Origin: Chitinophagaceae bacterium
GTDB lineage: Bacteria; Bacteroidota; Bacteroidia; Chitinophagales; Chitinophagaceae
Direction: 5' to 3'
Assembly: GCA_019638615.1 (NCBI GenBank)
Contig: JAHBTL010000016.1
Coordinates: forward strand, 1-64,000
DNA length: 64,000 nt
In this document: one piece after another, positions 1-64,000 of the stretch
How positions within the stretch are numbered: position 1 is the stretch's first letter
Layout of the letters: the number at the start of each line of letters is the position of its first letter
Translations under genes and position numbers: made by a program
Notes under the pieces: model-generated
What the model was told of the DNA's origin: nothing
The model's input: only the letters and a program-made list of their open reading frames with translations
Databases searched by the model: none

Positions 1-300
1 GAACAACAAATTGAAGTTCACAACCGGTTGATAAACATCAAACTGGATAACATGTCATTGGCAAACCGCTATAGGATTGTATTAAGCTAAGGATATGCTG
101 GTGCGGGAGAAGCAGTCCCAACCGAAGTTCAATCGTTGAGATTGCTTCGCCGCCGTGAAAAGAGGTTAATAATGTAAATTTGATTCGGCGGACTCGCAAT
201 GACCATAATTTTTTTCACTGCGATACCCACCCACATGTCGTATTGAATTAAAGGCATATTACGGCGGGTGAAGCAGTCCCAACCTAAGGTTTAATATATT
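1..300 (+). repeat. interspersed repeat, copy A
   Basis: No gene is visible in the first 462 bases. Positions 1-75 match, in reverse complement, about 27900-27975, and the phrase from about 107 (gcgggagaagcagtccca, followed by an AT-rich stretch and a gcaatgac end) recurs at about 36348 and, inverted, at about 27780. The unit appears twice inside this copy (about 105-200 and 270-300). It looks like a non-coding dispersed repeat; no open reading frame or clear terminal duplication is seen. Confidence 0.6.
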
Positions 301-462
301 AATACTAACGATAGTGAGTATAAGCAATCATTATTTTGCTCACTAAAAAACCGCGGCAACCTCCGGCATGTTTTACCTGTTCTTAATATACAGCGAACTA
401 AAATGCATGTTACATTTGCGGGGATGTATTGCCAGGCTATTCTACCCTTTAAACCGGTTGAC

Positions 463-2115
463 ATGATCAGAAAAATGCTTTTCTTCTTTTTTTTAGTTTC
501 ACAGGTAAGTTTTCTGCTGGCCCAGCCTGCCCCCGCTCCATTGCCCGTGTCGAAAAACAGGTTTATTGTAATTGCCCACAGGGGGGATCATACCAAAGTG
601 CCCGAAAACACGCTGGAGGCGTTTAAAAATGCCATCAAAGCAGGAGCGGATTATGTGGAGGTGGATCTGCGCACTACCAAAGACGGTTACCTGGTGGTGT
701 ATCACGATGCTACCGTAGATCGCATGACGGACGGAACAGGGAAACTGAAAGACTTAACGCTGGAAGAGGTTAAGCAACTGAAGGTAAGTGATAAAACAAA
801 AAAGGATAAAAAAGTATACCGCATCCCGGAGTTTAAGGAGGTGTTGGATATATGCAGGGGCAGGATCAATATATACCTTGATTTCAAAGATGCCGGTGTA
901 ACGCAAACCTGGAAACAAATTGCGGATGCCGGTATGGAAAAGCAGGTAGTGGTATATGTTAGCTCTGTTCCTTTGTATAAAGCATGGCGAAAGGAAGCTC
1001 CCGCTGTGCCACTTATCACCAGTGTTATTGATGAAGTAAAAAATAAAGACGGTCTTGCTTTTTTCCTGAGCCAGGGCACTATAGAAGTATTAGACAATGT
1101 ACGGGAAAAAGAGATGGTGGAAACAGCCGGTGATTATAAGGTGGCTGTTTGGCTGGATGTGGAAAGTGATGAAGAAGGGGACGCTGTATGGAAGCAGACG
1201 ATGGAACTGGGTACCCAGGGTATTCAAACCGATCACCCCGGCGCGCTGGTAAAATATCTTAAAAAGAATAAGATCAGGGACGGGTTGCCGGTAGATCCTT
1301 CAAAGGAAGATCCATATGCTAAATACAGGAAAAAAACGTACAGGGAGTTTAAGAATATTAAATATGGCGATGCCCCCGATGGTGAAAATACTTTTGATGC
1401 CTACATACCCCAAAACCTGAAAGAGGGCGCTAAAGTAATCATATACATTCATGGTGGCGGCTGGAGCGGCGGCGACAAATCGGAGTTCCCCAGACAACTG
1501 ATCGAAGAGTTGACCGGCAGGCGGGGGTATGTAGTAGCGTCTGTTAATTACCGGCTGGTTAAAAACGGCAATAACCGGTTTCCCGCACAGATTGAAGATG
1601 TAAAGAAAGTGCTGGAATTTATTACGAAGAATGCCAAAAAATACAGGTACAACGGTAACGAATATGCTTTAATGGGCGGAAGCGCCGGAGGACATTTGGC
1701 TATGTTGTATGCGTATGGGTATGATGAAAAAAAGCAGGTAAAAACCGTGGTTGATTTGTGGGGCCCGACAGATCTTACCGATAAATCCGTAAGACCGGAC
1801 GGCAGCAACGCGGATAATACCGTTATTAACTTTTTAGGGGAAAAAGATCACAACGCGGCAATTACCAGGCAGGCCAGCCCGGCTTATTATCTAACTAAAG
1901 AAACAGGCGTGCCCACCATTCTTTTTCATGGCGCAGAGGATCCCCTGGTGCATGTAAGCCAGGCAGAGAACCTGTATAAAAAATTGCAGGAGCTGGAAAT
2001 ACCTGCTCAACTGGAAATTTATCCAAATGAAAAGCATGGCGTTGGACCGGCCTCGGTAATAGATGTATTTGCCAAAACGATAGCCTGGTTAGAAAAATAT
2101 TATCCCCTTCAATAA
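463..2115 (+). CDS. exported glycerophosphodiester phosphodiesterase fused to an alpha/beta-hydrolase esterase
   Basis: This is a two-enzyme fusion of 550 residues starting at ATG 463, chosen because it gives a clean signal peptide (hydrophobic residues 6-20, cleavage near A20-Q21); an upstream in-frame ATG at 403 would bury it. Residues about 33-270 are a GDPD domain: HRG at 39-41, PENT at 47-50, E66 and D68 in EVDL, and H81 in the HD motif, the usual acid-base and metal-binding set. Residues about 300-550 are an alpha/beta hydrolase with an HGGGW oxyanion loop at 330-334 and a likely triad S407 (in GGSAGG), D493 and H525. The protein should act in the periplasm, splitting glycerophosphodiesters and, through the second domain, an ester bond. 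It is followed after 16 nt by another phosphoesterase gene, so an operon is likely. Confidence 0.88.
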   Translation: MIRKMLFFFFLVSQVSFLLAQPAPAPLPVSKNRFIVIAHRGDHTKVPENTLEAFKNAIKAGADYVEVDLRTTKDGYLVVYHDATVDRMTDGTGKLKDLTLEEVKQLKVSDKTKKDKKVYRIPEFKEVLDICRGRINIYLDFKDAGVTQTWKQIADAGMEKQVVVYVSSVPLYKAWRKEAPAVPLITSVIDEVKNKDGLAFFLSQGTIEVLDNVREKEMVETAGDYKVAVWLDVESDEEGDAVWKQTMELGTQGIQTDHPGALVKYLKKNKIRDGLPVDPSKEDPYAKYRKKTYREFKNIKYGDAPDGENTFDAYIPQNLKEGAKVIIYIHGGGWSGGDKSEFPRQLIEELTGRRGYVVASVNYRLVKNGNNRFPAQIEDVKKVLEFITKNAKKYRYNGNEYALMGGSAGGHLAMLYAYGYDEKKQVKTVVDLWGPTDLTDKSVRPDGSNADNTVINFLGEKDHNAAITRQASPAYYLTKETGVPTILFHGAEDPLVHVSQAENLYKKLQELEIPAQLEIYPNEKHGVGPASVIDVFAKTIAWLEKYYPLQ

Positions 2116-2131
2116 ACTAAAATCAAATCTC

Positions 2132-3265
2132 ATGAAATATAAATTTTGGGCAGCTTGTACCTGTATATTATGCTTTATTGGATGTAGCGACAACCAGCAA
2201 AAGAATGACAGTGCCGCATCATCCGGATCCATTGAAAATATTATTGTAATTACTACGGACGGATTGCGCTGGCAGGATGTATATACAGGGATGGATTCTG
2301 CCATTGCCTCCAACGCATCGTATATGCAAAGCAGGAGAGACAGCGCTGAAATGTTTGAGCAGTACTGGTCGCCCGACCCGCCGGAAAGAAGGAAAAAGCT
2401 GATGCCGTTTTTCTGGAATACGATTGCGCAAAACGGCCAGTTGTATGGTAACCGCCTGTATGATAATAAAGTAAATTGTGCCAATCCTTATTGGTTTTCG
2501 TACCCCGGCTATAATGAAATATTAACAGGCTATCCTGACACAGCGGTTAATTCAAATGAATATATGCCTAATCCGCATGTTACCGTATTGGAATACATCA
2601 ACAAACAACCAGCCTTTGCAGGTAAAGTGGCTGCGTTCGGCGCCTGGGAGGCGTTCGACAGGATATTAAACAAGGAACGTTGTGGTTTCCCGGTAGTAGC
2701 GGCGTTTGGCTTAACCGGCGGCGATAAGCCAACAGCTACCGAACAACTGCTGAACAATATGCTGCGCGATTCTTTTAAGCCATTCCATGATGGTGAATGC
2801 CTGGATGTATTTACGCATTATATGGCATTTGATTACCTGAAAGAAAGAAATCCCAGGGTATTATATATAGCGTACGGCGAAACAGATGAATGGGCGCACT
2901 CGGGCGAATACAGGCATTACCTGGATGCCGCGCACCAGTTCGACAAATGGGTGGGAGATATATGGGATCATATTCAAAGCGCACCTCAATACAAAAACAA
3001 GACGGCATTGTTCATTACTACAGATCATGGCAGGGGAAATACAGATAAGAACAAATGGACGGGACATGGCAGCGGCAGCGTTGAAGACTCTTATGAAATA
3101 TGGATGGCTGTTATGGGACCGGGACTGCCTGCAAAAGGTGAAGTGAAAACTGCCATGCAGTTATACCAGAAACAATCCGCCCAAACGATCGCTTCATTGT
3201 TAGGGTTGGAATACAAAGCGGATCATCCCATCGCGGAAGCCGTAAAAGAAATTAAGCAGCCGTAA
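2132..3265 (+). CDS. alkaline-phosphatase-superfamily lipoprotein (phosphoglyceromutase/phosphodiesterase-like)
   Basis: The 377-residue product begins with a lipoprotein signal peptide whose acceptor is C18 (preceded by FIG). The core is an alkaline phosphatase superfamily fold: first metal aspartate D43 in VITTDGLRW, second site D252 and H256 (TDEWAHSG), third site D298-H299 (TTDHGRG) and H312 (GHG). The segment that normally carries the Thr or Ser nucleophile reads WFSYPGYNEILTG, so the nucleophile is not in its usual place. Bacteroidota homologues are often labelled phosphoglyceromutase without proof. It lies between a GDPD fusion and a metallophosphatase, with gaps of 16 and 14 nt, which supports a role in releasing phosphate from organic esters outside the inner membrane. 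Confidence 0.8.
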   Translation: MKYKFWAACTCILCFIGCSDNQQKNDSAASSGSIENIIVITTDGLRWQDVYTGMDSAIASNASYMQSRRDSAEMFEQYWSPDPPERRKKLMPFFWNTIAQNGQLYGNRLYDNKVNCANPYWFSYPGYNEILTGYPDTAVNSNEYMPNPHVTVLEYINKQPAFAGKVAAFGAWEAFDRILNKERCGFPVVAAFGLTGGDKPTATEQLLNNMLRDSFKPFHDGECLDVFTHYMAFDYLKERNPRVLYIAYGETDEWAHSGEYRHYLDAAHQFDKWVGDIWDHIQSAPQYKNKTALFITTDHGRGNTDKNKWTGHGSGSVEDSYEIWMAVMGPGLPAKGEVKTAMQLYQKQSAQTIASLLGLEYKADHPIAEAVKEIKQP

Positions 3266-3279
3266 CATAAAAATATAGG

Positions 3280-4554
3280 ATGCAGAAAAAGATAATTTCA
3301 TACCTGTTTTTCTTACTGATAGTTTCGTTTACACATTCATTCGCGCAATCGCCGTCAGTAAATCCTTACCCCGCCGGGCCTTATCCCGACAGGATATTTT
3401 TAAATATTACAGAAGACGCCTCCACCTCGATGGCAGCCAGTTGGAGAACCGGCGTTGAGGTAGTAGAGAATTTCCTGGAAATTATGCCCGCAACCGATAC
3501 TCCTTCCAATATTAAAAACGCGATGAGCCATAAAGCTTTTACTGAGCCGTTTGAGCTGGATCACGTGCAAGCTAATTATCATTCGGTAAAAGTTAAAGAC
3601 CTGCAGCCAAATACATTGTATATGTATCGAGTAGGAGCCGGCAATTACTGGAGCGAATGGTTTCATATTAAAACAGCCGGAAAGCCGGGTGAAAAGTTTT
3701 CGTTTATCTATATGGGAGATGTGCAGGTGGGCATGCGTACGCTTTGGCCCAGGGTAATACGCGAAGCATATAAAAGGGTTCCTGACGCGAGGCTGATCAT
3801 GTATGCGGGTGATATAGTGAACAGGGGCTTTAATGATCACGAATGGGGGGAATTGTTTGATGGCGGCAGCTTTATTCACAGTACCATACCAGGTTTGCCT
3901 TCACCCGGCAACCATGAACATGCGGACAATGCGGAAGGCATAAATATAATTACACCCCTTTGGAGACAACAGTTTGCTTTGCCCGACAATGGGCCGGAAG
4001 GATTGGAAGAGACTTGTTATTATGCCGATGTGCAGGGCGTAAGGTTTATTTCATTGAATTCGCAGGCCATCTGGTTTGGTGGCGAAATGATGCGAAGGCA
4101 GATGGACTGGCTGCATAAGATATTGGGTAACAATCCTAATAAATGGACCTGTGTTACTTTTCATCATCCTGTATATTCTGTTAAATCCAATCGTGATAAT
4201 AAAGATCTGCGCGAAAAGTTCCAGCCCATTTTCGACCAGTATAAGGTGGACCTGGTGTTGCAGGGGCATGACCATGCATACGGGCGCGGTATGAAAAACA
4301 TTCCCATGCCCGATAAAAAGGGTTCTTCCGGTACCATGTATGTAGTTTCAATGGCGGGATCTAAAATGTACGACGAAAACAAACAGGACTGGATGGATAA
4401 ATCGGCAGGTCACGTGCAGCTATACCAGGTAATAACGGTAGATGGCGACAGGCTTTCTTATAATTCCTATACTGCTTCGGGAAAGCTGTTCGACGCTTTT
4501 GACTTAATAAAGCAGAAAGGAAAGATCAATAAAATGGTAGAGCGCAGTAAATAA
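3280..4554 (+). CDS. secreted purple-acid-phosphatase-like metallophosphoesterase
   Basis: A 424-residue protein with a signal peptide (cleavage near A22). Residues about 30-130 form the fibronectin-III-like N-terminal domain of purple acid phosphatases and the rest is a calcineurin-like phosphoesterase. Metal ligands are D147 (MGDVQ), D178 (GDIVN), N211-H212 (GNHE), H295/H296 (FHHP) and H330/H332 (GHDH). The GDxxY tyrosine that gives purple acid phosphatases their colour is replaced by asparagine (N181), so the metal centre may differ from the classical Fe(III) one. It is the last gene of the three-gene phosphoesterase cassette and is followed by a hairpin at 4584-4610. Confidence 0.85.
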   Translation: MQKKIISYLFFLLIVSFTHSFAQSPSVNPYPAGPYPDRIFLNITEDASTSMAASWRTGVEVVENFLEIMPATDTPSNIKNAMSHKAFTEPFELDHVQANYHSVKVKDLQPNTLYMYRVGAGNYWSEWFHIKTAGKPGEKFSFIYMGDVQVGMRTLWPRVIREAYKRVPDARLIMYAGDIVNRGFNDHEWGELFDGGSFIHSTIPGLPSPGNHEHADNAEGINIITPLWRQQFALPDNGPEGLEETCYYADVQGVRFISLNSQAIWFGGEMMRRQMDWLHKILGNNPNKWTCVTFHHPVYSVKSNRDNKDLREKFQPIFDQYKVDLVLQGHDHAYGRGMKNIPMPDKKGSSGTMYVVSMAGSKMYDENKQDWMDKSAGHVQLYQVITVDGDRLSYNSYTASGKLFDAFDLIKQKGKINKMVERSK

Positions 4555-4583
4555 TCATTTTGTGTACAACTACGATAAACAGG

Positions 4584-4610
4584 GTTTCCAACCTTTCAAA
4601 GGTTGGAAAC
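4584..4610 (+). terminator. hairpin after the phosphoesterase cassette
   Basis: A perfect 10-bp inverted repeat (gtttccaacc and ggttggaaac, extendable by T-A pairs into the loop) is followed by tcttt. It lies 30 nt after the stop of the metallophosphatase gene and before the carA promoter region. The run of U is short, so termination may be partial. Confidence 0.6.
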
Positions 4611-4676
4611 TCTTTAATAAAAAAACCACTTGCCAAACCGCCTTAATTTCTTTTCTTTGCAAAATTTTACTATAAC

Positions 4677-5777
4677 ATGTCTGAAACCCCTCAACAAGAC
4701 GCTGTCCTGGTACTGGAAGATGGAAATGTTTTTCATGGAAAAGCGTTTGGGAAAATAGGTACTACTACCGGCGAAATATGCTTCAATACCGGAATGACCG
4801 GCTACCAGGAAGTTTTTACCGACCCCAGCTACTATGGACAAATCGTGATCATGAATGCCGCGCATATCGGCAACTATGGCGTAAAGACTGCCGATGTGGA
4901 AAGCAATTCTGTAAAAATCAGGGGTTTGATAGCACGTAACCTGGAAGAACGTTACAGCAGGTTCCAGGCAGACAATTCTTTGCAGCAATACCTGGAGGCG
5001 CAAAATATTGTGGCAATTCATGGAGTTGATACAAGAGCGCTGGTTGCGCATATACGCACATCAGGCGCAATGAACTGCATCATTTCATCGGATATAAAGG
5101 ACATTCATGCCCTTAAAGATAAATTGAAGGAAGTTCCTTCTATGGACGGGCTGGAGCTGGCGTCTGTAGTATCTACAAAAGAAGTATATGAAATGGGGAA
5201 TCCGCATTCTCCTGTCCGCATAGCGGTATACGACTTTGGGGTAAAGAAAAATATACTGAACTGTCTCGTGGAAAGAGGCGCCCATGTGCGGGTATACCCT
5301 GCAAAAACGCCTTTGCGTGAAACGGAAGAATTTCAGCCGCACGGCTATTTTATTTCCAATGGACCCGGCGACCCGGCGCCCATGGATTACGCTATCAAAA
5401 CGGTCAAAGAAATCCTTGCTAAAAATAAACCCATGTTTGGCATTTGTCTGGGGCACCAGTTGCTGGCCCTTGCCAACGATATCCCGACATTTAAAATGCA
5501 CCACGGGCACAGGGGGTTGAACCATCCTGTAAAAAATATGATTACCGGCAGAAGCGAGATCACTACTCAAAATCACGGGTTTGGCGTTGACCCGGAAGCG
5601 GTAAAAAAATCAGATAAAGTGGAGATCACGCACGTGAACCTGAATGATGATTCTATAGAAGGAATAAGATTAAAGGGCAAACCTGCTTTCTCCGTACAAT
5701 ATCATCCTGAATCGACACCCGGGCCACACGACAGCCGTTACCTGTTTGACGAGTTTATCGGAATGATGAAGAAGTAG
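4677..5777 (+). CDS. carA: carbamoyl-phosphate synthase small (glutaminase) subunit
   Basis: The 366-residue product hydrolyses glutamine and channels ammonia to the large subunit CarB for carbamoyl phosphate, feeding pyrimidine and arginine synthesis. The N-terminal CPSase small-chain domain (residues 8-140, with TTGEICFNTGMTGYQE) is followed by a class I glutamine amidotransferase domain with nucleophile C257 (GICLGHQ) and H343/E345 (YHPES). The length is normal for the family. carB is not in this window. A Bacteroidota-type -33 TTG near 4630 and a weak -7 element at 4652-4659 precede it. Downstream lies a repeat-rich gap, then aroQ on the same strand. Confidence 0.97.
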   Translation: MSETPQQDAVLVLEDGNVFHGKAFGKIGTTTGEICFNTGMTGYQEVFTDPSYYGQIVIMNAAHIGNYGVKTADVESNSVKIRGLIARNLEERYSRFQADNSLQQYLEAQNIVAIHGVDTRALVAHIRTSGAMNCIISSDIKDIHALKDKLKEVPSMDGLELASVVSTKEVYEMGNPHSPVRIAVYDFGVKKNILNCLVERGAHVRVYPAKTPLRETEEFQPHGYFISNGPGDPAPMDYAIKTVKEILAKNKPMFGICLGHQLLALANDIPTFKMHHGHRGLNHPVKNMITGRSEITTQNHGFGVDPEAVKKSDKVEITHVNLNDDSIEGIRLKGKPAFSVQYHPESTPGPHDSRYLFDEFIGMMKK

Positions 5778-5785
5778 ATGTTGGA

Positions 5786-5835
5786 GTTTATAGTTTGGGG
5801 TTTATGGTTTGTTGCAGGTTACAAGTTGCAGGTTT
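5786..5835. repeat. short intergenic repeat phrase
   Basis: The gap between carA and aroQ contains gtttatagtttggggttta, which recurs in near-identical form at 13183-13200, and a ttgcaggttacaagttgcag phrase at 5812-5831 whose reverse complement recurs at about 26332-26354. These are short dispersed sequences in this genome rather than gene parts; inverted copies a few tens of bases downstream could form hairpins. Confidence 0.5.
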
Positions 5836-5913
5836 GGATTGTATGGTTCAAATAACCATAAACAATAAACTTAAAACAATAAACCAGGGGCTGACACCCC
5901 AAATAATACTATT

Positions 5914-6333
5914 ATGAAGATTGCCATTATCAATGGACCTAATTTAAACCTGCTCGGCAAGCGTGAAACGGATATTTATGGCAACATGCCGTTTGAAAAA
6001 TTCTTTTCGGAACTGCAGCAAAAGTATCCTGCCGTGTCACTGCATTATTATCAAAGTAATGTGGAGGGCGAGCTGATCAACGAGTTGCAAAGGGTGGGCT
6101 ATGATTATGACGGCATTATACTCAATCCGGCAGGGTATACGCATACATCGGTGGCTATCGGCGATGCCATCGCGGCAATAAAGGCGCCGGTGGTAGAGGT
6201 ACATATTTCGAATGTGCATGCCCGTGAGGACTTCCGCAAGCTGTCGCATGTATCCGGTAAAGCTGCGGGAAGTATTTTTGGTTTAGGTCTTAAAGGGTAC
6301 GAGCTGGCTTTGCAGTATCTGATAAAAGGATAG
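5914..6333 (+). CDS. aroQ: type II 3-dehydroquinate dehydratase
   Basis: A 139-residue cytoplasmic enzyme that removes water from 3-dehydroquinate in the shikimate pathway. The family features are all visible: NGPNLNLLG at 7-15, R17, catalytic Y22 on the flexible loop, NPAGYTHTSVA at 71-81, and catalytic H97 in EVHISN. The length is typical of the dodecameric type II enzyme. It stops only 2 nt from the stop of the convergent DUF1080 gene, leaving no room for a separate terminator. aroE lies elsewhere in the window (22737). Confidence 0.97.
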   Translation: MKIAIINGPNLNLLGKRETDIYGNMPFEKFFSELQQKYPAVSLHYYQSNVEGELINELQRVGYDYDGIILNPAGYTHTSVAIGDAIAAIKAPVVEVHISNVHAREDFRKLSHVSGKAAGSIFGLGLKGYELALQYLIKG

Positions 6334-6335
6334 TA

Positions 6336-7214
6336 TCATTCACATTTCGAAGGATCATCCTTGATATAGTAACGTTTATAATATTCCGATCCGGGGTCCA
6401 TGCATCCTTCCAGGTTCAGCAGCTCCACTTTCCGGAAATCTATTTCCTGCCCCTCGCTTTGCAGCGCAATGAAACCTGATTTTAAAGGCGTTCCGTCTAT
6501 TTTAATGGCAGGGTCGTAACGGTTCGCAACGCCGCCGCCGATCTGTGGCTTGGAATACTGTAGTACTGTATCGCCGTTAATGATATGTGTGATCAGCGAG
6601 TCGCCCAGTACAATCGCTTCGGCTCTTACCCATTGCTCACCGTCGTATGTTTTTGAGGTAGACTCTATACAGTGCCTTGGATCTATCCTGCCTTCATATA
6701 CCACATCGGTTCCGGGGGAGCACATATTGCCTGTAGGGCGCGGATTGCCGTCGCTCAGGCCTCCCAGGAACTGCATTTCCACCGAAATGGGCCAATCCTG
6801 TTCTTTGGGCATGGTGCGCGGATCCTGCGAATGAAGCATTACCCCGCTGTTTTTAATGGTATACCCGGGAGCGTCTTTGCGCCATTGTCCTGTAAAACGA
6901 TACTCCACTACCAGGTGGTAATAAGAATAAGGCGTTTTGAAATATAAGTGTCCATACTGTTCATTAAACGCATCGTACTGGTCGTATCTCACCTTGACAA
7001 TACTATCTTCTACACGGAAAGTATTTCCAAAATTTTCACCCGTTTCATGATGATGGATTTTTACGATCCAGTCGTTGATGTCTTTGCCGTTAAATAGTGA
7101 TATCCATTCCTGCTTGTCAGGATCTTGTTTGCGGGCTTCTTTTTGCTGTGTGGTACAGGCGCATAGCAGAAAAAAAGGGAATATATAAGCAAGGAACACA
7201 CATTTTTTCATCAT
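6336..7214 (-). CDS. DUF1080 (3-keto-disaccharide hydrolase-like) lipoprotein
   Basis: I chose the ATG at 7214 (292 residues) because it opens a lipoprotein signal (hydrophobic 5-17, FLLCAC with acceptor C20); a longer reading from 7253 would overlap the upstream gene. The domain starts at the family signature WISLFNGKDINDWIVK, and the concanavalin-like fold continues to FRKVELLNLEG near the end. DUF1080 proteins include enzymes acting on 3-keto-glycosides, but the substrate here is unknown. It sits 7 nt behind the D-aminoacylase-type gene on the same strand, so they are likely co-transcribed. Four further Cys outside the lipobox are not obviously a motif. Confidence 0.82.
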   Translation of the reverse strand: MMKKCVFLAYIFPFFLLCACTTQQKEARKQDPDKQEWISLFNGKDINDWIVKIHHHETGENFGNTFRVEDSIVKVRYDQYDAFNEQYGHLYFKTPYSYYHLVVEYRFTGQWRKDAPGYTIKNSGVMLHSQDPRTMPKEQDWPISVEMQFLGGLSDGNPRPTGNMCSPGTDVVYEGRIDPRHCIESTSKTYDGEQWVRAEAIVLGDSLITHIINGDTVLQYSKPQIGGGVANRYDPAIKIDGTPLKSGFIALQSEGQEIDFRKVELLNLEGCMDPGSEYYKRYYIKDDPSKCE

Positions 7215-7221
7215 GAAAATT

Positions 7222-8808
7222 TTAGTTGATTGATTGGGTTTTTCCCGGGCCATACAATGTCATGCCATTCCTGGCGCCTGTATGATGTCCGTTGTTTACG
7301 GTAAGTTCTCCATTTACAATGACGTATCTGAATCCCTGCGAATAGGCGTGCGGCTTCTCAAAGGTGGCAGCATCCTGCACATGTTCTGTATCAAAAACAA
7401 CAATGTCTGCAAACATCCCTTCTTTTATTAATCCTCTTTGCTGCAATTGGAATTTTTGCGCCGGCAGCGATGTCATCCGGCGTATGGCTTCCTCCAGTGT
7501 AATGATCTTTTCCGTTCTTACATATTTTGCCAATACCCTGGCGTTGGTTCCGTATCCCCTGGGGTGGGGCATGCCCTGCCCGAACAAACGGATAGACGCG
7601 TCGCTGGCAAACATGTTGAAGGGATATTGCATAATGTACTGCACATCCTCTTCTCCCATGCCGTGAAAAACCGCTCCTGCCCCGCCGTTCAGCATAATTT
7701 CTATGACGGTTTCCGCTTCGTCTTTTGCTTTATGCTTCCTGCCTTTCATCAGGTTAATGGCTTCAATGCTTTTACCATTGTAGGTACTGTCGGGCTTGTA
7801 ACTGGCAACGACCGCGTATCCGAAATGTTTTAATTTTCTTTTTTTCAAACGGGCAAGCATATAGCCTATAGCCTGCTGTTTTTGTTTAGGGCGTTGCAGC
7901 CGCGCCACTATCGAATCCTGCCCGTCTGCCAGCAGTTCGTCCGGGAGCAAGGTACTGATGGAAGTGCTGCTTGCTGTATAGGGATACTGGTCGATGGTAA
8001 CGTCTATACCTTCGTCGCGTGCGGCTTTTACCATTGCCACGGTTTCCTTGCTGCGCCCCCAGTTTTGCTGGCCGCTCAGCTTAAAGTGGGATATCTGAAC
8101 AGGGATATTCGCTTCTTTACCGATCAAAAGTGCTTCCCGGATGGAAGCGGCTACCGAATCGCCCTCATCGCGCATGTGCGTGGCATATACACCGTTGTAT
8201 TTGGACGCTGCTTTTGCAAGCACGATGATTTCAGGCGTTTTGGAATAGGTACCGGGTATGTAAATCAGCCCGGTCGACAACCCCACAGCTCCGTCCTGCA
8301 TCGCTTCTTCTACCAGTTGTTCCATTTGCTGCATCTCTGCCGGCGTGGCATCGCGGATGGTCCTGCCCATCACTGTTTTACGTACATCATTGTGACCTAT
8401 CAGGCTCGCTACGTTTACGGATAGCCGTAATGAATCAATAAACCTGAAGTATTTTGCAATGTTAACATTCGACGCGCCACAATTGCCGGCTACAACAGTG
8501 GTAACACCATCGTATATAAAACTCTGTGCCATAGGATCCCCGGCTTCATCGCCTTCTATATGGGTATGTACATCAATAAAACCGGGAGCAATGACCAACC
8601 CGGTGGCATCAATGATCTGCCTGGCAGAAAATTGCAGGTTTTTCCCTGTCCGGGTTATTTTTCCGTTGCTGACGGCTACATCACCGTAATACCAGTGATT
8701 GCCTGTTCCGTCTATGATCTTTCCATTGCGGATAAGAATATCGCATGCCGGCAACTGGGCATGGGAGCACAGAGGAAAAAGTACAAGCCAGGAAAGAAAC
8801 CTTTTCAT
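7222..8808 (-). CDS. secreted N-acyl-D-amino-acid deacylase (D-aminoacylase-type amidohydrolase)
   Basis: Start ATG 8808 gives 528 residues and a short signal peptide ending in SHAQ; an in-frame ATG at 8889 would add 27 residues before it. The amidohydrolase fold shows H81 and H83 (DVHTHIEGD), C110 (GNCG, the bridging Cys typical of D-aminoacylases), HMRDE, QISHFKLSG and a late SDAS with the metal aspartate. Members hydrolyse N-acyl-D-amino acids or related D-amino-acid amides. The next gene on the strand is a DUF1080 lipoprotein. The upstream region (8809-8989) is shared with divergent dnaX. Confidence 0.88.
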   Translation of the reverse strand: MKRFLSWLVLFPLCSHAQLPACDILIRNGKIIDGTGNHWYYGDVAVSNGKITRTGKNLQFSARQIIDATGLVIAPGFIDVHTHIEGDEAGDPMAQSFIYDGVTTVVAGNCGASNVNIAKYFRFIDSLRLSVNVASLIGHNDVRKTVMGRTIRDATPAEMQQMEQLVEEAMQDGAVGLSTGLIYIPGTYSKTPEIIVLAKAASKYNGVYATHMRDEGDSVAASIREALLIGKEANIPVQISHFKLSGQQNWGRSKETVAMVKAARDEGIDVTIDQYPYTASSTSISTLLPDELLADGQDSIVARLQRPKQKQQAIGYMLARLKKRKLKHFGYAVVASYKPDSTYNGKSIEAINLMKGRKHKAKDEAETVIEIMLNGGAGAVFHGMGEEDVQYIMQYPFNMFASDASIRLFGQGMPHPRGYGTNARVLAKYVRTEKIITLEEAIRRMTSLPAQKFQLQQRGLIKEGMFADIVVFDTEHVQDAATFEKPHAYSQGFRYVIVNGELTVNNGHHTGARNGMTLYGPGKTQSIN

Positions 8809-8962
8809 AATTCCTCCAGAAACTTTTATTTTAAAAGGTACCTTATTTTCATATTGCTGCCTGAAAATAGTTGATTTACCGATATTCAACAGGTCAATTT
8901 TTTAATTTTTCCCATGTTCCCCACATTTCAATTTTTCCCCTATTTTCCAGGTTCTCTTCCCT

Positions 8963-8970
8963 TACATTTG
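8963..8970 (+). promoter_or_regulatory. -7 element of a dnaX promoter
   Basis: tacatttg fits the Bacteroidota -7 consensus TAnnTTTG and lies 19 nt before the dnaX start codon. The -33 region has only a weak T-rich match near 8941. Confidence 0.45.
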
Positions 8971-8989
8971 CATAAAGCGGTATTGAGGT

Positions 8990-10810
8990 ATGGATAATTT
9001 TATTGTATCAGCGCGTAAGTATCGTCCCCAGACATTTAATACAGTGGTAGGGCAGGCGCATATTACTACTACACTGAAAAATGCCATTAAAAACAAGCAA
9101 CTGGCGCATGCTTTTTTATTTTGCGGGCCGCGCGGTGTAGGCAAAACAACCTGCGCCAGGATACTTGCTAAAACCATTAATTGCGAAAACCAGCAGCCGG
9201 ACGGCGAGGCGTGCAATGAATGTAACTCCTGCAAAACATTTAACGAAGGGACTTCACTGAATATTCACGAGCTGGATGCTGCCAGCAATAACTCGGTAGA
9301 TGATATACGTACCCTGACGGAGCAGGTACGATTTGCACCACAGGCCGGTAAATACAAAGTGTATATCATTGATGAGGTGCACATGCTCACTTCCTCGGCA
9401 TTCAATGCTTTTCTTAAAACGCTGGAAGAACCGCCGCCCTATGCCATTTTTATACTGGCTACCACCGAAAAGCATAAAATATTGCCCACTATATTATCCC
9501 GCTGCCAGATATTCGACTTTAAACGCATTACCCCTAACGATACGGTGGAGCATTTGCAGGAAATATGCGATAAGGAAGGGGTACAATCCAATAAGGCGGC
9601 ATTGCAGGTAATTGCCCAAAAAAGCGAGGGTTGCATGCGCGATGCATTAAGCATACTGGATAAAATAGTAAGCTTTACCAATGGTGAGCTCAGCTATCAG
9701 AATACGCTTGAGCACCTGAATATCCTGGATGCCGATTATTATTTTAAAATGACGGATGCCATGATGGAACAGGATCTTGGCGCTGCCATGCTTTTGTACG
9801 ACGATATCAACCGGAAGGGATTTGAAGGGGATCTTGTATTAAATGGTTTTGCGGAATTTATACGGAATTTACTGGTATGTAAGGACGAAAAAATAGCCGG
9901 GCTGCTGGAAGTAGTGGAAAGCTTTAAAGATCGGTACATTGCTACCGCCAAAAAATTATCTCCTGCCTGGATAATCAGTGCATTGAATATTTTAAATGAG
10001 GCTGAAATCAATTATAAAGCCGCGCGCAACAAAAAGCTGCATGTTGAGCTTACGCTTATTAAGCTTACCTATCTCAGCCAGGCGGTAGAATTGGTAAATG
10101 AATCGGGCATTTCAAAAAAAAAATTAACTGAGTCAGCGCGCCCGGTAGCATTTAAGAGCATTCGCCCGGTAGAGCTGAAAGAAGTTGCTGCCGGCGGGAA
10201 CAAAACAGCCGGGCAGGCTCCGCAGGAAACAGCCGAAGCCCGGCTCAGTATAGAAACAAGTGTATATCCTGTAACCAGCGCGCCTGTGAACGGCGGTTCG
10301 CCTGTTGCAGCACCTGTTAAAACGGAACAGGCTTATCAAGCTGCTACCGCTCCTGCTCCCACACTTGGCGCCCTGCTTAAAATCAGGAAACAGGTAGCCG
10401 AACAAAAGGCACAATCGAATGATGTGATTAAACCCCTGACACAGGAAGCGCTCCGGGCTGCCTGGGAGGGGTATATAGAAAAGCTTACCGAGCAAAAAAA
10501 TCATTCTACCGTAACCAATTTTCGCCTGGCTAAGCTGCGTATCGCAGACAATAAAAGTTTTGAAATAATAGTAGAAAGCAATATTCAGCAAAAATTTGTA
10601 GAGCAGGAAAGAGCCGCGCTGATAGAGCATATGCAAGGTTTTTTTAATAATAAAACCCTGGCATATACCATTATGGTGGAAGAAGCATTGCAGGAAACAA
10701 CCGTGCAGGAGCGCCCGCTGAACAGCCGTGAGCAGTATTTTAAAATGATTGAACAATATCCGCTCATAAAAGAACTCAAGGAAAGACTGAAGCTGGAGCT
10801 TGATTATTGA
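8990..10810 (+). CDS. dnaX: DNA polymerase III subunit gamma/tau
   Basis: The clamp-loader ATPase, 606 residues when read through as tau. Walker A GPRGVGKT is at 46-53, the zinc-binding cysteines are C65, C75, C78 and C81, the Walker B DEVH is at 129-132, and the sensor-1/arginine-finger SRC is at 170-172. Domains I-III end near residue 370; the rest is a linker and a tau-type C-terminal domain. At codons 375-378 there is a run of ten A residues (10114-10123). A shift into the -1 frame reaches TGA at 10129, and loss of one A reaches TAA at 10124, so either slip would give a gamma-like protein of about 380 residues. Confidence 0.96.
   Translation: MDNFIVSARKYRPQTFNTVVGQAHITTTLKNAIKNKQLAHAFLFCGPRGVGKTTCARILAKTINCENQQPDGEACNECNSCKTFNEGTSLNIHELDAASNNSVDDIRTLTEQVRFAPQAGKYKVYIIDEVHMLTSSAFNAFLKTLEEPPPYAIFILATTEKHKILPTILSRCQIFDFKRITPNDTVEHLQEICDKEGVQSNKAALQVIAQKSEGCMRDALSILDKIVSFTNGELSYQNTLEHLNILDADYYFKMTDAMMEQDLGAAMLLYDDINRKGFEGDLVLNGFAEFIRNLLVCKDEKIAGLLEVVESFKDRYIATAKKLSPAWIISALNILNEAEINYKAARNKKLHVELTLIKLTYLSQAVELVNESGISKKKLTESARPVAFKSIRPVELKEVAAGGNKTAGQAPQETAEARLSIETSVYPVTSAPVNGGSPVAAPVKTEQAYQAATAPAPTLGALLKIRKQVAEQKAQSNDVIKPLTQEALRAAWEGYIEKLTEQKNHSTVTNFRLAKLRIADNKSFEIIVESNIQQKFVEQERAALIEHMQGFFNNKTLAYTIMVEEALQETTVQERPLNSREQYFKMIEQYPLIKELKERLKLELDY
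10114..10123 (+). promoter_or_regulatory. A10 slippery run inside dnaX
   Basis: Ten consecutive A (S375, K376, K377, K378) sit at the end of clamp-loader domain III. After the run come ttaactgag: the normal frame continues as Leu-Thr-Glu, the -1 frame reads Ile-Asn-stop, and the other frame stops at once. In Escherichia coli dnaX uses a ribosomal -1 shift, and in Thermus thermophilus slippage on an A9 run; this site resembles the latter in layout. Function is inferred. Confidence 0.55.
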
Positions 10811-10900
10811 CGGAGATACACGGAATAGGCTTTCATTTGCAGTTTTTGCCTTAATTTCGACCTTCCAAATTACATCTTAAACTTAAATTTTATATATAAT

Positions 10901-12520
10901 ATGGCTGAGGTTATCAGAATGCCAAAGATGAGTGATACAATGATAGAAGGGGTGATTGTAGAGTGGCATAAAAAAGTAGGCGATAAGATAAAACCCGGCG
11001 ATCTGTTGGCTGAGGTGGGTACCGATAAAGCTACCATGGAAATGGATAGTTATAATGAAGGGACTATTTTATATATAGGTGTGGAAAAGGGACAAAGCGT
11101 TAAAGTAGATGAGGTGATCGCTGTGGTGGGTAATGAAGGAGAAGATTATAAAGCTGCTTTAAGTGGAGCAGGCGGCGCTGCGGCGGTTGCAGAAACGCCT
11201 AAGGCAGAAGCGAAACCGGAAGCTCCTGCTGCAGCTTCTGTTACGCCTGAGCAGTTAGGCGTAACCGTTATACGCATGCCGTTGCTCAGCGATACCATGA
11301 CGGAAGGCAAGATCGTACAATGGAATAAAAAAGTGGGAGACAAAGTAAAAAGCGACGATAACCTGGCAGATGTTGAAACCGATAAAGCGACTATGGAAGT
11401 AGTGGGATATGCGGACGGTACATTGTTGTATACAGGTGTCGCTGAAGGAGAAGCCGCCAAAGTGAATGATGTAATTGCTATTATTGGAAAAGAAGGAACT
11501 GATATCGGCGGACTGGTAGAATCGCTGAAGAACCCGCAGGGCGGCAGCGGAGCAGCAAAAGCTGCCGAAGCCAAAGCCGCGGCTGCCGCCCCGCAAGCCG
11601 TTGCGGAAACAGGAACGACTGCCGGCAGCAGTGACAATGGAAGGATCAAAGCTTCACCGCTGGCTAAGAAAATTGCAAAAGATAAAGGGGTGGACCTGAA
11701 GCTGGTACAGGGTACAGGCGATGGCGGCAGGATCGTTAAAAAAGATATAGATAACTATACGCCCGCTGCAGTGGCTAAGGGCGGCGATGCGGCAAAGGCC
11801 GTTCCTTCCGTGGCAGCATTTAAGCCTGCTTCCGATGCGGAAGGATATACTGATATCAGTTTAAGCCAGATGCGTAAGGCGATTGCACGCCGTTTGAGTG
11901 AAAGCAAATTCTCCGCGCCGCATTTCTATCTTACCATGGAAATTACCATGGACAATGCGATGGCAGCCCGTGCACAAATGAACGAGCTGAGCCCCGTAAA
12001 GATCAGCTTTAATGACATGGTGGTGAAAGCGGCTGCTCTGGCGCTGCGTAAGCACCCGGCAGTGAACAGCAGTTGGATGAACGATACCATCCGCCAGTGG
12101 CATCACGTGCATATTGGCATTGCAGTGGCAATAGAAGATGGTTTGATTGTTCCTGTGGTGCGCTTCGCGGATCAAAAATCACTGAGCCAGATAGCGGCAG
12201 AAAGCAAGGAGTTAAGCGGTAAGGCGCGTAATAAGAAGCTGCAGCCTAACGAGTTTTCCGGAAATACATTTACGATCTCTAACCTGGGTATGATGGATAT
12301 TGATGAATTTACTGCCATCATCAACCCGCCGGACAGCGCCATTATGGCGGTAGGACGTATTAAAGAAACGGTGATTAAGAAAGGCGACGGCTTTGCCGTA
12401 AGCAATGTAATGAAGATTACTTTAAGCTGCGATCACAGAAGCGTGGACGGAGCCGTTGGCGCCGCGTTCCTGCAAACATTTAAAAAATACCTGGAGAACC
12501 CGGTGACAATGCTGGTATAA
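10901..12520 (+). CDS. aceF: pyruvate dehydrogenase E2 (dihydrolipoamide acetyltransferase)
   Basis: A 539-residue core subunit of the pyruvate dehydrogenase complex. Two lipoyl domains are visible, with lipoyl lysines K43 (GTDKATME) and K162 (ETDKATME), separated by Ala/Pro/Glu-rich linkers. A peripheral subunit-binding domain follows at about 248-285 (ASPLAKKIAKDKGVDL), then the acyltransferase domain from about 310 to the end with H512 and D516 of the DHRSVDG catalytic motif. The subunit type (pyruvate rather than another 2-oxoacid) is judged from overall resemblance. A taatttcg at 10852-10859 is a possible -7 element. The E1 genes are not in the window; the next gene, 31 nt on, is unrelated. 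Confidence 0.93.
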   Translation: MAEVIRMPKMSDTMIEGVIVEWHKKVGDKIKPGDLLAEVGTDKATMEMDSYNEGTILYIGVEKGQSVKVDEVIAVVGNEGEDYKAALSGAGGAAAVAETPKAEAKPEAPAAASVTPEQLGVTVIRMPLLSDTMTEGKIVQWNKKVGDKVKSDDNLADVETDKATMEVVGYADGTLLYTGVAEGEAAKVNDVIAIIGKEGTDIGGLVESLKNPQGGSGAAKAAEAKAAAAAPQAVAETGTTAGSSDNGRIKASPLAKKIAKDKGVDLKLVQGTGDGGRIVKKDIDNYTPAAVAKGGDAAKAVPSVAAFKPASDAEGYTDISLSQMRKAIARRLSESKFSAPHFYLTMEITMDNAMAARAQMNELSPVKISFNDMVVKAAALALRKHPAVNSSWMNDTIRQWHHVHIGIAVAIEDGLIVPVVRFADQKSLSQIAAESKELSGKARNKKLQPNEFSGNTFTISNLGMMDIDEFTAIINPPDSAIMAVGRIKETVIKKGDGFAVSNVMKITLSCDHRSVDGAVGAAFLQTFKKYLENPVTMLV

Positions 12521-12551
12521 TCAGCACATTCGAAAATTTGAAAATCTGAAA

Positions 12552-13151
12552 ATGAAAAAAACAATTTTATTGCTGCTGGCAGTATGTTTTGTAAGCGCTG
12601 CTGTATTTGCGCAAAAAGCGGTATCTATCTTTAACGGCAAAGACCTTACCGGCTGGACCATCAACGGTACGGAAAAATGGTATGTTGAAAAAGGAGAAAT
12701 GATTTGTGAAAGTGGCCCCGATAAAGCATATGGTTATCTCTCCACCAATAAAAATTATAAGAACTTTGATCTTACCCTCCAGTTCAAACAGGACGCGGAA
12801 GGAAACAGCGGTGTATTTTTCCGTTCAACCATTGACGGTGTTAAGATCAGTGGCTGGCAGGCGGAAGTGGCGCCTCCCGGTCATAATACAGGTGGGATTT
12901 ATGAATCATATGGACGTGGCTGGTTGATACAACCTGAAGCTGAAAAAGATAAATACCTGAAATATGGCGAATGGAATACCTATCGCTTACGTGTGGTAGG
13001 CGATGAGGTAACGACCTGGTTAAACGGCCATGAAATGATTACCATTAAAGATGAAAAGATAGGTAAGGGCGAAGGCTTTATTGCATTGCAGATCCACGAT
13101 GGCGGTGGTATTAAAGTAAGGTGGAAGAATATTAAAATTAAGGAGTTGTAG
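12552..13151 (+). CDS. secreted DUF1080 (3-keto-disaccharide hydrolase-like) protein
   Basis: A 199-residue protein with a signal peptide (cleavage after VFAQ near residue 21), then one compact DUF1080 domain beginning SIFNGKDLTGWTI and ending VRWKNIKIKEL. It is the shorter form of the family seen also at 6336-7214. It should be exported and may act on oxidised (3-keto) glycosides, but no substrate can be read from the sequence. It follows the E2 gene by 31 nt, so read-through transcription is possible although the functions do not match. Confidence 0.85.
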   Translation: MKKTILLLLAVCFVSAAVFAQKAVSIFNGKDLTGWTINGTEKWYVEKGEMICESGPDKAYGYLSTNKNYKNFDLTLQFKQDAEGNSGVFFRSTIDGVKISGWQAEVAPPGHNTGGIYESYGRGWLIQPEAEKDKYLKYGEWNTYRLRVVGDEVTTWLNGHEMITIKDEKIGKGEGFIALQIHDGGGIKVRWKNIKIKEL

Positions 13152-13182
13152 AGGCGGGGGGGGATGAGGTTTGAGGTTTTGG

Positions 13183-13213
13183 GTTTATAGTTTGTGGTTT
13201 TTCAACTATAAAC
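13183..13213. terminator. inverted repeat between convergent genes
   Basis: gtttatagtt (13183-13192) and aactataaac (13204-13213) form a 10-bp stem, and a second aactataaac copy follows. It lies between the ends of the DUF1080 gene and the cysteine desulfurase gene, which converge, so it could serve both strands. The stem is AT-rich and lacks a clean U run. Confidence 0.4.
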
Positions 13214-13286
13214 AAAAAACTATAAACAATAAATCATTCAAATCAGCAATCAACAAATCAAAAATCAGAAATTTCACTTGTAACCT

Positions 13287-14432
13287 TCATGCCTTCATTC
13301 CCATTACAATTCCCGTAACTTTTTGTATGGTATAGTCTATTTCCGCTTCTGTAGTAAATCTTCCCAAACCGAAACGGATAGCGTTTTTTGCCACACCATC
13401 TTCAACGCCCATTGCTTTCAATACATGCGATGGCGCAGGGTTGGCTGAGGTGCAGGCAGAGCCTGAAGAAACTGCTATGGTTTTGCTGATTTCCGTAAGC
13501 AGGTTATTGCCTTTTATTTTTGAGAATGAAAGGTTGCTGACATGGGGCAATCGGTGAGCAGGTGTGCCATTTACCGATACGCCGTCTATGGAAAGCAATG
13601 CGTTTTCAAGTTTGTCGCGCAATTCTTTCAGATGCAACGATTCATGCGGCATATACGTGGCGCAAAGGGCGCAGGCTTTTCCCAGGGCTACAATGCCCGG
13701 CACATTCAGGGTACCGCTGCGCATTCCCTTTTCATGGCCACCTCCATCTATTTGAGCCGTTAGCCGCACTCTCGGATTTTTTCTCCGGATATACAGGGCG
13801 CCCACGCCTTTCGGTCCGTACATTTTATGGGCTGATAAGCACAACATGCCGATGCCGCACTGGTTTACATCAACCGGTATTTTACCAACCGCCTGTGTGG
13901 CGTCCGTAAAAAAAACAATCCCTTTTTGCTTTGTGATAGCCGCTATTTCAGCAACCGGTTGTACCACCCCTGTTTCGTTGTTGGCGTACATAACGGCAAT
14001 GAGCACCGTATTTTGTTGTATGGCAGATTCCAGGTCCTTGATATTGATCAGGCCCTCCCTGTTTACAGGAAGGTAAGTAACCGAAGCGCCCGATTTTTCC
14101 AAATGACCGCAGGTGTCAAGCACGGCTTTGTGTTCGGTAGCGCAGGTGATGATGTGCTGATCGCCCCCTCCATGTATCTCATATGTTCCTTTTATGGCAA
14201 GATTGATGGCTTCGGTAGCGCCTGAAGTAAAAATGATCTCGTCAGCTTCTGCATGCAGCAGCGTTGCTACCTGTTCCCTGGCTTGCTGAACCGCTTCTTC
14301 AGCAGCCCATCCAAATGCATGATTGCGGCTGGCTGCATTACCAAAATGATTAGTAAAATAGGGCAACATCGCCCTTAGTACTTCCGGGTCAACGGGCGTT
14401 GTTGCATTGTTGTCTAAATAAATAGGAACCAT
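13287..14432 (-). CDS. cysteine desulfurase (NifS/IscS type)
   Basis: A PLP enzyme of 381 residues that takes sulfur from cysteine for Fe-S clusters or tRNA thiolation. The start ATG 14432 is chosen because the product then begins MVPIYLDNNATTP, the usual family start; an ATG at 14450 is possible. Visible residues are H101 (EHKAV) over the PLP ring, D177 (FTDATQ), Schiff-base K203 (SAHKMYGPKG) and the active-site C327 in SSGSACTS, a group I loop. No scaffold gene or Rrf2-type regulator is adjacent, so iscS versus nifS cannot be settled. Confidence 0.93.
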   Translation of the reverse strand: MVPIYLDNNATTPVDPEVLRAMLPYFTNHFGNAASRNHAFGWAAEEAVQQAREQVATLLHAEADEIIFTSGATEAINLAIKGTYEIHGGGDQHIITCATEHKAVLDTCGHLEKSGASVTYLPVNREGLINIKDLESAIQQNTVLIAVMYANNETGVVQPVAEIAAITKQKGIVFFTDATQAVGKIPVDVNQCGIGMLCLSAHKMYGPKGVGALYIRRKNPRVRLTAQIDGGGHEKGMRSGTLNVPGIVALGKACALCATYMPHESLHLKELRDKLENALLSIDGVSVNGTPAHRLPHVSNLSFSKIKGNNLLTEISKTIAVSSGSACTSANPAPSHVLKAMGVEDGVAKNAIRFGLGRFTTEAEIDYTIQKVTGIVMGMKA

Positions 14433-14520
14433 AAAAATAATGGATAACATGCTTACAATAAATGCAATAAAAAATCGTTTCTATTGATTTTGTCAATGGC
14501 AGTTTTGCCGGATCCAATAC

Positions 14521-14637
14521 ATGAAACAAACAACCTTTTTATTGCTTACTGCCGGCTGCACATTTTATCCTGCAGCCTCAAAGATAGTGTCGCAGTTGCT
14601 GAATGCCTGTTATTTTATCCCATGTATATGTAAATGA
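14521..14637 (+). CDS. possible 38-residue small lipoprotein
   Basis: ATG 14521 opens 38 codons ending TGA at 14637. The peptide begins MKQTTFLLLTAGC, which has the shape of a lipoprotein signal with acceptor C13, and two further Cys pairs occur near the end. It sits in the 504-base gap between the cysteine desulfurase and pyrG and is followed by two hairpins (14670-14706 and 14708-14729). There is no homology evidence, and an ORF of this length can arise by chance. Confidence 0.22.
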   Translation: MKQTTFLLLTAGCTFYPAASKIVSQLLNACYFIPCICK

Positions 14638-14669
14638 TACCTCTGTAATTTGATTTTTTCGATATATCG

Positions 14670-14735
14670 TAAAGATTAAAGCCCATTAAATTCACATTAA
14701 TCTTTATAAGACCTCTTTCCAGGGGTCTTTTATTT
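14670..14735 (+). terminator. two hairpins with a T-rich tail upstream of pyrG
   Basis: taaagattaa (14670-14679) pairs perfectly with ttaatcttta (14697-14706). Directly after it, aagacc (14708-14713) pairs with ggtctt (14724-14729), followed by ttattttta. The second hairpin plus T-rich tail has terminator form. Because the pyrG promoter candidate lies further downstream, it would end a transcript coming from the 14521 region. Confidence 0.4.
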
Positions 14736-14782
14736 TTACACACCATTCAGCTAAATTTTCCACATTCTTTACCGCTATCTTT

Positions 14783-14811
14783 TTGTACCGCCATAAAAAG
14801 CTGTAAGTTTG
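14783..14811 (+). promoter_or_regulatory. pyrG promoter, Bacteroidota type
   Basis: ttg at 14783-14785 and taagtttg at 14804-14811 match the -33 and -7 elements with an 18-bp spacer. This leaves a leader of about 120 nt before the pyrG start codon. Confidence 0.6.
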
Positions 14812-14924
14812 CATGACCTCAGAGCATATATCTTACAATTTTTACAGGTCGTTTTTATTATTTGTGCTGTACGGTCAGTGTAGTATACATACTATTTTTT
14901 TATAAGTTAAATTATATAAATTAA

Positions 14925-16583
<1,659 letters not shown>

Positions 16584-16649
16584 TTGCAACCCGGTTGGTT
16601 TCACACATAAACTATTTGGGAGATATCCCCAAAGTTGTTGCAAAGGCAT

Positions 16650-16657
16650 TACCTTTG
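16650..16657 (+). promoter_or_regulatory. -7 element upstream of yidC
   Basis: tacctttg fits TAnnTTTG and lies 24 nt before the yidC start codon. No -33 TTG at the right distance was found, so the promoter is tentative. Confidence 0.4.
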
Positions 16658-16681
16658 CCCACTCAAATTTTAAGGTAAACT

Positions 16682-18511
16682 ATGCAGTTTGATAAAAATG
16701 CGGTAATTGGATTCGTTTTGCTGGGTCTGATGTTCATTGGATTTTTTTATTTTACCCGCCAGGGACAATTAGAGGTAGAAAAAGACAGGAAACGGGCACA
16801 GGATTCCATTGCGGCGCTTCAACCCAAAGTAGACAGCAACCTGGTAAAACAGGACGCTCTTAAACAGGAAAGTCAGGAACGGGTTGCTGCTGCGGGGCAA
16901 TTTCCGGCAGAAGGCACAGAAAAAACCACAATAGTTGAGAGCGATGTTTTAAGGATCACTTTCTCTAATAAAGGCGGTCAGCCCAAACTGGTTGAATTAA
17001 AGAAATTTAAATCGGTGGATAGCCAGGCGGTAAAACTGGTACAGGGAAATTTTGATAAAATTACCTATGCTGTTAACACCAGTTCCCAGAGAGCAATCCA
17101 GGTGAGCGACCTGTATTTTGAAGGAGGCGACATTGAGAAAGGCGCCGATGGCAATCAAACGGTTGTTTATCAATTGAAAGATTCAACCGGGCAATCCATT
17201 GTACACCGCTTTACAATGAAGCAGGACCAGTACATGATTGACTGGGATGTGGAAATAGATGGGGTGAGCAGCCTGTTGACCCAGAACAGCATGAACCTGA
17301 TATGGCAAAACGAGGTGCGGCAGCATGAAAAGGATATTGTGACCGAAAAAAGAGAAACACAGATTGGCTTCTGGATAAAAGACGACTACGACTATTTTAC
17401 GCTTGGCAGATCGTACGACCAGCAGTTTGAAAGCCCGGTAAAATGGTTGAGCCTGAAACAAAAGTTCTTTAATACCACGCTTATTGCAGACAACAGCTTT
17501 AATTCAGGCAATATCACCTGTACTGAAACGCATGACTCTACAGGCCTGATTACAGCAGCCACCAGCAATCTTAAAATCAACCTGCCTGCAGAAAATAAAG
17601 CAGTGATCCCCTTCCGGATATACTATGGCCCCAACGATTATAAAATTTTGAAGGATTACGATATGGGCCTGCAGAATGTGATCAATTTGGGGCAGGGCAT
17701 ATATGCATTTGTTAAATACATCAACAAATGGCTGGTGATGCCGGTGTTTGATTTCTTTACAAAATTTGTAAGCAGCTATGGCATTGTTATCGCGTTGCTT
17801 ACTATATTCATTCGCCTGCTTACTTCGCCATTGGTATATACCAGTTACCTGAGCGGGGCTAAAATGAAGGCATTGCGCCCGGAGCTGGATCAGCTGAAGG
17901 CTAAACTGAAAGACGATCAGCAGGCCTATGCCATGGAGCAGATGAAAGTGTTCCGCAGCGCGGGGGTAAACCCCCTGGGGGGTTGTATACCCGCCCTGCT
18001 GCAAATTCCTATATTCTTCTCGCTGTACAGCTTTTTTAATGCTGCTATTGAGCTGAGGGGACAAAACTTCTTATGGGCCGACGATCTCTCCTCCTACGAT
18101 TCCATTCTTACTTTCGGTTTTAACATCCCGTTTTATGGAAACCACATCAGCCTGTTTACCTTGCTGGCAACCGTTACCAGTTTGCTGATCTCTATTTACA
18201 GCATGGCGCAAACTCCCACGCAGGATAACCCGATGATGAAGTATATGCCCTATATTTTCCCGGTAATGCTGTTAGGGATATTCAATGGCCTGCCGTCGGC
18301 GCTTACCTGGTATTATACCGTTTCAAACGTTATTACGCTGATACTTCAATACATTATTCAAAACTTTATTATCAACCACGATAAAATCCTTGCCCAACTG
18401 GAGCTGAACAAGAAAAAGCCCAAAACAAAGAGCAAGTGGCAGGAAAGGATGGAGCAAATGCAGGAAACGCAAAAAAAGCTGCAGCAAATGAAAGGCAAAC
18501 AGGGAAAATAG
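16682..18511 (+). CDS. yidC: membrane protein insertase YidC
   Basis: A 609-residue inner-membrane insertase of the Oxa1/YidC family. The first membrane segment is at about 8-25 (VIGFVLLGLMFIGFFYF), followed by the large periplasmic beta domain of Gram-negative YidC (about 75-350), then the conserved insertase core with further helices at about 355-385, 430-455, 485-505, 520-545 and 555-575. KMKALRPELDQLKAKL marks the cytoplasmic C1 loop. The C-terminus is a Lys/Gln-rich tail, fitting an exposed ribosome-contacting tail. It follows pyrG; no rnpA or rpmH gene is nearby. Confidence 0.97.
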   Translation: MQFDKNAVIGFVLLGLMFIGFFYFTRQGQLEVEKDRKRAQDSIAALQPKVDSNLVKQDALKQESQERVAAAGQFPAEGTEKTTIVESDVLRITFSNKGGQPKLVELKKFKSVDSQAVKLVQGNFDKITYAVNTSSQRAIQVSDLYFEGGDIEKGADGNQTVVYQLKDSTGQSIVHRFTMKQDQYMIDWDVEIDGVSSLLTQNSMNLIWQNEVRQHEKDIVTEKRETQIGFWIKDDYDYFTLGRSYDQQFESPVKWLSLKQKFFNTTLIADNSFNSGNITCTETHDSTGLITAATSNLKINLPAENKAVIPFRIYYGPNDYKILKDYDMGLQNVINLGQGIYAFVKYINKWLVMPVFDFFTKFVSSYGIVIALLTIFIRLLTSPLVYTSYLSGAKMKALRPELDQLKAKLKDDQQAYAMEQMKVFRSAGVNPLGGCIPALLQIPIFFSLYSFFNAAIELRGQNFLWADDLSSYDSILTFGFNIPFYGNHISLFTLLATVTSLLISIYSMAQTPTQDNPMMKYMPYIFPVMLLGIFNGLPSALTWYYTVSNVITLILQYIIQNFIINHDKILAQLELNKKKPKTKSKWQERMEQMQETQKKLQQMKGKQGK

Positions 18512-18653
18512 ATCCGGTAAATCATTTGCGGCGCTCAAAGCTGTTTTTGAAGTGCCATCATGTTTGCGAAGGGTAAATTAACCGGTTTTACCGGCAGTTA
18601 ATACAACCTTCCTGGTCATTTCACTATCTTTATAGCTAAACGATTCAATAAAG

Positions 18654-19316
18654 ATGATAAAATGGGTTTTTGTTTTTTCTTTGTCCTTCATTTTGCAGGC
18701 TAAAACATATTCTCAAAAAGTTTTATCTGAGGGTACCATTGTTTATGATATTACTGTACAAACAGGCAGTAAAGAACCTCAATTGGCAGATATGTTTGAT
18801 GGCGTTACTACCAATATTTACCTGAAAGGAGGGCAAAGCCGGTCGGAAATGACCAGCCCCCTGGGTTCTACCATAAGCATCCAGGATGCCCGTACGGGTA
18901 CAGGCGCTATTTTAAAAGAATATGGGAATCAAAAGCTGCTGATACAAATGAACAGGGCGGATTGGGCTGAAATGAACAAAAAATACGCCGGTATTGCTTT
19001 TACAAACATCAACGAATTTAAAACCATTGCCGGGTACAGATGTCAGAAAGCGGTGGCAAAGCTCAATGACGGAAGCAGCTTTATTGTATATTTTACTACT
19101 GAGCTGGTAACGGAGAACAAGGAGTATGATTTTCAATTCAAAACATTGCCTGGGCTTGCGCTGGAATATGAATCTTCTGTCGGCAATCTTAAAGTAAGAT
19201 ATACCGCCTCCAAAATCAGCTTCGACCCCGTACCTGCTCAAAAATTCGCCATTCCGGTAAGCGGGTACAGGCAATTAACCTACGAAGAAAGTAAAAACCT
19301 GAAGTCAACCAATTAA
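18654..19316 (+). CDS. GLPGLI family exported protein
   Basis: The 220-residue product has a signal peptide (residues 1-19, ILQAKTYSQ) and the family hallmark near its C-terminus, here KTLPGLALEYES. GLPGLI proteins are Bacteroidota-specific exported proteins of unknown function, often found near outer-membrane or metal-related systems; no such partner is adjacent here. The upstream tatcttta at 18625-18632 is a near match to a -7 element. Confidence 0.8.
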   Translation: MIKWVFVFSLSFILQAKTYSQKVLSEGTIVYDITVQTGSKEPQLADMFDGVTTNIYLKGGQSRSEMTSPLGSTISIQDARTGTGAILKEYGNQKLLIQMNRADWAEMNKKYAGIAFTNINEFKTIAGYRCQKAVAKLNDGSSFIVYFTTELVTENKEYDFQFKTLPGLALEYESSVGNLKVRYTASKISFDPVPAQKFAIPVSGYRQLTYEESKNLKSTN

Positions 19317-19324
19317 TTCATTCC

Positions 19325-19720
19325 TGTTTCTTTTGCTTGTCATTCCGAGTAAACGATTAGTGTGCTCAATCATTGAGCCGTGACATGTTGTATTTGTATT
19401 TTGCAGTTTTTGTATATGCCCTGGTTCGGAGAAAAAGTATCAGGGTTCTGTTGCTGAGTCCACAGTAGTACCAAAGCTTAATCGATCCCGCATTTGCGGG
19501 ACCCGAAATCGGCCGTAGTCCCAGCCTGCCGGCTGGCAGGGATTTCGGGTGGCTTTTTGCGTTACTTTTTTCCGCAAAAAAGTAACAAAAAAAACAGCAC
19601 CAGGCTTTATAGTTGAAAAGAAAGCGAGTTTTGTGAGTAACAAAACAACAGTTCATACTTCATTGATAAACAGGCGACTGAATGATATGTCATTGGCACG
19701 TAGGAGGAATCTATAGCAAA
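19325..19720 (-). repeat. interspersed repeat, copy C
   Basis: The 562-base gap 19317-19878 has no gene. Read on the minus strand, about 19440-19640 parallels 28000-28135: the palindrome at 19561-19586 (gttacttttt, ccgc, aaaaagtaac) recurs at 28022-28047, and the phrase around agtaccaaag and cagcaacaga recurs next to it. The section 19655-19700 matches the left end of copy A. A 14-base GC-rich palindrome (19526-19540, cctgccggctggcagg) lies inside. Confidence 0.6.
19561..19586. repeat. palindrome inside repeat copy C
   Basis: An 11-bp perfect inverted repeat with a 4-base loop, shared with 28022-28047 except for the loop strand (ccgc against gcgg). It could fold as a hairpin in DNA or RNA. 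Confidence 0.6.
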
Positions 19721-19878
19721 AGGTTATAAATACGGAAGCAATGACTGGCGCGAAGATAGGTGCCTCATACTTCGGCATGAAGTGGTATATCAATCATCAC
19801 TTATACTGTTGTTCAGCATAATTGTTATGATCTGTTATTGGCAGAACAGAAAGAAAAGTAAAACAACAAGATTAAGGT

Positions 19879-20265
19879 CTAACGGGAAGCACTTTGACAG
19901 GGAGAAGCCTTGATAAAACCAGGTAATTTTATACCCGACTGGGTTTTATAGGGAAGCAGGTAAACCACATTTCCCTTTTTATAAGTTACTATGGAACTTT
20001 GGGTTTTAAAATCTTCAGAAGTTTTGTGAGAATTTAAAAATGCATTGCCTGCATTTATTCTGTAATTGTCTTTAATAGAAAATTTAACGGTAGATTTCAG
20101 GTTTGAAAAATTTCCGGAAGCATTTTCTGTTTTTCCTTTATCCTCCCCACCCGATCTGACCCGTATTCCTGTAGCAGCGATCACATACTGAGTAATAGCA
20201 AATACCGCCAAAACAATAAGGCTGTATTTTACAGTTTCAATCAATATGTTTTTTATCCGGTTCAT
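19879..20265 (-). CDS. hypothetical single-pass membrane protein
   Basis: I do not recognise this 128-residue protein. It has one membrane segment at about 14-32 with a positive N-terminal flank (NRIK), so it is likely anchored with the C-terminal 95 residues outside the cytoplasm. The soluble part is Lys/Ser/Asn-rich, with two beta-like stretches (SIVTYKKGNVVYLLPYKTQ). The ORF is isolated: repeat DNA lies downstream, and a 155-base gap with an 8-bp inverted repeat (ttttacgc at 20321-20328, gcgtaaaa at 20346-20353) separates it from the divergent TPR gene. Confidence 0.55.
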   Translation of the reverse strand: MNRIKNILIETVKYSLIVLAVFAITQYVIAATGIRVRSGGEDKGKTENASGNFSNLKSTVKFSIKDNYRINAGNAFLNSHKTSEDFKTQSSIVTYKKGNVVYLLPYKTQSGIKLPGFIKASPCQSASR

Positions 20266-20420
20266 TATTTAACAAAAATAGTAATTAATATTTATTATTT
20301 GCAATACCGTTCAACATAAATTTTACGCTTCTTTAACGTATGGTGGCGTAAAAGGTTACAAAAATCGAAAAAAATTGGATTTTTCTCAATAAAAGATTAA
20401 CTTTCACTAACTTATAATGC

Positions 20421-21842
20421 ATGCAAGAAAATCCTCAACGAAATGACCACCACGAAATAAGGGATCTGCTGAAACAATTTGAGAATTTCCGGTCGGGGCA
20501 ACCGCATTCATTCCTGGAAGAAGAAGCTTTTGAAAAGATTATTGATCATTTTGATGAAAAAGATGACCTGGCTAAGGCTTTGGAAGCTGTGGAGCTGGGC
20601 ATCATCCAGTTTCCCTATTCCGCTTCGTTAATGGTGAAAAAAGCCGATTTGCTCATCGCCACACGGAAATATGCCCAGGCGCTGGCTGTATTGGAAAATG
20701 CGGAGATACTGGACAGCATGGATATTGATATTTACATCCTTAAAACCGATGTTTATCTGGCGCTTGATGAGCACGAGAAAGCAGTAAGTATCCTGGAGGA
20801 GGCACTTAATAATTTTGAAGGAGAAGAAAGAATAAATCTTTTATTTGAACTGGCGGATGTGTATGATGACTACGAAGAGTTTGACAAGGTGTTTGACTGC
20901 CTGGTCCATATCCTGCAAAACGATCCCAATAATGAAGAAGCACTATATAAAATATGTTTCTGGACAGATTTTACCGGCAGGAGCGAAGAGAGCATAAAGC
21001 TCCACCAGGAGATCATTGATGAATATCCTTATAATGAATTGGCCTGGTTCAATCTGGGAGCTGCTTTTCAGGGTTTAAAGCTTTTCGAAAAGGCAATAGA
21101 TGCTTATAAATATGCTATTGCAATCAATGAAAAATTCGATTATGCCTACCGCAATATGGCAGATGCCTATATAAGGCTAAGACGCTATAAAGATGCAATA
21201 GAATCACTGGAAAAAGTAATTGAACTGGCGCGCCCCGAGGATGTGATCTACGAAGCAATAGGGCATTGTTACGACCGTTTGAAAAACTATGCGCAGGCCA
21301 GATTTTACTATAAAAAAGCCTCTCATCTCAACAGCGACGACAGTAAGCTGTATTATAAAATCGCATGCACGTATATTAATGAAATGCTGTTAAATAAGGC
21401 AGTGCAGTACCTGGAATCGGCCATGCGTATTCATCGCATGCAGCCCGAGTACAACCTGGCTATGGGGGAGTGTTTGTTAGAGCTGGGGAATGTAAAAGAG
21501 GCCATTGTTCACTTCTCGAATGTGGTAAAAGTACGTCCAAGGAGCATGAGTGGCTGGGAAGCCCTGATCAGGTGTTTATATAAAGAAGAGTACTTTGAAG
21601 AAGCTTTGGAGCAGATAGCTGTTGCAACAGAAACAGCAGGAGATAAGCCCCTGCTTGTATTTTACAAAAGCGCCGTTTTATTTGCAATGGGTAAAAGCAA
21701 AGAAGCAGTACTCTTATTGCAAACGGCAATGGAGCGGTCTCCCAGGATGGTCAGGAAATTTATTGAGCTAAACCCCACTATTCTTCAAAATCAGCAGGTG
21801 GTGGATTTGATCGCATATTTTAAACGAAAACGCTCTATTTAG
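20421..21842 (+). CDS. tetratricopeptide repeat protein
   Basis: A 473-residue cytoplasmic protein with no signal peptide. It is built almost wholly of TPR helices from residue 45 to 460; clear units include AWFNLGAAFQGLKLFEKAIDAYKYAI and AYRNMADAYIRLRRYKDAIESLEK in shortened form. The N-terminal 40 residues are acidic and polar. A protein of this kind is a scaffold for protein contacts, and the partner is not evident. It precedes comA-aroE on the same strand and is followed by a strong hairpin. Confidence 0.88.
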   Translation: MQENPQRNDHHEIRDLLKQFENFRSGQPHSFLEEEAFEKIIDHFDEKDDLAKALEAVELGIIQFPYSASLMVKKADLLIATRKYAQALAVLENAEILDSMDIDIYILKTDVYLALDEHEKAVSILEEALNNFEGEERINLLFELADVYDDYEEFDKVFDCLVHILQNDPNNEEALYKICFWTDFTGRSEESIKLHQEIIDEYPYNELAWFNLGAAFQGLKLFEKAIDAYKYAIAINEKFDYAYRNMADAYIRLRRYKDAIESLEKVIELARPEDVIYEAIGHCYDRLKNYAQARFYYKKASHLNSDDSKLYYKIACTYINEMLLNKAVQYLESAMRIHRMQPEYNLAMGECLLELGNVKEAIVHFSNVVKVRPRSMSGWEALIRCLYKEEYFEEALEQIAVATETAGDKPLLVFYKSAVLFAMGKSKEAVLLLQTAMERSPRMVRKFIELNPTILQNQQVVDLIAYFKRKRSI

Positions 21843-21856
21843 CCGAAGACCTGTCT

Positions 21857-21893
21857 GCCGCAGATGCGCTGATTTGATCTGCGCATCTGCGGC
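21857..21893 (+). terminator. strong hairpin after the TPR gene
   Basis: gccgcagatgcg (21857-21868) and cgcatctgcggc (21882-21893) are perfectly complementary over 12 bp with a 13-base loop. It lies 14 nt after the stop. The following bases are T-rich but interrupted. Confidence 0.65.
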
Positions 21894-21932
21894 GATTTCC
21901 TTCATTGTTCTTTCCGGCAATTATTTCTTCCT

Positions 21933-21940
21933 TATTTTTG
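21933..21940 (+). promoter_or_regulatory. -7 element of the comA-aroE operon
   Basis: tatttttg fits TAnnTTTG, 26 nt before the comA start codon. A tttc at 21911-21914 is at about the right distance for -33 but is a weak match. Confidence 0.5.
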
Positions 21941-21966
21941 CGGATTCTTAAAATACATCGTTTTGC

Positions 21967-22740
21967 ATGAATTTTAATCTAAGTCAGATACCCGGACGAA
22001 AAGAAAAACCTCGTAGTTCAGGTATCACTATGGTGATGGATAAAGGGTTAAGTGTAGAAGAAGTAAAAAATTTCCTGAGTATTGCAGAACCCTATGTAGA
22101 CATCGTTAAGCTCGGTTTCGGGACTTCTTTTGTAACGCCCGGGTTGCGTAAAAAAATTGAATTATACCAATCGTATAATATCCCGGTATATTTCGGAGGA
22201 ACTTTGTTTGAGGCCTTTTTGATCCGCAACCAGTTCAATGATTATATAGCCACCTGCCGCGATTATAATATTAGTTATATGGAAGTGAGCGACGGATCTA
22301 TTACCATCCCCCATGCCGAAAAATGCGGGTATATAGAAAAGCTCACCCGGTATGGAGTAGTGTTAAGTGAGGTAGGCAGTAAAGATGCAGAGCATATCAT
22401 TCCGCCCTATAAGTGGATTGAACTGATGCGCGCGGAGCTGGAAGCGGGTTCTTCGTATGTAATTGCTGAAGCCCGCGAAGCGGGTAACGTAGGTATATAC
22501 AGGGGATCGGGTGAAGTGAGGGAAGGATTGGTACAGGAAATACTGACCCAGATACCGGAAGAAAAAATTATTTGGGAAGCGCCGCAAAAAGGACAGCAAT
22601 TGTATTTTATTCAACTGCTGGGTTGTAATGCCAACCTGGGCAATATTGCGCCTGCTGAAATGATCGCTCTTGAGGCCATGCGCATAGGTTTGCGCGGAGA
22701 TACCTTTGGCCTGTTTTTAAATAAAGACGTAGTAGAATGA
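21967..22740 (+). CDS. comA: phosphosulfolactate synthase (ComA family)
   Basis: A 257-residue TIM-barrel enzyme of the family that adds sulfite to phosphoenolpyruvate to give phosphosulfolactate. The sequence shows the family features GITMVMDKG near the start, DIVKLGFGTS, PVYFGGTLFE, MEVSDGSI, GSKD and IAEAREAG in order, and the length is typical. In methanogens the product leads to coenzyme M. Bacteroidota do not make that, so sulfolactate or a route toward cysteate for sulfonolipids are the likely alternatives; this is inference. Its stop overlaps the aroE start (ATGA), so the two are translationally coupled. Confidence 0.88.
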   Translation: MNFNLSQIPGRKEKPRSSGITMVMDKGLSVEEVKNFLSIAEPYVDIVKLGFGTSFVTPGLRKKIELYQSYNIPVYFGGTLFEAFLIRNQFNDYIATCRDYNISYMEVSDGSITIPHAEKCGYIEKLTRYGVVLSEVGSKDAEHIIPPYKWIELMRAELEAGSSYVIAEAREAGNVGIYRGSGEVREGLVQEILTQIPEEKIIWEAPQKGQQLYFIQLLGCNANLGNIAPAEMIALEAMRIGLRGDTFGLFLNKDVVE

Positions 22741-23465
22741 AGTTGTACGGGCTGATCGGATACCCGCTGGGGCACTCTTTTTCAAAAAAGTATTTCACCG
22801 AAAAGTTTGAAAAAGAAAGCCTCGATTGCAGGTTTGAGAATTTCCCCATTGAACATATTGAGCTGTTGCCAGGAATCATTGCCCGGCATCCTCTTTTGCA
22901 GGGGCTTTGCGTAACGATCCCTTATAAAGAAAAAATTATTCCCTATCTGCATCATGCATCCGATGAAGTACAAAAAATAAAAGCCTGCAACTCCGTGCTT
23001 ATCCGTAACGGAGTAATGAAGGGGTTCAATACTGATACCATAGGGTTTGAAGAATCCTTGCTGAAGCAACTGCGCCCTGCGCACACACGCGCCCTGATTT
23101 TAGGCACGGGCGGGGCCTCCAAGGCAGTAGCATATGTGCTGCATAAGCTGGGGATCGATTATCAAATGGTAAGTCGCCATGCTTCTCCCGGGGTAATTAC
23201 GTATGATGATGTGAATGATAAAACAGTTGCAGAACATTTGCTCATTATTAATGCATCGCCTGCCGGCACTTTTCCGGCGACAAATACTTTTCCACCGCTT
23301 CCATACCATGCCATTACACCCAGCCATTTTTTATTCGACCTGGTATACAATCCCTCCAAAACCATCTTTCTTCAAAAAGCCGAAGAGCAGGGAGCCGCTA
23401 TACAAAACGGCTACGACATGTTGATAGGACAGGCCGAAGCTAGCTGGCGCCTGTGGAATGAATAA
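22737..23465 (+). CDS. aroE: shikimate dehydrogenase
   Basis: A 242-residue NADP-dependent reductase that turns 3-dehydroshikimate into shikimate. Substrate-binding residues are in GYPLGHSFSKKYF (8-20), the catalytic lysine in TIPYKEKI and the aspartate in GFNTDTIGFEESL. The Rossmann loop is ILGTGGASKAV, and the C-terminal AIQNGYDMLIGQA helix carries the usual Gln. It is on the short side for the family but complete. It starts inside the stop codon of comA. Confidence 0.95.
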   Translation: MKLYGLIGYPLGHSFSKKYFTEKFEKESLDCRFENFPIEHIELLPGIIARHPLLQGLCVTIPYKEKIIPYLHHASDEVQKIKACNSVLIRNGVMKGFNTDTIGFEESLLKQLRPAHTRALILGTGGASKAVAYVLHKLGIDYQMVSRHASPGVITYDDVNDKTVAEHLLIINASPAGTFPATNTFPPLPYHAITPSHFLFDLVYNPSKTIFLQKAEEQGAAIQNGYDMLIGQAEASWRLWNE

Positions 23466-23562
23466 AGCAGGAGCTGGTCAATAAGTGAATATTGCATAAT
23501 TACCGGTAACCATATAGTTATCAGCCGCAGTGATTTTTTTTGTATTAAATTTTCAGAAAATA

Positions 23563-23592
23563 TTGAAAATATCATAAATTTAATTATTTTTG
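23563..23592 (+). promoter_or_regulatory. promoter of the paralogous membrane-protein pair
   Basis: ttg at 23563-23565 and tatttttg at 23585-23592, with a spacer of 19 bp, form a near-ideal Bacteroidota promoter 35 nt before the start codon at 23627. Confidence 0.65.
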
Positions 23593-23626
23593 TGACGTCA
23601 AAACGGTGTTCACTCAATCCTGTGAC

Positions 23627-24001
23627 ATGAATATTCTGGCATACATCATTTATTTTCTTCTGACCTACCTCATTACCGTACACGCCGGACTTAGCTTTTA
23701 CAGGAATGGTAAAGTGTATGTTTTGCAATTGCTGAACGGGGATCAAGCGCTCAGTGCATTTATTAATAAAATGCTTTTAACAGGATATTACCTTCTGAAC
23801 TTGGGCTATGCAGCGCTCTCCGTTCATTCGTGGAATACAATAGGAACCTGGACACAATTAATAGCCATAGTCATCACATTAACCGGAAGGATCATGTTGA
23901 TACTGGCTGTGATTCACTTTATTAACATGCTCGCTGTTTTTCTTTTCAGTAAGTATAGAAATCAATTTTCTCACCATAAAACATTCTACAATGAAACCTG
24001 A
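23627..24001 (+). CDS. hypothetical integral membrane protein (paralogue 1)
   Basis: I do not recognise a named family. Start ATG 23627 is chosen because the -7 element is just upstream and the first helix then begins at residue 3; an ATG at 23606 would add seven residues. The 124-residue protein has about three membrane segments (3-20, 55-75, 78-108). The stretch NKMLLTGYYLLNLGYAAL resembles NKLFETGFYLLNLGCAFL of the next gene, so the two are paralogues. The genes overlap by 11 nt, suggesting coupled translation and perhaps a heterodimer. Confidence 0.65.
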   Translation: MNILAYIIYFLLTYLITVHAGLSFYRNGKVYVLQLLNGDQALSAFINKMLLTGYYLLNLGYAALSVHSWNTIGTWTQLIAIVITLTGRIMLILAVIHFINMLAVFLFSKYRNQFSHHKTFYNET

Positions 24002-24377
24002 TCTCAGTTTTACGGCGTACCTTATTTATTTGCCGGTGGTAATAGCATTAACCTGGTATGTAGCGCACATTTTATTCAAAAACAGCAAGGTATTTATGAA
24101 TGATATCTTCGGAGGCAAGGAAGATATAGCTTCCTCTACCAACAAGCTTTTTGAAACAGGCTTTTATTTATTGAACCTGGGTTGTGCATTTCTTGTAATG
24201 GATATTACATACGATGTTGAAAGCAGCCGGATGCTTATGGAAATACTGAGCGCCAAGCTTGGCGGGTTCAGTATATACCTGGGCATTATGCTGTTTTTTA
24301 ATCTTTACCTGTTCTTCAGGGGCAGGAGAATAGCCAGGCAAAAAGCAAGGCAGGCCCAGGCATTAAGAAGTGCATGA
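23991..24377 (+). CDS. hypothetical integral membrane protein (paralogue 2)
   Basis: A 128-residue protein with membrane segments at about 8-27, 53-72 and 86-108 and a basic C-terminal tail (RGRRIARQKARQ) that should face the cytoplasm. It shares the ETGFYLLNLG core and the preceding NKxF motif with the upstream gene, which it overlaps by 11 nt. Function is unknown. A long hairpin follows at 24397-24430. Confidence 0.65.
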   Translation: MKPDLSFTAYLIYLPVVIALTWYVAHILFKNSKVFMNDIFGGKEDIASSTNKLFETGFYLLNLGCAFLVMDITYDVESSRMLMEILSAKLGGFSIYLGIMLFFNLYLFFRGRRIARQKARQAQALRSA

Positions 24378-24396
24378 TCAATTGATGGCATATTTA

Positions 24397-24430
24397 ACAG
24401 GGAGCAAGACTTACAGATCTTGCTCCCTGT
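24397..24430 (+). terminator. 13-bp hairpin after the membrane-protein pair
   Basis: acagggagcaaga (24397-24409) and tcttgctccctgt (24418-24430) pair perfectly around an 8-base loop, 20 nt after the stop. There is no U run, so it may be a processing or stability element rather than a classical terminator. Confidence 0.5.
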
Positions 24431-24525
24431 TGCCTGCCAGATGTTCTCTATGCCTGGGTAAAAGAGGGGCTGCACCTGTGGCACAAGGAGAGGTAAAGAT
24501 CAGGTGGGCATACCTGCTCCAACAA

Positions 24526-24600
24526 TTATATATACACCTTCTCGGTAGAAAACACAGTTACAAAAAACAAAATACTCTCGCGTGCCCATGGAGATATCCC
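24526..24600. repeat. short repeat shared with 36165-36200
   Basis: The 330-base gap 24378-24707 has no supported gene. A segment around 24542 (ctcggtagaaaacacagt) recurs at about 36180 within repeat copy D with the same flanking tatatac. Confidence 0.5.
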
Positions 24601-24707
24601 CTGTTTTGCAGTTGCAACTGCCTGGATAATTTGAAATGCGCCTGTTGTGAGCATTTCTCTCTTTTTCTTATCTTGCACCATACTCCTTCAAATGATAATT
24701 TGTTGCT

Positions 24708-26270
24708 ATGAAAAGAATAATAGCATTACTTTCTTTCACAGCTTACATTTCAGTTTTAATGGCACAAACAAAAAGCAGCAGCATTGCTTTGCAGGTGAAA
24801 ATTAACGACGGCATACTTGAAGGTGTTAACTCCTCCGGTATAAAAATATTTAAGGGCATACCCTTTGCGCAATCGCCTGTTGGCGATTTGCGCTGGCGCG
24901 AACCGCAACCTGTAAAGCCCTGGAGCGGTATAAGAAAGGCAGATCATTTCGGGCCGAGGCCAATGCAACTACCGCTTTTCAGCGATATGAAGTTTCGTTC
25001 TGATGGCGTAAGTGAGGATTGCTTATACCTGAATGTGTGGACACCTGCAAAAACTACAGAAGACAAGTTGCCGGTACTGGTATATTTTTATGGCGGTGGT
25101 TTAATGGCCGGTGATGCCTCTGAATACCGTTATGACGGTGAAAGCATGGTACGCCGCGGTATTGTTACCGTTACGGTAAACTACAGGTTGTCTGTATTTG
25201 GTTTTTTCTCTCATCCTGAGCTGACCAGGGAATCTCCGCACAAAGCTTCAGGGAATTACGGGTTTTTAGACCAGGCTGCCGCGTTAAAATGGGTACAGCA
25301 AAATATCGGTGCTTTTGGTGGCGACCCGAAGAAAATTACGATAGCCGGCGAATCAGCAGGCTCCTATTCTGTAAGCGCTCAAATGGCTTCACCGCTTTCT
25401 CGGGATATTATTGCAGGGGCAATAGGAGAGAGTGGCTCCCTGCTGGGAAGACCGATGCCTGCATTGGCAGAAGCGGAGCAGCAAGGTAAACGGTTTGCAG
25501 ACTCGCTTGCTGTTAAAACACTTGCTGAATTGCGCAAGCTGCCTGCAGCAAAGGTATTGGAAGCTACTAAAAAACTTCGTTTAGGTAGTGGTGCCATTAT
25601 AGATGGGTATTTCTTTCCAAAGTCTCCTGTAGATATTTATCTGAGCAAGCAACAATCAAAAGTGCCATTATTGGTTGGCTGGAATTCAGAGGAAAGCAAC
25701 TGGACGGGTATTTTGGGGAAAGAAGAACCCACAAAAATTAATTTCACTAAAGCTGTTCAGCAAATATATGGTGCAAAAGCCGGCGAGGTATTGAAACTGT
25801 ATAATCCTGCAACAGATGAAGAAGTGAAAGCGGTGGCTACCTATCTTGCTTCTGACAGGTTTATGGGGTTTGGTACCTGGCGCTGGAGCGATATGCATGC
25901 CAGAACAGGGGCGGGTAAGGTTTACCGTTACTACTATGAGCGCCCGCGTCCTGCCACAAGGGAAAACCCTGATGCACCGGTTGCTGCAGGTGCGGTTCAC
26001 TCTGCAGAAATAGAATACGCACTGGGTAATTTGGGTACCAACCGTGTGTTCGACTGGCAGCCTGAAGATTTTCTTGTATCGGAAATATTGCAGTCTTATT
26101 TTGAGCATTTTATCAAAACAGGCAACCCCAATGGGTTTGGGTTGCCGGAATGGAATGCCGTTGTTCCCGGTAAGCCTGCGGAAGTAATGCATATTGACAC
26201 GGATACAAGATTGCAGACAGAAAAATACCGGGAGCGGTATCTGGTGATGGAGAGGGAGAGTAGTAAGTGA
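24708..26270 (+). CDS. exported type B carboxylesterase
   Basis: A 520-residue alpha/beta hydrolase with a signal peptide (cleavage after LMAQ, residue 20). The oxyanion loop is in YFYGGGLMAG, the nucleophile is S216 in AGESAGSYS, the acid is likely one of E328/E329 (NSEESNW), and the base is H431 (GAVHSAEIEY). SEDCLYLNVW is the family's second signature. It should hydrolyse carboxylic esters in the periplasm; the substrate is unknown. It is followed by a repeat-bearing gap and a Crp/Fnr regulator. Confidence 0.92.
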   Translation: MKRIIALLSFTAYISVLMAQTKSSSIALQVKINDGILEGVNSSGIKIFKGIPFAQSPVGDLRWREPQPVKPWSGIRKADHFGPRPMQLPLFSDMKFRSDGVSEDCLYLNVWTPAKTTEDKLPVLVYFYGGGLMAGDASEYRYDGESMVRRGIVTVTVNYRLSVFGFFSHPELTRESPHKASGNYGFLDQAAALKWVQQNIGAFGGDPKKITIAGESAGSYSVSAQMASPLSRDIIAGAIGESGSLLGRPMPALAEAEQQGKRFADSLAVKTLAELRKLPAAKVLEATKKLRLGSGAIIDGYFFPKSPVDIYLSKQQSKVPLLVGWNSEESNWTGILGKEEPTKINFTKAVQQIYGAKAGEVLKLYNPATDEEVKAVATYLASDRFMGFGTWRWSDMHARTGAGKVYRYYYERPRPATRENPDAPVAAGAVHSAEIEYALGNLGTNRVFDWQPEDFLVSEILQSYFEHFIKTGNPNGFGLPEWNAVVPGKPAEVMHIDTDTRLQTEKYRERYLVMERESSK

Positions 26271-26276
26271 TAATAG

Positions 26277-26356
26277 GGTTGCAGGTTTCGGGTATTTAAA
26301 CTAAAAACCTGCTGCTAAATAGTAAGCCTGCAACCTGTAACTTGTAACCTGCAACC
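26277..26356. repeat. inverted repeat between esterase and regulator genes
   Basis: ggttgcaggtt (26277-26287) and aacctgcaacc (26346-26356) are perfect inverted arms of 11 bp around 58 bases. The right part also matches, in reverse, the phrase at 5812-5831. Confidence 0.5.
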
Positions 26357-26378
26357 GAATCAATCATCTTTCAATACC

Positions 26379-26951
26379 ATGGAAGCAATATTCAAAAATA
26401 TCTATCAGCACCCGCTTTTGTCTGCGGAAGATTTGCAATCCATTGCAGCAATACACCATAAGGTGTCTTTTGCTAAAGGAGATATTATTTTAAAAGAAGG
26501 CCGCGTGGCAAATGAATATTATATCCTGGAAAGCGGGTTGATCAGGGCTTTTGTACATAACTATAGTGATGACGAGATCACCACGGATTTTTTTACCGAT
26601 CAGGAACTTGTTATAGTACCCACTTCATTGTTTCAACGAATGCCTTCGCAGGAAAATTTACAGGCATTGACTGATTGCATTTTATGGAAGGTTGAGTACG
26701 ATACATTCCAGCAATTGTTTCACCGCCTGCCCGGTTTTATTGAATGGGGAAGGTTGTGGTTTACCACGCAGTTGTTTGCAGTTAAGCAACGTTCGCTGGA
26801 TATGATAAGAGAAACAGCTACCAACAGGTATTTGAAATTATTGCAGCAAAAGCCACAGATCATTCAATATGCGCCGCTGAAACAGATCGCTTCTTATCTC
26901 GGCGTTACCGATACTTCATTAAGCCGCATCAGGAAAGACATCACTGCTTAA
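26379..26951 (+). CDS. Crp/Fnr family transcriptional regulator
   Basis: A 190-residue regulator with an N-terminal cyclic-nucleotide-binding-type beta roll (about 20-115; GDIILKEGRVANEYYILESG) and a C-terminal winged helix (about 140-190; LKQIASYLGVTDTSLSRIRKDI). The Arg-Ser pair that binds cAMP in Crp is not evident, and there are no Cys ligands of an Fnr cluster, so the effector is unknown. The next gene, an FMN reductase 9 nt downstream, is probably co-transcribed and may be linked to it. Confidence 0.88.
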   Translation: MEAIFKNIYQHPLLSAEDLQSIAAIHHKVSFAKGDIILKEGRVANEYYILESGLIRAFVHNYSDDEITTDFFTDQELVIVPTSLFQRMPSQENLQALTDCILWKVEYDTFQQLFHRLPGFIEWGRLWFTTQLFAVKQRSLDMIRETATNRYLKLLQQKPQIIQYAPLKQIASYLGVTDTSLSRIRKDITA

Positions 26952-26960
26952 AGCCAGTAA

Positions 26961-27479
26961 ATGAAAAATATTTTTGCCATTGTCGGCAGTGCCCAGCAAA
27001 ACTCATCTAATCTTAAGCTGGTAAAATTTCTTTCAAAACATTTCTCCGCTACTTTGCATATTGAGGTGTTCGACGAGCTCAGCACGCTGCCACATTTTGA
27101 TGCTGTGCAAACCCTTGAAGATACGCCTGCAATCATTGAAAGCATCCGTAAAAAGATTGCGGATGCAGATGCAGTGCTCATTTCCAGCCCTGAATATGTT
27201 TTCAGCATTCCCGCCGGTTTAAAAAACGTACTGGAATGGTGCGTAGCCACAACCATATTCTCCGGTAAGCCAGTAGCGATCATTGTGGCATCTGCCGATG
27301 GCAGAAGATCGTTTGAAGAAATAAAGCTGATCATGAAAACGCTGGGTGCCACCTTCAACAATGAAACATGCGTATTGATTAACGGTGTTAGAGGAAAGGT
27401 TGTAACAGAAGATAATATAGATGCTGATACACAAAGGCAACTTGTGGGAGTATTGCAACACCTGCAGGAACTGATATAA
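26961..27479 (+). CDS. NAD(P)H-dependent FMN reductase
   Basis: A 172-residue flavodoxin-fold protein. The phosphate loop is VGSAQQNSSN near the N-terminus, and the second signature is SSPEYVFSIPAGLKNVLEW, where FMN-reductase family members hold the isoalloxazine ring. It probably reduces FMN or quinone-like compounds in the cytoplasm. It lies 9 nt behind the Crp/Fnr regulator gene. Confidence 0.87.
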   Translation: MKNIFAIVGSAQQNSSNLKLVKFLSKHFSATLHIEVFDELSTLPHFDAVQTLEDTPAIIESIRKKIADADAVLISSPEYVFSIPAGLKNVLEWCVATTIFSGKPVAIIVASADGRRSFEEIKLIMKTLGATFNNETCVLINGVRGKVVTEDNIDADTQRQLVGVLQHLQELI

Positions 27480-27534
27480 TCTCGGGGTGCATTAGCTTCG
27501 GAGAGAAAAGCTCAGATTTTAGCATACTAGTATT

Positions 27535-28360
27535 TACCAATCAATTGCCAGCCCGCATCGTCATTTCGATCCCAACCGAAGGTCGGGAGAGAAATCCGTT
27601 AGGCAGTAGTGCAGGTGTTGAGTCTTAGTACAAATGCCCGGCAGATTTACCTTCGATGAGAAAAGTTCTCCCGCGCAAAAGCGTAATTTAATTATAGTGT
27701 TCGCGCTGGCTTGGTTATAATGACATATTTGGTCTTGCAATCAGCATTAAAACAAAATATTCAATTACTCAATCACTCGCCCGTCATTGCGAGCCGCCTA
27801 AACAAACTTAAAATACCAACCTGTTTCGCGGCAAAGCAATCTCATCTTTACATCTTGAGTTTGTTGCACCCGCCGTAACATACCTTCAATTCAGATCTTC
27901 ATGCGGTCGGTATGCCGATGACATATCATCCAGTTTGCTATTTATCAACTGGTTATGAACTTCAATTTGTTGTTCCACAAACCCGGGTTTCCTTTCAACT
28001 ACAATCCCTCCGCTTTTTTCTGTTACTTTTTTGCGGAAAAAAGTAACCAAAAAGCCGCCGGGAAATGATTACCGCAATTTCCCGGAACGCTCTGATGAAG
28101 CTTTAGTACTACTGTGAATTCAGCAACAGAGCCCTGATACGTTTGCTGATAACTTAGCCGACTTAGGATACTTACCAATCAGAAAGCTGTGACAAACAAA
28201 TGCAACTTGTCACGGCGCAATGATGGAGGCGCCGCCTAATTAGTAACTCGCAGTGACGTAAGAGTGTTTTGGTTTTACAACCAGCGTTAAAGCAAAGAAA
28301 AATTTTACTCAACCTCCTGCCGTTTCGATCCCAACTGAAGGTCGGGATCGAAATGACGAT
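27535..28360 (-). repeat. interspersed repeat, copy B (composite)
   Basis: The 1075-base gap 27480-28554 has no supported gene. On the minus strand, 27975 down to about 27780 matches copy A (1-200). About 28000-28135 matches copy C. The segment is bordered by inverted copies of cgtcatttcgatccc: one at 27559-27573 and its inverse at about 28344-28358. Each is joined to a cccaac/gaaggtcggg half-palindrome. A palindrome at 28022-28047 is shared with copy C. Confidence 0.6.
28022..28047. repeat. palindrome inside repeat copy B
   Basis: An 11-bp perfect inverted repeat with gcgg loop, matching 19561-19586. Confidence 0.6.
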
Positions 28361-28411
28361 AGGGTATGATAGTCAACTGCGAAAAATTGAACACACCCTG
28401 ATCTCTCCCTT

Positions 28412-28476
28412 CTTGCCATTTGGCAAGTATTGTGGTTTTGCAAGGTTAAGGCAGTCATTACTTGCCAAATGGCAAG
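28412..28476. promoter_or_regulatory. pair of identical-arm palindromes upstream of the cupin gene
   Basis: cttgcc-attt-ggcaag (28412-28427) and cttgcc-aaat-ggcaag (28461-28476) share the same arms and have centres 49 bp apart, with the second ending 78 nt before the cupin start codon. The layout is that of a double operator for a dimeric repressor or of a pair of small hairpins. No regulator gene is adjacent. Confidence 0.4.
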
Positions 28477-28554
28477 AGCAACCGGGCTGTTGCTGCACTA
28501 TTTTTGGGTTAGCGGTCATTGAACAGTGCTCCCACAAACTACAAACAGAGAAGA

Positions 28555-28971
28555 ATGAAACATAAACAAAACGAAACCGACGAATTATTTCTTAAAGCAG
28601 GAGAAGGCAGGGTTTATAACTGCGGAACAATGACAGCCATATTTAAGGCAGATGAAAACGAAACTGATGAAAAATACAGTATTTCCGAATGGTGGTTAAA
28701 CCAAAATTCTGACGGAGTTGGAGCACACTTGCACGAAAACAATGACGAAATTTTTTACATTTTGGAAGGCAGGATTTCTATACTGATTGGCGAGAGATGG
28801 ATAGAGGCAGACAAAGGAGCATTTATAAGAATACCTGCAAATACAATGCACGACTTTAAAAATCAAACTGGCAAGAAAGCTGGAGTTTTAAACTTTTTTA
28901 TTCCGGGCGGGTTTGAAAAAAATATGCCTGCAATTGTAAAATGGTTCGAGGGAAATCCGGGTTCAAAATAA
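28555..28971 (+). CDS. cupin domain protein
   Basis: Start ATG 28555 (138 residues) is chosen because upstream codons run into non-coding sequence. The single cupin barrel has metal-ligand candidates in GVGAHLHENNDEIFYILEG (two His and a Glu) and a second motif with His in PANTMHDFKN. Such small cupins bind a metal and may be isomerases, dioxygenases or sensors; the substrate is unknown. Codon use is visibly more AT-rich than in the housekeeping genes. It opens the run of small enzyme genes to 34352, with 6 nt to the next gene. Confidence 0.8.
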   Translation: MKHKQNETDELFLKAGEGRVYNCGTMTAIFKADENETDEKYSISEWWLNQNSDGVGAHLHENNDEIFYILEGRISILIGERWIEADKGAFIRIPANTMHDFKNQTGKKAGVLNFFIPGGFEKNMPAIVKWFEGNPGSK

Positions 28972-28977
28972 AATTTT

Positions 28978-29448
28978 ATGGAAAATTACAGCAACATAAT
29001 TAAGCTACATACAACAACAGATAAAGTATTCAATGCTTTAACTACGGAAATTCCGCTTTGGTGGACTGAAATGTTTGAGGGTTTGGCAAACAAACAGAAT
29101 GAAACATTTACGGTACGTTTTGGAGAAAGCGTTTACAAAACAATGCAGGTACAAGAATTGTCAGATAATTCAAAAGTTGTTTGGCAAGTGAAAAACGCTG
29201 TGATAGCAATTCCCGGGTTGAAAAATCAAACAGAATGGATAGGAACTACCATTGTATGGGAAATAATACATCAAGAAAATATTACCGAATTACAACTTAC
29301 ACATATTGGTTTACGTCCTGGTATTGAGTGTTACGAAATTTGTACAAACGGATGGCAACAGTTTACCGATAGCCTGAAATTGTTTTTAGAAACAGGAAAA
29401 GGAAGTCCGTTTAAGAGTAATATTATTTTTCACATTTTAAAAAAATAA
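28978..29448 (+). CDS. SRPBCC (START/Bet v1-like) protein
   Basis: A 156-residue protein with the AHSA1-like pattern: N-terminal IKLHTTTDKVFNALTT, a middle WQV strand, and a long C-terminal helix ending in WQQFTDSLKLFLETGKGSP. It forms a hydrophobic ligand pocket in this family; the ligand is unknown. The AT-rich codon use matches the cupin gene before it, 6 nt upstream, which suggests that the two arrived together. Confidence 0.75.
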   Translation: MENYSNIIKLHTTTDKVFNALTTEIPLWWTEMFEGLANKQNETFTVRFGESVYKTMQVQELSDNSKVVWQVKNAVIAIPGLKNQTEWIGTTIVWEIIHQENITELQLTHIGLRPGIECYEICTNGWQQFTDSLKLFLETGKGSPFKSNIIFHILKK

Positions 29449-29451
29449 AAG

Positions 29452-29841
29452 ATGGAAGGCAAAAAAGGAAACCCGGTAGGATGGTTTGAAATTTATGTAG
29501 ATGATATGAACAGGGCCACTCAATTTTATGAAGCTGTTTTTAAAACAAAGCTGGAATTGATGTCTCACCCTACTGATCAGGGCATGCAGATGAAATCTTT
29601 TCCCGGCAATACGGAAGGCTACGGAACACCCGGAGCGCTGGTAAAGATGAAAGACATTAAGGCAGGTGGCAGCAATGTGATCATTTATTTTATGTGCGAA
29701 GATTGCGCTGTTGAAGAAAGCAGGGTAGAAGCTGCTGGCGGTAAAATATGCCAGCCTAAAATGTCAATTGGTGAATTCGGCTTTTGCTCTATTGCAGCCG
29801 ATACCGAAGGAAATACGATAGGATTACATTCAATGAAATAG
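29452..29841 (+). CDS. VOC (glyoxalase/bleomycin resistance) family protein
   Basis: A 129-residue vicinal-oxygen-chelate protein with the pattern GWFEIYVDDMNRATQFYEAVF at the start (trimmed: GWFEIYVDDMNRATQFYEA) and GFCSIAADTEGNTIGLHS at the end. VOC proteins are metal-dependent lyases, dioxygenases or drug binders; nothing in the sequence narrows it. It follows the SRPBCC gene by 3 nt, and codon use here returns to the host pattern. Confidence 0.82.
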   Translation: MEGKKGNPVGWFEIYVDDMNRATQFYEAVFKTKLELMSHPTDQGMQMKSFPGNTEGYGTPGALVKMKDIKAGGSNVIIYFMCEDCAVEESRVEAAGGKICQPKMSIGEFGFCSIAADTEGNTIGLHSMK

Positions 29842-29848
29842 TTTATGT

Positions 29849-30265
29849 ATGGAACCTGGAAGAATAGTGGTAAACGTATTGGTACAAAAGCCTGTTGAAG
29901 CAGTCTGGAAAACCTGGACTACACCGCAGGATATTATGCAATGGAATATTCCTTTTGCCAACTGGCATTGCCCTGAAGTGATGAATGATGTAAGGGAAGG
30001 AGGGAAGTTTTGTTTTACAATGCAGGCAAAAGACGGGAAAGAGGGTTTTGATCATGCAGGGGTATATGACAGGGTCATTCCTTACGAACTGATAGCATAT
30101 ACCCAGGAAGATGGGAGGAAATCAACAATAGAGTTCCAGCAGATTGATCAGAATACGATTGTCCGGGAAAGCTTTGAGCCGGAAAAATTGGTGCCTGTTG
30201 ATGTTCAGCGGGAATTCTGTCAATCGGTTCTGCAGCGGTTTAAAGAATATGCAGAAAATGTATAG
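29849..30265 (+). CDS. SRPBCC / AHSA1 domain protein
   Basis: A 138-residue protein of the activator-of-Hsp90-ATPase-like group: KPVEAVWKTWTTPQDIMQWN near the N-terminus, GGKFCFTM and a long C-terminal helix ending ERFKEYAENV-like. It is distinct from the SRPBCC protein two genes upstream. Ligand and role are unknown. It lies 7 nt after the VOC gene. Confidence 0.82.
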   Translation: MEPGRIVVNVLVQKPVEAVWKTWTTPQDIMQWNIPFANWHCPEVMNDVREGGKFCFTMQAKDGKEGFDHAGVYDRVIPYELIAYTQEDGRKSTIEFQQIDQNTIVRESFEPEKLVPVDVQREFCQSVLQRFKEYAENV

Positions 30266-30289
30266 ACAAGGGTATTTTAAAATATTGTA

Positions 30290-30568
30290 ATGAAAGGAAC
30301 CTTGCGAACATGTCCACAGGGGCATCAATTTTACAAAAGCAGCGATTGCCCAACCTGCCCGGTATGCGAAGCAGAAAAAAATAAAGCTTTTTTTGTAAAA
30401 GTGAGCGCCCCGGCAAGGAGAGCTTTGCAGGGGTCGGGTATTGACAGTGTGATAAAGCTTGCCAAATATTCTGAAAAAGAAATTCTTTCGTTGCATGGTA
30501 TTGGAAAAACTGCAATCCCTGTTTTGAGGAAAGTTTTGCATGAGCATGAACTGGATTTTAAAAGGTAA
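30290..30568 (+). CDS. zinc-ribbon plus helix-hairpin-helix (RNA polymerase alpha-CTD-like) protein
   Basis: A 92-residue protein in two parts. The first 30 residues hold a zinc-ribbon-like set C8, C20, C23 and C26 (CPQGH and CPTCPVC). Residues about 38-88 resemble the helix-hairpin-helix fold of the RNA polymerase alpha C-terminal domain (IDSVIKLAKYSEKEILSL, then HGIGKTAIPVLRKVL). Both parts suggest nucleic-acid contact. It lies among small metabolic enzymes, 4 nt before the DHFR-like gene. Confidence 0.7.
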   Translation: MKGTLRTCPQGHQFYKSSDCPTCPVCEAEKNKAFFVKVSAPARRALQGSGIDSVIKLAKYSEKEILSLHGIGKTAIPVLRKVLHEHELDFKR

Positions 30569-30572
30569 CATT

Positions 30573-31160
30573 ATGAAAAAAATAATCCTGATAGCGCATA
30601 TATCCCTGGATGGATTTGTGGCCAATCAAAAAGGAGGGCTTGATGATTTTGAACCCGGCGATGAGAATCTTGCATTTGTAACCGGAATTTGTAGTGAAGC
30701 GGATACCATATTATTTGGAAGGATTACTTATACGATGCTGAATACATTCTGGCCGGAAGCCGGCGGGCAACCGGGAGCCTCAAAGGCAGTAAGCGATTAT
30801 TCGGATTGGTATAACTCAGCAAATAAAATAGTGGCATCAAAAACAATGGAAGCGGTAAATGATAAAAAGACCATTGTTTTGCGCAAAGATATTATCCGGC
30901 ATATTGAGCAGTTAAAATCGGCAGACGGCAAAGCGATCGTTGTTTTCGGGAATCCTAGTATTGCTCAACAGTTGATACAGCATAACCTGATAGATGAATA
31001 CTGGATATTTGTTAACCCTGTATTATTTGGAAAAGGTATCCTGCTTTTTAAAGAAACGGATCAAAAGCAAAAGCTCACGATAGCGGATACAAGACAATTT
31101 CCTAATGGAGAATTAGCAATAAAATATGTTTCCGAAAATAAACATCATGAAACAATTTGA
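30573..31160 (+). CDS. dihydrofolate reductase-like (RibD C-terminal) protein
   Basis: Start ATG 30573 (195 residues) gives the family opening MKKIILIAHISLDGFVA. The fold is that of the RibD C-terminal reductase, with TILFGRITYTM and a late GSPSIAQ-type motif (here FGNPSIAQQLIQHNLIDEYW). It probably reduces an unknown NADPH-dependent substrate rather than folate. Its 3' end overlaps the start of the next gene by about 14 nt. Confidence 0.85.
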   Translation: MKKIILIAHISLDGFVANQKGGLDDFEPGDENLAFVTGICSEADTILFGRITYTMLNTFWPEAGGQPGASKAVSDYSDWYNSANKIVASKTMEAVNDKKTIVLRKDIIRHIEQLKSADGKAIVVFGNPSIAQQLIQHNLIDEYWIFVNPVLFGKGILLFKETDQKQKLTIADTRQFPNGELAIKYVSENKHHETI

Positions 31161-31512
31161 AGGAGGCATAAATATCGCAGTTAAAATTCCCAAAAGTAAG
31201 TATGAGCAAACTGTGGCTTTCTACCGGGATATTTTGAAGATGGAAACAGAAGAAATGCCAATTGATAATCCAACTGTATCAAGAACGCATAAGGTGAAAT
31301 TTGGAAACAATATACTATGGCTGGATTGTGTAAACAATTATACACATGCCCAAACCTGGCTTGAGCTCAATGTTCCTGATGTGGAGAAGGCAACGGCATA
31401 TTTAAGATCAAATGGAATAGAAAGCTGCGATGAATTGGAAGAACTTCCTGAAAATATGCATTGGATAATGGACCCGGCAGGTACAGTATTTATTGTAAAA
31501 AACCGGGATTAG
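31147..31512 (+). CDS. VOC family protein
   Basis: Start ATG 31147 (121 residues), overlapping the DHFR-like gene. Family features are INIAVKIPKSKYEQTVAFYR at the N-terminus and WIMDPAGTVFIVKN at the C-terminus, with ELNVPDVEKATAYLRSNGI in the middle. It is a single VOC module that would dimerise. Metal ligands are not all evident, so it may be a binder rather than an enzyme. Confidence 0.72.
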   Translation: MKQFEGGINIAVKIPKSKYEQTVAFYRDILKMETEEMPIDNPTVSRTHKVKFGNNILWLDCVNNYTHAQTWLELNVPDVEKATAYLRSNGIESCDELEELPENMHWIMDPAGTVFIVKNRD

Positions 31513-31551
31513 CGGCTGGTATATGTTTAATCACACAATTAATATAATAAT

Positions 31552-32076
31552 ATGGACACTCCTGTATCAAAACAGTTAAACATTGTCATCCCGGCTTACC
31601 GTTGGCATTCACAAACTTTTTTAAATGTGCTGGATGGTATTTCGGAACAAAACGCCCTGAAGCGGATTGATGGAAAGACCAATCATGTGGTATGGATGGC
31701 AGGTAATTTTGTGAACACGCGTTATAGCCTGGGATGGGTGCTCGGCCTTCGTGAAGAAGACCCGTATAGCGCATTGTTCTTCCAGGCAAAAGCGCTGGAT
31801 GAAAGCTTCTCCTATCCTTCTATAGAGCAGTTAAAAGAAAGCTTTCATAAAATTTCTCCTTTGGTATATCAAAAGTTGCTGTCGGCAACTGATGAGCAAC
31901 TGGAGAAGAAATTCCCGATAGGAATGGATGTACTTTTTTTTGAAGAAAATATATTGAACTTTACAGGGATGAGCATAGGAAGGGAAGATTATTTGTGCGG
32001 GCAGATGGGATTAATGCGCAGGATACTTGGCTATGAAGGAATGAAATACGATACAGATGAAGCTTTAAAATACTAA
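31552..32076 (+). CDS. DinB family protein
   Basis: A 174-residue four-helix-bundle protein of the DinB/YfiT type. TNHVVWMAGNFVNTRYSLG carries the first His of the usual three-His metal site, and the C-terminal helix has REDYLCGQMGLMRRILG, where His is often found at the position that is Cys or Gln here. Such proteins include thiol S-transferases using bacillithiol or mycothiol, but many have no known role. It is followed 1 nt later by a hydrolase gene. Confidence 0.78.
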   Translation: MDTPVSKQLNIVIPAYRWHSQTFLNVLDGISEQNALKRIDGKTNHVVWMAGNFVNTRYSLGWVLGLREEDPYSALFFQAKALDESFSYPSIEQLKESFHKISPLVYQKLLSATDEQLEKKFPIGMDVLFFEENILNFTGMSIGREDYLCGQMGLMRRILGYEGMKYDTDEALKY

Positions 32077-32077
32077 G

Positions 32078-32854
32078 ATGCAACATAAAGAAAGCGACTA
32101 TAAAGAAGCAAATGGTATAAACCTGTATTATGAAATATATGGTGAAGGAAAGCCCCTGGTGCTGATTCATGGCGGTGGCAGTTCAATACAGTTTGATTAC
32201 GGAGAAATTATTCAACGGTTGTCCGGCAAATATAAGCTCATCGGGATTGATTTGCAGAACCACGGCAGATCGGGTCATCGTACAGTACCTGAAACTTTTG
32301 AGCAGGACGCAAAAGATATTATGGCAGTATTGGAGCAGCTTGGTATCAGCAAAGCATCCTTCTGGGGATTCAGCAACGGCGCAACTACAGTGCTGCTGAT
32401 CGCGCATTTATTTCCTGCGAAAGTGGAAAAGATTATTGCTGCTTCCGGAGTTACAAAACGGAACGGAATGATTGATGGCTTTTTTGAAGGAATGGCGCAT
32501 GCAACAATTGAGCATATGCCGCAATATCTTAAAGATAATTTTCTCCGGTTAAATCCTGATGCCGGTAAATTGCAGAATATGTTTGAAAAAGACAGCCGGC
32601 GTATGATCCATTTTAAAGATTGGGATGATGGTATGCTGCAATCCATTCAGGCGCCTGTTTTTTTTATAGGCGGTGATAGTGATGTAATGAAGGCTGAGCA
32701 TATGGCGGAAATGCACAGGCTTGTTCCGGGTTCCAGGTTAATGATATTGCCAACAGGGCATGGCACTTATATGATGGCGGATGAAAACGGAAATGCTAAC
32801 AAAGCGCTTATTGATTTTACGGTGGCGCAGGTTGAATACTTTTTGAGCAATTGA
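32078..32854 (+). CDS. alpha/beta hydrolase
   Basis: A 258-residue cytoplasmic alpha/beta-hydrolase. The oxyanion region is LVLIHGGGSS, the nucleophile S99 is in GFSNGA, the acid is D200 or D202 in IGGDSDVM, and the base is H228 in PTGHGTYM. It is a serine-type esterase or lactonase-like enzyme with unknown substrate. It starts 1 nt after the DinB stop and is 24 nt before the DUF4199 gene. Confidence 0.9.
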   Translation: MQHKESDYKEANGINLYYEIYGEGKPLVLIHGGGSSIQFDYGEIIQRLSGKYKLIGIDLQNHGRSGHRTVPETFEQDAKDIMAVLEQLGISKASFWGFSNGATTVLLIAHLFPAKVEKIIAASGVTKRNGMIDGFFEGMAHATIEHMPQYLKDNFLRLNPDAGKLQNMFEKDSRRMIHFKDWDDGMLQSIQAPVFFIGGDSDVMKAEHMAEMHRLVPGSRLMILPTGHGTYMMADENGNANKALIDFTVAQVEYFLSN

Positions 32855-32878
32855 TTTTTCAGTTAAACCAAAACATAT

Positions 32879-33388
32879 ATGAAAAAGTATCGCATTGAAA
32901 TCAAATGGGCTGTTATTTTTATTATTATGTCGCTATTGTGGATGCTGCTTGAAAAGCTGTCAGGGCTTCACAGCACACATATAGATAAGCATATGTATCT
33001 TACCAACCTGTATGCCATTCCTGCTGTGATAGTAATGGTGCTTGCTTTGAAAGATAAAAAGAAAAATTACTACCAGGGGCAAATGAGCTATACGCAGGGA
33101 CTGATTTCAGGCGTGATCATTTCCGCGATCATTGCATTGCTCAGCCCGTTGATGCAATGGGTGATATCCTATATTATTACCCCGGAATATTTTCCAAACG
33201 TAATTGAATACTCCTTAAAAACCGGGTATCACAAAACAAGAGAAGCAGCGGAAGCATATTTCAATTACAAAAATTATGCTATGCAGAGCACCATTGCTTC
33301 ACTTGTAATGGGAGTGGTAACCACAGCCATTGCAATGATCTTTATACGAACAAAGAAACATGCGCCCGTTTTTCAGGGAAACCTTTAA
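32879..33388 (+). CDS. DUF4199 membrane protein
   Basis: A 169-residue membrane protein with four likely helices (about 8-24, 41-58, 77-102 and 139-160). The overall pattern fits DUF4199, found almost only in Bacteroidota; function is unknown. The Tyr/Gln-rich loop YYQGQMSYTQGLISG after helix 2 is a recurrent family feature. It is the only membrane protein in the small-enzyme island. Confidence 0.8.
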   Translation: MKKYRIEIKWAVIFIIMSLLWMLLEKLSGLHSTHIDKHMYLTNLYAIPAVIVMVLALKDKKKNYYQGQMSYTQGLISGVIISAIIALLSPLMQWVISYIITPEYFPNVIEYSLKTGYHKTREAAEAYFNYKNYAMQSTIASLVMGVVTTAIAMIFIRTKKHAPVFQGNL

Positions 33389-33422
33389 ACAATATTTTCT
33401 TACCCAGTTAAAAAATCAAATT

Positions 33423-33776
33423 ATGACAACACAGGAAGTAGCCAACAAATTTTACGATTACATGCAGCAGGGAGCTTTTGATAAAATATATGCAGAGCTC
33501 TATAGTCCTGATTCCACAAGCGAAGAAGCGCCTGGTTCTGACTGGCCAAAAGCCAGTGGTTTGAAAGAAATGGAAGAAAAAGGAAAAAAATGGAATGACA
33601 TGATCAGTGAAATGCATGGCGGTACAACCGATAAGCCGGTTGTGGCCGGCGAATATTTTACCTGTTTTATGACTATGGACTATACAACTAAGGATGGCAA
33701 GCGTGTTAATATGGAGGAGATTGGATTGTATAGCGTTAAAAACGGCAAAATTGTTTCTGAACAATTCTTTTATTAA
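33423..33776 (+). CDS. NTF2-like (SnoaL-type) protein
   Basis: Start ATG 33423 (117 residues) gives the typical opening MTTQEVANKFYDYMQQGAF; a reading from 33360 would overlap the DUF4199 gene. The cone-shaped NTF2-like fold is suggested by the alternating strands toward EEIGLYSVKNGKIVSEQFFY. Members are polyketide cyclases, isomerases or immunity-like proteins; no catalytic residue can be assigned. Confidence 0.78.
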   Translation: MTTQEVANKFYDYMQQGAFDKIYAELYSPDSTSEEAPGSDWPKASGLKEMEEKGKKWNDMISEMHGGTTDKPVVAGEYFTCFMTMDYTTKDGKRVNMEEIGLYSVKNGKIVSEQFFY

Positions 33777-33810
33777 TCTCAAAACTCAAATCCAATGCCG
33801 TTTGCTTAAC

Positions 33811-33889
33811 GTTTAAGTTTAGTTGCGGGTGACAATACTCGCAACGGCGACCACCGATGTTGGTGTTGTCACTAACATTCTAAGTAAAC
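33811..33889. repeat. long imperfect palindrome between small-enzyme genes
   Basis: Nested arms fold into one long structure: gtttaagtttag (33811-33822) with ctaagtaaac (33880-33889), gtgacaatac (33829-33838) with gtgttgtcac (33863-33872), and caac (33842-33845) with gttg (33859-33862). A gcttaac heptamer (33804-33810) precedes it. The shape is like an integron attC site, but a matching GTTRRRY box on the right is not found. Confidence 0.45.
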
Positions 33890-33923
33890 AACATTGAATT
33901 TCAAATCTCAAATTTTTACTATT

Positions 33924-34352
33924 ATGCCAAAGTTAAATCCTTACTTGAATTTTGATGGAAAAGCAGAAGAAGCTTTTGATTTTTATAAATCCGTTTTCGG
34001 TGGTGAGTTTGCCGGAGGCATTCACAAAATTGGTGATGCGCCCGGTTGTGAAAATCTTCCTGCTGAGGAGAAAAATCGTGTAATGCATGTTGCGTTACCT
34101 GTTGGACAGGACCTTTTAATGGCGTCTGATATTATTCCTTCTATGGGGCACAAATTAATAGAGGGCAACAATAACCATATTTCTATTTTTCCTGACTCAA
34201 GAGAGGAAGCCGATCGTTTATTCAATGCACTTTCTGCAGATGGTACTGTAGAGATGCCTTTGGCGGACCAGTTTTGGGGAGATTATTATGGATCATTTAC
34301 TGATAAGTATGCTGTGAAATGGATGATCAACTATTCAAAGCAGAGCGGATAA
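33924..34352 (+). CDS. PhnB-like VOC family protein
   Basis: Start ATG 33924 (142 residues) gives MPKLNPYLNFDGKAEEAFDF, the usual opening of the PhnB/YdcR-like VOC group, with FYKSVFGGEF next. ALPVGQDLLMASD and FWGDYYGSFTDKYAVKW are also characteristic. These proteins were once called 3-demethylubiquinone methyltransferases, but their role is not known. It is the last gene of the island and is followed by a large inverted repeat. Confidence 0.87.
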   Translation: MPKLNPYLNFDGKAEEAFDFYKSVFGGEFAGGIHKIGDAPGCENLPAEEKNRVMHVALPVGQDLLMASDIIPSMGHKLIEGNNNHISIFPDSREEADRLFNALSADGTVEMPLADQFWGDYYGSFTDKYAVKWMINYSKQSG

Positions 34353-34368
34353 TTGCAAGTGCTGAGAA

Positions 34369-34437
34369 AACCTATAAGGTTTGCCGGGTTTCCATCCTCT
34401 TTAGGGGACAGGGGGTGCGCTGCAAACCTTATAGGTT
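34369..34437. terminator. inverted repeat at the end of the small-enzyme island
   Basis: aacctataaggtttgc (34369-34384) and gcaaaccttataggtt (34422-34437) are perfect 16-bp inverted arms around 37 bases; each arm also contains its own short palindrome. It lies between convergent genes (the PhnB-like gene and the Arc-like gene) and could terminate both, although no U run follows. Confidence 0.5.
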
Positions 34438-34491
34438 CATTCGCCACTTAAACTGCCTTATAGTATGTTTGTTGTTAGCAGTATGATATAA

Positions 34492-34671
34492 TTATTTCCC
34501 CCTTGCAGGAGGTTTTGTTACCGGCTTTTTCCTGCCTGAATCTTTCAGCGCCTTATCAATGATCCATTCTATCTGCCCGTTTACGCTTCTGAACTCATCG
34601 GCGGCCCACTTTTCAAGTGCTTTATACATGCCTTCGTCAATGCGTAATACAAAATTTTTTTTATCCTTCAC
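34492..34671 (-). CDS. small Arc-like DNA-binding protein
   Basis: A 59-residue reading frame that starts with GTG at 34671 and ends at TAA 34492; no in-frame ATG is available. After MKDKK the segment NFVLRIDEGMYKALEKWAAD and then EFRSVNGQIEWIIDKAL have the beta-strand plus two-helix pattern of Arc/ribbon-helix-helix regulators (RSVNGQIEWII is the second helix). The tail is Lys/Pro-rich. It begins 11 nt after the stop of the membrane-protein gene, so it is the third gene of the SPFH operon and may bind DNA in its control. Confidence 0.72.
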   Translation of the reverse strand: MKDKKNFVLRIDEGMYKALEKWAADEFRSVNGQIEWIIDKALKDSGRKKPVTKPPARGK

Positions 34672-34682
34672 TGGTATGGATT

Positions 34683-35210
34683 TTAGTTGGACGAATACTG
34701 GTATACATCCGCATAGTTTTTATCAAGCACGTTCGTGACAGTATTTATTTTCTGAGAACCTAAAAAGAACATCTTTCCATTGCGGAGTGTTACCCTGAAT
34801 CCTTTGTCGCCATTTGTATTGTGAACATTTCCAAACCCCTTTCGCCTGTGATATCCGTATTTAAAGTATGGATACTTTAAAACCTGTACATTCCGGATAC
34901 TCGTTTTATCCAGGAACCTGTATTTCCCGAACCACGGCGCCCAGCGGTAATAAATACCTGCTGTAGTTATTATCGTTTCAAGTTTGGTAAAATAAAAGCA
35001 TCCTGCGTTTATTAGTTGAATGCCTGCTACAAGGGGTACTATCCACACCGGCGCAGGTGTTTCCTGTGATTTTGTATCCATACTCAGGACGATAACAAGC
35101 AGCAACGGAACCAACCCCGAGGAAATGAGCAACACCCAAAGCCAGGTTTGCCTGAAGTATTGCGCTTCTCTGAATAATATTTCGCCCGAAGTTTTTTTAA
35201 CACGCATCAC
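34683..35210 (-). CDS. hypothetical two-helix membrane protein
   Basis: A 175-residue protein of no family that I can name. Two membrane segments (about 22-42 and 56-75) are followed by a soluble beta-rich half (TIITTAGIYYRWAPWFGKYR to VTLRNGKMFFLGSQK) that resembles a PH-like domain as seen in many small bacterial membrane proteins. It starts 1 nt after the stop of the SPFH gene, so the two are an operon and likely act together. Confidence 0.75.
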   Translation of the reverse strand: MMRVKKTSGEILFREAQYFRQTWLWVLLISSGLVPLLLVIVLSMDTKSQETPAPVWIVPLVAGIQLINAGCFYFTKLETIITTAGIYYRWAPWFGKYRFLDKTSIRNVQVLKYPYFKYGYHRRKGFGNVHNTNGDKGFRVTLRNGKMFFLGSQKINTVTNVLDKNYADVYQYSSN

Positions 35211-35211
35211 G

Positions 35212-36081
35212 CTATTGATATAAAGTTCCGGTATTCAGAATAGGGGTTGCGCCTTTTTCACCGCACAGCACTACCATCAGGTTGCTTACCATAGCCGCTT
35301 TCTTTTCTTCATCAAGGTCAACAATATCTTTTTTGGAAAGTAATTCCAGCGCCATTTCCACCATGCCTACCGCGCCTTCCACAATTTTTGCTCTTGCGGC
35401 AACAATGGCTGTAGCCTGTTGCCTTTGCAGCATTGCACCCGCAATTTCAGCGGCATAGGCCAGGTGACTGATCCTTGCTTCCTTCACAATAATACCCGCA
35501 GGTGAAAGCCTGTCGTTCAGCTCCAGCTCAAGCAATTCGTTTACTTTAGCGCCTCCGTCGCGTAGTGTTATAGATGCCGTTTCATCTTCAAAATGATCAT
35601 AGGCAAAACTGGTGGCAAGGTGCCTTACCGCAGCTTCGCTCTGCACTTTTACATAGTGATTATAATCCTCCACATCAAATGCAGCGCGGTAGGTATCATT
35701 CACCTGCCATACTATTACCGCGGCAATCTCTATGGGATTGCCAAGCTTATCATTTACTTTTAGTTTAGAGCTTTCCAGGTTCTCTGCGCGGAGCGAGATC
35801 TTTTGTTTTTTATACAGGGGATTTACAAAGAGCAGCCCATTCTCTTTAACCGTACCCACATATTTCCCGAAAAAGGTAAGCACGTTGGAATGGTTGGGGC
35901 TGACAACTATAATTCCCATAAAAAGGAACATAGAGGAGATGAATGAAAATATTGCCAAAAAAACGATCAATCCCGTCCCACTTCTTACTCCATAAAAAAA
36001 CAAAAAACCCGATATAAAAAGCAATGCAATTGCTGATAACAAGGCCAGGTAACCTGATACGGGGCGAATGATCTTTTCCAT
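35212..36081 (-). CDS. SPFH/Band 7 (stomatin-like) membrane protein
   Basis: A 289-residue protein with two N-terminal membrane segments (about 10-30 and 33-57) and an SPFH domain (about 58-250). Marks of the family are GTVKENGLLFVNPLYKKQK, IEIAAVIVWQVNDTYRAAF and a C-terminal helix with RQQATAIVAARAKIVEGAV. It would form membrane-associated oligomers organising lipid microdomains or holding a protease partner. No NfeD-type protein is adjacent; instead a PH-like membrane protein and an Arc-like protein follow. Confidence 0.9.
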   Translation of the reverse strand: MEKIIRPVSGYLALLSAIALLFISGFLFFYGVRSGTGLIVFLAIFSFISSMFLFMGIIVVSPNHSNVLTFFGKYVGTVKENGLLFVNPLYKKQKISLRAENLESSKLKVNDKLGNPIEIAAVIVWQVNDTYRAAFDVEDYNHYVKVQSEAAVRHLATSFAYDHFEDETASITLRDGGAKVNELLELELNDRLSPAGIIVKEARISHLAYAAEIAGAMLQRQQATAIVAARAKIVEGAVGMVEMALELLSKKDIVDLDEEKKAAMVSNLMVVLCGEKGATPILNTGTLYQ

Positions 36082-36164
36082 AAAAAATTATTTAAAATGA
36101 TATCAAAATGATATCAAATATAAACAATGTTTTTGAATAAAAAAATATTGCTTTGAAGCTGAAG

Positions 36165-36480
36165 TCATATATATACTTCCCGGTAGAAAACACAGTGACG
36201 AAAACAAAGCATTCGGTCAAAGTCACTGAGATGCCGCCAACGTGAAAGTTTAAACTAAACAAATGTTGAGGCGGAAGAAGCAACCTCAAACATTTTTTTC
36301 GTCTCTGCGATACCGCCCGCGTGCTACATGGAATTAAATTGGATTTAACGGCGGGAGAAGCAGTCCCAAACTAAATTCAGTCATTGAGATTGCTTCTCCC
36401 GACCTTCGGTTGGGCTCGCATTGACAGTAATTTTTTTATCACTGCGAACCTGACCAAAGGCTGGGTTCGCAAAGTGAGCA
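36165..36480 (+). repeat. interspersed repeat, copy D
   Basis: The 476-base gap 36082-36557 has no gene. About 36293-36380 parallels copy A (209-290), with the shared phrase cggcgggagaagcagtccca, and 36390-36460 parallels about 130-220. It also contains a cccgaccttcggttggg palindrome (36399-36415) like those bordering copy B. The first 35 bases match 24526-24560. Confidence 0.6.
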
Positions 36481-36557
36481 AGTGGTTGGGCAAACCCCCA
36501 ACTTTTCTTGAGTGCTATCATTGGAAGATTAAACTCTTACACTGTTCAGGACGCTGC

Positions 36558-37202
36558 TTATTTTTTTACCAGTCTTACTATGGAAGGATTGGCGATGCCC
36601 CTGTTGATGCGGAGTGTGTATACACCTTCCGGCATTTGTTTTAGATTTATTTGAATGCCGTCATCCGTGGTATTGTAGTTAAATATTATTTTATGACCCA
36701 TTGCATTGAACAAGGTCATTGCGCGGCTGGTGAGCGTCCGGTCTTTAATGAGAAATGTGCTTTCCGAATCGTTGGGATAGATAAGTTTTGAAGAAGAGAG
36801 GGCTGAATAATATACGCCGATGGTTTTGGAGTACTTGCTCGTTCCGTTTTCGCATACCTGCTTCAAACGGTAATACGACTGCCCTCTTATGGGTTCTGTA
36901 TCTATATATGAATAGCTGTTTTCGGAATTCTCGTTGTTTTCATCTTTAACAACAGTTATCACTTCCCAGGATCTGCCATTGCCGGATCTTTCTACTTCAA
37001 AAAAATCCCTGCTATTTTCCTTAAAGCCCGACCAGTGGATGGTCACAGAATCATTTTGTACAGCTACAAAAAAATCCAGTATTTCCGTGGACTGCAGCAA
37101 CAGCTCATTGCAGGCGGCCAATGGCTTGCCGGTAATGATATTGGCTTTTCCTGCAGATGTGGCCAATACTGATAATATGATTACCATCCATGTCTTTTTC
37201 AT
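36558..37202 (-). CDS. secreted protein with T9SS type A sorting domain
   Basis: A 214-residue protein with a signal peptide (cleavage after GKA, about residue 20). Residues about 42-125 look like a fibronectin-III-type domain (SVTIHWSGFKENSRDFFEVERS to YYRLKQV in pieces). The last 75 residues are a type IX secretion C-terminal domain: IYPNDSESTFLI, then GHKIIFNYN, GVYTLRINRG and VRLVKK. It would cross the outer membrane by T9SS and stay at the surface or be released. The passenger is very small, so it may be an adhesin fragment or regulator. Confidence 0.8.
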   Translation of the reverse strand: MKKTWMVIILSVLATSAGKANIITGKPLAACNELLLQSTEILDFFVAVQNDSVTIHWSGFKENSRDFFEVERSGNGRSWEVITVVKDENNENSENSYSYIDTEPIRGQSYYRLKQVCENGTSKYSKTIGVYYSALSSSKLIYPNDSESTFLIKDRTLTSRAMTLFNAMGHKIIFNYNTTDDGIQINLKQMPEGVYTLRINRGIANPSIVRLVKK

Positions 37203-37303
37203 TTTATGCCCGGAATTGTCATATTTTTAGTTCTTTAGAGCAGCGTATGGCATATTTTGTAACGGACAGGATCGATATTTATTATGTAAAGCATCATTTT
37301 TAC

Positions 37304-37333
37304 AAAAAACTGCCCGGTTTGTAAACCGGGCAG
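37304..37333 (-). terminator. intrinsic terminator of the ThuA-propeller-cupredoxin gene
   Basis: On the minus strand ctgcccggttt, a 2-base loop and aaaccgggcag are followed directly by six T. It lies 34 nt after the stop codon at 37368 and is a classical Rho-independent terminator. Confidence 0.88.
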
Positions 37334-37367
37334 GAGCCTGAGATATTGTAATGTATTGTCAGCAATG

Positions 37368-40300
37368 CTACGGAGTAACAGTGAGCACGCCATTCATGAT
37401 TCTCCAGTGCCCGGGATAAGAACAAATAAAAGGGTATTCGCCCGGTATATCCGGTACCCGGAACTTCAGGCTGAATTTTGTATCCGGGTTTACAAGCGGA
37501 GTATAGTACAGTACTTCGGGTACGGGAGGAACATATTGCATGCTTACACCTTCGGGTACCTGAGCCAGCTTATCGGCAGCAGCCCCTACTTTTTCCATAC
37601 TGCCTGGCTTTAAGATCAACAGGTTGTGCTGCATGAAATCATTATTGGTAAATATAATTTCAAGTACAGTACCCGCTTTTGCAGCTAATTGGGGTTTGTC
37701 GTATTTCATTTCATGCTGAATGGTCTTCAGCACAACTGTTGCATCAGCCCTGCCCAGGTCTGCTTTTTCGGTTTCAGCCAGCAGGGTTTCCATACGTGCA
37801 TCCCGTACAACGCCAATGTTACGGGCGCTATCGGCATAATTGCCTGCCTTGCCAGCGCCGGCGCGCCGGTAATCGTTGGCAAGGCGAATGCCGTCGCTGC
37901 GCAACGGAATGGCGAATAACCCTTTGGTTTTGCCGGTCGCCGCTTCTTTTCCGTCCACATACATTTCCATAATGCCGCCCCTTAACAATTTGGTAATAAC
38001 ATTGAATTGACCGGCTACCGGTTCTTTTGTTTGTATGATATAAGGAGTATTGTTTTGATTTACCTGGAAATACAATTTCTTGTCATCGCCAATGTAGACC
38101 GAGTAGCCATTTGCTTTATTTCCCTGCGCTACAATTACACCTTTGCCGGGATCTTTTTCACCTGTTTCAACAGTTGCTGTGAAAAAGAGCTCTCTGCCGG
38201 TCAGGTCGGGCAATCGTTCGGGGCTGATATAAGTGTGTTGCGGTAACGCGAGCACATCCAGCTGTGAACGCAGCATAATGCGATGGATCAACCCTGCCTT
38301 TCCGAGCTCTACCTGCGGATTGATGCCACTGGCTTTGAAAGCCTTTTCAAAACCCTGCTGTTGGACCCCCGAAGCAATGTACAGCGCTTTTTGTATCCAC
38401 TTGTCTTCAGCAGCTTTCCCCTCGGTGCTTGCCATTTTAAATATCTGCTCGCCTATGGCATCAGATGCAGGTATATCGCAGGATTTAAGTATCGCTGCCA
38501 GCACTACCCTCAGATCACTGTCGTTAAAAGCGCCCGATTGTAATAACGCTTTACCGGTTTCTTCGGTGGGTGGAAGCACCTGTACCGCAGCACGTCTTAC
38601 GCCTGCAGCAGGATGTGTAAGTGCTTTAACAACCACATCCAGCATGTCTTTATTCTCCCCGGTAATGGCATTCAATCCATGAAGTGTCCATAAAGCATGA
38701 ACAGCGGCTGGACTCAAACCAATTTCGTCTGTTTGGATATTGCCGATGATTTTGATGAGCGATGGTATCGCTTTTTTGTTGCCCGATTCAACCAGCAATC
38801 TTTGCGCGGTGGTACGCCAGAACATATTGGGGTTGCTGAGCGCGGCGATCAATCCATCGGTATCCTCTTTATTGAGCGATATCTTTTTAGATTTTTTTGC
38901 ATTCTTATAGCGTATGCTGTAAATTCTCCCTTTAACAGAATCTCTCAAAGCGTTGATATGAGCATTCCCCTTGCCGTTTTCCCAGCCTTCGGGGGTAGGG
39001 TTGTGCTGAATGATAAAATTGTACCAGTCGAGCACCCACACATTGCCGTCCGGTCCTACTTCCGCCTGTACCGGCCCGAACCATTCATCGGCGCTTGCTA
39101 CAAAATTCCAGCCGTCTTCGCCTTCTTTAAAAGATGAGCCGTTTTGCTCAATGATATTCTTATGAATCACACGCCCGGTAGGTTCGCATACAAATGCCAC
39201 CCGGTTCCAGTAATCTTTGGGATAGGTACGCGCCGTATACAAATTATGCCCGGCGGCTGCGGTAAAGCCACCGTGCACATCTACCTGTCGCAGGTTTTTG
39301 GTAACCACGTGCATAGCATAATGACTTTCAATTTTATCCACGCTGGTTTCGCTCCCTTGTGAAGCCATTTCAAAATAACGTTTAGGTATACTGTAAGATG
39401 CGCTGTGCGTATTGTTGGCTGTGGAAATAAAAACGTCATAGTCTTCTGAAAAACCGAGTCCCCAGGTATTGTTGGAAGTGTTGCCCAGCATTTCGAGCGT
39501 TTTTCCATCGGGTGTAAACCTGTATACAGCCTGGCTGAAGCGTATAGTGTCCCTGCTTTCTCCCACAACGCCTTTAAAGCCCGAATATCCAACGGTTCCC
39601 CATATAGCATTATCAGGCCCATAACGCAGGTTGGAGGGCCCGGCATGGGTATCGAAAGTACCCCACCCGGTAAGGATGGTTTGCCTTACATCTGCCTTGT
39701 CGTCGCCATCTGTGTCTTTTAAGAAAAGAAAATCAGGTGCCTGCGAAACGATTATTCCTCCGTTAGCAAAAGCAAAGCCGGTCGGTATGTTCAGCTGATC
39801 GGCGAATATGGTAAACTTGTCTGCTTTCCCATCCCCGTCCGTATCTTCCAGTATCTTAATCATGTCTCTTCCTTCCTTTTTATTTTCTCTTACCATATTG
39901 GGATAATCAACCGTTTCGGCTACCCATAGACGTCCTTTTTCATCCCATGCCATATGAATGGGCTTGCTGATGTCGGGCTCTGCAGCAAACAATTTCATTT
40001 CAAACCCTGCGGGTACCTGTGTAAGCAGCATAGATTCTTCCGGCGTTAAAGGCGCCTGGAATTGAGGCGGAGGATCGCGTTTTTCATAGTTGGGGATCCT
40101 TTCATTGCTGTACGCCGGGTGGGGTAATGCTAAACCACTGAGCAATGCCCGGGCGTGATCGCCTACCGCCCATAAAATGCCATTGCGCACCAGTTGTAAA
40201 AATCCCGGGTTGGTCCATGTTTTCTCATTGTGTCCATACGCTGTATAAAATACACGCCCATTGCCGTAGCTTTTAACCCATGTATAGGGCTCGTGATGAT

Positions 40301-40865
40301 CGCCTTCTACTCTTTCTGATAATACTTCTATATCGTTTGCGATCCTGTCGTGCACATAGGTTTCATCTTCGGTTTCAAAAGCCGGTACATCTTTCATTAC
40401 CGGGTGATCGGGCTTAAGGATAACGGCTTTAAAGGAATCGTATTGATGTGTTTTAAACTGGCCGCCCGTGAGCGCTACTGCTTCCGGCGAATTGCGGAAG
40501 CACCAGGAAGCGCAGTGCAGCGGTATAAATCCCTTTCCTGATCTTACAAAGTCAAGCAGGGCTTTTTCCTGCGGCTGCGTAATGCTGTCGTGGTTGGCGT
40601 ATACAACCAGTCCATCGTACAGTTTCAGGTCATCCCTCAGTAAGTCATCGGGATCAGTAGTATAGGTGATGTTGATGCCATCCTTAAAATATTCCTGCGA
40701 AAGAATATCTGCAAGCTTTTCGCTGTCGTGATGTTTGCTTTTATGTCCAAGGAATAATATTTCCAGGCGGCGGGGTTGATCGTCTTTCGACTGCTCTTTA
40801 CAGGACGATAAAATAGCTGCTGTTATAAATGTCAGCAACAGCCATCGGAAGAAAAGTGGTTTCAT
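37368..40865 (-). CDS. lipoprotein fusion: ThuA domain, PVC-type dehydrogenase propeller, HEAT, LamG-like and azurin-like cupredoxin
   Basis: A 1165-residue lipoprotein (acceptor C22). Residues about 33-245 are a ThuA-like domain (LEILFLGHKSKHHDSEK to GHNEKTW). About 275-640 are the soluble-dehydrogenase-like beta-propeller of PVC-type membrane-bound dehydrogenases, with two DTDGDGKADK-like loops. About 665-800 are HEAT repeats, about 890-1020 a LamG-like domain. The last 120 residues are a cupredoxin with H1080 (MQHN), C1148, H1153 and M1157, the azurin spacing. No CxxCH heme site exists, although this architecture usually carries one. It probably oxidises a sugar or alcohol in the periplasm and passes electrons to copper. 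Confidence 0.85.
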   Translation of the reverse strand: MKPLFFRWLLLTFITAAILSSCKEQSKDDQPRRLEILFLGHKSKHHDSEKLADILSQEYFKDGINITYTTDPDDLLRDDLKLYDGLVVYANHDSITQPQEKALLDFVRSGKGFIPLHCASWCFRNSPEAVALTGGQFKTHQYDSFKAVILKPDHPVMKDVPAFETEDETYVHDRIANDIEVLSERVEGDHHEPYTWVKSYGNGRVFYTAYGHNEKTWTNPGFLQLVRNGILWAVGDHARALLSGLALPHPAYSNERIPNYEKRDPPPQFQAPLTPEESMLLTQVPAGFEMKLFAAEPDISKPIHMAWDEKGRLWVAETVDYPNMVRENKKEGRDMIKILEDTDGDGKADKFTIFADQLNIPTGFAFANGGIIVSQAPDFLFLKDTDGDDKADVRQTILTGWGTFDTHAGPSNLRYGPDNAIWGTVGYSGFKGVVGESRDTIRFSQAVYRFTPDGKTLEMLGNTSNNTWGLGFSEDYDVFISTANNTHSASYSIPKRYFEMASQGSETSVDKIESHYAMHVVTKNLRQVDVHGGFTAAAGHNLYTARTYPKDYWNRVAFVCEPTGRVIHKNIIEQNGSSFKEGEDGWNFVASADEWFGPVQAEVGPDGNVWVLDWYNFIIQHNPTPEGWENGKGNAHINALRDSVKGRIYSIRYKNAKKSKKISLNKEDTDGLIAALSNPNMFWRTTAQRLLVESGNKKAIPSLIKIIGNIQTDEIGLSPAAVHALWTLHGLNAITGENKDMLDVVVKALTHPAAGVRRAAVQVLPPTEETGKALLQSGAFNDSDLRVVLAAILKSCDIPASDAIGEQIFKMASTEGKAAEDKWIQKALYIASGVQQQGFEKAFKASGINPQVELGKAGLIHRIMLRSQLDVLALPQHTYISPERLPDLTGRELFFTATVETGEKDPGKGVIVAQGNKANGYSVYIGDDKKLYFQVNQNNTPYIIQTKEPVAGQFNVITKLLRGGIMEMYVDGKEAATGKTKGLFAIPLRSDGIRLANDYRRAGAGKAGNYADSARNIGVVRDARMETLLAETEKADLGRADATVVLKTIQHEMKYDKPQLAAKAGTVLEIIFTNNDFMQHNLLILKPGSMEKVGAAADKLAQVPEGVSMQYVPPVPEVLYYTPLVNPDTKFSLKFRVPDIPGEYPFICSYPGHWRIMNGVLTVTP

Positions 40866-40913
40866 GTATTTATGTTACATTAAGAAAGGGATCAGAGTTT
40901 TCGATGATAAGAA

Positions 40914-42041
40914 TTATGCAAGTGTAAAGTCAGGCAGCCTGATAATGGCTCCTCCCTGCATGGCAGACTCATGGGCCAATATACCTACACAGGTGATATT
41001 AGCCGACTGCCTGGCATTGGGAAATGGTTCGCGCCTGTCCGTCAACGCGCTTATAAATTCATGTACAAGGTGCGGATGAGAACCTCCATGTCCTGCACCC
41101 TGTGTAAAAGATAAATGCTGGTGTTCATCTGCATCGTATACACCGCCGGTGGTGAACCGTTGAATGGGTTCAGGAAGCAGGTGCGCGTAGTCGGGCGATT
41201 CCACTTCTTCCGGGATTTCCGGCTCTGGTCTTTTAGCCGTGTGTACCACCATTGGTCTGCCTTCGATCAAAGGCCATTCCACAGATTTTTTTGAACCATA
41301 TACTTCAAAGCTTTCCCTGTACTGCCGCGCGGTATCAAACAATGAACGGTATACATACGCGCTTAGGTCAGAATTTTTAAATTTGATATGCGTGCTTTCT
41401 ACTGCATAAGGAGCGTTATAATATTTCTGCAATTCTTCTCTTATCGTGCCGGAACCAAAACAGGATACGTACTCAGCCTCGGCTTTTGTTAAGCCCAGTA
41501 CCGGCCCTACGCAATGTGTGGCGTAATACATGGGGGGCAAGCCGGGCCAGTAGTTCGGCCATCCATCCATATCCTGCTGGTGGCTGGCTTTTAAAAACTG
41601 TATTTTTCCCAGTTCTCCTTTTTCGTACAATTCTTTCATGAAAAGGAACTCCCTGGCATATACCACGGTTTCCATCATCATATAGGTGAGTCCTGTTTCT
41701 TTTACCGCTTCTACGATCTGTTTGCATTCTTCAACGGTGGTGGCCATAGGAACGGTACAAGCCACATGTTTGCCTGCACGCAACGCTTTTAACGACTGTG
41801 CCGCATGATCCGGGATGGGGGTATTGATGTGAACCGCGTCAACACCGGGGTCTTTCAGCAATTCATCATAATCAGTATATCTTTTTTCAATTTTGAACGT
41901 ATCACCTATTTTATCCAGGCTTTCTTTGTTGCGTTGACAGATCGCGTACATATTGGCATGTGGGTGGCGTTGGTAAATGGGAATAAATTCTGCTCCGAAG
42001 CCTAACCCGATAATCGCTATATTGATCTTTTGAGATGACAT
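40914..42041 (-). CDS. Gfo/Idh/MocA family oxidoreductase with atypical active-site motif
   Basis: A 375-residue cytoplasmic NAD(P)-dependent sugar oxidoreductase-like protein. The Rossmann loop is IIGLGFGAEFIP (10-21). The spot where the family has EKP reads ACTVPMATT, so the catalytic lysine is missing. A C-terminal alpha/beta domain follows with DMDGWPNYWPGLPPMYYATH, whose His is at the usual catalytic histidine region. Some subgroups lack EKP, but chemistry should differ. It lies 48 nt before the ThuA-propeller gene on the same strand, so the two likely act on one sugar pathway. A ctcaaat-like repeat sits just upstream. Confidence 0.85.
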   Translation of the reverse strand: MSSQKINIAIIGLGFGAEFIPIYQRHPHANMYAICQRNKESLDKIGDTFKIEKRYTDYDELLKDPGVDAVHINTPIPDHAAQSLKALRAGKHVACTVPMATTVEECKQIVEAVKETGLTYMMMETVVYAREFLFMKELYEKGELGKIQFLKASHQQDMDGWPNYWPGLPPMYYATHCVGPVLGLTKAEAEYVSCFGSGTIREELQKYYNAPYAVESTHIKFKNSDLSAYVYRSLFDTARQYRESFEVYGSKKSVEWPLIEGRPMVVHTAKRPEPEIPEEVESPDYAHLLPEPIQRFTTGGVYDADEHQHLSFTQGAGHGGSHPHLVHEFISALTDRREPFPNARQSANITCVGILAHESAMQGGAIIRLPDFTLA

Positions 42042-42313
42042 ATATCAGTCAATTTGAGATTTGAAGTTTGAGATATATAGTTAATAAGCTTATTCTTTAC
42101 GTTTATTGATGCCCGCCAGTTGTTCCCCGATGGTATAATATCCGAAAAATATAAATGGCCAGTCGGAAGAATCAATAACAATGGTAAAACAAAACCGTTG
42201 TAAACATAGCTAAATTACACTCTTTTATTGCGGGCATTTTAGCAAATTATGTCTAATGCTGACTGTATTTTATCTGGAAAATAGCTTTTTATTGTTAAAA
42301 ATATGCATATTGC

Positions 42314-43183
42314 TTACAAAGTAGCAAACTTTTCCCTGTATGATTTAGGCGTCATTTTCATAAAAGCCTTGAACTGCCTGTTAAAATTAGAAAGCGCATT
42401 GTACCCGCATTCGTAACCTATCTGGTTGATGGTTTTGCGGTCGTCCTCCACCAGTAATTTGCAGGCGTTTTTAATGCGAAGCTCCGACAGGAAATCGGTA
42501 AATGATTTGCTTGTTTTGGTTTTAAAATACCGGCTGAAGGAAGTGGGTGTCATATTAAGCAAAGCTGCCACTTCATTAAGCGTTATGTTTTGTTGAAAAT
42601 GCTGGGCGGCATAATTATAAACGATATTGATGCGCTGTGTTTCTGTTTCTTTTAATTTGTACTTGTAGTCTTCATTATGAAGCAGCCTGTACTCTTTGCT
42701 GGCAGCCAGTAAATTTAAGATCTGTAAAAACTGTATCAGGCTTTCGGCGCCGTGCGCTTTAATAAGCTCTCTCATCATGCAGGTAAGCCCGGGCACCAGG
42801 CTGCGGTTGTATTCAATACCCCGCCTGGCTTTTTCAAAAAGGCTTTTTACCTGGTGCATTTCTTCTTTTTCAAGTAAATCGCCTATAAAGTCGTGCCTGA
42901 AATAAATAACAAGGCCGTGCGTGTACTGTTTGTTCTTTTTGTTAAAATAAATACTGTCGCTGCGCCATAAGTGGGGTACTTCGGGACCAAGGAACGTTAT
43001 ATCCCCTTCGGCAAACGATTTAACCGTATCTCCAATAAACCGCGTGCCTGTTCCTTTTAGCACTACAAACAACTGGTATTCATGATGCGCGTGCCATGTA
43101 TTATCAAAGTGCTTTTCTTTCAACTCCTTGATAACAAATATGCGGGATTCAGGTATGGATGATTTTTCAACAACGGATTTCAT
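42314..43183 (-). CDS. AraC family transcriptional regulator
   Basis: A 289-residue regulator with an N-terminal cupin-type sensor domain (about 15-110; NTWHAHHEYQLFVVLKGTGT) and a C-terminal double helix-turn-helix (about 188-287), including ITLNEVAALLNMTPTSFSRY and INQIGYECGYNALSNFNRQF. Sensor domains of this type bind sugars or related small molecules. It is upstream of the Gfo/Idh and ThuA-propeller genes on the same strand and divergent from the 43360 gene, so either set is a possible target. Confidence 0.9.
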   Translation of the reverse strand: MKSVVEKSSIPESRIFVIKELKEKHFDNTWHAHHEYQLFVVLKGTGTRFIGDTVKSFAEGDITFLGPEVPHLWRSDSIYFNKKNKQYTHGLVIYFRHDFIGDLLEKEEMHQVKSLFEKARRGIEYNRSLVPGLTCMMRELIKAHGAESLIQFLQILNLLAASKEYRLLHNEDYKYKLKETETQRINIVYNYAAQHFQQNITLNEVAALLNMTPTSFSRYFKTKTSKSFTDFLSELRIKNACKLLVEDDRKTINQIGYECGYNALSNFNRQFKAFMKMTPKSYREKFATL

Positions 43184-43359
43184 GGCAATTCAACAGCATG
43201 GTTAGTAATTTTTGTACTCAGCTAAGGTAGGTAGTCTGTATTAAGTTGTTTGGGCAGGGCGATATTATTTTTTTCGAAAAATTGAAACAGGTTCATTGCC
43301 GGGACGTATTCCAGATTTTCGCTTTATTTAAGTTTAAAATTGTTGTTTATTTTTACTAT

Positions 43360-44562
43360 ATGATCAGCATCGGACTTATAAGAGAGGGAAAAATACCTGC
43401 TGATAACCGGGTTGCACTTATTCCTTCGCAATGTAAATGGATACATAAGCAGAGCCAGGGCGTTCGCATTATTGCTCAATCTTCGCCTCATCGTTGCTTT
43501 ACAGATAGGGAATATTTGTCGGCCGGTATAGAGGTAAAAGAAGATGTATCCGACTGCAACATTTTGCTGGGTATAAAAGAAGTACCTGTTCAAATGCTGA
43601 TACCGGGAAAAACCTACCTTTTTTTTTCGCATACTAAAAAAAGACAGGAAAGCAATCGGGAGATGTTCCGGCACATCATTCAAAACAACATCACGCTGAT
43701 TGATTACGAATGTCTTGAGCATGAAGATGGGCAACGCATTATTGGTTTTGGCTTTTTTGCAGGTGTGGTTGGTGCACATAACGGATTGATGGCGTATGGT
43801 AACCGTACAGGGTTGTATCATCTCGAACGGGTGTACAAACAAAGAAGCTTCAGGGAGCTGATCCACACCTATTTCGGTTTGCGGCTTCCTAACGTAAAAA
43901 TAGCGGTTACAGGTTCCGGCCGTGTGGCACATGGCATACTGGAGATTATGAACCTGGTGGGTATACACGAAGTGGAGCCTGACGAATATCTCCATCGCAG
44001 GTTTGCCTATCCCGTATATACCCAGTTAAAAGGAGGCGACCTCTACAGACATACACAGGCCGGAAAGTACAGCCGTATCGATTTTCACGAAAACCCGAGC
44101 CGGTATCAATGTATCTTTCTCCCGTATGCAGGGCAAACAGATATTTTATTGAATGGCATTTACTGGGATCAGTCGGTGCCCAGGTTGTTTGAAAAGGAAC
44201 ATATCACCTCTGATACTTTTATCATACAAACCATTGCTGATATTACCGACGACAAAAACGGGTCGGTACCTGTGAACCTGGGCGATCAAACCATTGAAGA
44301 TCCTGTATACGGGATAGACCGGAAAACATTTGAAAAAACAGCTCCCTATGTTCCCGGCTCAATAGATGTGATGGCTGTAGGCAACCTGCCGAACGAACTG
44401 CCCAGAGATGCTTCACGCTATTTTGGGGAACAACTGATCAAGTACATACTGGAAGACCTGGTTAAAAACGGTTCGCCCATTATAGAAAGAGCCACCATGG
44501 TTAAAAAAGGGCATTTAACTCCGTTGTACAATTACCTGAGCGAATATGCGGGAGAAGATTGA
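43360..44562 (+). CDS. saccharopine dehydrogenase-like (alanine dehydrogenase/PNT-type) enzyme
   Basis: Start ATG 43360 (400 residues) gives MISIGLIREGKIPADNRVAL, the normal opening of this superfamily; the longer ORF from 43246 has no such start. An N-terminal alanine-dehydrogenase-like domain is followed by an NAD loop GSGRVAHG (185-192). The second half resembles NAD-dependent, lysine-forming saccharopine dehydrogenase (Lys1 type), with a C-terminal GSIDVMAVGNLPNELPRDAS motif. The direction of reaction and the role (lysine synthesis or breakdown) cannot be read. It is divergent from the AraC gene. Confidence 0.82.
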   Translation: MISIGLIREGKIPADNRVALIPSQCKWIHKQSQGVRIIAQSSPHRCFTDREYLSAGIEVKEDVSDCNILLGIKEVPVQMLIPGKTYLFFSHTKKRQESNREMFRHIIQNNITLIDYECLEHEDGQRIIGFGFFAGVVGAHNGLMAYGNRTGLYHLERVYKQRSFRELIHTYFGLRLPNVKIAVTGSGRVAHGILEIMNLVGIHEVEPDEYLHRRFAYPVYTQLKGGDLYRHTQAGKYSRIDFHENPSRYQCIFLPYAGQTDILLNGIYWDQSVPRLFEKEHITSDTFIIQTIADITDDKNGSVPVNLGDQTIEDPVYGIDRKTFEKTAPYVPGSIDVMAVGNLPNELPRDASRYFGEQLIKYILEDLVKNGSPIIERATMVKKGHLTPLYNYLSEYAGED

Positions 44563-44661
44563 GTTTGTAAATATTAGATATTTAAGATTTGATATTAGGT
44601 ATTCGCTCAAGACACTCATACCTTTTACCTTTCATCAAATTTCAAATCTTCAGCTTAACGG

Positions 44662-45375
44662 CTACAACCCCAGGTAATAATCTTTCAAAAGCGAAACAAA
44701 TTCGGGTGTATATGTGTTGGAGCTGTTTCTGATGGTGAGCATTGCAATTGAATTTTCAGATTGCCTGGTTTTTGAAAAATGCAGTATACTCCTGAAACAG
44801 GGGTGTTCAGGCGTTTGCCTGATGTGTAATTCTTCCAGCAACCGGAAGTCCTTTTCTGCTGCCAGTTGTATAAAATAGTCTTTCCGGTAATAAGGCAATA
44901 ATATGCCAAAGCTTCCATCCGGTGTAAGGTGATTGTTGATGACGCAGATCAGAACATCCAGCGTGAGTGAGGTGTCATGCATGGCCATGTTTTTCCTGTT
45001 GTCCGGCGATTTTAATTCGTTTTCGTAAAAAGGCGGATTGCTGATGATGAAGTCATATTTGACAGGAAACCCGAATGTAACGGCGTCAGCGTGAAAAGCG
45101 CTGATCCGGTTGTTCCAGGGACTGTTACGGATATTTTGCTCCAGTTGCCCAAAAGAACTGTTGTCTTTTTCTATGGCATGAAACGTCGCCTGCATCTTTT
45201 GAGCCAGCATCAGCGTAAGCAATCCTGAGCCCGCGCCTATATCCAGTACGTTGGCTGCCGGTAATTTTTTACCTGCAAACCACGCTCCCAGTATGCACGA
45301 ATCCGTGGTTACCTTCATGGTACAGCGATCGTGATAAATTGTGAACTGCTTAAACCGGAAATATGGATTGGGCAT
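44662..45375 (-). CDS. trmN6: tRNA1(Val) adenine-37 N6-methyltransferase (TrmN6/YfiC-like)
   Basis: Start ATG 45375 (237 residues) gives MPNPYFRFKQFTIYHDRCTM, the usual family opening (Phe-rich, then the MKVTTDSCILGAW motif). The SAM-binding Gly-rich loop is VLDIGAGSGLLTL, and the catalytic NPPF (ISNPPFYEN) is typical of N6-adenine methyltransferases. The reading could begin at 45501, but that adds 42 unrelated residues. It is alone in its direction between the saccharopine-dehydrogenase-like gene and a gap. Confidence 0.88.
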   Translation of the reverse strand: MPNPYFRFKQFTIYHDRCTMKVTTDSCILGAWFAGKKLPAANVLDIGAGSGLLTLMLAQKMQATFHAIEKDNSSFGQLEQNIRNSPWNNRISAFHADAVTFGFPVKYDFIISNPPFYENELKSPDNRKNMAMHDTSLTLDVLICVINNHLTPDGSFGILLPYYRKDYFIQLAAEKDFRLLEELHIRQTPEHPCFRSILHFSKTRQSENSIAMLTIRNSSNTYTPEFVSLLKDYYLGL

Positions 45376-45790
45376 ACCTGTAAAGATATGAGGTGCGAGT
45401 TTATGAAAATAAGTTTTATTCTTGATTGCAGTGTTGCCGGAAAAATAAAATACTCCTTTGCTTGTATTCCGACCCCAAAGAAGGAATCTGCAGCATATCA
45501 TGGAGTGGCAAATGATCGTAGCGAAGATGGATGTCTCTCCCGAAGGTTCGCATATGCGTTAAACTAAATCGCTATTCACTATATATGGAAAAGCAGATGT
45601 GGTAAATATTTGAGAAGAAAAAGCTACTTGCAAAAAAAATGTAGAAAATAACAACAAGCAGCTATTTCGGCATCAAGGTAAAAAACTTTTCGAAGCTCTT
45701 TGATAAGTTTGTTATTGACCGCAAAGGCAGAGCCAGCGGCTTTATCTATTTAAAAATTGGCTTCACGCATATGCGAGCGTTCGGAAGAAT

Positions 45791-45811
45791 GGGAGAGAAG
45801 GAGGGTGAGGC
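45791..45811 (+). repeat. degenerate right end of the permease-spacer element
   Basis: gggagagaaggagggtgagg followed by c resembles the right end (ggagagggaaagagggtgaggc) of the elements in the permease gene array. The rest of the gap 45376-45839 holds no supported gene. Confidence 0.35.
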
Positions 45812-45839
45812 CAGGAAAGAGAGGCAGGTTTGGAAACCT

Positions 45840-46160
45840 TTACAAAACTTCCATATTCTTCCGGTAGGGGTCAAGCTTCTTATCGGTAGGGCTGAGTTCG
45901 GTGATGAGGTAGCTGATCTTTTGCGGTTTGCATAGCTGCATTGTAAAGGTTGAGCCCAGCTTTTCGGAAATGGTTAATACCACCAGTGTATCGGCCGCCT
46001 CGATCATTGCTTTTTTACCTGCGTTACCTTCCAGTCTTTCTGTTGCGGTGGTGTCTCCCGGCATGTTGTGAGAAGGATGTATGTATAATTTTACGCCACG
46101 CCCGGCGAGGATCTCGGCTACGGTGGTAACGGTCATCCATACACAGGTTACAAAGCCCAT
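45840..46160 (-). pseudogene. remnant of a DeoR-type regulator sensor domain
   Basis: A 106-codon frame without a helix-turn-helix. The C-terminal 80 residues read like the end of the DeoR sugar-phosphate-binding domain: TTATERLEGNAGKKAMIEAA, then VVLTISEKLGSTF, then KISYLITELSPTDKKLDPYR. The middle of the domain, which normally precedes this, is missing between the N-terminal part (VTTVAEILAGRGVKLYIHPS) and TTATER. No upstream start with a DNA-binding domain is found to 46400, and a stop lies about 30 nt upstream of the first ATG. It is most likely a degraded gene; a very short functional protein is less likely. Confidence 0.55.
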
Positions 46161-46428
46161 GGTGGAAAGCGGGCCAACCTTGGCTCAATAAAAAGTTTCA
46201 GCTGCTCGTCTGCGGCAACTTAAAAAATAGTCATAGTGTAACGAAACCGTACACCGGTGTAATAAAAACGGACAGCTTTTTCGGACAATATCAGTTAATT
46301 CGTTGATTGTCAATTAGTAATCTAATGGTTTATAATTTGTGCAGCAAAAAGGGAGGAATTTGAAAATGTGTGTCCCGCAACTGCAGGATGAAAACTTGAA
46401 AATGGAAGACCTGTAACACCAGAGCGAT

Positions 46429-46470
46429 CTCAAATCTCAAATCTTAAATCTCAAATCTCAAATCTCAAAT
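46429..46470 (+). repeat. tandem repeat, six units of a 7-mer
   Basis: Units ctcaaat occur at 46429, 46436, 46443 (as cttaaat), 46450, 46457 and 46464. The last unit ends aaat, and with the next g supplies the ATG of the first permease gene (46469). Copy-number change would alter the leader length but not the frame. The preceding part of the gap 46161-46428 holds no gene. Confidence 0.85.
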
Positions 46471-48931
46471 GCTTAGAAGCTATTTCAAAACTGCATTCAG
46501 GAAGTTGACCCGTAACAGGAGTTATACTATTATCAACATTGCGGGGTTGGCTGTTGGTATTGCCATTTGTATGATCATCTTTATTATCATACAATTCCAG
46601 GTAAGTTTCGATGATTTTCATTCTAAGAAGGAACGCATTTATCGTGTGCTTACCGAATATCATCATTCGGACGCAACAACTATCTCTTATGGAAAAAGCG
46701 TTCCATTCCCAATGCCCGCAGGATTGAAGACAACTTTCCCCCAGTTAGAGCAGGTAGCTTCAGTTTATGCAAGCCATAATGACGAGCTGCAGGTGCTTGA
46801 TGAGAATGGAACTCCTGTAAAGAATTTTAAAGAGCAGAGTGGAGTGTTTTATACAGAGCCCTCCTTCTTCAATATATTTGATTTTCCCCTGCTTGCTGGT
46901 TCACATGCTTCATTAAAAGATCCGAATAATGTATTGATTACAAAAGAAATTGCAGAAACCTATTTCGGCGACTGGGAAACTGCTATAGGCAAAACCATTA
47001 AACTGACAGGATCTTACCGGATAGGTGCAGGATTGTTTCAGTCTCCCCCTATATTGCTGAAAGTTTCAGGTATTCTTGCAACCATACCGGCCAATACAGA
47101 CTTCCGGATAAAATTAGTGGTTGCTTACGGAACAGATTTTACTGGTGATAAAATATATGGATTTCAACAGCCCGATTGGAATGGAACAGCGCCTGATTTT
47201 GGCTGTTATGTCTTGTTGCCGCCGGATATTTCTGTTGCCGGGTTTAATCAACAGCTAGAGGCATATTCACGAAAAGCATTACCTCCCGGCAATAAAAACA
47301 GTCATATAGTACAACCATTAAGCGCTGTGCATTATGATACACAAACAGGAAATTACAGCAACCAAACAGTCAGCCGTGAATTGCTCAATGTATTGTGGCT
47401 GATCGCGGCATTCATCCTGTTGATTGCCTGTGTAAACTTCATCAACCTATCCACGGCGCAGGCTGTTAACCGGGCAAAGGAGATTGGTGTAAGAAAAGTG
47501 TTGGGAAGCAATAGATCTCAGTTGCAAATCCAATTCATCATTGAAACATTTTTGATTGTTACAGGTGCAGTAATACTTGCAGCAGTCATTACAATGCTTT
47601 CATTGCCTTTTGTAAATCAGCTTTTAGAGCTTTCGCTTTCATTCAATATACTAAACAATCCTGTCATTGTTTTATTTCTTATAACAACAACAATTGTTGT
47701 AACCACATTAGCCGGCTTTTATCCATCTGTTGTTCTGTCAGGTTTTAATCCCGTTAACGCTTTAAAAAGTAAGCTCACAGTAAATACCTTAAAGGGAGTT
47801 TCATTAAGAAGAGGTCTGGTAGTATTTCAGTTCATCATTGCGCAGGTGCTCATCATCGGAACACTCATCATTGTAAAGCAGATGGATTATTTTATGAATC
47901 AGCCCCTGGGTTTCGATAAAGACGCGATTGTAAATATCCCTTTCCGCCCGGATAGTACAGGCGGCAGGCTGACGGATTTTTTAAGACAACAGCTATTATC
48001 AGTAAACGGCGTGCAGGCAGTAAGCTTCAGCTCTCACACCCCTGTGGAAGATGAGAATGATATGTGGACTGCATTCAAATTTGATCATGCAATAAAAGAA
48101 ACAGATTTTCAGGCCATTACCAAGTTCGCCGACAACGAATATGTATCCACGTATAAGCTACAACTGGTGGCAGGAAGAAATTTGCAGCCTTCCGGTCCGA
48201 CAAAAGAGTTTTTAGTGAATGAATCGTTTGTAAAAGGTTTAGGTCTTAAAAGACCGGAAGATGTATTGAACAAAGAAATAAGCATATGGAACGGGCTGAT
48301 AAAATGTCCTGTTGTAGGTGTGCTGAAAGATTTTAATGACAGATCTTTTCGCCAGGAACTTGCACCATTGCTTGTTACCACCAATAACACCATGTATCGT
48401 CAGATTACAATAAAACTGGCAACCGCAGACATTCCTTCTGCTATGCAATCTGTTAAAAGAACATGGGAGCAGGCGTTTCCTGATTATGTTTATGAATACA
48501 GGTTCCTTGATGATAAAATTGAGAGTTTTTATAAACAGGAAAATCAATTGTCGCATTTGTATAAAATTTTTTCGGTCATCGCGATATTTCTTAGCTGCCT
48601 CGGGTTGTATGGTTTAGCCTCATTCATGGCGGCGCAGCGGGTAAAAGAAGTTGGTATCCGTAAAGTGCTTGGCGCTACTACGGGCAGTATCGTTTATTTG
48701 TTTTCAAAAGAATTTATAATACTCATTGCAATAGCCTTTGCTATTGCTGCACCCATTGCCTGGTATTACATGCATCAATGGCTGCAGAACTACGCTTATC
48801 GTATTGACGTGAGTGGGTGGTTATTTGTTTCAGGCGGGCTTGGTGCAATAATTATCGCGCTGGCAACGATCAGCTTTCAGGCAATTAAAGCTGCTGTGGC
48901 AAACCCGGTGAAGGCATTGCGAACGGAGTAG
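46469..48931 (+). CDS. ABC transporter permease, FtsX/MacB type (array member 1)
   Basis: An 820-residue permease in the MacB-core plus FtsX layout, repeated twice: TM1 at about 20-42, a periplasmic domain to about 270, a block of three helices (about 305-430) with the cytoplasmic motif AKEIGVRKVLGS near 337, then TM and a second periplasmic domain, and a final three-helix block from about 690 with KEVGIRKVLGA near 726. It ends ANPVKALRTE, the shared terminal signature of the array. No ATPase gene is in the window. Proteins of this type work as mechanotransmitters or lipid/lipoprotein and peptide exporters; the substrate is unknown. A 7-mer repeat abuts its start. Confidence 0.88.
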   Translation: MLRSYFKTAFRKLTRNRSYTIINIAGLAVGIAICMIIFIIIQFQVSFDDFHSKKERIYRVLTEYHHSDATTISYGKSVPFPMPAGLKTTFPQLEQVASVYASHNDELQVLDENGTPVKNFKEQSGVFYTEPSFFNIFDFPLLAGSHASLKDPNNVLITKEIAETYFGDWETAIGKTIKLTGSYRIGAGLFQSPPILLKVSGILATIPANTDFRIKLVVAYGTDFTGDKIYGFQQPDWNGTAPDFGCYVLLPPDISVAGFNQQLEAYSRKALPPGNKNSHIVQPLSAVHYDTQTGNYSNQTVSRELLNVLWLIAAFILLIACVNFINLSTAQAVNRAKEIGVRKVLGSNRSQLQIQFIIETFLIVTGAVILAAVITMLSLPFVNQLLELSLSFNILNNPVIVLFLITTTIVVTTLAGFYPSVVLSGFNPVNALKSKLTVNTLKGVSLRRGLVVFQFIIAQVLIIGTLIIVKQMDYFMNQPLGFDKDAIVNIPFRPDSTGGRLTDFLRQQLLSVNGVQAVSFSSHTPVEDENDMWTAFKFDHAIKETDFQAITKFADNEYVSTYKLQLVAGRNLQPSGPTKEFLVNESFVKGLGLKRPEDVLNKEISIWNGLIKCPVVGVLKDFNDRSFRQELAPLLVTTNNTMYRQITIKLATADIPSAMQSVKRTWEQAFPDYVYEYRFLDDKIESFYKQENQLSHLYKIFSVIAIFLSCLGLYGLASFMAAQRVKEVGIRKVLGATTGSIVYLFSKEFIILIAIAFAIAAPIAWYYMHQWLQNYAYRIDVSGWLFVSGGLGAIIIALATISFQAIKAAVANPVKALRTE

Positions 48932-48933
48932 GC

Positions 48934-49175
48934 CCTCGCCCCCGGCCCCTCTCCACGTCCCGCATGGCGGGAGAGAGGGGTGCCTAAGTTCAGAAGATGC
49001 TGATAAAATGCGAGGCGGGGAGGCTGAAAATGTGAAAGTGTGAACCGGTACTAAAACGCTTTGTTGAGATATGTTTTGTTGATGATGTGGTAGAACTAAA
49101 AAAATGGATTTGCTCTGTAGCACTGCTCCCTCTCTCCCGAAACTTCGGGATGAGGAGAGGGAAAGAGGGTGAGGC
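48934..49175. repeat. permease-spacer element 1 (full length, about 240 bp)
   Basis: It begins 2 nt after the stop of permease 1 with cctcgcccccggcccctctc and ends with gggaaagagggtgaggc; these ends are near inverted repeats. Local hairpins lie at each end (left around cccctctcc and ggagaggggt interrupted by cgtcccgcatggcgg; right around ctctcccgaa and ttcgggatgaggagagg). The internal phrase gatgatgtggtagaactaaa recurs in elements 3, 4 and, changed, 5. Confidence 0.75.
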
Positions 49176-49182
49176 TAAATAA

Positions 49183-49220
49183 TCGCTGAAAGCTGATCGC
49201 TGACAGCTCAACGCTCAAAA
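49183..49220 (+). repeat. short imperfect repeat before permease 2
   Basis: gctgaaagctgatcgctgac and the following agctcaacgctcaa recur as a variant at 57230-57270 before permease 5, in the same place relative to the gene start. Confidence 0.5.
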
Positions 49221-49255
49221 TAGCTCATTATTAATTAAAATATAATCACAACTAT

Positions 49256-51664
49256 ATGGTTAAAAATTATATAAAAATAGCTATCCGTAGTTTTCAAAAA
49301 GACAGGGTTAATACGCTGATCAGTCTTTTCGGACTGGTTATAGGGCTTACCAGTGTTATGTTGATCGCCGGTTATATCCGGTACGAAACCTCTTTCGACA
49401 AAAGTTATAGTAATTCCAGCCGTATTTACCGTCTTATCAGCACCTATCAAAAAAATAATTCGGGGCCTACAGAAAATGTACCGGTGGCATTTGCGCCAAC
49501 GCTCATAAGGGAAGTGCCCGGGTTTACGGGACAAACACGCGTCAGTACATACACAACACAGGTGCTTATTAAAAATCAGTATACCGATTTAGAACTGACA
49601 AATGTAGACAGCAGTTTCTTTTCCATTTTTAATTTTGCGTTCATTCACGGAAATGCCACCACTGCCATCAAAAGCGCTGATAATATTGTGCTTACTGCTT
49701 CGGCTGCAAAAAAATTATATGGCACAACCGATGTAGTAGGTAAAACACTGGAGAATAGAGAGAAAGTTTTTATGATCAGCGCTGTGCTTCAGGACCTGCC
49801 ACAAAACAGTTTCCTGCAAACAGACGCCTTCTGTTTTAATCCCTTATCCAAACAAAGTTCGGTGCTGGATGTTTCGGGAGGGTATAATGGAGGTAATGCA
49901 TTCATTCAGTTAGATGAAAATACATCTGTTGCGGATGCCGAAAGCAAAATACAACAGTTTTGTAACCGGTATAAAATGAACGATTATAAAATAACATTAC
50001 AGCCGGTATCGCAGATCCATTTGCATTCATCTGAAATCAAGGATGAGCTTGCCAGGCACAATATCGGCGACATAAGATATGTATACATCTATGCCGGCAT
50101 AGCGCTGTTGATACTGATCATTGGTTCTATTAATTTTATCAATCTTGCTATTGCACGCAGTATGGAACGAACCAAAGAAGTAGGTGTACGCAAAGTGCTG
50201 GGGGCACAAAGAAAACAACTGATCTTGCAGTTCCTGGGAGAATCGGCGGTATATTTTGCAGCGGCTTTTTTAGTAGCCATTATACTTGCCGTTATTGCAT
50301 GGAAAGGCTTTACCCATCTCAGCAACATTGTGGCGGACACTTCCTTCCTGCTCAATACAGAGACCCTGCTTATTATTACAGGTATTTGTATTTTTTCCTG
50401 CGTGATCTCGGGTATTTATCCGGCCCTGTTTCTGTCTGGTTTACAGCCTGTGCATACTTTAAAAAGCGGCTATCAGGAAATGAAATTGAATTTTGGCTTG
50501 CGAAAAGTACTGATCGTAGTACAATTCTCCATATCCATTATGCTGGTGGTGGCAACTTTTACTGTGCATTCACAATTACATTATCTTAACAACAGGCCGC
50601 TTGGTTTTAATAAAGATAATCTTATCCGGTTCCAGTTGCCTTATCTTGATGAACCGCCACAGGCCTTTAAGAATGAAGTGCTGCAAAATCCCGCTATCAG
50701 CGCGTTGTCATTTGCGGGGTTGGATATAGGCAAAACATATTCCATTTATTCCAGTATGAGCGACCCGGTAGCAGGGTACGATTCTACGAACCTGGTTAAG
50801 GTGGCTATTATTGATGTGGACATGGATTTTATGAAAACGATGCAGATCCCTATAATGGAGGGCAGGGATTTTTCCCGTGATTTTCCTTCAGATATGGCAA
50901 ATTATGACAGTATTGCCGGCTGGACAGGTGCAGACCCCGGACGACCCTTAATTGTCTCCGAGTCGCTGGTAAAACGGCTTGACATAAAAGGCCCGATAGG
51001 AGCTGTTACCAACAAAGATTTTTTTCTTAAAGGAACTATTGTTGGCGTGTTTAAAAATTTCAGTGCGATGTCGTTGAAAGAGGAAGCGCCGGTGCTTGCC
51101 ATACGATGCAAGCCTGATGGAAAAAACCTGCGGTATGTATATGCACGTATCAATGCTGCAAATACCGCTGCAAACATTGCTTTTCTTGCGAAGACATACA
51201 AGCAATTCTTTCCCCGGGAAAAATTCGATTTCAGTTTTATTGATGATCGTGTTGCACATTTATACGATACTGAAATAAGACTTACCAAACTCAGTAACAT
51301 TTTTTCTTTTCTCGCCATAGCCCTGTCTTGCATGGGATTGTTCAGTCTTGTTTCGTTGATGGTACGCAAGCGTACCAAAGAAATAGGTGTACGGAAAGTA
51401 TTGGGCGCCTCGGTAAGCAGCATTGTTTTATTGATAGGCAAAGATTTCCTGTGGCTGATCATTATCTCGTTTATTATAGCCACGCCACTGGCATATATGG
51501 CCATGACGAAATGGCTGGAAGGATATGCGAATCGCACAACTTTATACTGGTGGATATTTTTGATTGCAGGTGCAGTCGCCTTTTTAATTGCATTTATAAG
51601 CATCAGCTTTAAATCCATTTCGGCGGCCAGGGCAAACCCGGTCGGAGCATTGCGAAGCGAATAA
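49256..51664 (+). CDS. ABC transporter permease, FtsX/MacB type (array member 2)
   Basis: An 802-residue paralogue with the same double MacB/FtsX plan. TM1 is at about 20-40, the first helix block at about 275-410 with TKEVGVRKVLGA near 306, the second block from about 675 with TKEIGVRKVLGA near 708, ending ANPVGALRSE. The protein is clearly divergent in sequence from its neighbours away from these motifs, so the duplication is old. It lies 324 nt after member 1, with spacer element 1 between them. Confidence 0.88.
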   Translation: MVKNYIKIAIRSFQKDRVNTLISLFGLVIGLTSVMLIAGYIRYETSFDKSYSNSSRIYRLISTYQKNNSGPTENVPVAFAPTLIREVPGFTGQTRVSTYTTQVLIKNQYTDLELTNVDSSFFSIFNFAFIHGNATTAIKSADNIVLTASAAKKLYGTTDVVGKTLENREKVFMISAVLQDLPQNSFLQTDAFCFNPLSKQSSVLDVSGGYNGGNAFIQLDENTSVADAESKIQQFCNRYKMNDYKITLQPVSQIHLHSSEIKDELARHNIGDIRYVYIYAGIALLILIIGSINFINLAIARSMERTKEVGVRKVLGAQRKQLILQFLGESAVYFAAAFLVAIILAVIAWKGFTHLSNIVADTSFLLNTETLLIITGICIFSCVISGIYPALFLSGLQPVHTLKSGYQEMKLNFGLRKVLIVVQFSISIMLVVATFTVHSQLHYLNNRPLGFNKDNLIRFQLPYLDEPPQAFKNEVLQNPAISALSFAGLDIGKTYSIYSSMSDPVAGYDSTNLVKVAIIDVDMDFMKTMQIPIMEGRDFSRDFPSDMANYDSIAGWTGADPGRPLIVSESLVKRLDIKGPIGAVTNKDFFLKGTIVGVFKNFSAMSLKEEAPVLAIRCKPDGKNLRYVYARINAANTAANIAFLAKTYKQFFPREKFDFSFIDDRVAHLYDTEIRLTKLSNIFSFLAIALSCMGLFSLVSLMVRKRTKEIGVRKVLGASVSSIVLLIGKDFLWLIIISFIIATPLAYMAMTKWLEGYANRTTLYWWIFLIAGAVAFLIAFISISFKSISAARANPVGALRSE

Positions 51665-51665
51665 A

Positions 51666-51792
51666 CCTCACCCCCAGCCCCTCTCCTCGCAGAGGAGAGA
51701 GGTGCCCAAATTCGGAATAGGTTGATTAAATGCGAGGTGGGGAGACTGAGAATATTTGGAGAGTGTGAGCCCCGAAACTTCGGAATGAAAAT
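51666..51792. repeat. permease-spacer element 2 (left part only)
   Basis: It begins 1 nt after the stop of permease 2 with cctcacccccagcccctctc, has the cctctcctcgcagaggagag hairpin and the ggtgcccaaattc phrase, then departs after about 105 bases at an accgaaacttcgg-like hairpin (51772-51783). The right half is missing. Confidence 0.65.
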
Positions 51793-51861
51793 GTGTGGAA
51801 TTTGAAAATTTGGAAATGATAAATCAGACATCAACAAATCAGCTATCATAAATCATCTTGT

Positions 51862-54285
51862 ATGTTTAGAAACTATTTCAAAATCTCATGGCGTAACCTG
51901 GTACGTAATAAGTGGTTTTCGCTGATCAATATTCTCGGGCTTTCCATCGGATTAGCTACCTGCCTCATCATTATGCTTTTTGTAAGCAATGAATTAGGGT
52001 ATGACCGGTTTAACAAAAAGGCAAACCGTATCGCAAGGATTTATTTTGAAGGCAATGTGCAAGGGCAAAGAATGAAAGAGACGGTTGTAATGGCGCCGGT
52101 GGCTGAAACCATGAAGAAAGATTTTCCTGAAGTAGAAGACGCGACCCGGTTGCGGAGCCATGACTGGGCGCCGAAGCTGGTTGTGAACAACAAGGAGTTC
52201 AGGTTTGATCAGTTGGCTTATGCTGATGCCAATTTTTTTGATGTATTTACGCTGCCCTTTATAAAAGGCGATAGTAAAACCGCGCTGACTGAACCCAATA
52301 CAGTTGTATTAACAAAGGCTGTTGCCCAAAAATACTTTGGAAAAGAAGAGGCATTGGGAAAAATGATCCGTTTTAAAACGGAAGACAAAGCACCGATGAA
52401 AGTAACGGGCGTAATTGAAAATATTCCCGTAAACAGTCATTTCCAGTTTGGGTTGATGACTTCCATGACAAGCCTTGAGGACGCGAAACAACCAAACTGG
52501 ATGAGCTCCAATTATTTTACCTACATAGTATTAAAAAATGAAAAAGATTTTGAAAAGCTGGAAGCAAAAATCCCGGGGTTGGTAGATACATACATCGGCC
52601 CGCAAATGAAAGAAGGCACAGGGCAGACGCTTGCCGAGTTCAGGAAAAGCGGGAACAATCTTACTTTTCATTTGCAACGGCTGACCGATATTCATTTGCA
52701 TTCTGATTTCCATTACGACCTCAGCGCACCCGGCGATATCCGGTATGTGTATATATTCAGTGCTATTGCATTATTCATGCTATTAATAGCCTGTATCAAT
52801 TTCATGAACCTGTCTACGGCAGGAGCATCCAAACGTTCAAAGGAAGTAGGCATCCGCAAAGTGCTTGGCTGCCTGAAGGGGGAACTGGTACAACAATTCC
52901 TCGTGGAGTCCACCATTATTACTGCCATAGCATTATTGCTTTCACTGGTATTTGTGAAACTGGCGTTACCGCTTTTCAACCATCTTTCGGGGGAGCAGTT
53001 AACATTCGGTTTTATCGAAAAGCCCATGCTGGCACCCGTTCTGTTGGGTATTATTTTATTCACCGGACTGGTTGCGGGCAGCTACCCTGCATTTTATCTT
53101 TCCTCCTTTAAACCCGTAGTGGTGTTAAAAGGAAAATGGATGCCGGTAAAGAGCCGCATCAGCTTCAGGAGCGCCCTGGTAGTATTCCAGTTTTTTATCT
53201 CCATCATACTCATTGTAAGCACCACGGTTGTTTACAGGCAGCTTTCTTATATACGCCATAAAGATCTGGGGTATAATAAAGATAGAGTAATGGTGATCTC
53301 CAATGTTGGGGCATTGGGGGATAAAACGGAGGTTTTCAGGCAGCAACTGCTGAGCGACCCTGCCGTTGCCAGTGTAAGCGCTTCGAGGTATTTACCGGCA
53401 GGCGGCAGCAACAATAATAATTTTTTTGTTTTTACCGAACAGGAACCTGGCAGGTTGGTGAAAACACTAAGATATGAGATAGACGGGCAATACATTCCCA
53501 CGCTCGGCATACAGGTAAAGGAAGGAAGGAATTTTTCCCGGGAATATGGTACGGATTCATCGGCAGTCATCGTAAATGAAGCTGCCGTAAAAGCGTTGGG
53601 ATGGAAAGACAACCCGTTAGGCCAAACCATTTCGAGGACCAGCAAAGGCGACAAAGAAATATATCATGTGATCGGGGTGGTAAAAGATTTTCATTTCAGG
53701 TCCCTGCATGAGCAGATCTCTCCCCTGGTAATGGTATTGACGCCTGATCCGGGTAGCCTTGTAGTAAAAGTAAAAACAACCGATATTCCGGGTTTCACGA
53801 CAAAGCTCCAAAAAAGGTTTGCAGCTTATGGCGCCGAAGACCCGATGGATTATTCGTTTTTAGATGAGCGCTACAATAATACGTATAGCGCAGAACAAAA
53901 GATTGGAACGATACTGGGCATTTTTGCCGGGCTCACGATTTTTATAGCCTGTATGGGCTTATTTGGTCTTGCGAAATTTACGGCAGAGCAACGCACCAAA
54001 GAAATAGGCATCCGCAAAGTGCTGGGTGCTTCTGCTGTGCAGTTGTCTGCCATGCTTTCCAAAGATTTCTTAAAGCTCGTTTTAGTGGCCTGTATCATTG
54101 CATTTCCTATTTCAGGATGGGTGATGTATAAATGGTTGCAGGATTTTGCGTATCGTACCGGTATCAGTTGGTGGATATTTTTGATAGCAGGTGTACTTGC
54201 CGTACTGATTGCCTTGATAACAGTGAGCTTTCAGGCTATAAGGGCGGCGATGGCGAACCCGGCAGGAGCATTGCGGACAGAGTGA
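51862..54285 (+). CDS. ABC transporter permease, FtsX/MacB type (array member 3)
   Basis: An 807-residue paralogue with the same architecture: TM1 at about 20-42 (FSLINILGLSIGLATCLIIM), first helix block near 290-420 with SKEVGIRKVLGC near 327, second block from about 680 with TKEIGIRKVLGA near 713, and terminal ANPAGALRTE. Periplasmic domains hold the conserved DFPEVEDATR and VVKDFHFRSLHEQ patches common to this permease group. It is 197 nt after member 2. Confidence 0.88.
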   Translation: MFRNYFKISWRNLVRNKWFSLINILGLSIGLATCLIIMLFVSNELGYDRFNKKANRIARIYFEGNVQGQRMKETVVMAPVAETMKKDFPEVEDATRLRSHDWAPKLVVNNKEFRFDQLAYADANFFDVFTLPFIKGDSKTALTEPNTVVLTKAVAQKYFGKEEALGKMIRFKTEDKAPMKVTGVIENIPVNSHFQFGLMTSMTSLEDAKQPNWMSSNYFTYIVLKNEKDFEKLEAKIPGLVDTYIGPQMKEGTGQTLAEFRKSGNNLTFHLQRLTDIHLHSDFHYDLSAPGDIRYVYIFSAIALFMLLIACINFMNLSTAGASKRSKEVGIRKVLGCLKGELVQQFLVESTIITAIALLLSLVFVKLALPLFNHLSGEQLTFGFIEKPMLAPVLLGIILFTGLVAGSYPAFYLSSFKPVVVLKGKWMPVKSRISFRSALVVFQFFISIILIVSTTVVYRQLSYIRHKDLGYNKDRVMVISNVGALGDKTEVFRQQLLSDPAVASVSASRYLPAGGSNNNNFFVFTEQEPGRLVKTLRYEIDGQYIPTLGIQVKEGRNFSREYGTDSSAVIVNEAAVKALGWKDNPLGQTISRTSKGDKEIYHVIGVVKDFHFRSLHEQISPLVMVLTPDPGSLVVKVKTTDIPGFTTKLQKRFAAYGAEDPMDYSFLDERYNNTYSAEQKIGTILGIFAGLTIFIACMGLFGLAKFTAEQRTKEIGIRKVLGASAVQLSAMLSKDFLKLVLVACIIAFPISGWVMYKWLQDFAYRTGISWWIFLIAGVLAVLIALITVSFQAIRAAMANPAGALRTE

Positions 54286-54286
54286 G

Positions 54287-54554
54287 GCCTCGCTCCCCCG
54301 CCCGACTACGGGCCCGGCCCCTCTCCTCGCAGAGGAGAGAGGTGCCCAAATTCAGAACAGGTTGATGAAATGCGAGGTGGGGAGGTTAAGAATGTGAAGT
54401 GTGAGCCGGTACTAAAGCGCTTTGTTGGGATATGTTTTGTTGATGATGTGGTAGAACTAAAAGAATGGCTTTGCTCTGTAGCACTGCTCCTTCTCCTGGC
54501 GAGGAGAGGGAGAAGGAGCCCGCCCGACTGAACATCGTTCGGGCGGGGGTGAGG
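54287..54554. repeat. permease-spacer element 3 (full length)
   Basis: It begins 1 nt after the stop of permease 3 with gcctcgctcccccgcccgac, contains the cctctcctcgcagaggagag hairpin, the gatgatgtggtagaactaaa phrase and a right hairpin, and ends cgggcgggggtgagg. An extra cccgcccgac/gttcgggcgg pair lies at the two ends, making the outer stem longer than in the other copies. Confidence 0.72.
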
Positions 54555-54602
54555 TTTTGCTGTACTGATATGCATTATTTAAAATTGATTAAACTGTTTT
54601 TT

Positions 54603-56990
54603 ATGCTAAAAAACCTTTTGCTCGTTGCATTGAGAAATTTTAAGAGAGACAAATGGTATAGTCTCTTAAATATCCTCGGACTTACCATCGGTATCACCTT
54701 CGGGCTGTTCCTGATTTTTTATATTAAAGACGAATTGAGCTACGACAGGCATTATGAGAAGGTTGACAGGATATTCCGCATAAACTCTATCATTAAGGAA
54801 GCTGACAGGGATACTATGCGCTGGGCAATAGCCCCATTCCCGATGGGAGCTGCACTGGCCAAAGATTATCCTGAGGTGGAAGAAGCGGTACGGTTTGTTA
54901 ATAGCGGAAGAACAATGTTTAAGAACGGCGCTTTGAGATTGTATGAGGATAAAGTTTTTTTTGCTGATAGTAACGTGTTTAAGGTTTTCACCTGCGATTT
55001 TATGGAGGGCAATCCGCAAACAGCTTTAAAGGAACCAAATACTGTTGTGTTATCTGAATCATCAGCCATTAAATTTTTTGGAGCGGATAAGAAGTATGTA
55101 GGTAAAACACTGGAAAATGTAAACGGTAAAATATATAAAGTAACAGGAGTAATAAAAGATGTTCCTAAAAACTCGCATCTCCTTTTCAATATACTGGCTT
55201 CAAGAAGCACCCTGCCGGCTGACTTTGCTAATAATTGGGGAAGTTTTGATTTTTATACTTATGTGTTATTAAAACCAGGCACATCGGCCGCTGCCTTTAA
55301 TAAGAAAATGGAACCAATGTATGAAAAATACCTGGCTTCCATTTTTAAGCAGTTTAATATTAAAATCAGGTTCGAGACCCAGCCTATCGCTTCTATACAT
55401 CTCCATTCCAGTACAGCAAATGAACCCGAAGAAACAGGCAGCATGTCATATATCTATATTTTTTCCGCAGTAGCCTTCTTTATGCTCCTGATTGCCTGTA
55501 TAAATTATATGAATCTCACCACCGCAAGGTCTGCAAGAAGGGCAAAAGAGATCGGCATACGAAAAGTAACAGGATCGAATAAAATACAACTGGTATTGCA
55601 GTTTTTGATTGAATCAACATTCACAGCTTTGATCGCTTTATTATTAAGCATCGGGTTAATTGCACTGTTTCTCCCCATGTTTAATTCATTATCCGGTAAA
55701 TTTATTTCTTTCTATACATTGTTCAGACCGGATACCATCCTGATACTTTTGGCGGTAGTGGTTTTTGTTGGTGTTGTAGGCGGCAGCTATCCCGCTTTTT
55801 ATTTGTCAAAGTTTAACCCGGTTAATGTATTAAAGGGAAGCCTGGCAAAAGGATCAAGCAATGTTAATTTGCGAAGAGCGCTTGTTGTAATACAGTTTAG
55901 TATCTCTATGATTATGCTCATCTGCACATGGGTTGTATATGGCCAGCTAAAATATTTGCGGAATAAGGATTTAGGCTTTAATAAGGAGCAGGTGCTTACT
56001 GCTCAGGCTGTTACAGACAGAGATATTAAAAGTTCCGTACTTTCTTTTAAAAATGAAATGCACAATAATCCCCGGGTGCTTTCGGTAAGCACTTCAGGCG
56101 CTGTTCCGGGTCAGGGTGTCAGCTTTAATTTATTTTCGGTTCAGTCAAAAGATGGATTTGTAGATAAGGGAGTGGATGTATATGCCATTGATGAAAATTA
56201 TGTACAAACATTAGGCATAAAAGTTGTGAAGGGCAGAAATTTTTCAGGACCTGCCGATACATTACACAGTGTACTGGTAAATGAAAAAATGGTGCAGGAG
56301 TTTGGCTGGGCAGATAATCCCCTTGGTAAAAGAATAAAATTCCCAGGTGATACATCAGGTAATTATAAAGAAGTGATTGGTGTGGTAAAAGATTTTAATC
56401 AAAAAGCATTATACAATCCTATTACACCTTTGATTTTATTTTATTCACCATATAATAATCTTATTGAGCTGAAGTTAAGCTCTTCCAATATACTTTCTAC
56501 GGTAGCCGGTATTGAAGGAGCCTGGAAGAAAATATTTCCTGATATACCTTTTCAATATACTTTCCTCGATCAGGATTTTGACTCGCAATATGCTGCTGAC
56601 CAAAAGCGGGGGAAGATATTTACCGCGTTTTGCGTTCTGACTATAATTATTACCTGTCTTGGCCTTTTAGGATTAATAGCATTTACCACAGAACAAAGGC
56701 AAAAGGAAATAAGTATAAGAAAAGTAATGGGTGCAAATATTGGCCAGATTATACCATTGATCACAAGGAATTTTGTTTTCTTGGTGGGTATATCATGCCT
56801 TATTGCTTTTCCTGTAGCCGGATACTTTATGTCGAAATGGCTGAAGATATTTCCTTATAATACCGGCTTACATATTATGCCGTTTGTTCTTTCGGCATTG
56901 GTCGTTCTGTCTATAACAATGCTTACTGTTATTTTCCATACAGTAAAAGCGGCGTTAGCAAATCCTGTGAAAGCGCTGAGGTCAGAGTAA
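54603..56990 (+). CDS. ABC transporter permease, FtsX/MacB type (array member 4)
   Basis: Start ATG 54603 (795 residues) is chosen because MLKNLLLVALRNFKRDKWYS is the family opening; the longer frame from 54465 reads through the spacer element. TM1 is at about 20-42, first helix block with AKEIGIRKVTGS near 315, second with QKEISIRKVMGA near 701, ending ANPVKALRSE. Both GIRKV loops deviate slightly from the other members. It lies 317 nt after member 3. Confidence 0.88.
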   Translation: MLKNLLLVALRNFKRDKWYSLLNILGLTIGITFGLFLIFYIKDELSYDRHYEKVDRIFRINSIIKEADRDTMRWAIAPFPMGAALAKDYPEVEEAVRFVNSGRTMFKNGALRLYEDKVFFADSNVFKVFTCDFMEGNPQTALKEPNTVVLSESSAIKFFGADKKYVGKTLENVNGKIYKVTGVIKDVPKNSHLLFNILASRSTLPADFANNWGSFDFYTYVLLKPGTSAAAFNKKMEPMYEKYLASIFKQFNIKIRFETQPIASIHLHSSTANEPEETGSMSYIYIFSAVAFFMLLIACINYMNLTTARSARRAKEIGIRKVTGSNKIQLVLQFLIESTFTALIALLLSIGLIALFLPMFNSLSGKFISFYTLFRPDTILILLAVVVFVGVVGGSYPAFYLSKFNPVNVLKGSLAKGSSNVNLRRALVVIQFSISMIMLICTWVVYGQLKYLRNKDLGFNKEQVLTAQAVTDRDIKSSVLSFKNEMHNNPRVLSVSTSGAVPGQGVSFNLFSVQSKDGFVDKGVDVYAIDENYVQTLGIKVVKGRNFSGPADTLHSVLVNEKMVQEFGWADNPLGKRIKFPGDTSGNYKEVIGVVKDFNQKALYNPITPLILFYSPYNNLIELKLSSSNILSTVAGIEGAWKKIFPDIPFQYTFLDQDFDSQYAADQKRGKIFTAFCVLTIIITCLGLLGLIAFTTEQRQKEISIRKVMGANIGQIIPLITRNFVFLVGISCLIAFPVAGYFMSKWLKIFPYNTGLHIMPFVLSALVVLSITMLTVIFHTVKAALANPVKALRSE

Positions 56991-57007
56991 TGTGGAAATG
57001 TGCAAAT

Positions 57008-57131
57008 TGTAAAACACTTTGTTTGGATATGTTCTGTAGCTGATGTGGTAGAACTAAAAGGATGGCTTTGCTCTGTAGTGTCGTCCCTCTCTCCCGAATT
57101 TTCGGGACGGGGAGAGGGAAAGAGGGTGAGG
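57008..57131. repeat. permease-spacer element 4 (right part only)
   Basis: The left end is absent after the stop of permease 4. The phrase gctgatgtggtagaactaaa and the right hairpin (ctctctcccgaa with ttcgggacggggagag) are present, ending agagggtgagg. A gctgatagccgatggctgac phrase follows at about 57236. Confidence 0.65.
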
Positions 57132-57280
57132 TTGCAGCACCGCTCCCTCGCCTTTGCTCTGAACGTTCGGAGGAGAGTAAGGCATGGGCTGAAATGTGAA
57201 AATTTGAAGGACTTTAAATGTAACAACCGCTGAAAGCTGATAGCCGATGGCTGACAGCTCAAGGCTCAAAGCCTGCAATT

Positions 57281-59752
57281 ATGATAAAAAACTATTTACT
57301 GATAGCCTGGCGAACACTGGTGAAGAATAAGGTATATTCATTAGTAAATATCCTGGGCCTGGCTATTGGAATTACAGCCTGTTTCTTTGTTTTTCAATAT
57401 GTACATTTTGAAAAAAGTTATGATCGCTTTAATACGCGGGCTGCCGACATTTACCGCGTACCCATCTCTTACTCCGGGAGTTTATCCAATGTGCCTACTA
57501 CAGCGGCCAACCATCCTGCGGTAGGGCCCGCCATGAAAAAAGATTTCCCCGAAGTAGTAGATTATGTGAGAATGGTGAATACCTCTCTTTTTGTAACTGC
57601 CGCAGCAATATCGTATACACCAAAAAATGGGGCGGCGTCCCGTACTTTTAATGAGCCGAACATTTTTGTGACAGATGAATCCTTCTTCCGGGTTTTTTCC
57701 TATCCCTTATTGAAAGGCGACCGGAAACAGTGCCTGGCAACGCCGGGCTCTATCGTTATTTCAGCTTCCGCTGCCAGAAAATACTTTGGCAACGACGACC
57801 CGATGGGCCAAACGCTTGCATTAAATGCTGCATTACAACTTAAGGTAACAGGCGTGTTTGCGGATGTGCCTGAAAATTCTCACATAAAATTCGACATGCT
57901 CATGTCATTTCTTGCAGACGGTTTTGACTGGATGAACAATAACTGGGGCTGGCCGGAATTTTATACTTATGTGCAGTTGGTTCCGGGTACTGATGCGAAA
58001 AAACTGGAAGCTAAGTTCCCTGCCTTTATCGAAAAATATCTGGGCGCCAAAATGAAGGAACTCAATTTCCGTTCCTATTTTCACCTGCAACCCCTTACCG
58101 ACATCCACCTGAAATCCAATTATCTGAAAGAAGCTGAAGCAAATGGCAGTGAAAAAGAAATATATTTTCTTTCCATTATCGGGATATTTATCATGCTGAT
58201 TGCATGGATAAATTATGTCAATCTCTCTACGGCTAAATCGATGGAAAGAGCCAGGGAAGTCGGGATCCGGAAAGTGTCGGGGGCGTTTAAGAAGCAACTG
58301 ATTATCCAGTTTTTGATCGAATCAACTATCATTAATTTATTGGCGCTGGCTATGGCGGTTATACTCATATTCACCGCCAGCCCCTTGTTTAATTACATCA
58401 TCGGGAAAAAAATCAATGACGGATTTTTTACAACCGGACTGGGGAGTCAGCCCTCCTTCTGGTTGCTGGCTTTTAGTATTTTTATTGCAGGCGCTTCGCT
58501 TGTAGGCGCTTACCCCGCCTTTGTTTTGTCATCATTTAAGCCCGTAAAGGTTTTGAAAGGACTTATCATAAAATCCAATACCGGTATGTCGCTCAGGCGG
58601 GTGCTGGTTTCTTTTCAGTTCATACTCTCTATTGTGCTGATCGCGGCAACGCTCATCGTGTTTAATCAATTGAACTATATGCGCAATGCTGACCTGGGGT
58701 ATAAAAAAGACCAGGTGCTTGTAATAAAGTCGCCTGCGATCGTTGATTCTGCGATCGTGAGCCGGTATCATTTTTTAAAATCAGAAATTAAAAAAATGCC
58801 TTTTGCGGAAAATGTAAGCACTACTTCTGATATCCCGGGCGGAATGATCCGCTATCGTAATGCGGTACGCCGGTCCGACCAGGATAAGCAGAGCAATTTT
58901 ACTACCTACCTGATGGAGATAGACGATAAATTTATCAATACCTATCATATTGAGATGCTTGCAGGAGAAAACTTCCGGGCTTCTGATAGCTCAAGGATTT
59001 TTGGCGTAAACGATACTAAGGTTTTGATCAACGAAGAAATAGTGAAAGCGTTGGGCTATGCATCGGCAGAGGAGGCAGTTAACAAAGAAATTGTATTTAA
59101 TCTAAGAATGGACGAGATTCGCTGCAGGGTTGCCGGCGTGGTAAAAAATTATCACCAGCGATCCTTAAAAGAAAAATACGACCCCATACTTTACTACTAT
59201 CCGTCCTGGACCGATTGGAAATATATCTCTGTGAACATTCAAACAGCAAATCTCGGTAGTAATCTTGCTACTATTGAAGCCGGCTATAAAAACGCATTTC
59301 CCGGTAACGCGTTTGAATACTTTTTCCAGGATGATTTTTTTAACAGGCAATATCAAACCGATCAGCGTCTGGGCAATGTGTTCGGATTATTTGCTGTGCT
59401 TGCCATTATGGTGGCTTGCCTGGGTCTATTGGGGCTATCCAGTTTTGTAATAAAGGTGCGCACCAAAGAAATCGGCATCCGGAAAGTACTGGGGGCTTCT
59501 GTTGCAGCTATACTTCTTCTTATTTCGAAAGATTTTGTAAAACTGGTTTTTTGGGCAGCACTGATCGCCATACCAGTCGTTTACTGGGCAGCCAGCGAAT
59601 GGCTTAACAATTATGCATTTCATATTGCCCTCAGCTGGCTTATGTTTGTTATACCTCCATTCATGTTGCTGCTTATTGCATTGCTCACTATTTGCTTGCA
59701 AAGCCTTAAAACCGCTTTAACCAACCCGGTTAAATCGCTGAGGAGTGAATAA
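57281..59752 (+). CDS. ABC transporter permease, FtsX/MacB type (array member 5)
   Basis: An 823-residue paralogue: TM1 at about 20-38 (VNILGLAIGITACFFVF), first helix block with AREVGIRKVSGA near 325, second from about 690 with TKEIGIRKVLGA near 729, ending TNPVKSLRSE. The second periplasmic domain is slightly longer than in the other members. It lies 290 nt after member 4, and spacer element 5 follows its stop by 1 nt. Confidence 0.88.
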   Translation: MIKNYLLIAWRTLVKNKVYSLVNILGLAIGITACFFVFQYVHFEKSYDRFNTRAADIYRVPISYSGSLSNVPTTAANHPAVGPAMKKDFPEVVDYVRMVNTSLFVTAAAISYTPKNGAASRTFNEPNIFVTDESFFRVFSYPLLKGDRKQCLATPGSIVISASAARKYFGNDDPMGQTLALNAALQLKVTGVFADVPENSHIKFDMLMSFLADGFDWMNNNWGWPEFYTYVQLVPGTDAKKLEAKFPAFIEKYLGAKMKELNFRSYFHLQPLTDIHLKSNYLKEAEANGSEKEIYFLSIIGIFIMLIAWINYVNLSTAKSMERAREVGIRKVSGAFKKQLIIQFLIESTIINLLALAMAVILIFTASPLFNYIIGKKINDGFFTTGLGSQPSFWLLAFSIFIAGASLVGAYPAFVLSSFKPVKVLKGLIIKSNTGMSLRRVLVSFQFILSIVLIAATLIVFNQLNYMRNADLGYKKDQVLVIKSPAIVDSAIVSRYHFLKSEIKKMPFAENVSTTSDIPGGMIRYRNAVRRSDQDKQSNFTTYLMEIDDKFINTYHIEMLAGENFRASDSSRIFGVNDTKVLINEEIVKALGYASAEEAVNKEIVFNLRMDEIRCRVAGVVKNYHQRSLKEKYDPILYYYPSWTDWKYISVNIQTANLGSNLATIEAGYKNAFPGNAFEYFFQDDFFNRQYQTDQRLGNVFGLFAVLAIMVACLGLLGLSSFVIKVRTKEIGIRKVLGASVAAILLLISKDFVKLVFWAALIAIPVVYWAASEWLNNYAFHIALSWLMFVIPPFMLLLIALLTICLQSLKTALTNPVKSLRSE

Positions 59753-59753
59753 A

Positions 59754-59989
59754 CCTCACCCCCGGCCCCTCTCCACACAGTGGAGAGGGGTGCCCAAATT
59801 CTTGACAAATTGAAAAATAGTAAGAGCGGCAACCTGAAGATCAAAAGAACGTGATAAAACGGAAAGTGTGAAGATGTGAAAGTGCTTGTTTGGATTTGTT
59901 TTGTAGATGAAGTGGAAGAACAAGGAGTTTGGAGATATTCTATAGTGCCGTCCCTCTCCGCTGCGAGGAGAGGGATGAGAGGGTGAGGC
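59754..59989. repeat. permease-spacer element 5 (full length)
   Basis: It begins 1 nt after the stop of permease 5 with cctcacccccggcccctctc and a perfect 11-bp hairpin (cccctctccac with gtggagagggg), and ends ggagagggatgagagggtga then ggc. The middle is more diverged (gatgaagtggaagaacaa), but spacing is kept. Length 236 bp. Confidence 0.72.
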
Positions 59990-60044
59990 TTTTCCCAAAT
60001 TTTCCTTATCTTCAAAACCTTCTACACCATTAAACAAAATATTC

Positions 60045-61328
60045 ATGACCTCACAAAGCCGCAGGAATTTTATTAAAAGCAGCAGTCTGGCTGCATTGGG
60101 TTTGGCTGCTATCCCCTCTTCATTAAAAGCGTTTGCGCCAAGCGATAAATTGAGAATAGCGCATATAGGATTAGGCGGAATGGGCAACCAGCACATGAAA
60201 TGGTTTGCGGGTATTCCCGAAGTGGATATTGTGGCGCTTTGTGATGTAGACGAAAATCATTTAAAAGAAACAAGGAATAAGCTGAAAGAGCTTCGTCCCA
60301 ATGCCCGTAAGGTTAAACTGTATGATGATTTCAGGCGTATACTCGACCGTAAAGATATAGACGCCATTACCTGCGCAACGCCTGATCACTGGCATGCCAC
60401 TATCGCTACGCTTGCTTTCCAGGCGGGCAAGGACGTATATGGAGAAAAGCCCTTATCGTATGATGCAGGTGAGGGAAAGATCATGCTGGAGAATATGAAT
60501 AAGTATAACCGAATTTTCCAGATGGGCAACCAGATACACGCTACCGATAATTATCATCGTGTAGTGGAACTGGTGAAATCCGGTAAGATAGGTAAAGTAC
60601 ATACTGTGCGTTTATGGAAAACAGGAGCACCGCCGGAGCTGAAAGAAACGGAAGTAGCACCTGTTCCCTCAACGCTTAACTGGGATATGTGGCTTGGTCC
60701 TGCCCCTTATACAGAATATATCCCTGCCAAATGTCATTTCACCTATCGTTATTTCCTTGATTATTCAGGGGGCGTATTCGCAGACTTCTGGTGCCATATA
60801 GCCGATATTGTATTCTGGAGCCTGGAGCCTAAAGGACTAAAACATATTCATGCGAGGGGCGAGAAGGCGGATGGCATTGCCGACGTTCCAAAGTGGCTGG
60901 ATATAGATTATGAGTTTGATGATCTGAAAATATTATGGACGAGCAAACCACCTGATGTGCCCGGCGCTGCTGATAAAGGCATTGGCGCTTATTTCGAAGG
61001 CGATAAAGGAACATTGATGTGCGATTACGGTTCACGAACTATTGTGCTCGACGGAGAAACCTTAACAGATATTGATTACGTGCCAAAATCTATCAAACGT
61101 TCTCCCGGTCATCAGCAAAATTTTGTGGATGCCATAAAAGCCAGGGCGCAACCCGAATCCAATCTTACCTACGCCAGAGAAATGACATTGCCCATGCATC
61201 TCGGTCTCATTTCATATCGTTTAAAACGCCCGTTGCAATGGGATGCTGCAAACGAACAATTTATTAATGATGCTGAAGCAAATGCGCTGCTGCACAGGGA
61301 GCCGAGGGAGAAATGGAAGTTAATATAA
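60045..61328 (+). CDS. Tat-exported Gfo/Idh/MocA family oxidoreductase
   Basis: A 427-residue protein with a twin-arginine signal SRRNFIKSSSLAALGLAAIP, so the folded, cofactor-loaded enzyme is exported. The Rossmann loop is IGLGGMGNQH (about 43-52), and the EKP motif is intact in VYGEKPLSYDAGEG, followed by the C-terminal domain with DYSGGVFADFWCHIADIV. Bacteroidota members of this type oxidise or isomerise glycosides in the periplasm, for example to 3-keto sugars; the substrate is unknown. It splits the permease array between members 5 and 6. Confidence 0.9.
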   Translation: MTSQSRRNFIKSSSLAALGLAAIPSSLKAFAPSDKLRIAHIGLGGMGNQHMKWFAGIPEVDIVALCDVDENHLKETRNKLKELRPNARKVKLYDDFRRILDRKDIDAITCATPDHWHATIATLAFQAGKDVYGEKPLSYDAGEGKIMLENMNKYNRIFQMGNQIHATDNYHRVVELVKSGKIGKVHTVRLWKTGAPPELKETEVAPVPSTLNWDMWLGPAPYTEYIPAKCHFTYRYFLDYSGGVFADFWCHIADIVFWSLEPKGLKHIHARGEKADGIADVPKWLDIDYEFDDLKILWTSKPPDVPGAADKGIGAYFEGDKGTLMCDYGSRTIVLDGETLTDIDYVPKSIKRSPGHQQNFVDAIKARAQPESNLTYAREMTLPMHLGLISYRLKRPLQWDAANEQFINDAEANALLHREPREKWKLI

Positions 61329-61338
61329 AGAGCAGCCA

Positions 61339-61550
61339 GCCTATCCCGGCCTTCCCTAAGGGAAGGAGACCTGATCACAGCACTCGCTTTTCAACAATGC
61401 TGACAAATTAGAGCGTTGCTGATCGTTGTAAAATAGAATTACAATAGTTGAATTGGAAGATATGCAGTTCATTAAAGATATGCAGTACCACCTCCTCTCC
61501 CTGCCTACCGGACAGGCAGGTTTCGGAGAGGAGGAAGGGAGGAGAGGCTG
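61339..61550. repeat. degenerate permease-spacer element 6
   Basis: The 373-base gap 61329-61701 has no gene. A left end cctatcccggccttccc with a 7-bp hairpin (ccttccc/gggaagg) and a right end with ctcctctcc and ggagaggagg around a cctaccggacaggcagg palindrome, closing in gggaggagaggc, fit the layout of the spacer elements. The sequence is much diverged. Confidence 0.4.
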
Positions 61551-61701
61551 CCCACTGTCCGTTTTCGTACACCCTGCGTTCAGTTTCGCACACCTTTCTA
61601 TAAAATAAGCGTATAACAATTTGATTTTGATGTGGTTGTATGCTGGCATGCCGGTTGTTTCCCGTTATACAATAATTGTATACCCCAAGGAAGTTCAACA
61701 T

Positions 61702-64000
61702 ATGTTCAGCAACTATCTCACCATTGCTTTAAGGAATATCAGTCGCAGTAAAATTTATGCTTCCATCAATATTTTTGGTTTAAGCATTGGACTGGCATGC
61801 GCCATGCTCATTATCCTGTACGTAAAAGATGAAGTGAGCTTCGACAGGTTTCATAAAAATGTAAATCACATTTACAGGATCACAACAGAAAGTGTTAATA
61901 AAGATAACGGAACAGGAAGGGATGGAATTACCGGGTATTTGCAGGGATCCCGATTTGCAGAGCATGTGCCCGGTATACAGGCCTTTACGAGAATCCAGGA
62001 ATGGGGAGAAGATTTTAAAACAGGAACAGAAGTACAAACAATTCATTTATTAAAAGTTGATACATCTTTCTTTTCCATATTTTCTTTCCCGCTGTTATAT
62101 GGTGATGCTAAATCATGTCTGAAAGGTGTTAACAGCATTGTAATATCCGAAGACCTGGCTGAGAAACAATTTGGAACAAAAGATGCTGTAGGAAAATTAA
62201 TGATGATGAAGCGGGACAGTGTTTTTGTTCCTTACCAGGTATCTGCCGTTACAAAACGATGCCCTCAAAACTCTTCTATAAAATTTGAAATGCTTTTGCC
62301 GATAAAGGTTTCAGCAGAGGATTTGGGAAATAGCGAGAACTGGTTTAACTTTTTCCTAAACACGTTTGTATTATTACGCCCGGGGGCCGATATTGATCAT
62401 GTTCAAAAAAACATGCAACAGTTTTATGAAACCGATTCAAAGGAAGCGATGGAAAGTTTGAAGGCGAGATTTGGAGATGTGATCACTAAGTTTACTTATA
62501 AATTACAACCCTATACGCAAATACACCTGAGTAAAGACTTGCCTGCACAAAACGGGCTGTCTGATGCCAGCAATCCGGTATATTCTTATCTCTTATCAGG
62601 CATAGCTTTATTTCTTTTACTGATCGCTTGCATCAACTTTGTAAATCTTACCGTAGCCCGCTCGGTTAAACGCGCCAAAGAAATTGGTATCAGAAAAGTA
62701 ATAGGCGGCAACAGGCGTGAATTGATTGTGCAGTTTTTGGGAGAGTCATTTTTGTTATGCTTTATCGCTTTTGTGTTAGCCATACTTTTGGTGCAGCTCA
62801 CACTACCGGTATTCAACACACTGTCTAACAAAATTTTGACATTCAGTTATTTGATAGATGCAAAACTGGTTGCCGGTTATATTGCCTTGTTTTTATTAAC
62901 AGGATTGGTAGCTGGTTTTTATCCAGCCATTGTTTTGTCTGGATATAACCCGGTGCAAACATTATATAGCCGCTTTAACCTGGGAGGAAAAAATTATCTG
63001 CAAAAATCACTGGTAATATTACAATTCTCCCTGGCCTCATTTCTTATCATCGCCACCTTTATTATACAGGCGCAGTTTAATAAACTGGCCGATGCACCAT
63101 TGGGTTATGATGACAGCAACCTGGTAACTGTAAATAACGGTAGTATAAACAGAAACAACATACCGTTGTTAAAAAATGAATTGATGAAAAGTCCTGATAT
63201 CATTAATGTGGCGCCTAAGAACAGCGGACAAAATGGAACAGTGGCCAAAGTAGGCAATGATTCCACGATCAGTTTTACTTATGAAACAGTGGATGAAAAT
63301 TATATTCCGTTATTGAAAATTCCGGTTGTGATGGGAAGGAATTTTTCAGCCCGATTTCCTTATGATTCGGTACAATCTGTGATAGTGAATGAAAGCTTTG
63401 TTAAAAAAACCGGTTGGACAGATCCTATAGGACAGGTGGTTGATTTTTGGTATGATAATAAAAAATACACAGTAATTGGTGTTGTTAAAGATTATCATTA
63501 CCAGCCGATGACTGCTGAAATAGAGCCCCAGTTATTTACCATGAAATATAGCAACCCGCTTAGAATGGTATTTATAAAAATTAAACCCAACGCCACAACG
63601 GCAGCCCTAAAACACATTGAGGCAACTTTTAAAAAATTATTTCCCGTTAGTCCATACAGTTATTCATTTAAAGATGAAGCAAACCGAAGAGCGTATGAGG
63701 CAGAAGCAAAATGGAAGCAGATTATGATGTTCAGCGCTATACTTACCATTTTTGTTTCCTGTATAGGGTTATTTGGATTATCGGTATTAGCTGCAGAAAA
63801 ACGTACGAAAGAAATCGGCATACGCAAAGTATTGGGTGCTTCGGCTAACGGGCTGGTTGGCATTCTTTCAAAAGATTTTTTAAAGCTGGTACTTATTGCG
63901 CTGATTGTAGCCATCCCCGCTGCATGGTTAGCATCCGATAAATGGCTGCAAAACTATCCTTATCGTATCACACTAAGCTGGTGGTTATTTGCGGGAGCGG
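61702..64000 (+). CDS. ABC transporter permease, FtsX/MacB type (array member 6, cut by the window end)
   Basis: The frame is open from ATG 61702 to the last base, 766 complete codons, so only about 30 C-terminal residues are missing. It opens MFSNYLTIALRNISRSKIYA, has TM1 at about 21-41 (INIFGLSIGLACAMLIILYV), the first helix block with AKEIGIRKVIGG near 326, and the last block with TKEIGIRKVLGASANGL near 702, then DKWLQNYPYRITLSWWLFAG at the edge. It is a full paralogue of the five upstream permeases. Confidence 0.87.
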   Translation, partial: MFSNYLTIALRNISRSKIYASINIFGLSIGLACAMLIILYVKDEVSFDRFHKNVNHIYRITTESVNKDNGTGRDGITGYLQGSRFAEHVPGIQAFTRIQEWGEDFKTGTEVQTIHLLKVDTSFFSIFSFPLLYGDAKSCLKGVNSIVISEDLAEKQFGTKDAVGKLMMMKRDSVFVPYQVSAVTKRCPQNSSIKFEMLLPIKVSAEDLGNSENWFNFFLNTFVLLRPGADIDHVQKNMQQFYETDSKEAMESLKARFGDVITKFTYKLQPYTQIHLSKDLPAQNGLSDASNPVYSYLLSGIALFLLLIACINFVNLTVARSVKRAKEIGIRKVIGGNRRELIVQFLGESFLLCFIAFVLAILLVQLTLPVFNTLSNKILTFSYLIDAKLVAGYIALFLLTGLVAGFYPAIVLSGYNPVQTLYSRFNLGGKNYLQKSLVILQFSLASFLIIATFIIQAQFNKLADAPLGYDDSNLVTVNNGSINRNNIPLLKNELMKSPDIINVAPKNSGQNGTVAKVGNDSTISFTYETVDENYIPLLKIPVVMGRNFSARFPYDSVQSVIVNESFVKKTGWTDPIGQVVDFWYDNKKYTVIGVVKDYHYQPMTAEIEPQLFTMKYSNPLRMVFIKIKPNATTAALKHIEATFKKLFPVSPYSYSFKDEANRRAYEAEAKWKQIMMFSAILTIFVSCIGLFGLSVLAAEKRTKEIGIRKVLGASANGLVGILSKDFLKLVLIALIVAIPAAWLASDKWLQNYPYRITLSWWLFAGA

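Follow-up and report, generated by a model that had tools for sequence, protein, structure and literature searches.

Does the run of ten A residues in the dnaX gene of this Chitinophagaceae bacterium serve as a programmed slippage site from which both tau and gamma are made? The gene lies in a window of 64,000 nucleotides (the whole stretch of DNA that was analysed), and the full DnaX scores 712.9 bits against the NCBIfam gamma/tau model PRK14971, above the cut-off of 685. The features concerned are these:

8990..10810, + strand: dnaX, tau subunit of DNA polymerase III (PRK14971, NCBIfam), full-length frame of 606 aa
9725..10084, + strand: clamp-loader domain III (Pfam PF12169, residues 246-365)
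10114..10123, + strand: putative A10 slippage run, within TCA AAA AAA AAA TTA
10124..10807, + strand: linker and C-terminal region specific to tau, translated only if the frame is kept
10125..10127, + strand: TAA in the frame reached on loss of one A, predicted product 378 aa
10129..10131, + strand: TGA in the -1 frame, entered when an A is added or the ribosome shifts by -1, predicted gamma of 380 aa

The A10 run in dnaX

The original prediction had put the run at codons 375-378, just past domain III, and the sequence and the Pfam match bear this out: the first A is the third base of codon 375, the other nine fill codons 376-378, and the run starts ten residues past the Pfam end of the domain at residue 365. 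The -1 frame TGA at 10129-10131, ending a product of about 380 residues, likewise lies where it had been placed. The TAA to be reached on loss of one A, put at 10124-10126, is one base off and lies at 10125-10127. The distance from the run is 5 nt to the TGA in the -1 frame and 1 nt to the TAA in the +1 frame; the predicted products would end in S-K-K-K-I-N-stop (380 aa) after a -1 shift or an extra A, and in S-K-K-N-stop (378 aa) after loss of one A. A search of window positions 8900-10900 against Rfam gave no match at E up to 1.

The placement of an A10 in dnaX is not chance. A pattern search of both strands of the bacterium's own genome (7,180,285 bases) finds exact A8 1410 times, exact A9 123 times and A10 at 6 places. 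In the window, each further A multiplies run abundance by about 0.35 (lengths 4 to 6), so that runs of A9 and longer are scarcer than simple extrapolation would give, and such scarcity is expected if these runs slip. Open frames of at least 200 codons contain two of the six A10 places on their sense strand, one in dnaX and one at a second locus (L003); each of the other four is either antisense to such a frame or not within one.

The A10 of this second locus (C12:310004-310013 of the same genome, around base 1500) is in frame, near codon 91 of a 265-codon frame which, from its motifs, we take to be an ABC-type ATPase. One alternative frame stops directly after the run there and the other about 15 codons later. 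Apart from the dnaX A10, the sole exact A9 of the window on either strand is at 43618-43628 (- strand).

The window design is the ‘Thermus’ one, a kind of system already known. As in Thermus thermophilus dnaX, a single full-length frame has an A run past the clamp-loader part and nearby stops in both other frames. The primary paper on slippage in that gene is reportedly Larsen et al. 2000. There are differences, in that the window run is A10 and not A9, the bacterium belongs to another phylum, and slippage here would be deduced from sequence. Excerpts of PMC1088944 describe a Thermus run of nine As, with varying run length in the mRNA, at seven-eighths of the gene, whereas the window run lies at about 62% of its gene; excerpts of PMC5009743 describe both the E. 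coli and the Thermus routes.

A second point of comparison is the set of two-frame dnaX genes detected with GeneTack, for which the portion of Antonov et al. 2013 (PMC3711429) used here gives 17 genes in 12 genera, nine of them with 10 As, and proposes polymerase slippage. Going by that portion, Bacteroidota may be among the nine. The window shares with these genes the A10 and the two products, but the frame order is reversed: tau is the single open zero frame and gamma needs the shift, and the two-frame layout, with gamma in the zero frame and tau elsewhere, is absent. A literature search that had most subscription journals outside its scope brought up no recognised report of dnaX slippage in Bacteroidota, except possibly PMC3711429.

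Run, frames and stops in other dnaX genes

A similarity search provided 211 dnaX loci (the best 80 of 594 stretches, 12 loci of the same genus, and sets of 29, 60 and 30 taken from the higher-scoring part of the matches listed, so that the sampling is non-random), and removal of 10 duplicates left 201 distinct loci. A landmark was set where domain III ends, and the longest stretch of As within the next 70 codons was taken as the linker run. It is 9 or longer in 164 of the 201. The distribution is sharply divided: the longest run is 7 or shorter in 37 loci (A7 itself in only 3), 8 in none, 9 in 29, 10 in 122, 11 in 10, 12 in 2 and 13 in 1. Outside the class, A9 or A10 occurs in 14 of 20 further loci when a wider stretch is taken (130 codons from about codon 340).

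Classes of frame design were counted in 198 loci, three truncated ones (L058, L074, L194) having been dropped. Tau is a single frame with a run of at least 9 in 111. In 49 the gene is split, with gamma in the zero frame and tau in -1, the design of the genes of Antonov et al. 2013; tau of these 49 genes thus needs a shift. One locus (L162) has a run and tau in +1, and two (L067, L202) have a run with tau unlocated. The other 35 have no run of 9 or more and comprise 29 single frames, three genes with an in-frame UAG, one with tau in +1 (L070) and two with tau unlocated. Slippage would thus not be universal even within the phylum. On a FastTree tree of the 198 DnaX N-terminal parts there are at least 18 changes between the single-frame design (111 genes) and the design with an early zero-frame stop (51 run-bearing genes, among them L162 and L067); between run and no run the minimum is 13.

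Two of the loci have other sequences at or near this position. Around codon 371, the dnaX of L028 has a run of seven Gs where many other Bacteroidota carry the A run. In L070, which has no A run, the gamma frame ends TGC TAA AAA and tau is in +1; this may be a frameshift site, an assembly error or decay.

The original prediction had counted a missing run in close relatives as evidence against itself; the run is present in all 12 genus genomes examined, the bacterium's own included, as A9 in 7 and A10 in 5. The -1 frame stop lies 4-8 nt past it in 12/12, and the +1 frame stop at 0-1 nt in 7/12 and at 22-23 nt in 5/12 (L007 standing in for the genus member L091, to which it is identical in this region). 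These genomes also bear on phase variation at the level of DNA, in which run length would differ between cells and switch tau off and on. The spread of run lengths from A9 to A13 among species is what such switching might leave behind, but all 12 genus genomes keep one open frame even though runs of both 9 and 10 occur among them, and dnaX is expected to be essential. Phase variation is accordingly a very improbable reading.

In the linker it is the nucleotides that are kept and not only the lysines, since lysine triplets there (overlapping ones counted) are written AAA-AAA-AAR in 122 of 123 cases (AAA-AAA-AAA 86, AAA-AAA-AAG 36, other 1), compared with 4 of 15 elsewhere in the dnaX genes. Similarly, EKK is written GAA-AAA-AAA 71 times and GAG-AAA-AAA once. 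Elsewhere in the dnaX genes, the N-terminal parts (206,585 nt in all) contain no run of 9 or more, and the C-terminal parts (97,839 nt) contain 3. All three codon phases are found, for A9 and for A10 alike.

The stops were compared with a control in which the search began 60-240 nt further downstream in the 111 single-frame genes. With kinship ignored, the first -1 stop past the run lies at a median of 3 nt, and within 9 nt in 103/111 (control median 33 nt, 21.8%); the first +1 stop, also with kinship ignored, lies at a median of 11 nt, and within 9 nt in 45/111 (control 38 nt, 18.7%). In the split genes, a zero-frame stop follows within 15 nt of the run in 48/49. Judged by these distances, the stops are under selection, the +1 stop more loosely than the -1 stop. 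The original prediction had likewise taken both out-of-frame stops as a mark of selection.

The run could in theory be a mere lysine-rich linker or a result of mutational drift, with any short product as noise. In the 111 single-frame genes, about two thirds of the N-terminal lysine codons are indeed AAA (1558 AAA, 787 AAG), which is in keeping with drift. However, drift is at odds with the synonymous choice in the linker, with selected stops and with a tau that in 49 split genes is unreadable unless a shift occurs, and we give it hardly any credence. Run, stops and selection across relatives together support the proposal that tau and gamma would both be made by slippage.

RNA polymerase or ribosome

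The A10 of the window is probably a programmed slippage site at which RNA polymerase slips, tau and gamma both being made as in Thermus. RNA polymerase copying the run would add or drop an A in a fraction of transcripts. Those with the encoded number of As, or with a change of three in either direction, would give tau (about 606 aa); an added A would lead into the TGA 5 nt past the run and give gamma of 380 aa; and transcripts one A short would meet an immediate stop and give the 378 aa product. Slippage itself, the choice of polymerase over ribosome and the ratio of the products are what we infer from the letters of the gene and its relatives.

The main alternative is that the ribosome slips, much as in E. 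coli dnaX although the run is longer, with tRNA-Lys shifting -1 on the A run and ending at the TGA at 10129-10131 with no stimulators. E. coli dnaX, in the excerpts of PMC5009743 and PMC3711429, has a -1 ribosomal frameshift at A-AAA-AAG with a Shine-Dalgarno sequence and a stem-loop. As in E. coli, gamma of the window would end in the -1 frame soon past the site of the shift, and tau is the full frame. The window run contains A-AAA-AAA but ends AAA TTA, unlike the E. coli A-AAA-AAG heptamer; no Shine-Dalgarno-like sequence is visible by eye upstream of the A10, and the 77 nt downstream (10124-10200; z -0.31) have no unusual structure. The same holds more widely. Among the 161 run-bearing genes, at least 5 of 6 matches to a Shine-Dalgarno-like sequence upstream are found in 21.1%, compared with 15.2% in the control, and the mean z of downstream structure is -0.47, compared with -0.56 and -0.19 in controls; neither is a clear excess, so that a stimulator of ribosomal slippage is not evident.

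The lengths of the runs point in the same direction. The ribosomal heptamer A-AAA-AAN needs only 7 bases, yet A8 is the longest run in 0 of 201 loci and A7 in 3 of 201, and the missing A8 points to the polymerase. The length threshold is not absolute, since for two species of Chlorobium PMC3711429 gives split dnaX genes whose runs have eight and seven As. Polymerase slippage would also be favoured by the occurrence of all three phases, by the missing clear stimulators and by the enrichment of stops in both other frames (for +1, 45/111 as against 18.7%). The A-AAA-AAA heptamer is, on the other hand, contained in an A9 in every phase, as ribosomal slippage would need.

The direction of the shift is an observation that speaks against the polymerase, being uneven: of the split genes, 49 have tau in -1 and a single one, L162, has it in +1. 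This imbalance, and the closer spacing of -1 than of +1 stops, are also expected from -1 ribosomal slippage, although L162 itself, with tau in +1, does not fit it. Taken together, ribosomal slippage seems to us unlikely, though it is the most serious competitor to slippage by RNA polymerase.

In-frame UAG in a Bacteroidales genus and the gamma/tau boundary

The three loci with an in-frame stop and no run (L059, L069, L073) are from Bacteroidales, and in each a TAG stands at the gamma end with tau following in the same frame. Genomes of one order (393) and of one family (149) were searched, and the matches led to one genus, here called g490. A DnaX match at the cut-off was present in 77 of the 79 genomes examined from it, and all 77 were analysed. 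An in-frame stop is found in 73/77, and it is UAG in all 73. The frame stays open for 166-259 codons past it in 72/73, the remaining one (L342) being cut by a contig end. Within the same family, g502 (5 loci), g504 (4), g509 (1) and g505 (1) have neither run nor early stop, g511 (2 loci) has A9 and A10, and in g503 the one locus, L373, combines an 11-base run with tau in -1.

Directly past the UAG, AUW GCA AGR is kept almost without change (L069 3599-3634 and 72 other g490 genomes). The 3' context was examined in 73 distinct 48-nt sequences from 75 loci, with kinship within the genus ignored. AUC, which accounts for 59.5% of upstream isoleucine codons of g490 dnaX, never occurs at codon +1; codon +2 is GCA in 68/73 against a background of 14.5% of alanine codons; and AGA or AGG occupies codon +3 in 72/73 against 7.0% of arginine codons. 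A later CA is kept despite a codon phase that differs between subtypes. Going by codon usage, the nucleotides past the UAG are conserved beyond the needs of the protein and form an RNA-level motif. As to a structure in this RNA, RNAalifold on a MAFFT alignment predicts no pair. A small hairpin beginning near nt 13-14 is no more than a suggestion; shuffles reach its observed mean score in 16%, and pair shuffles give no excess. Rfam gave no match for L069 3400-3900 at E up to 1.

Programmed readthrough of the UAG is the likeliest reading of this arrangement, and g490 dnaX is put forward as a candidate for it. Two other explanations were considered and rejected. Reassignment of UAG to an amino acid is rejected because 14 of 74 UAG-type tau frames themselves end in TAG, which therefore still serves as a stop. 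Among the 45 tRNA genes located in G975 (completeness 100), to which ARAGORN assigned anticodons, none has the anticodon CUA; the set has no tRNA-Ile(GAT) or tRNA-Ala(TGC) and is hence incomplete, and some of the anticodons were read within neighbouring loci. Termination followed by re-initiation at the AUU or AUA past the UAG leaves the other four genomes of the 77 (L346, L357, L361, L362) unexplained. In these the gamma frame ends AGG CYU AGC UAG, tau is in +1 and a similar element lies downstream; by eye, the tau frame has no usual start codon beside the UAG. The four are candidates for a +1 frameshift.

For the regulatory frameshifting of RF2 and antizyme, replacement by readthrough is not known in any organism, as stated in the excerpt of PMC5009743. 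The literature search, again with most subscription journals outside its scope, brought up no recognised report of UAG readthrough in dnaX. Then there is the conserved in-frame UAG with its RNA-level motif in one Bacteroidales genus, which to our knowledge is new. If programmed readthrough is its true explanation, this would be a cellular bacterial gene with two products set by UAG readthrough.

A single observation in one gene thus extends to many genera, with 164 of 201 loci carrying a run that looks selected for slippage, and gamma is probably made and needed in these. A split dnaX, which a gene finder would call broken, may yield tau by slippage. On balance we lean towards the view that the gamma/tau boundary of Bacteroidota is an ‘exchangeable recoding point’, at which a slippage run is common in two interchangeable frame designs but would be replaced in g490 by UAG readthrough with an RNA-level element, and in 4 of 77 genomes there by an apparent +1 shift. 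In the natural series of A9, A10, split frames, UAG and +1, slippage, frameshifting and readthrough may serve the same task, and dnaX would let the evolution and efficiency of these modes of recoding be compared on one gene.
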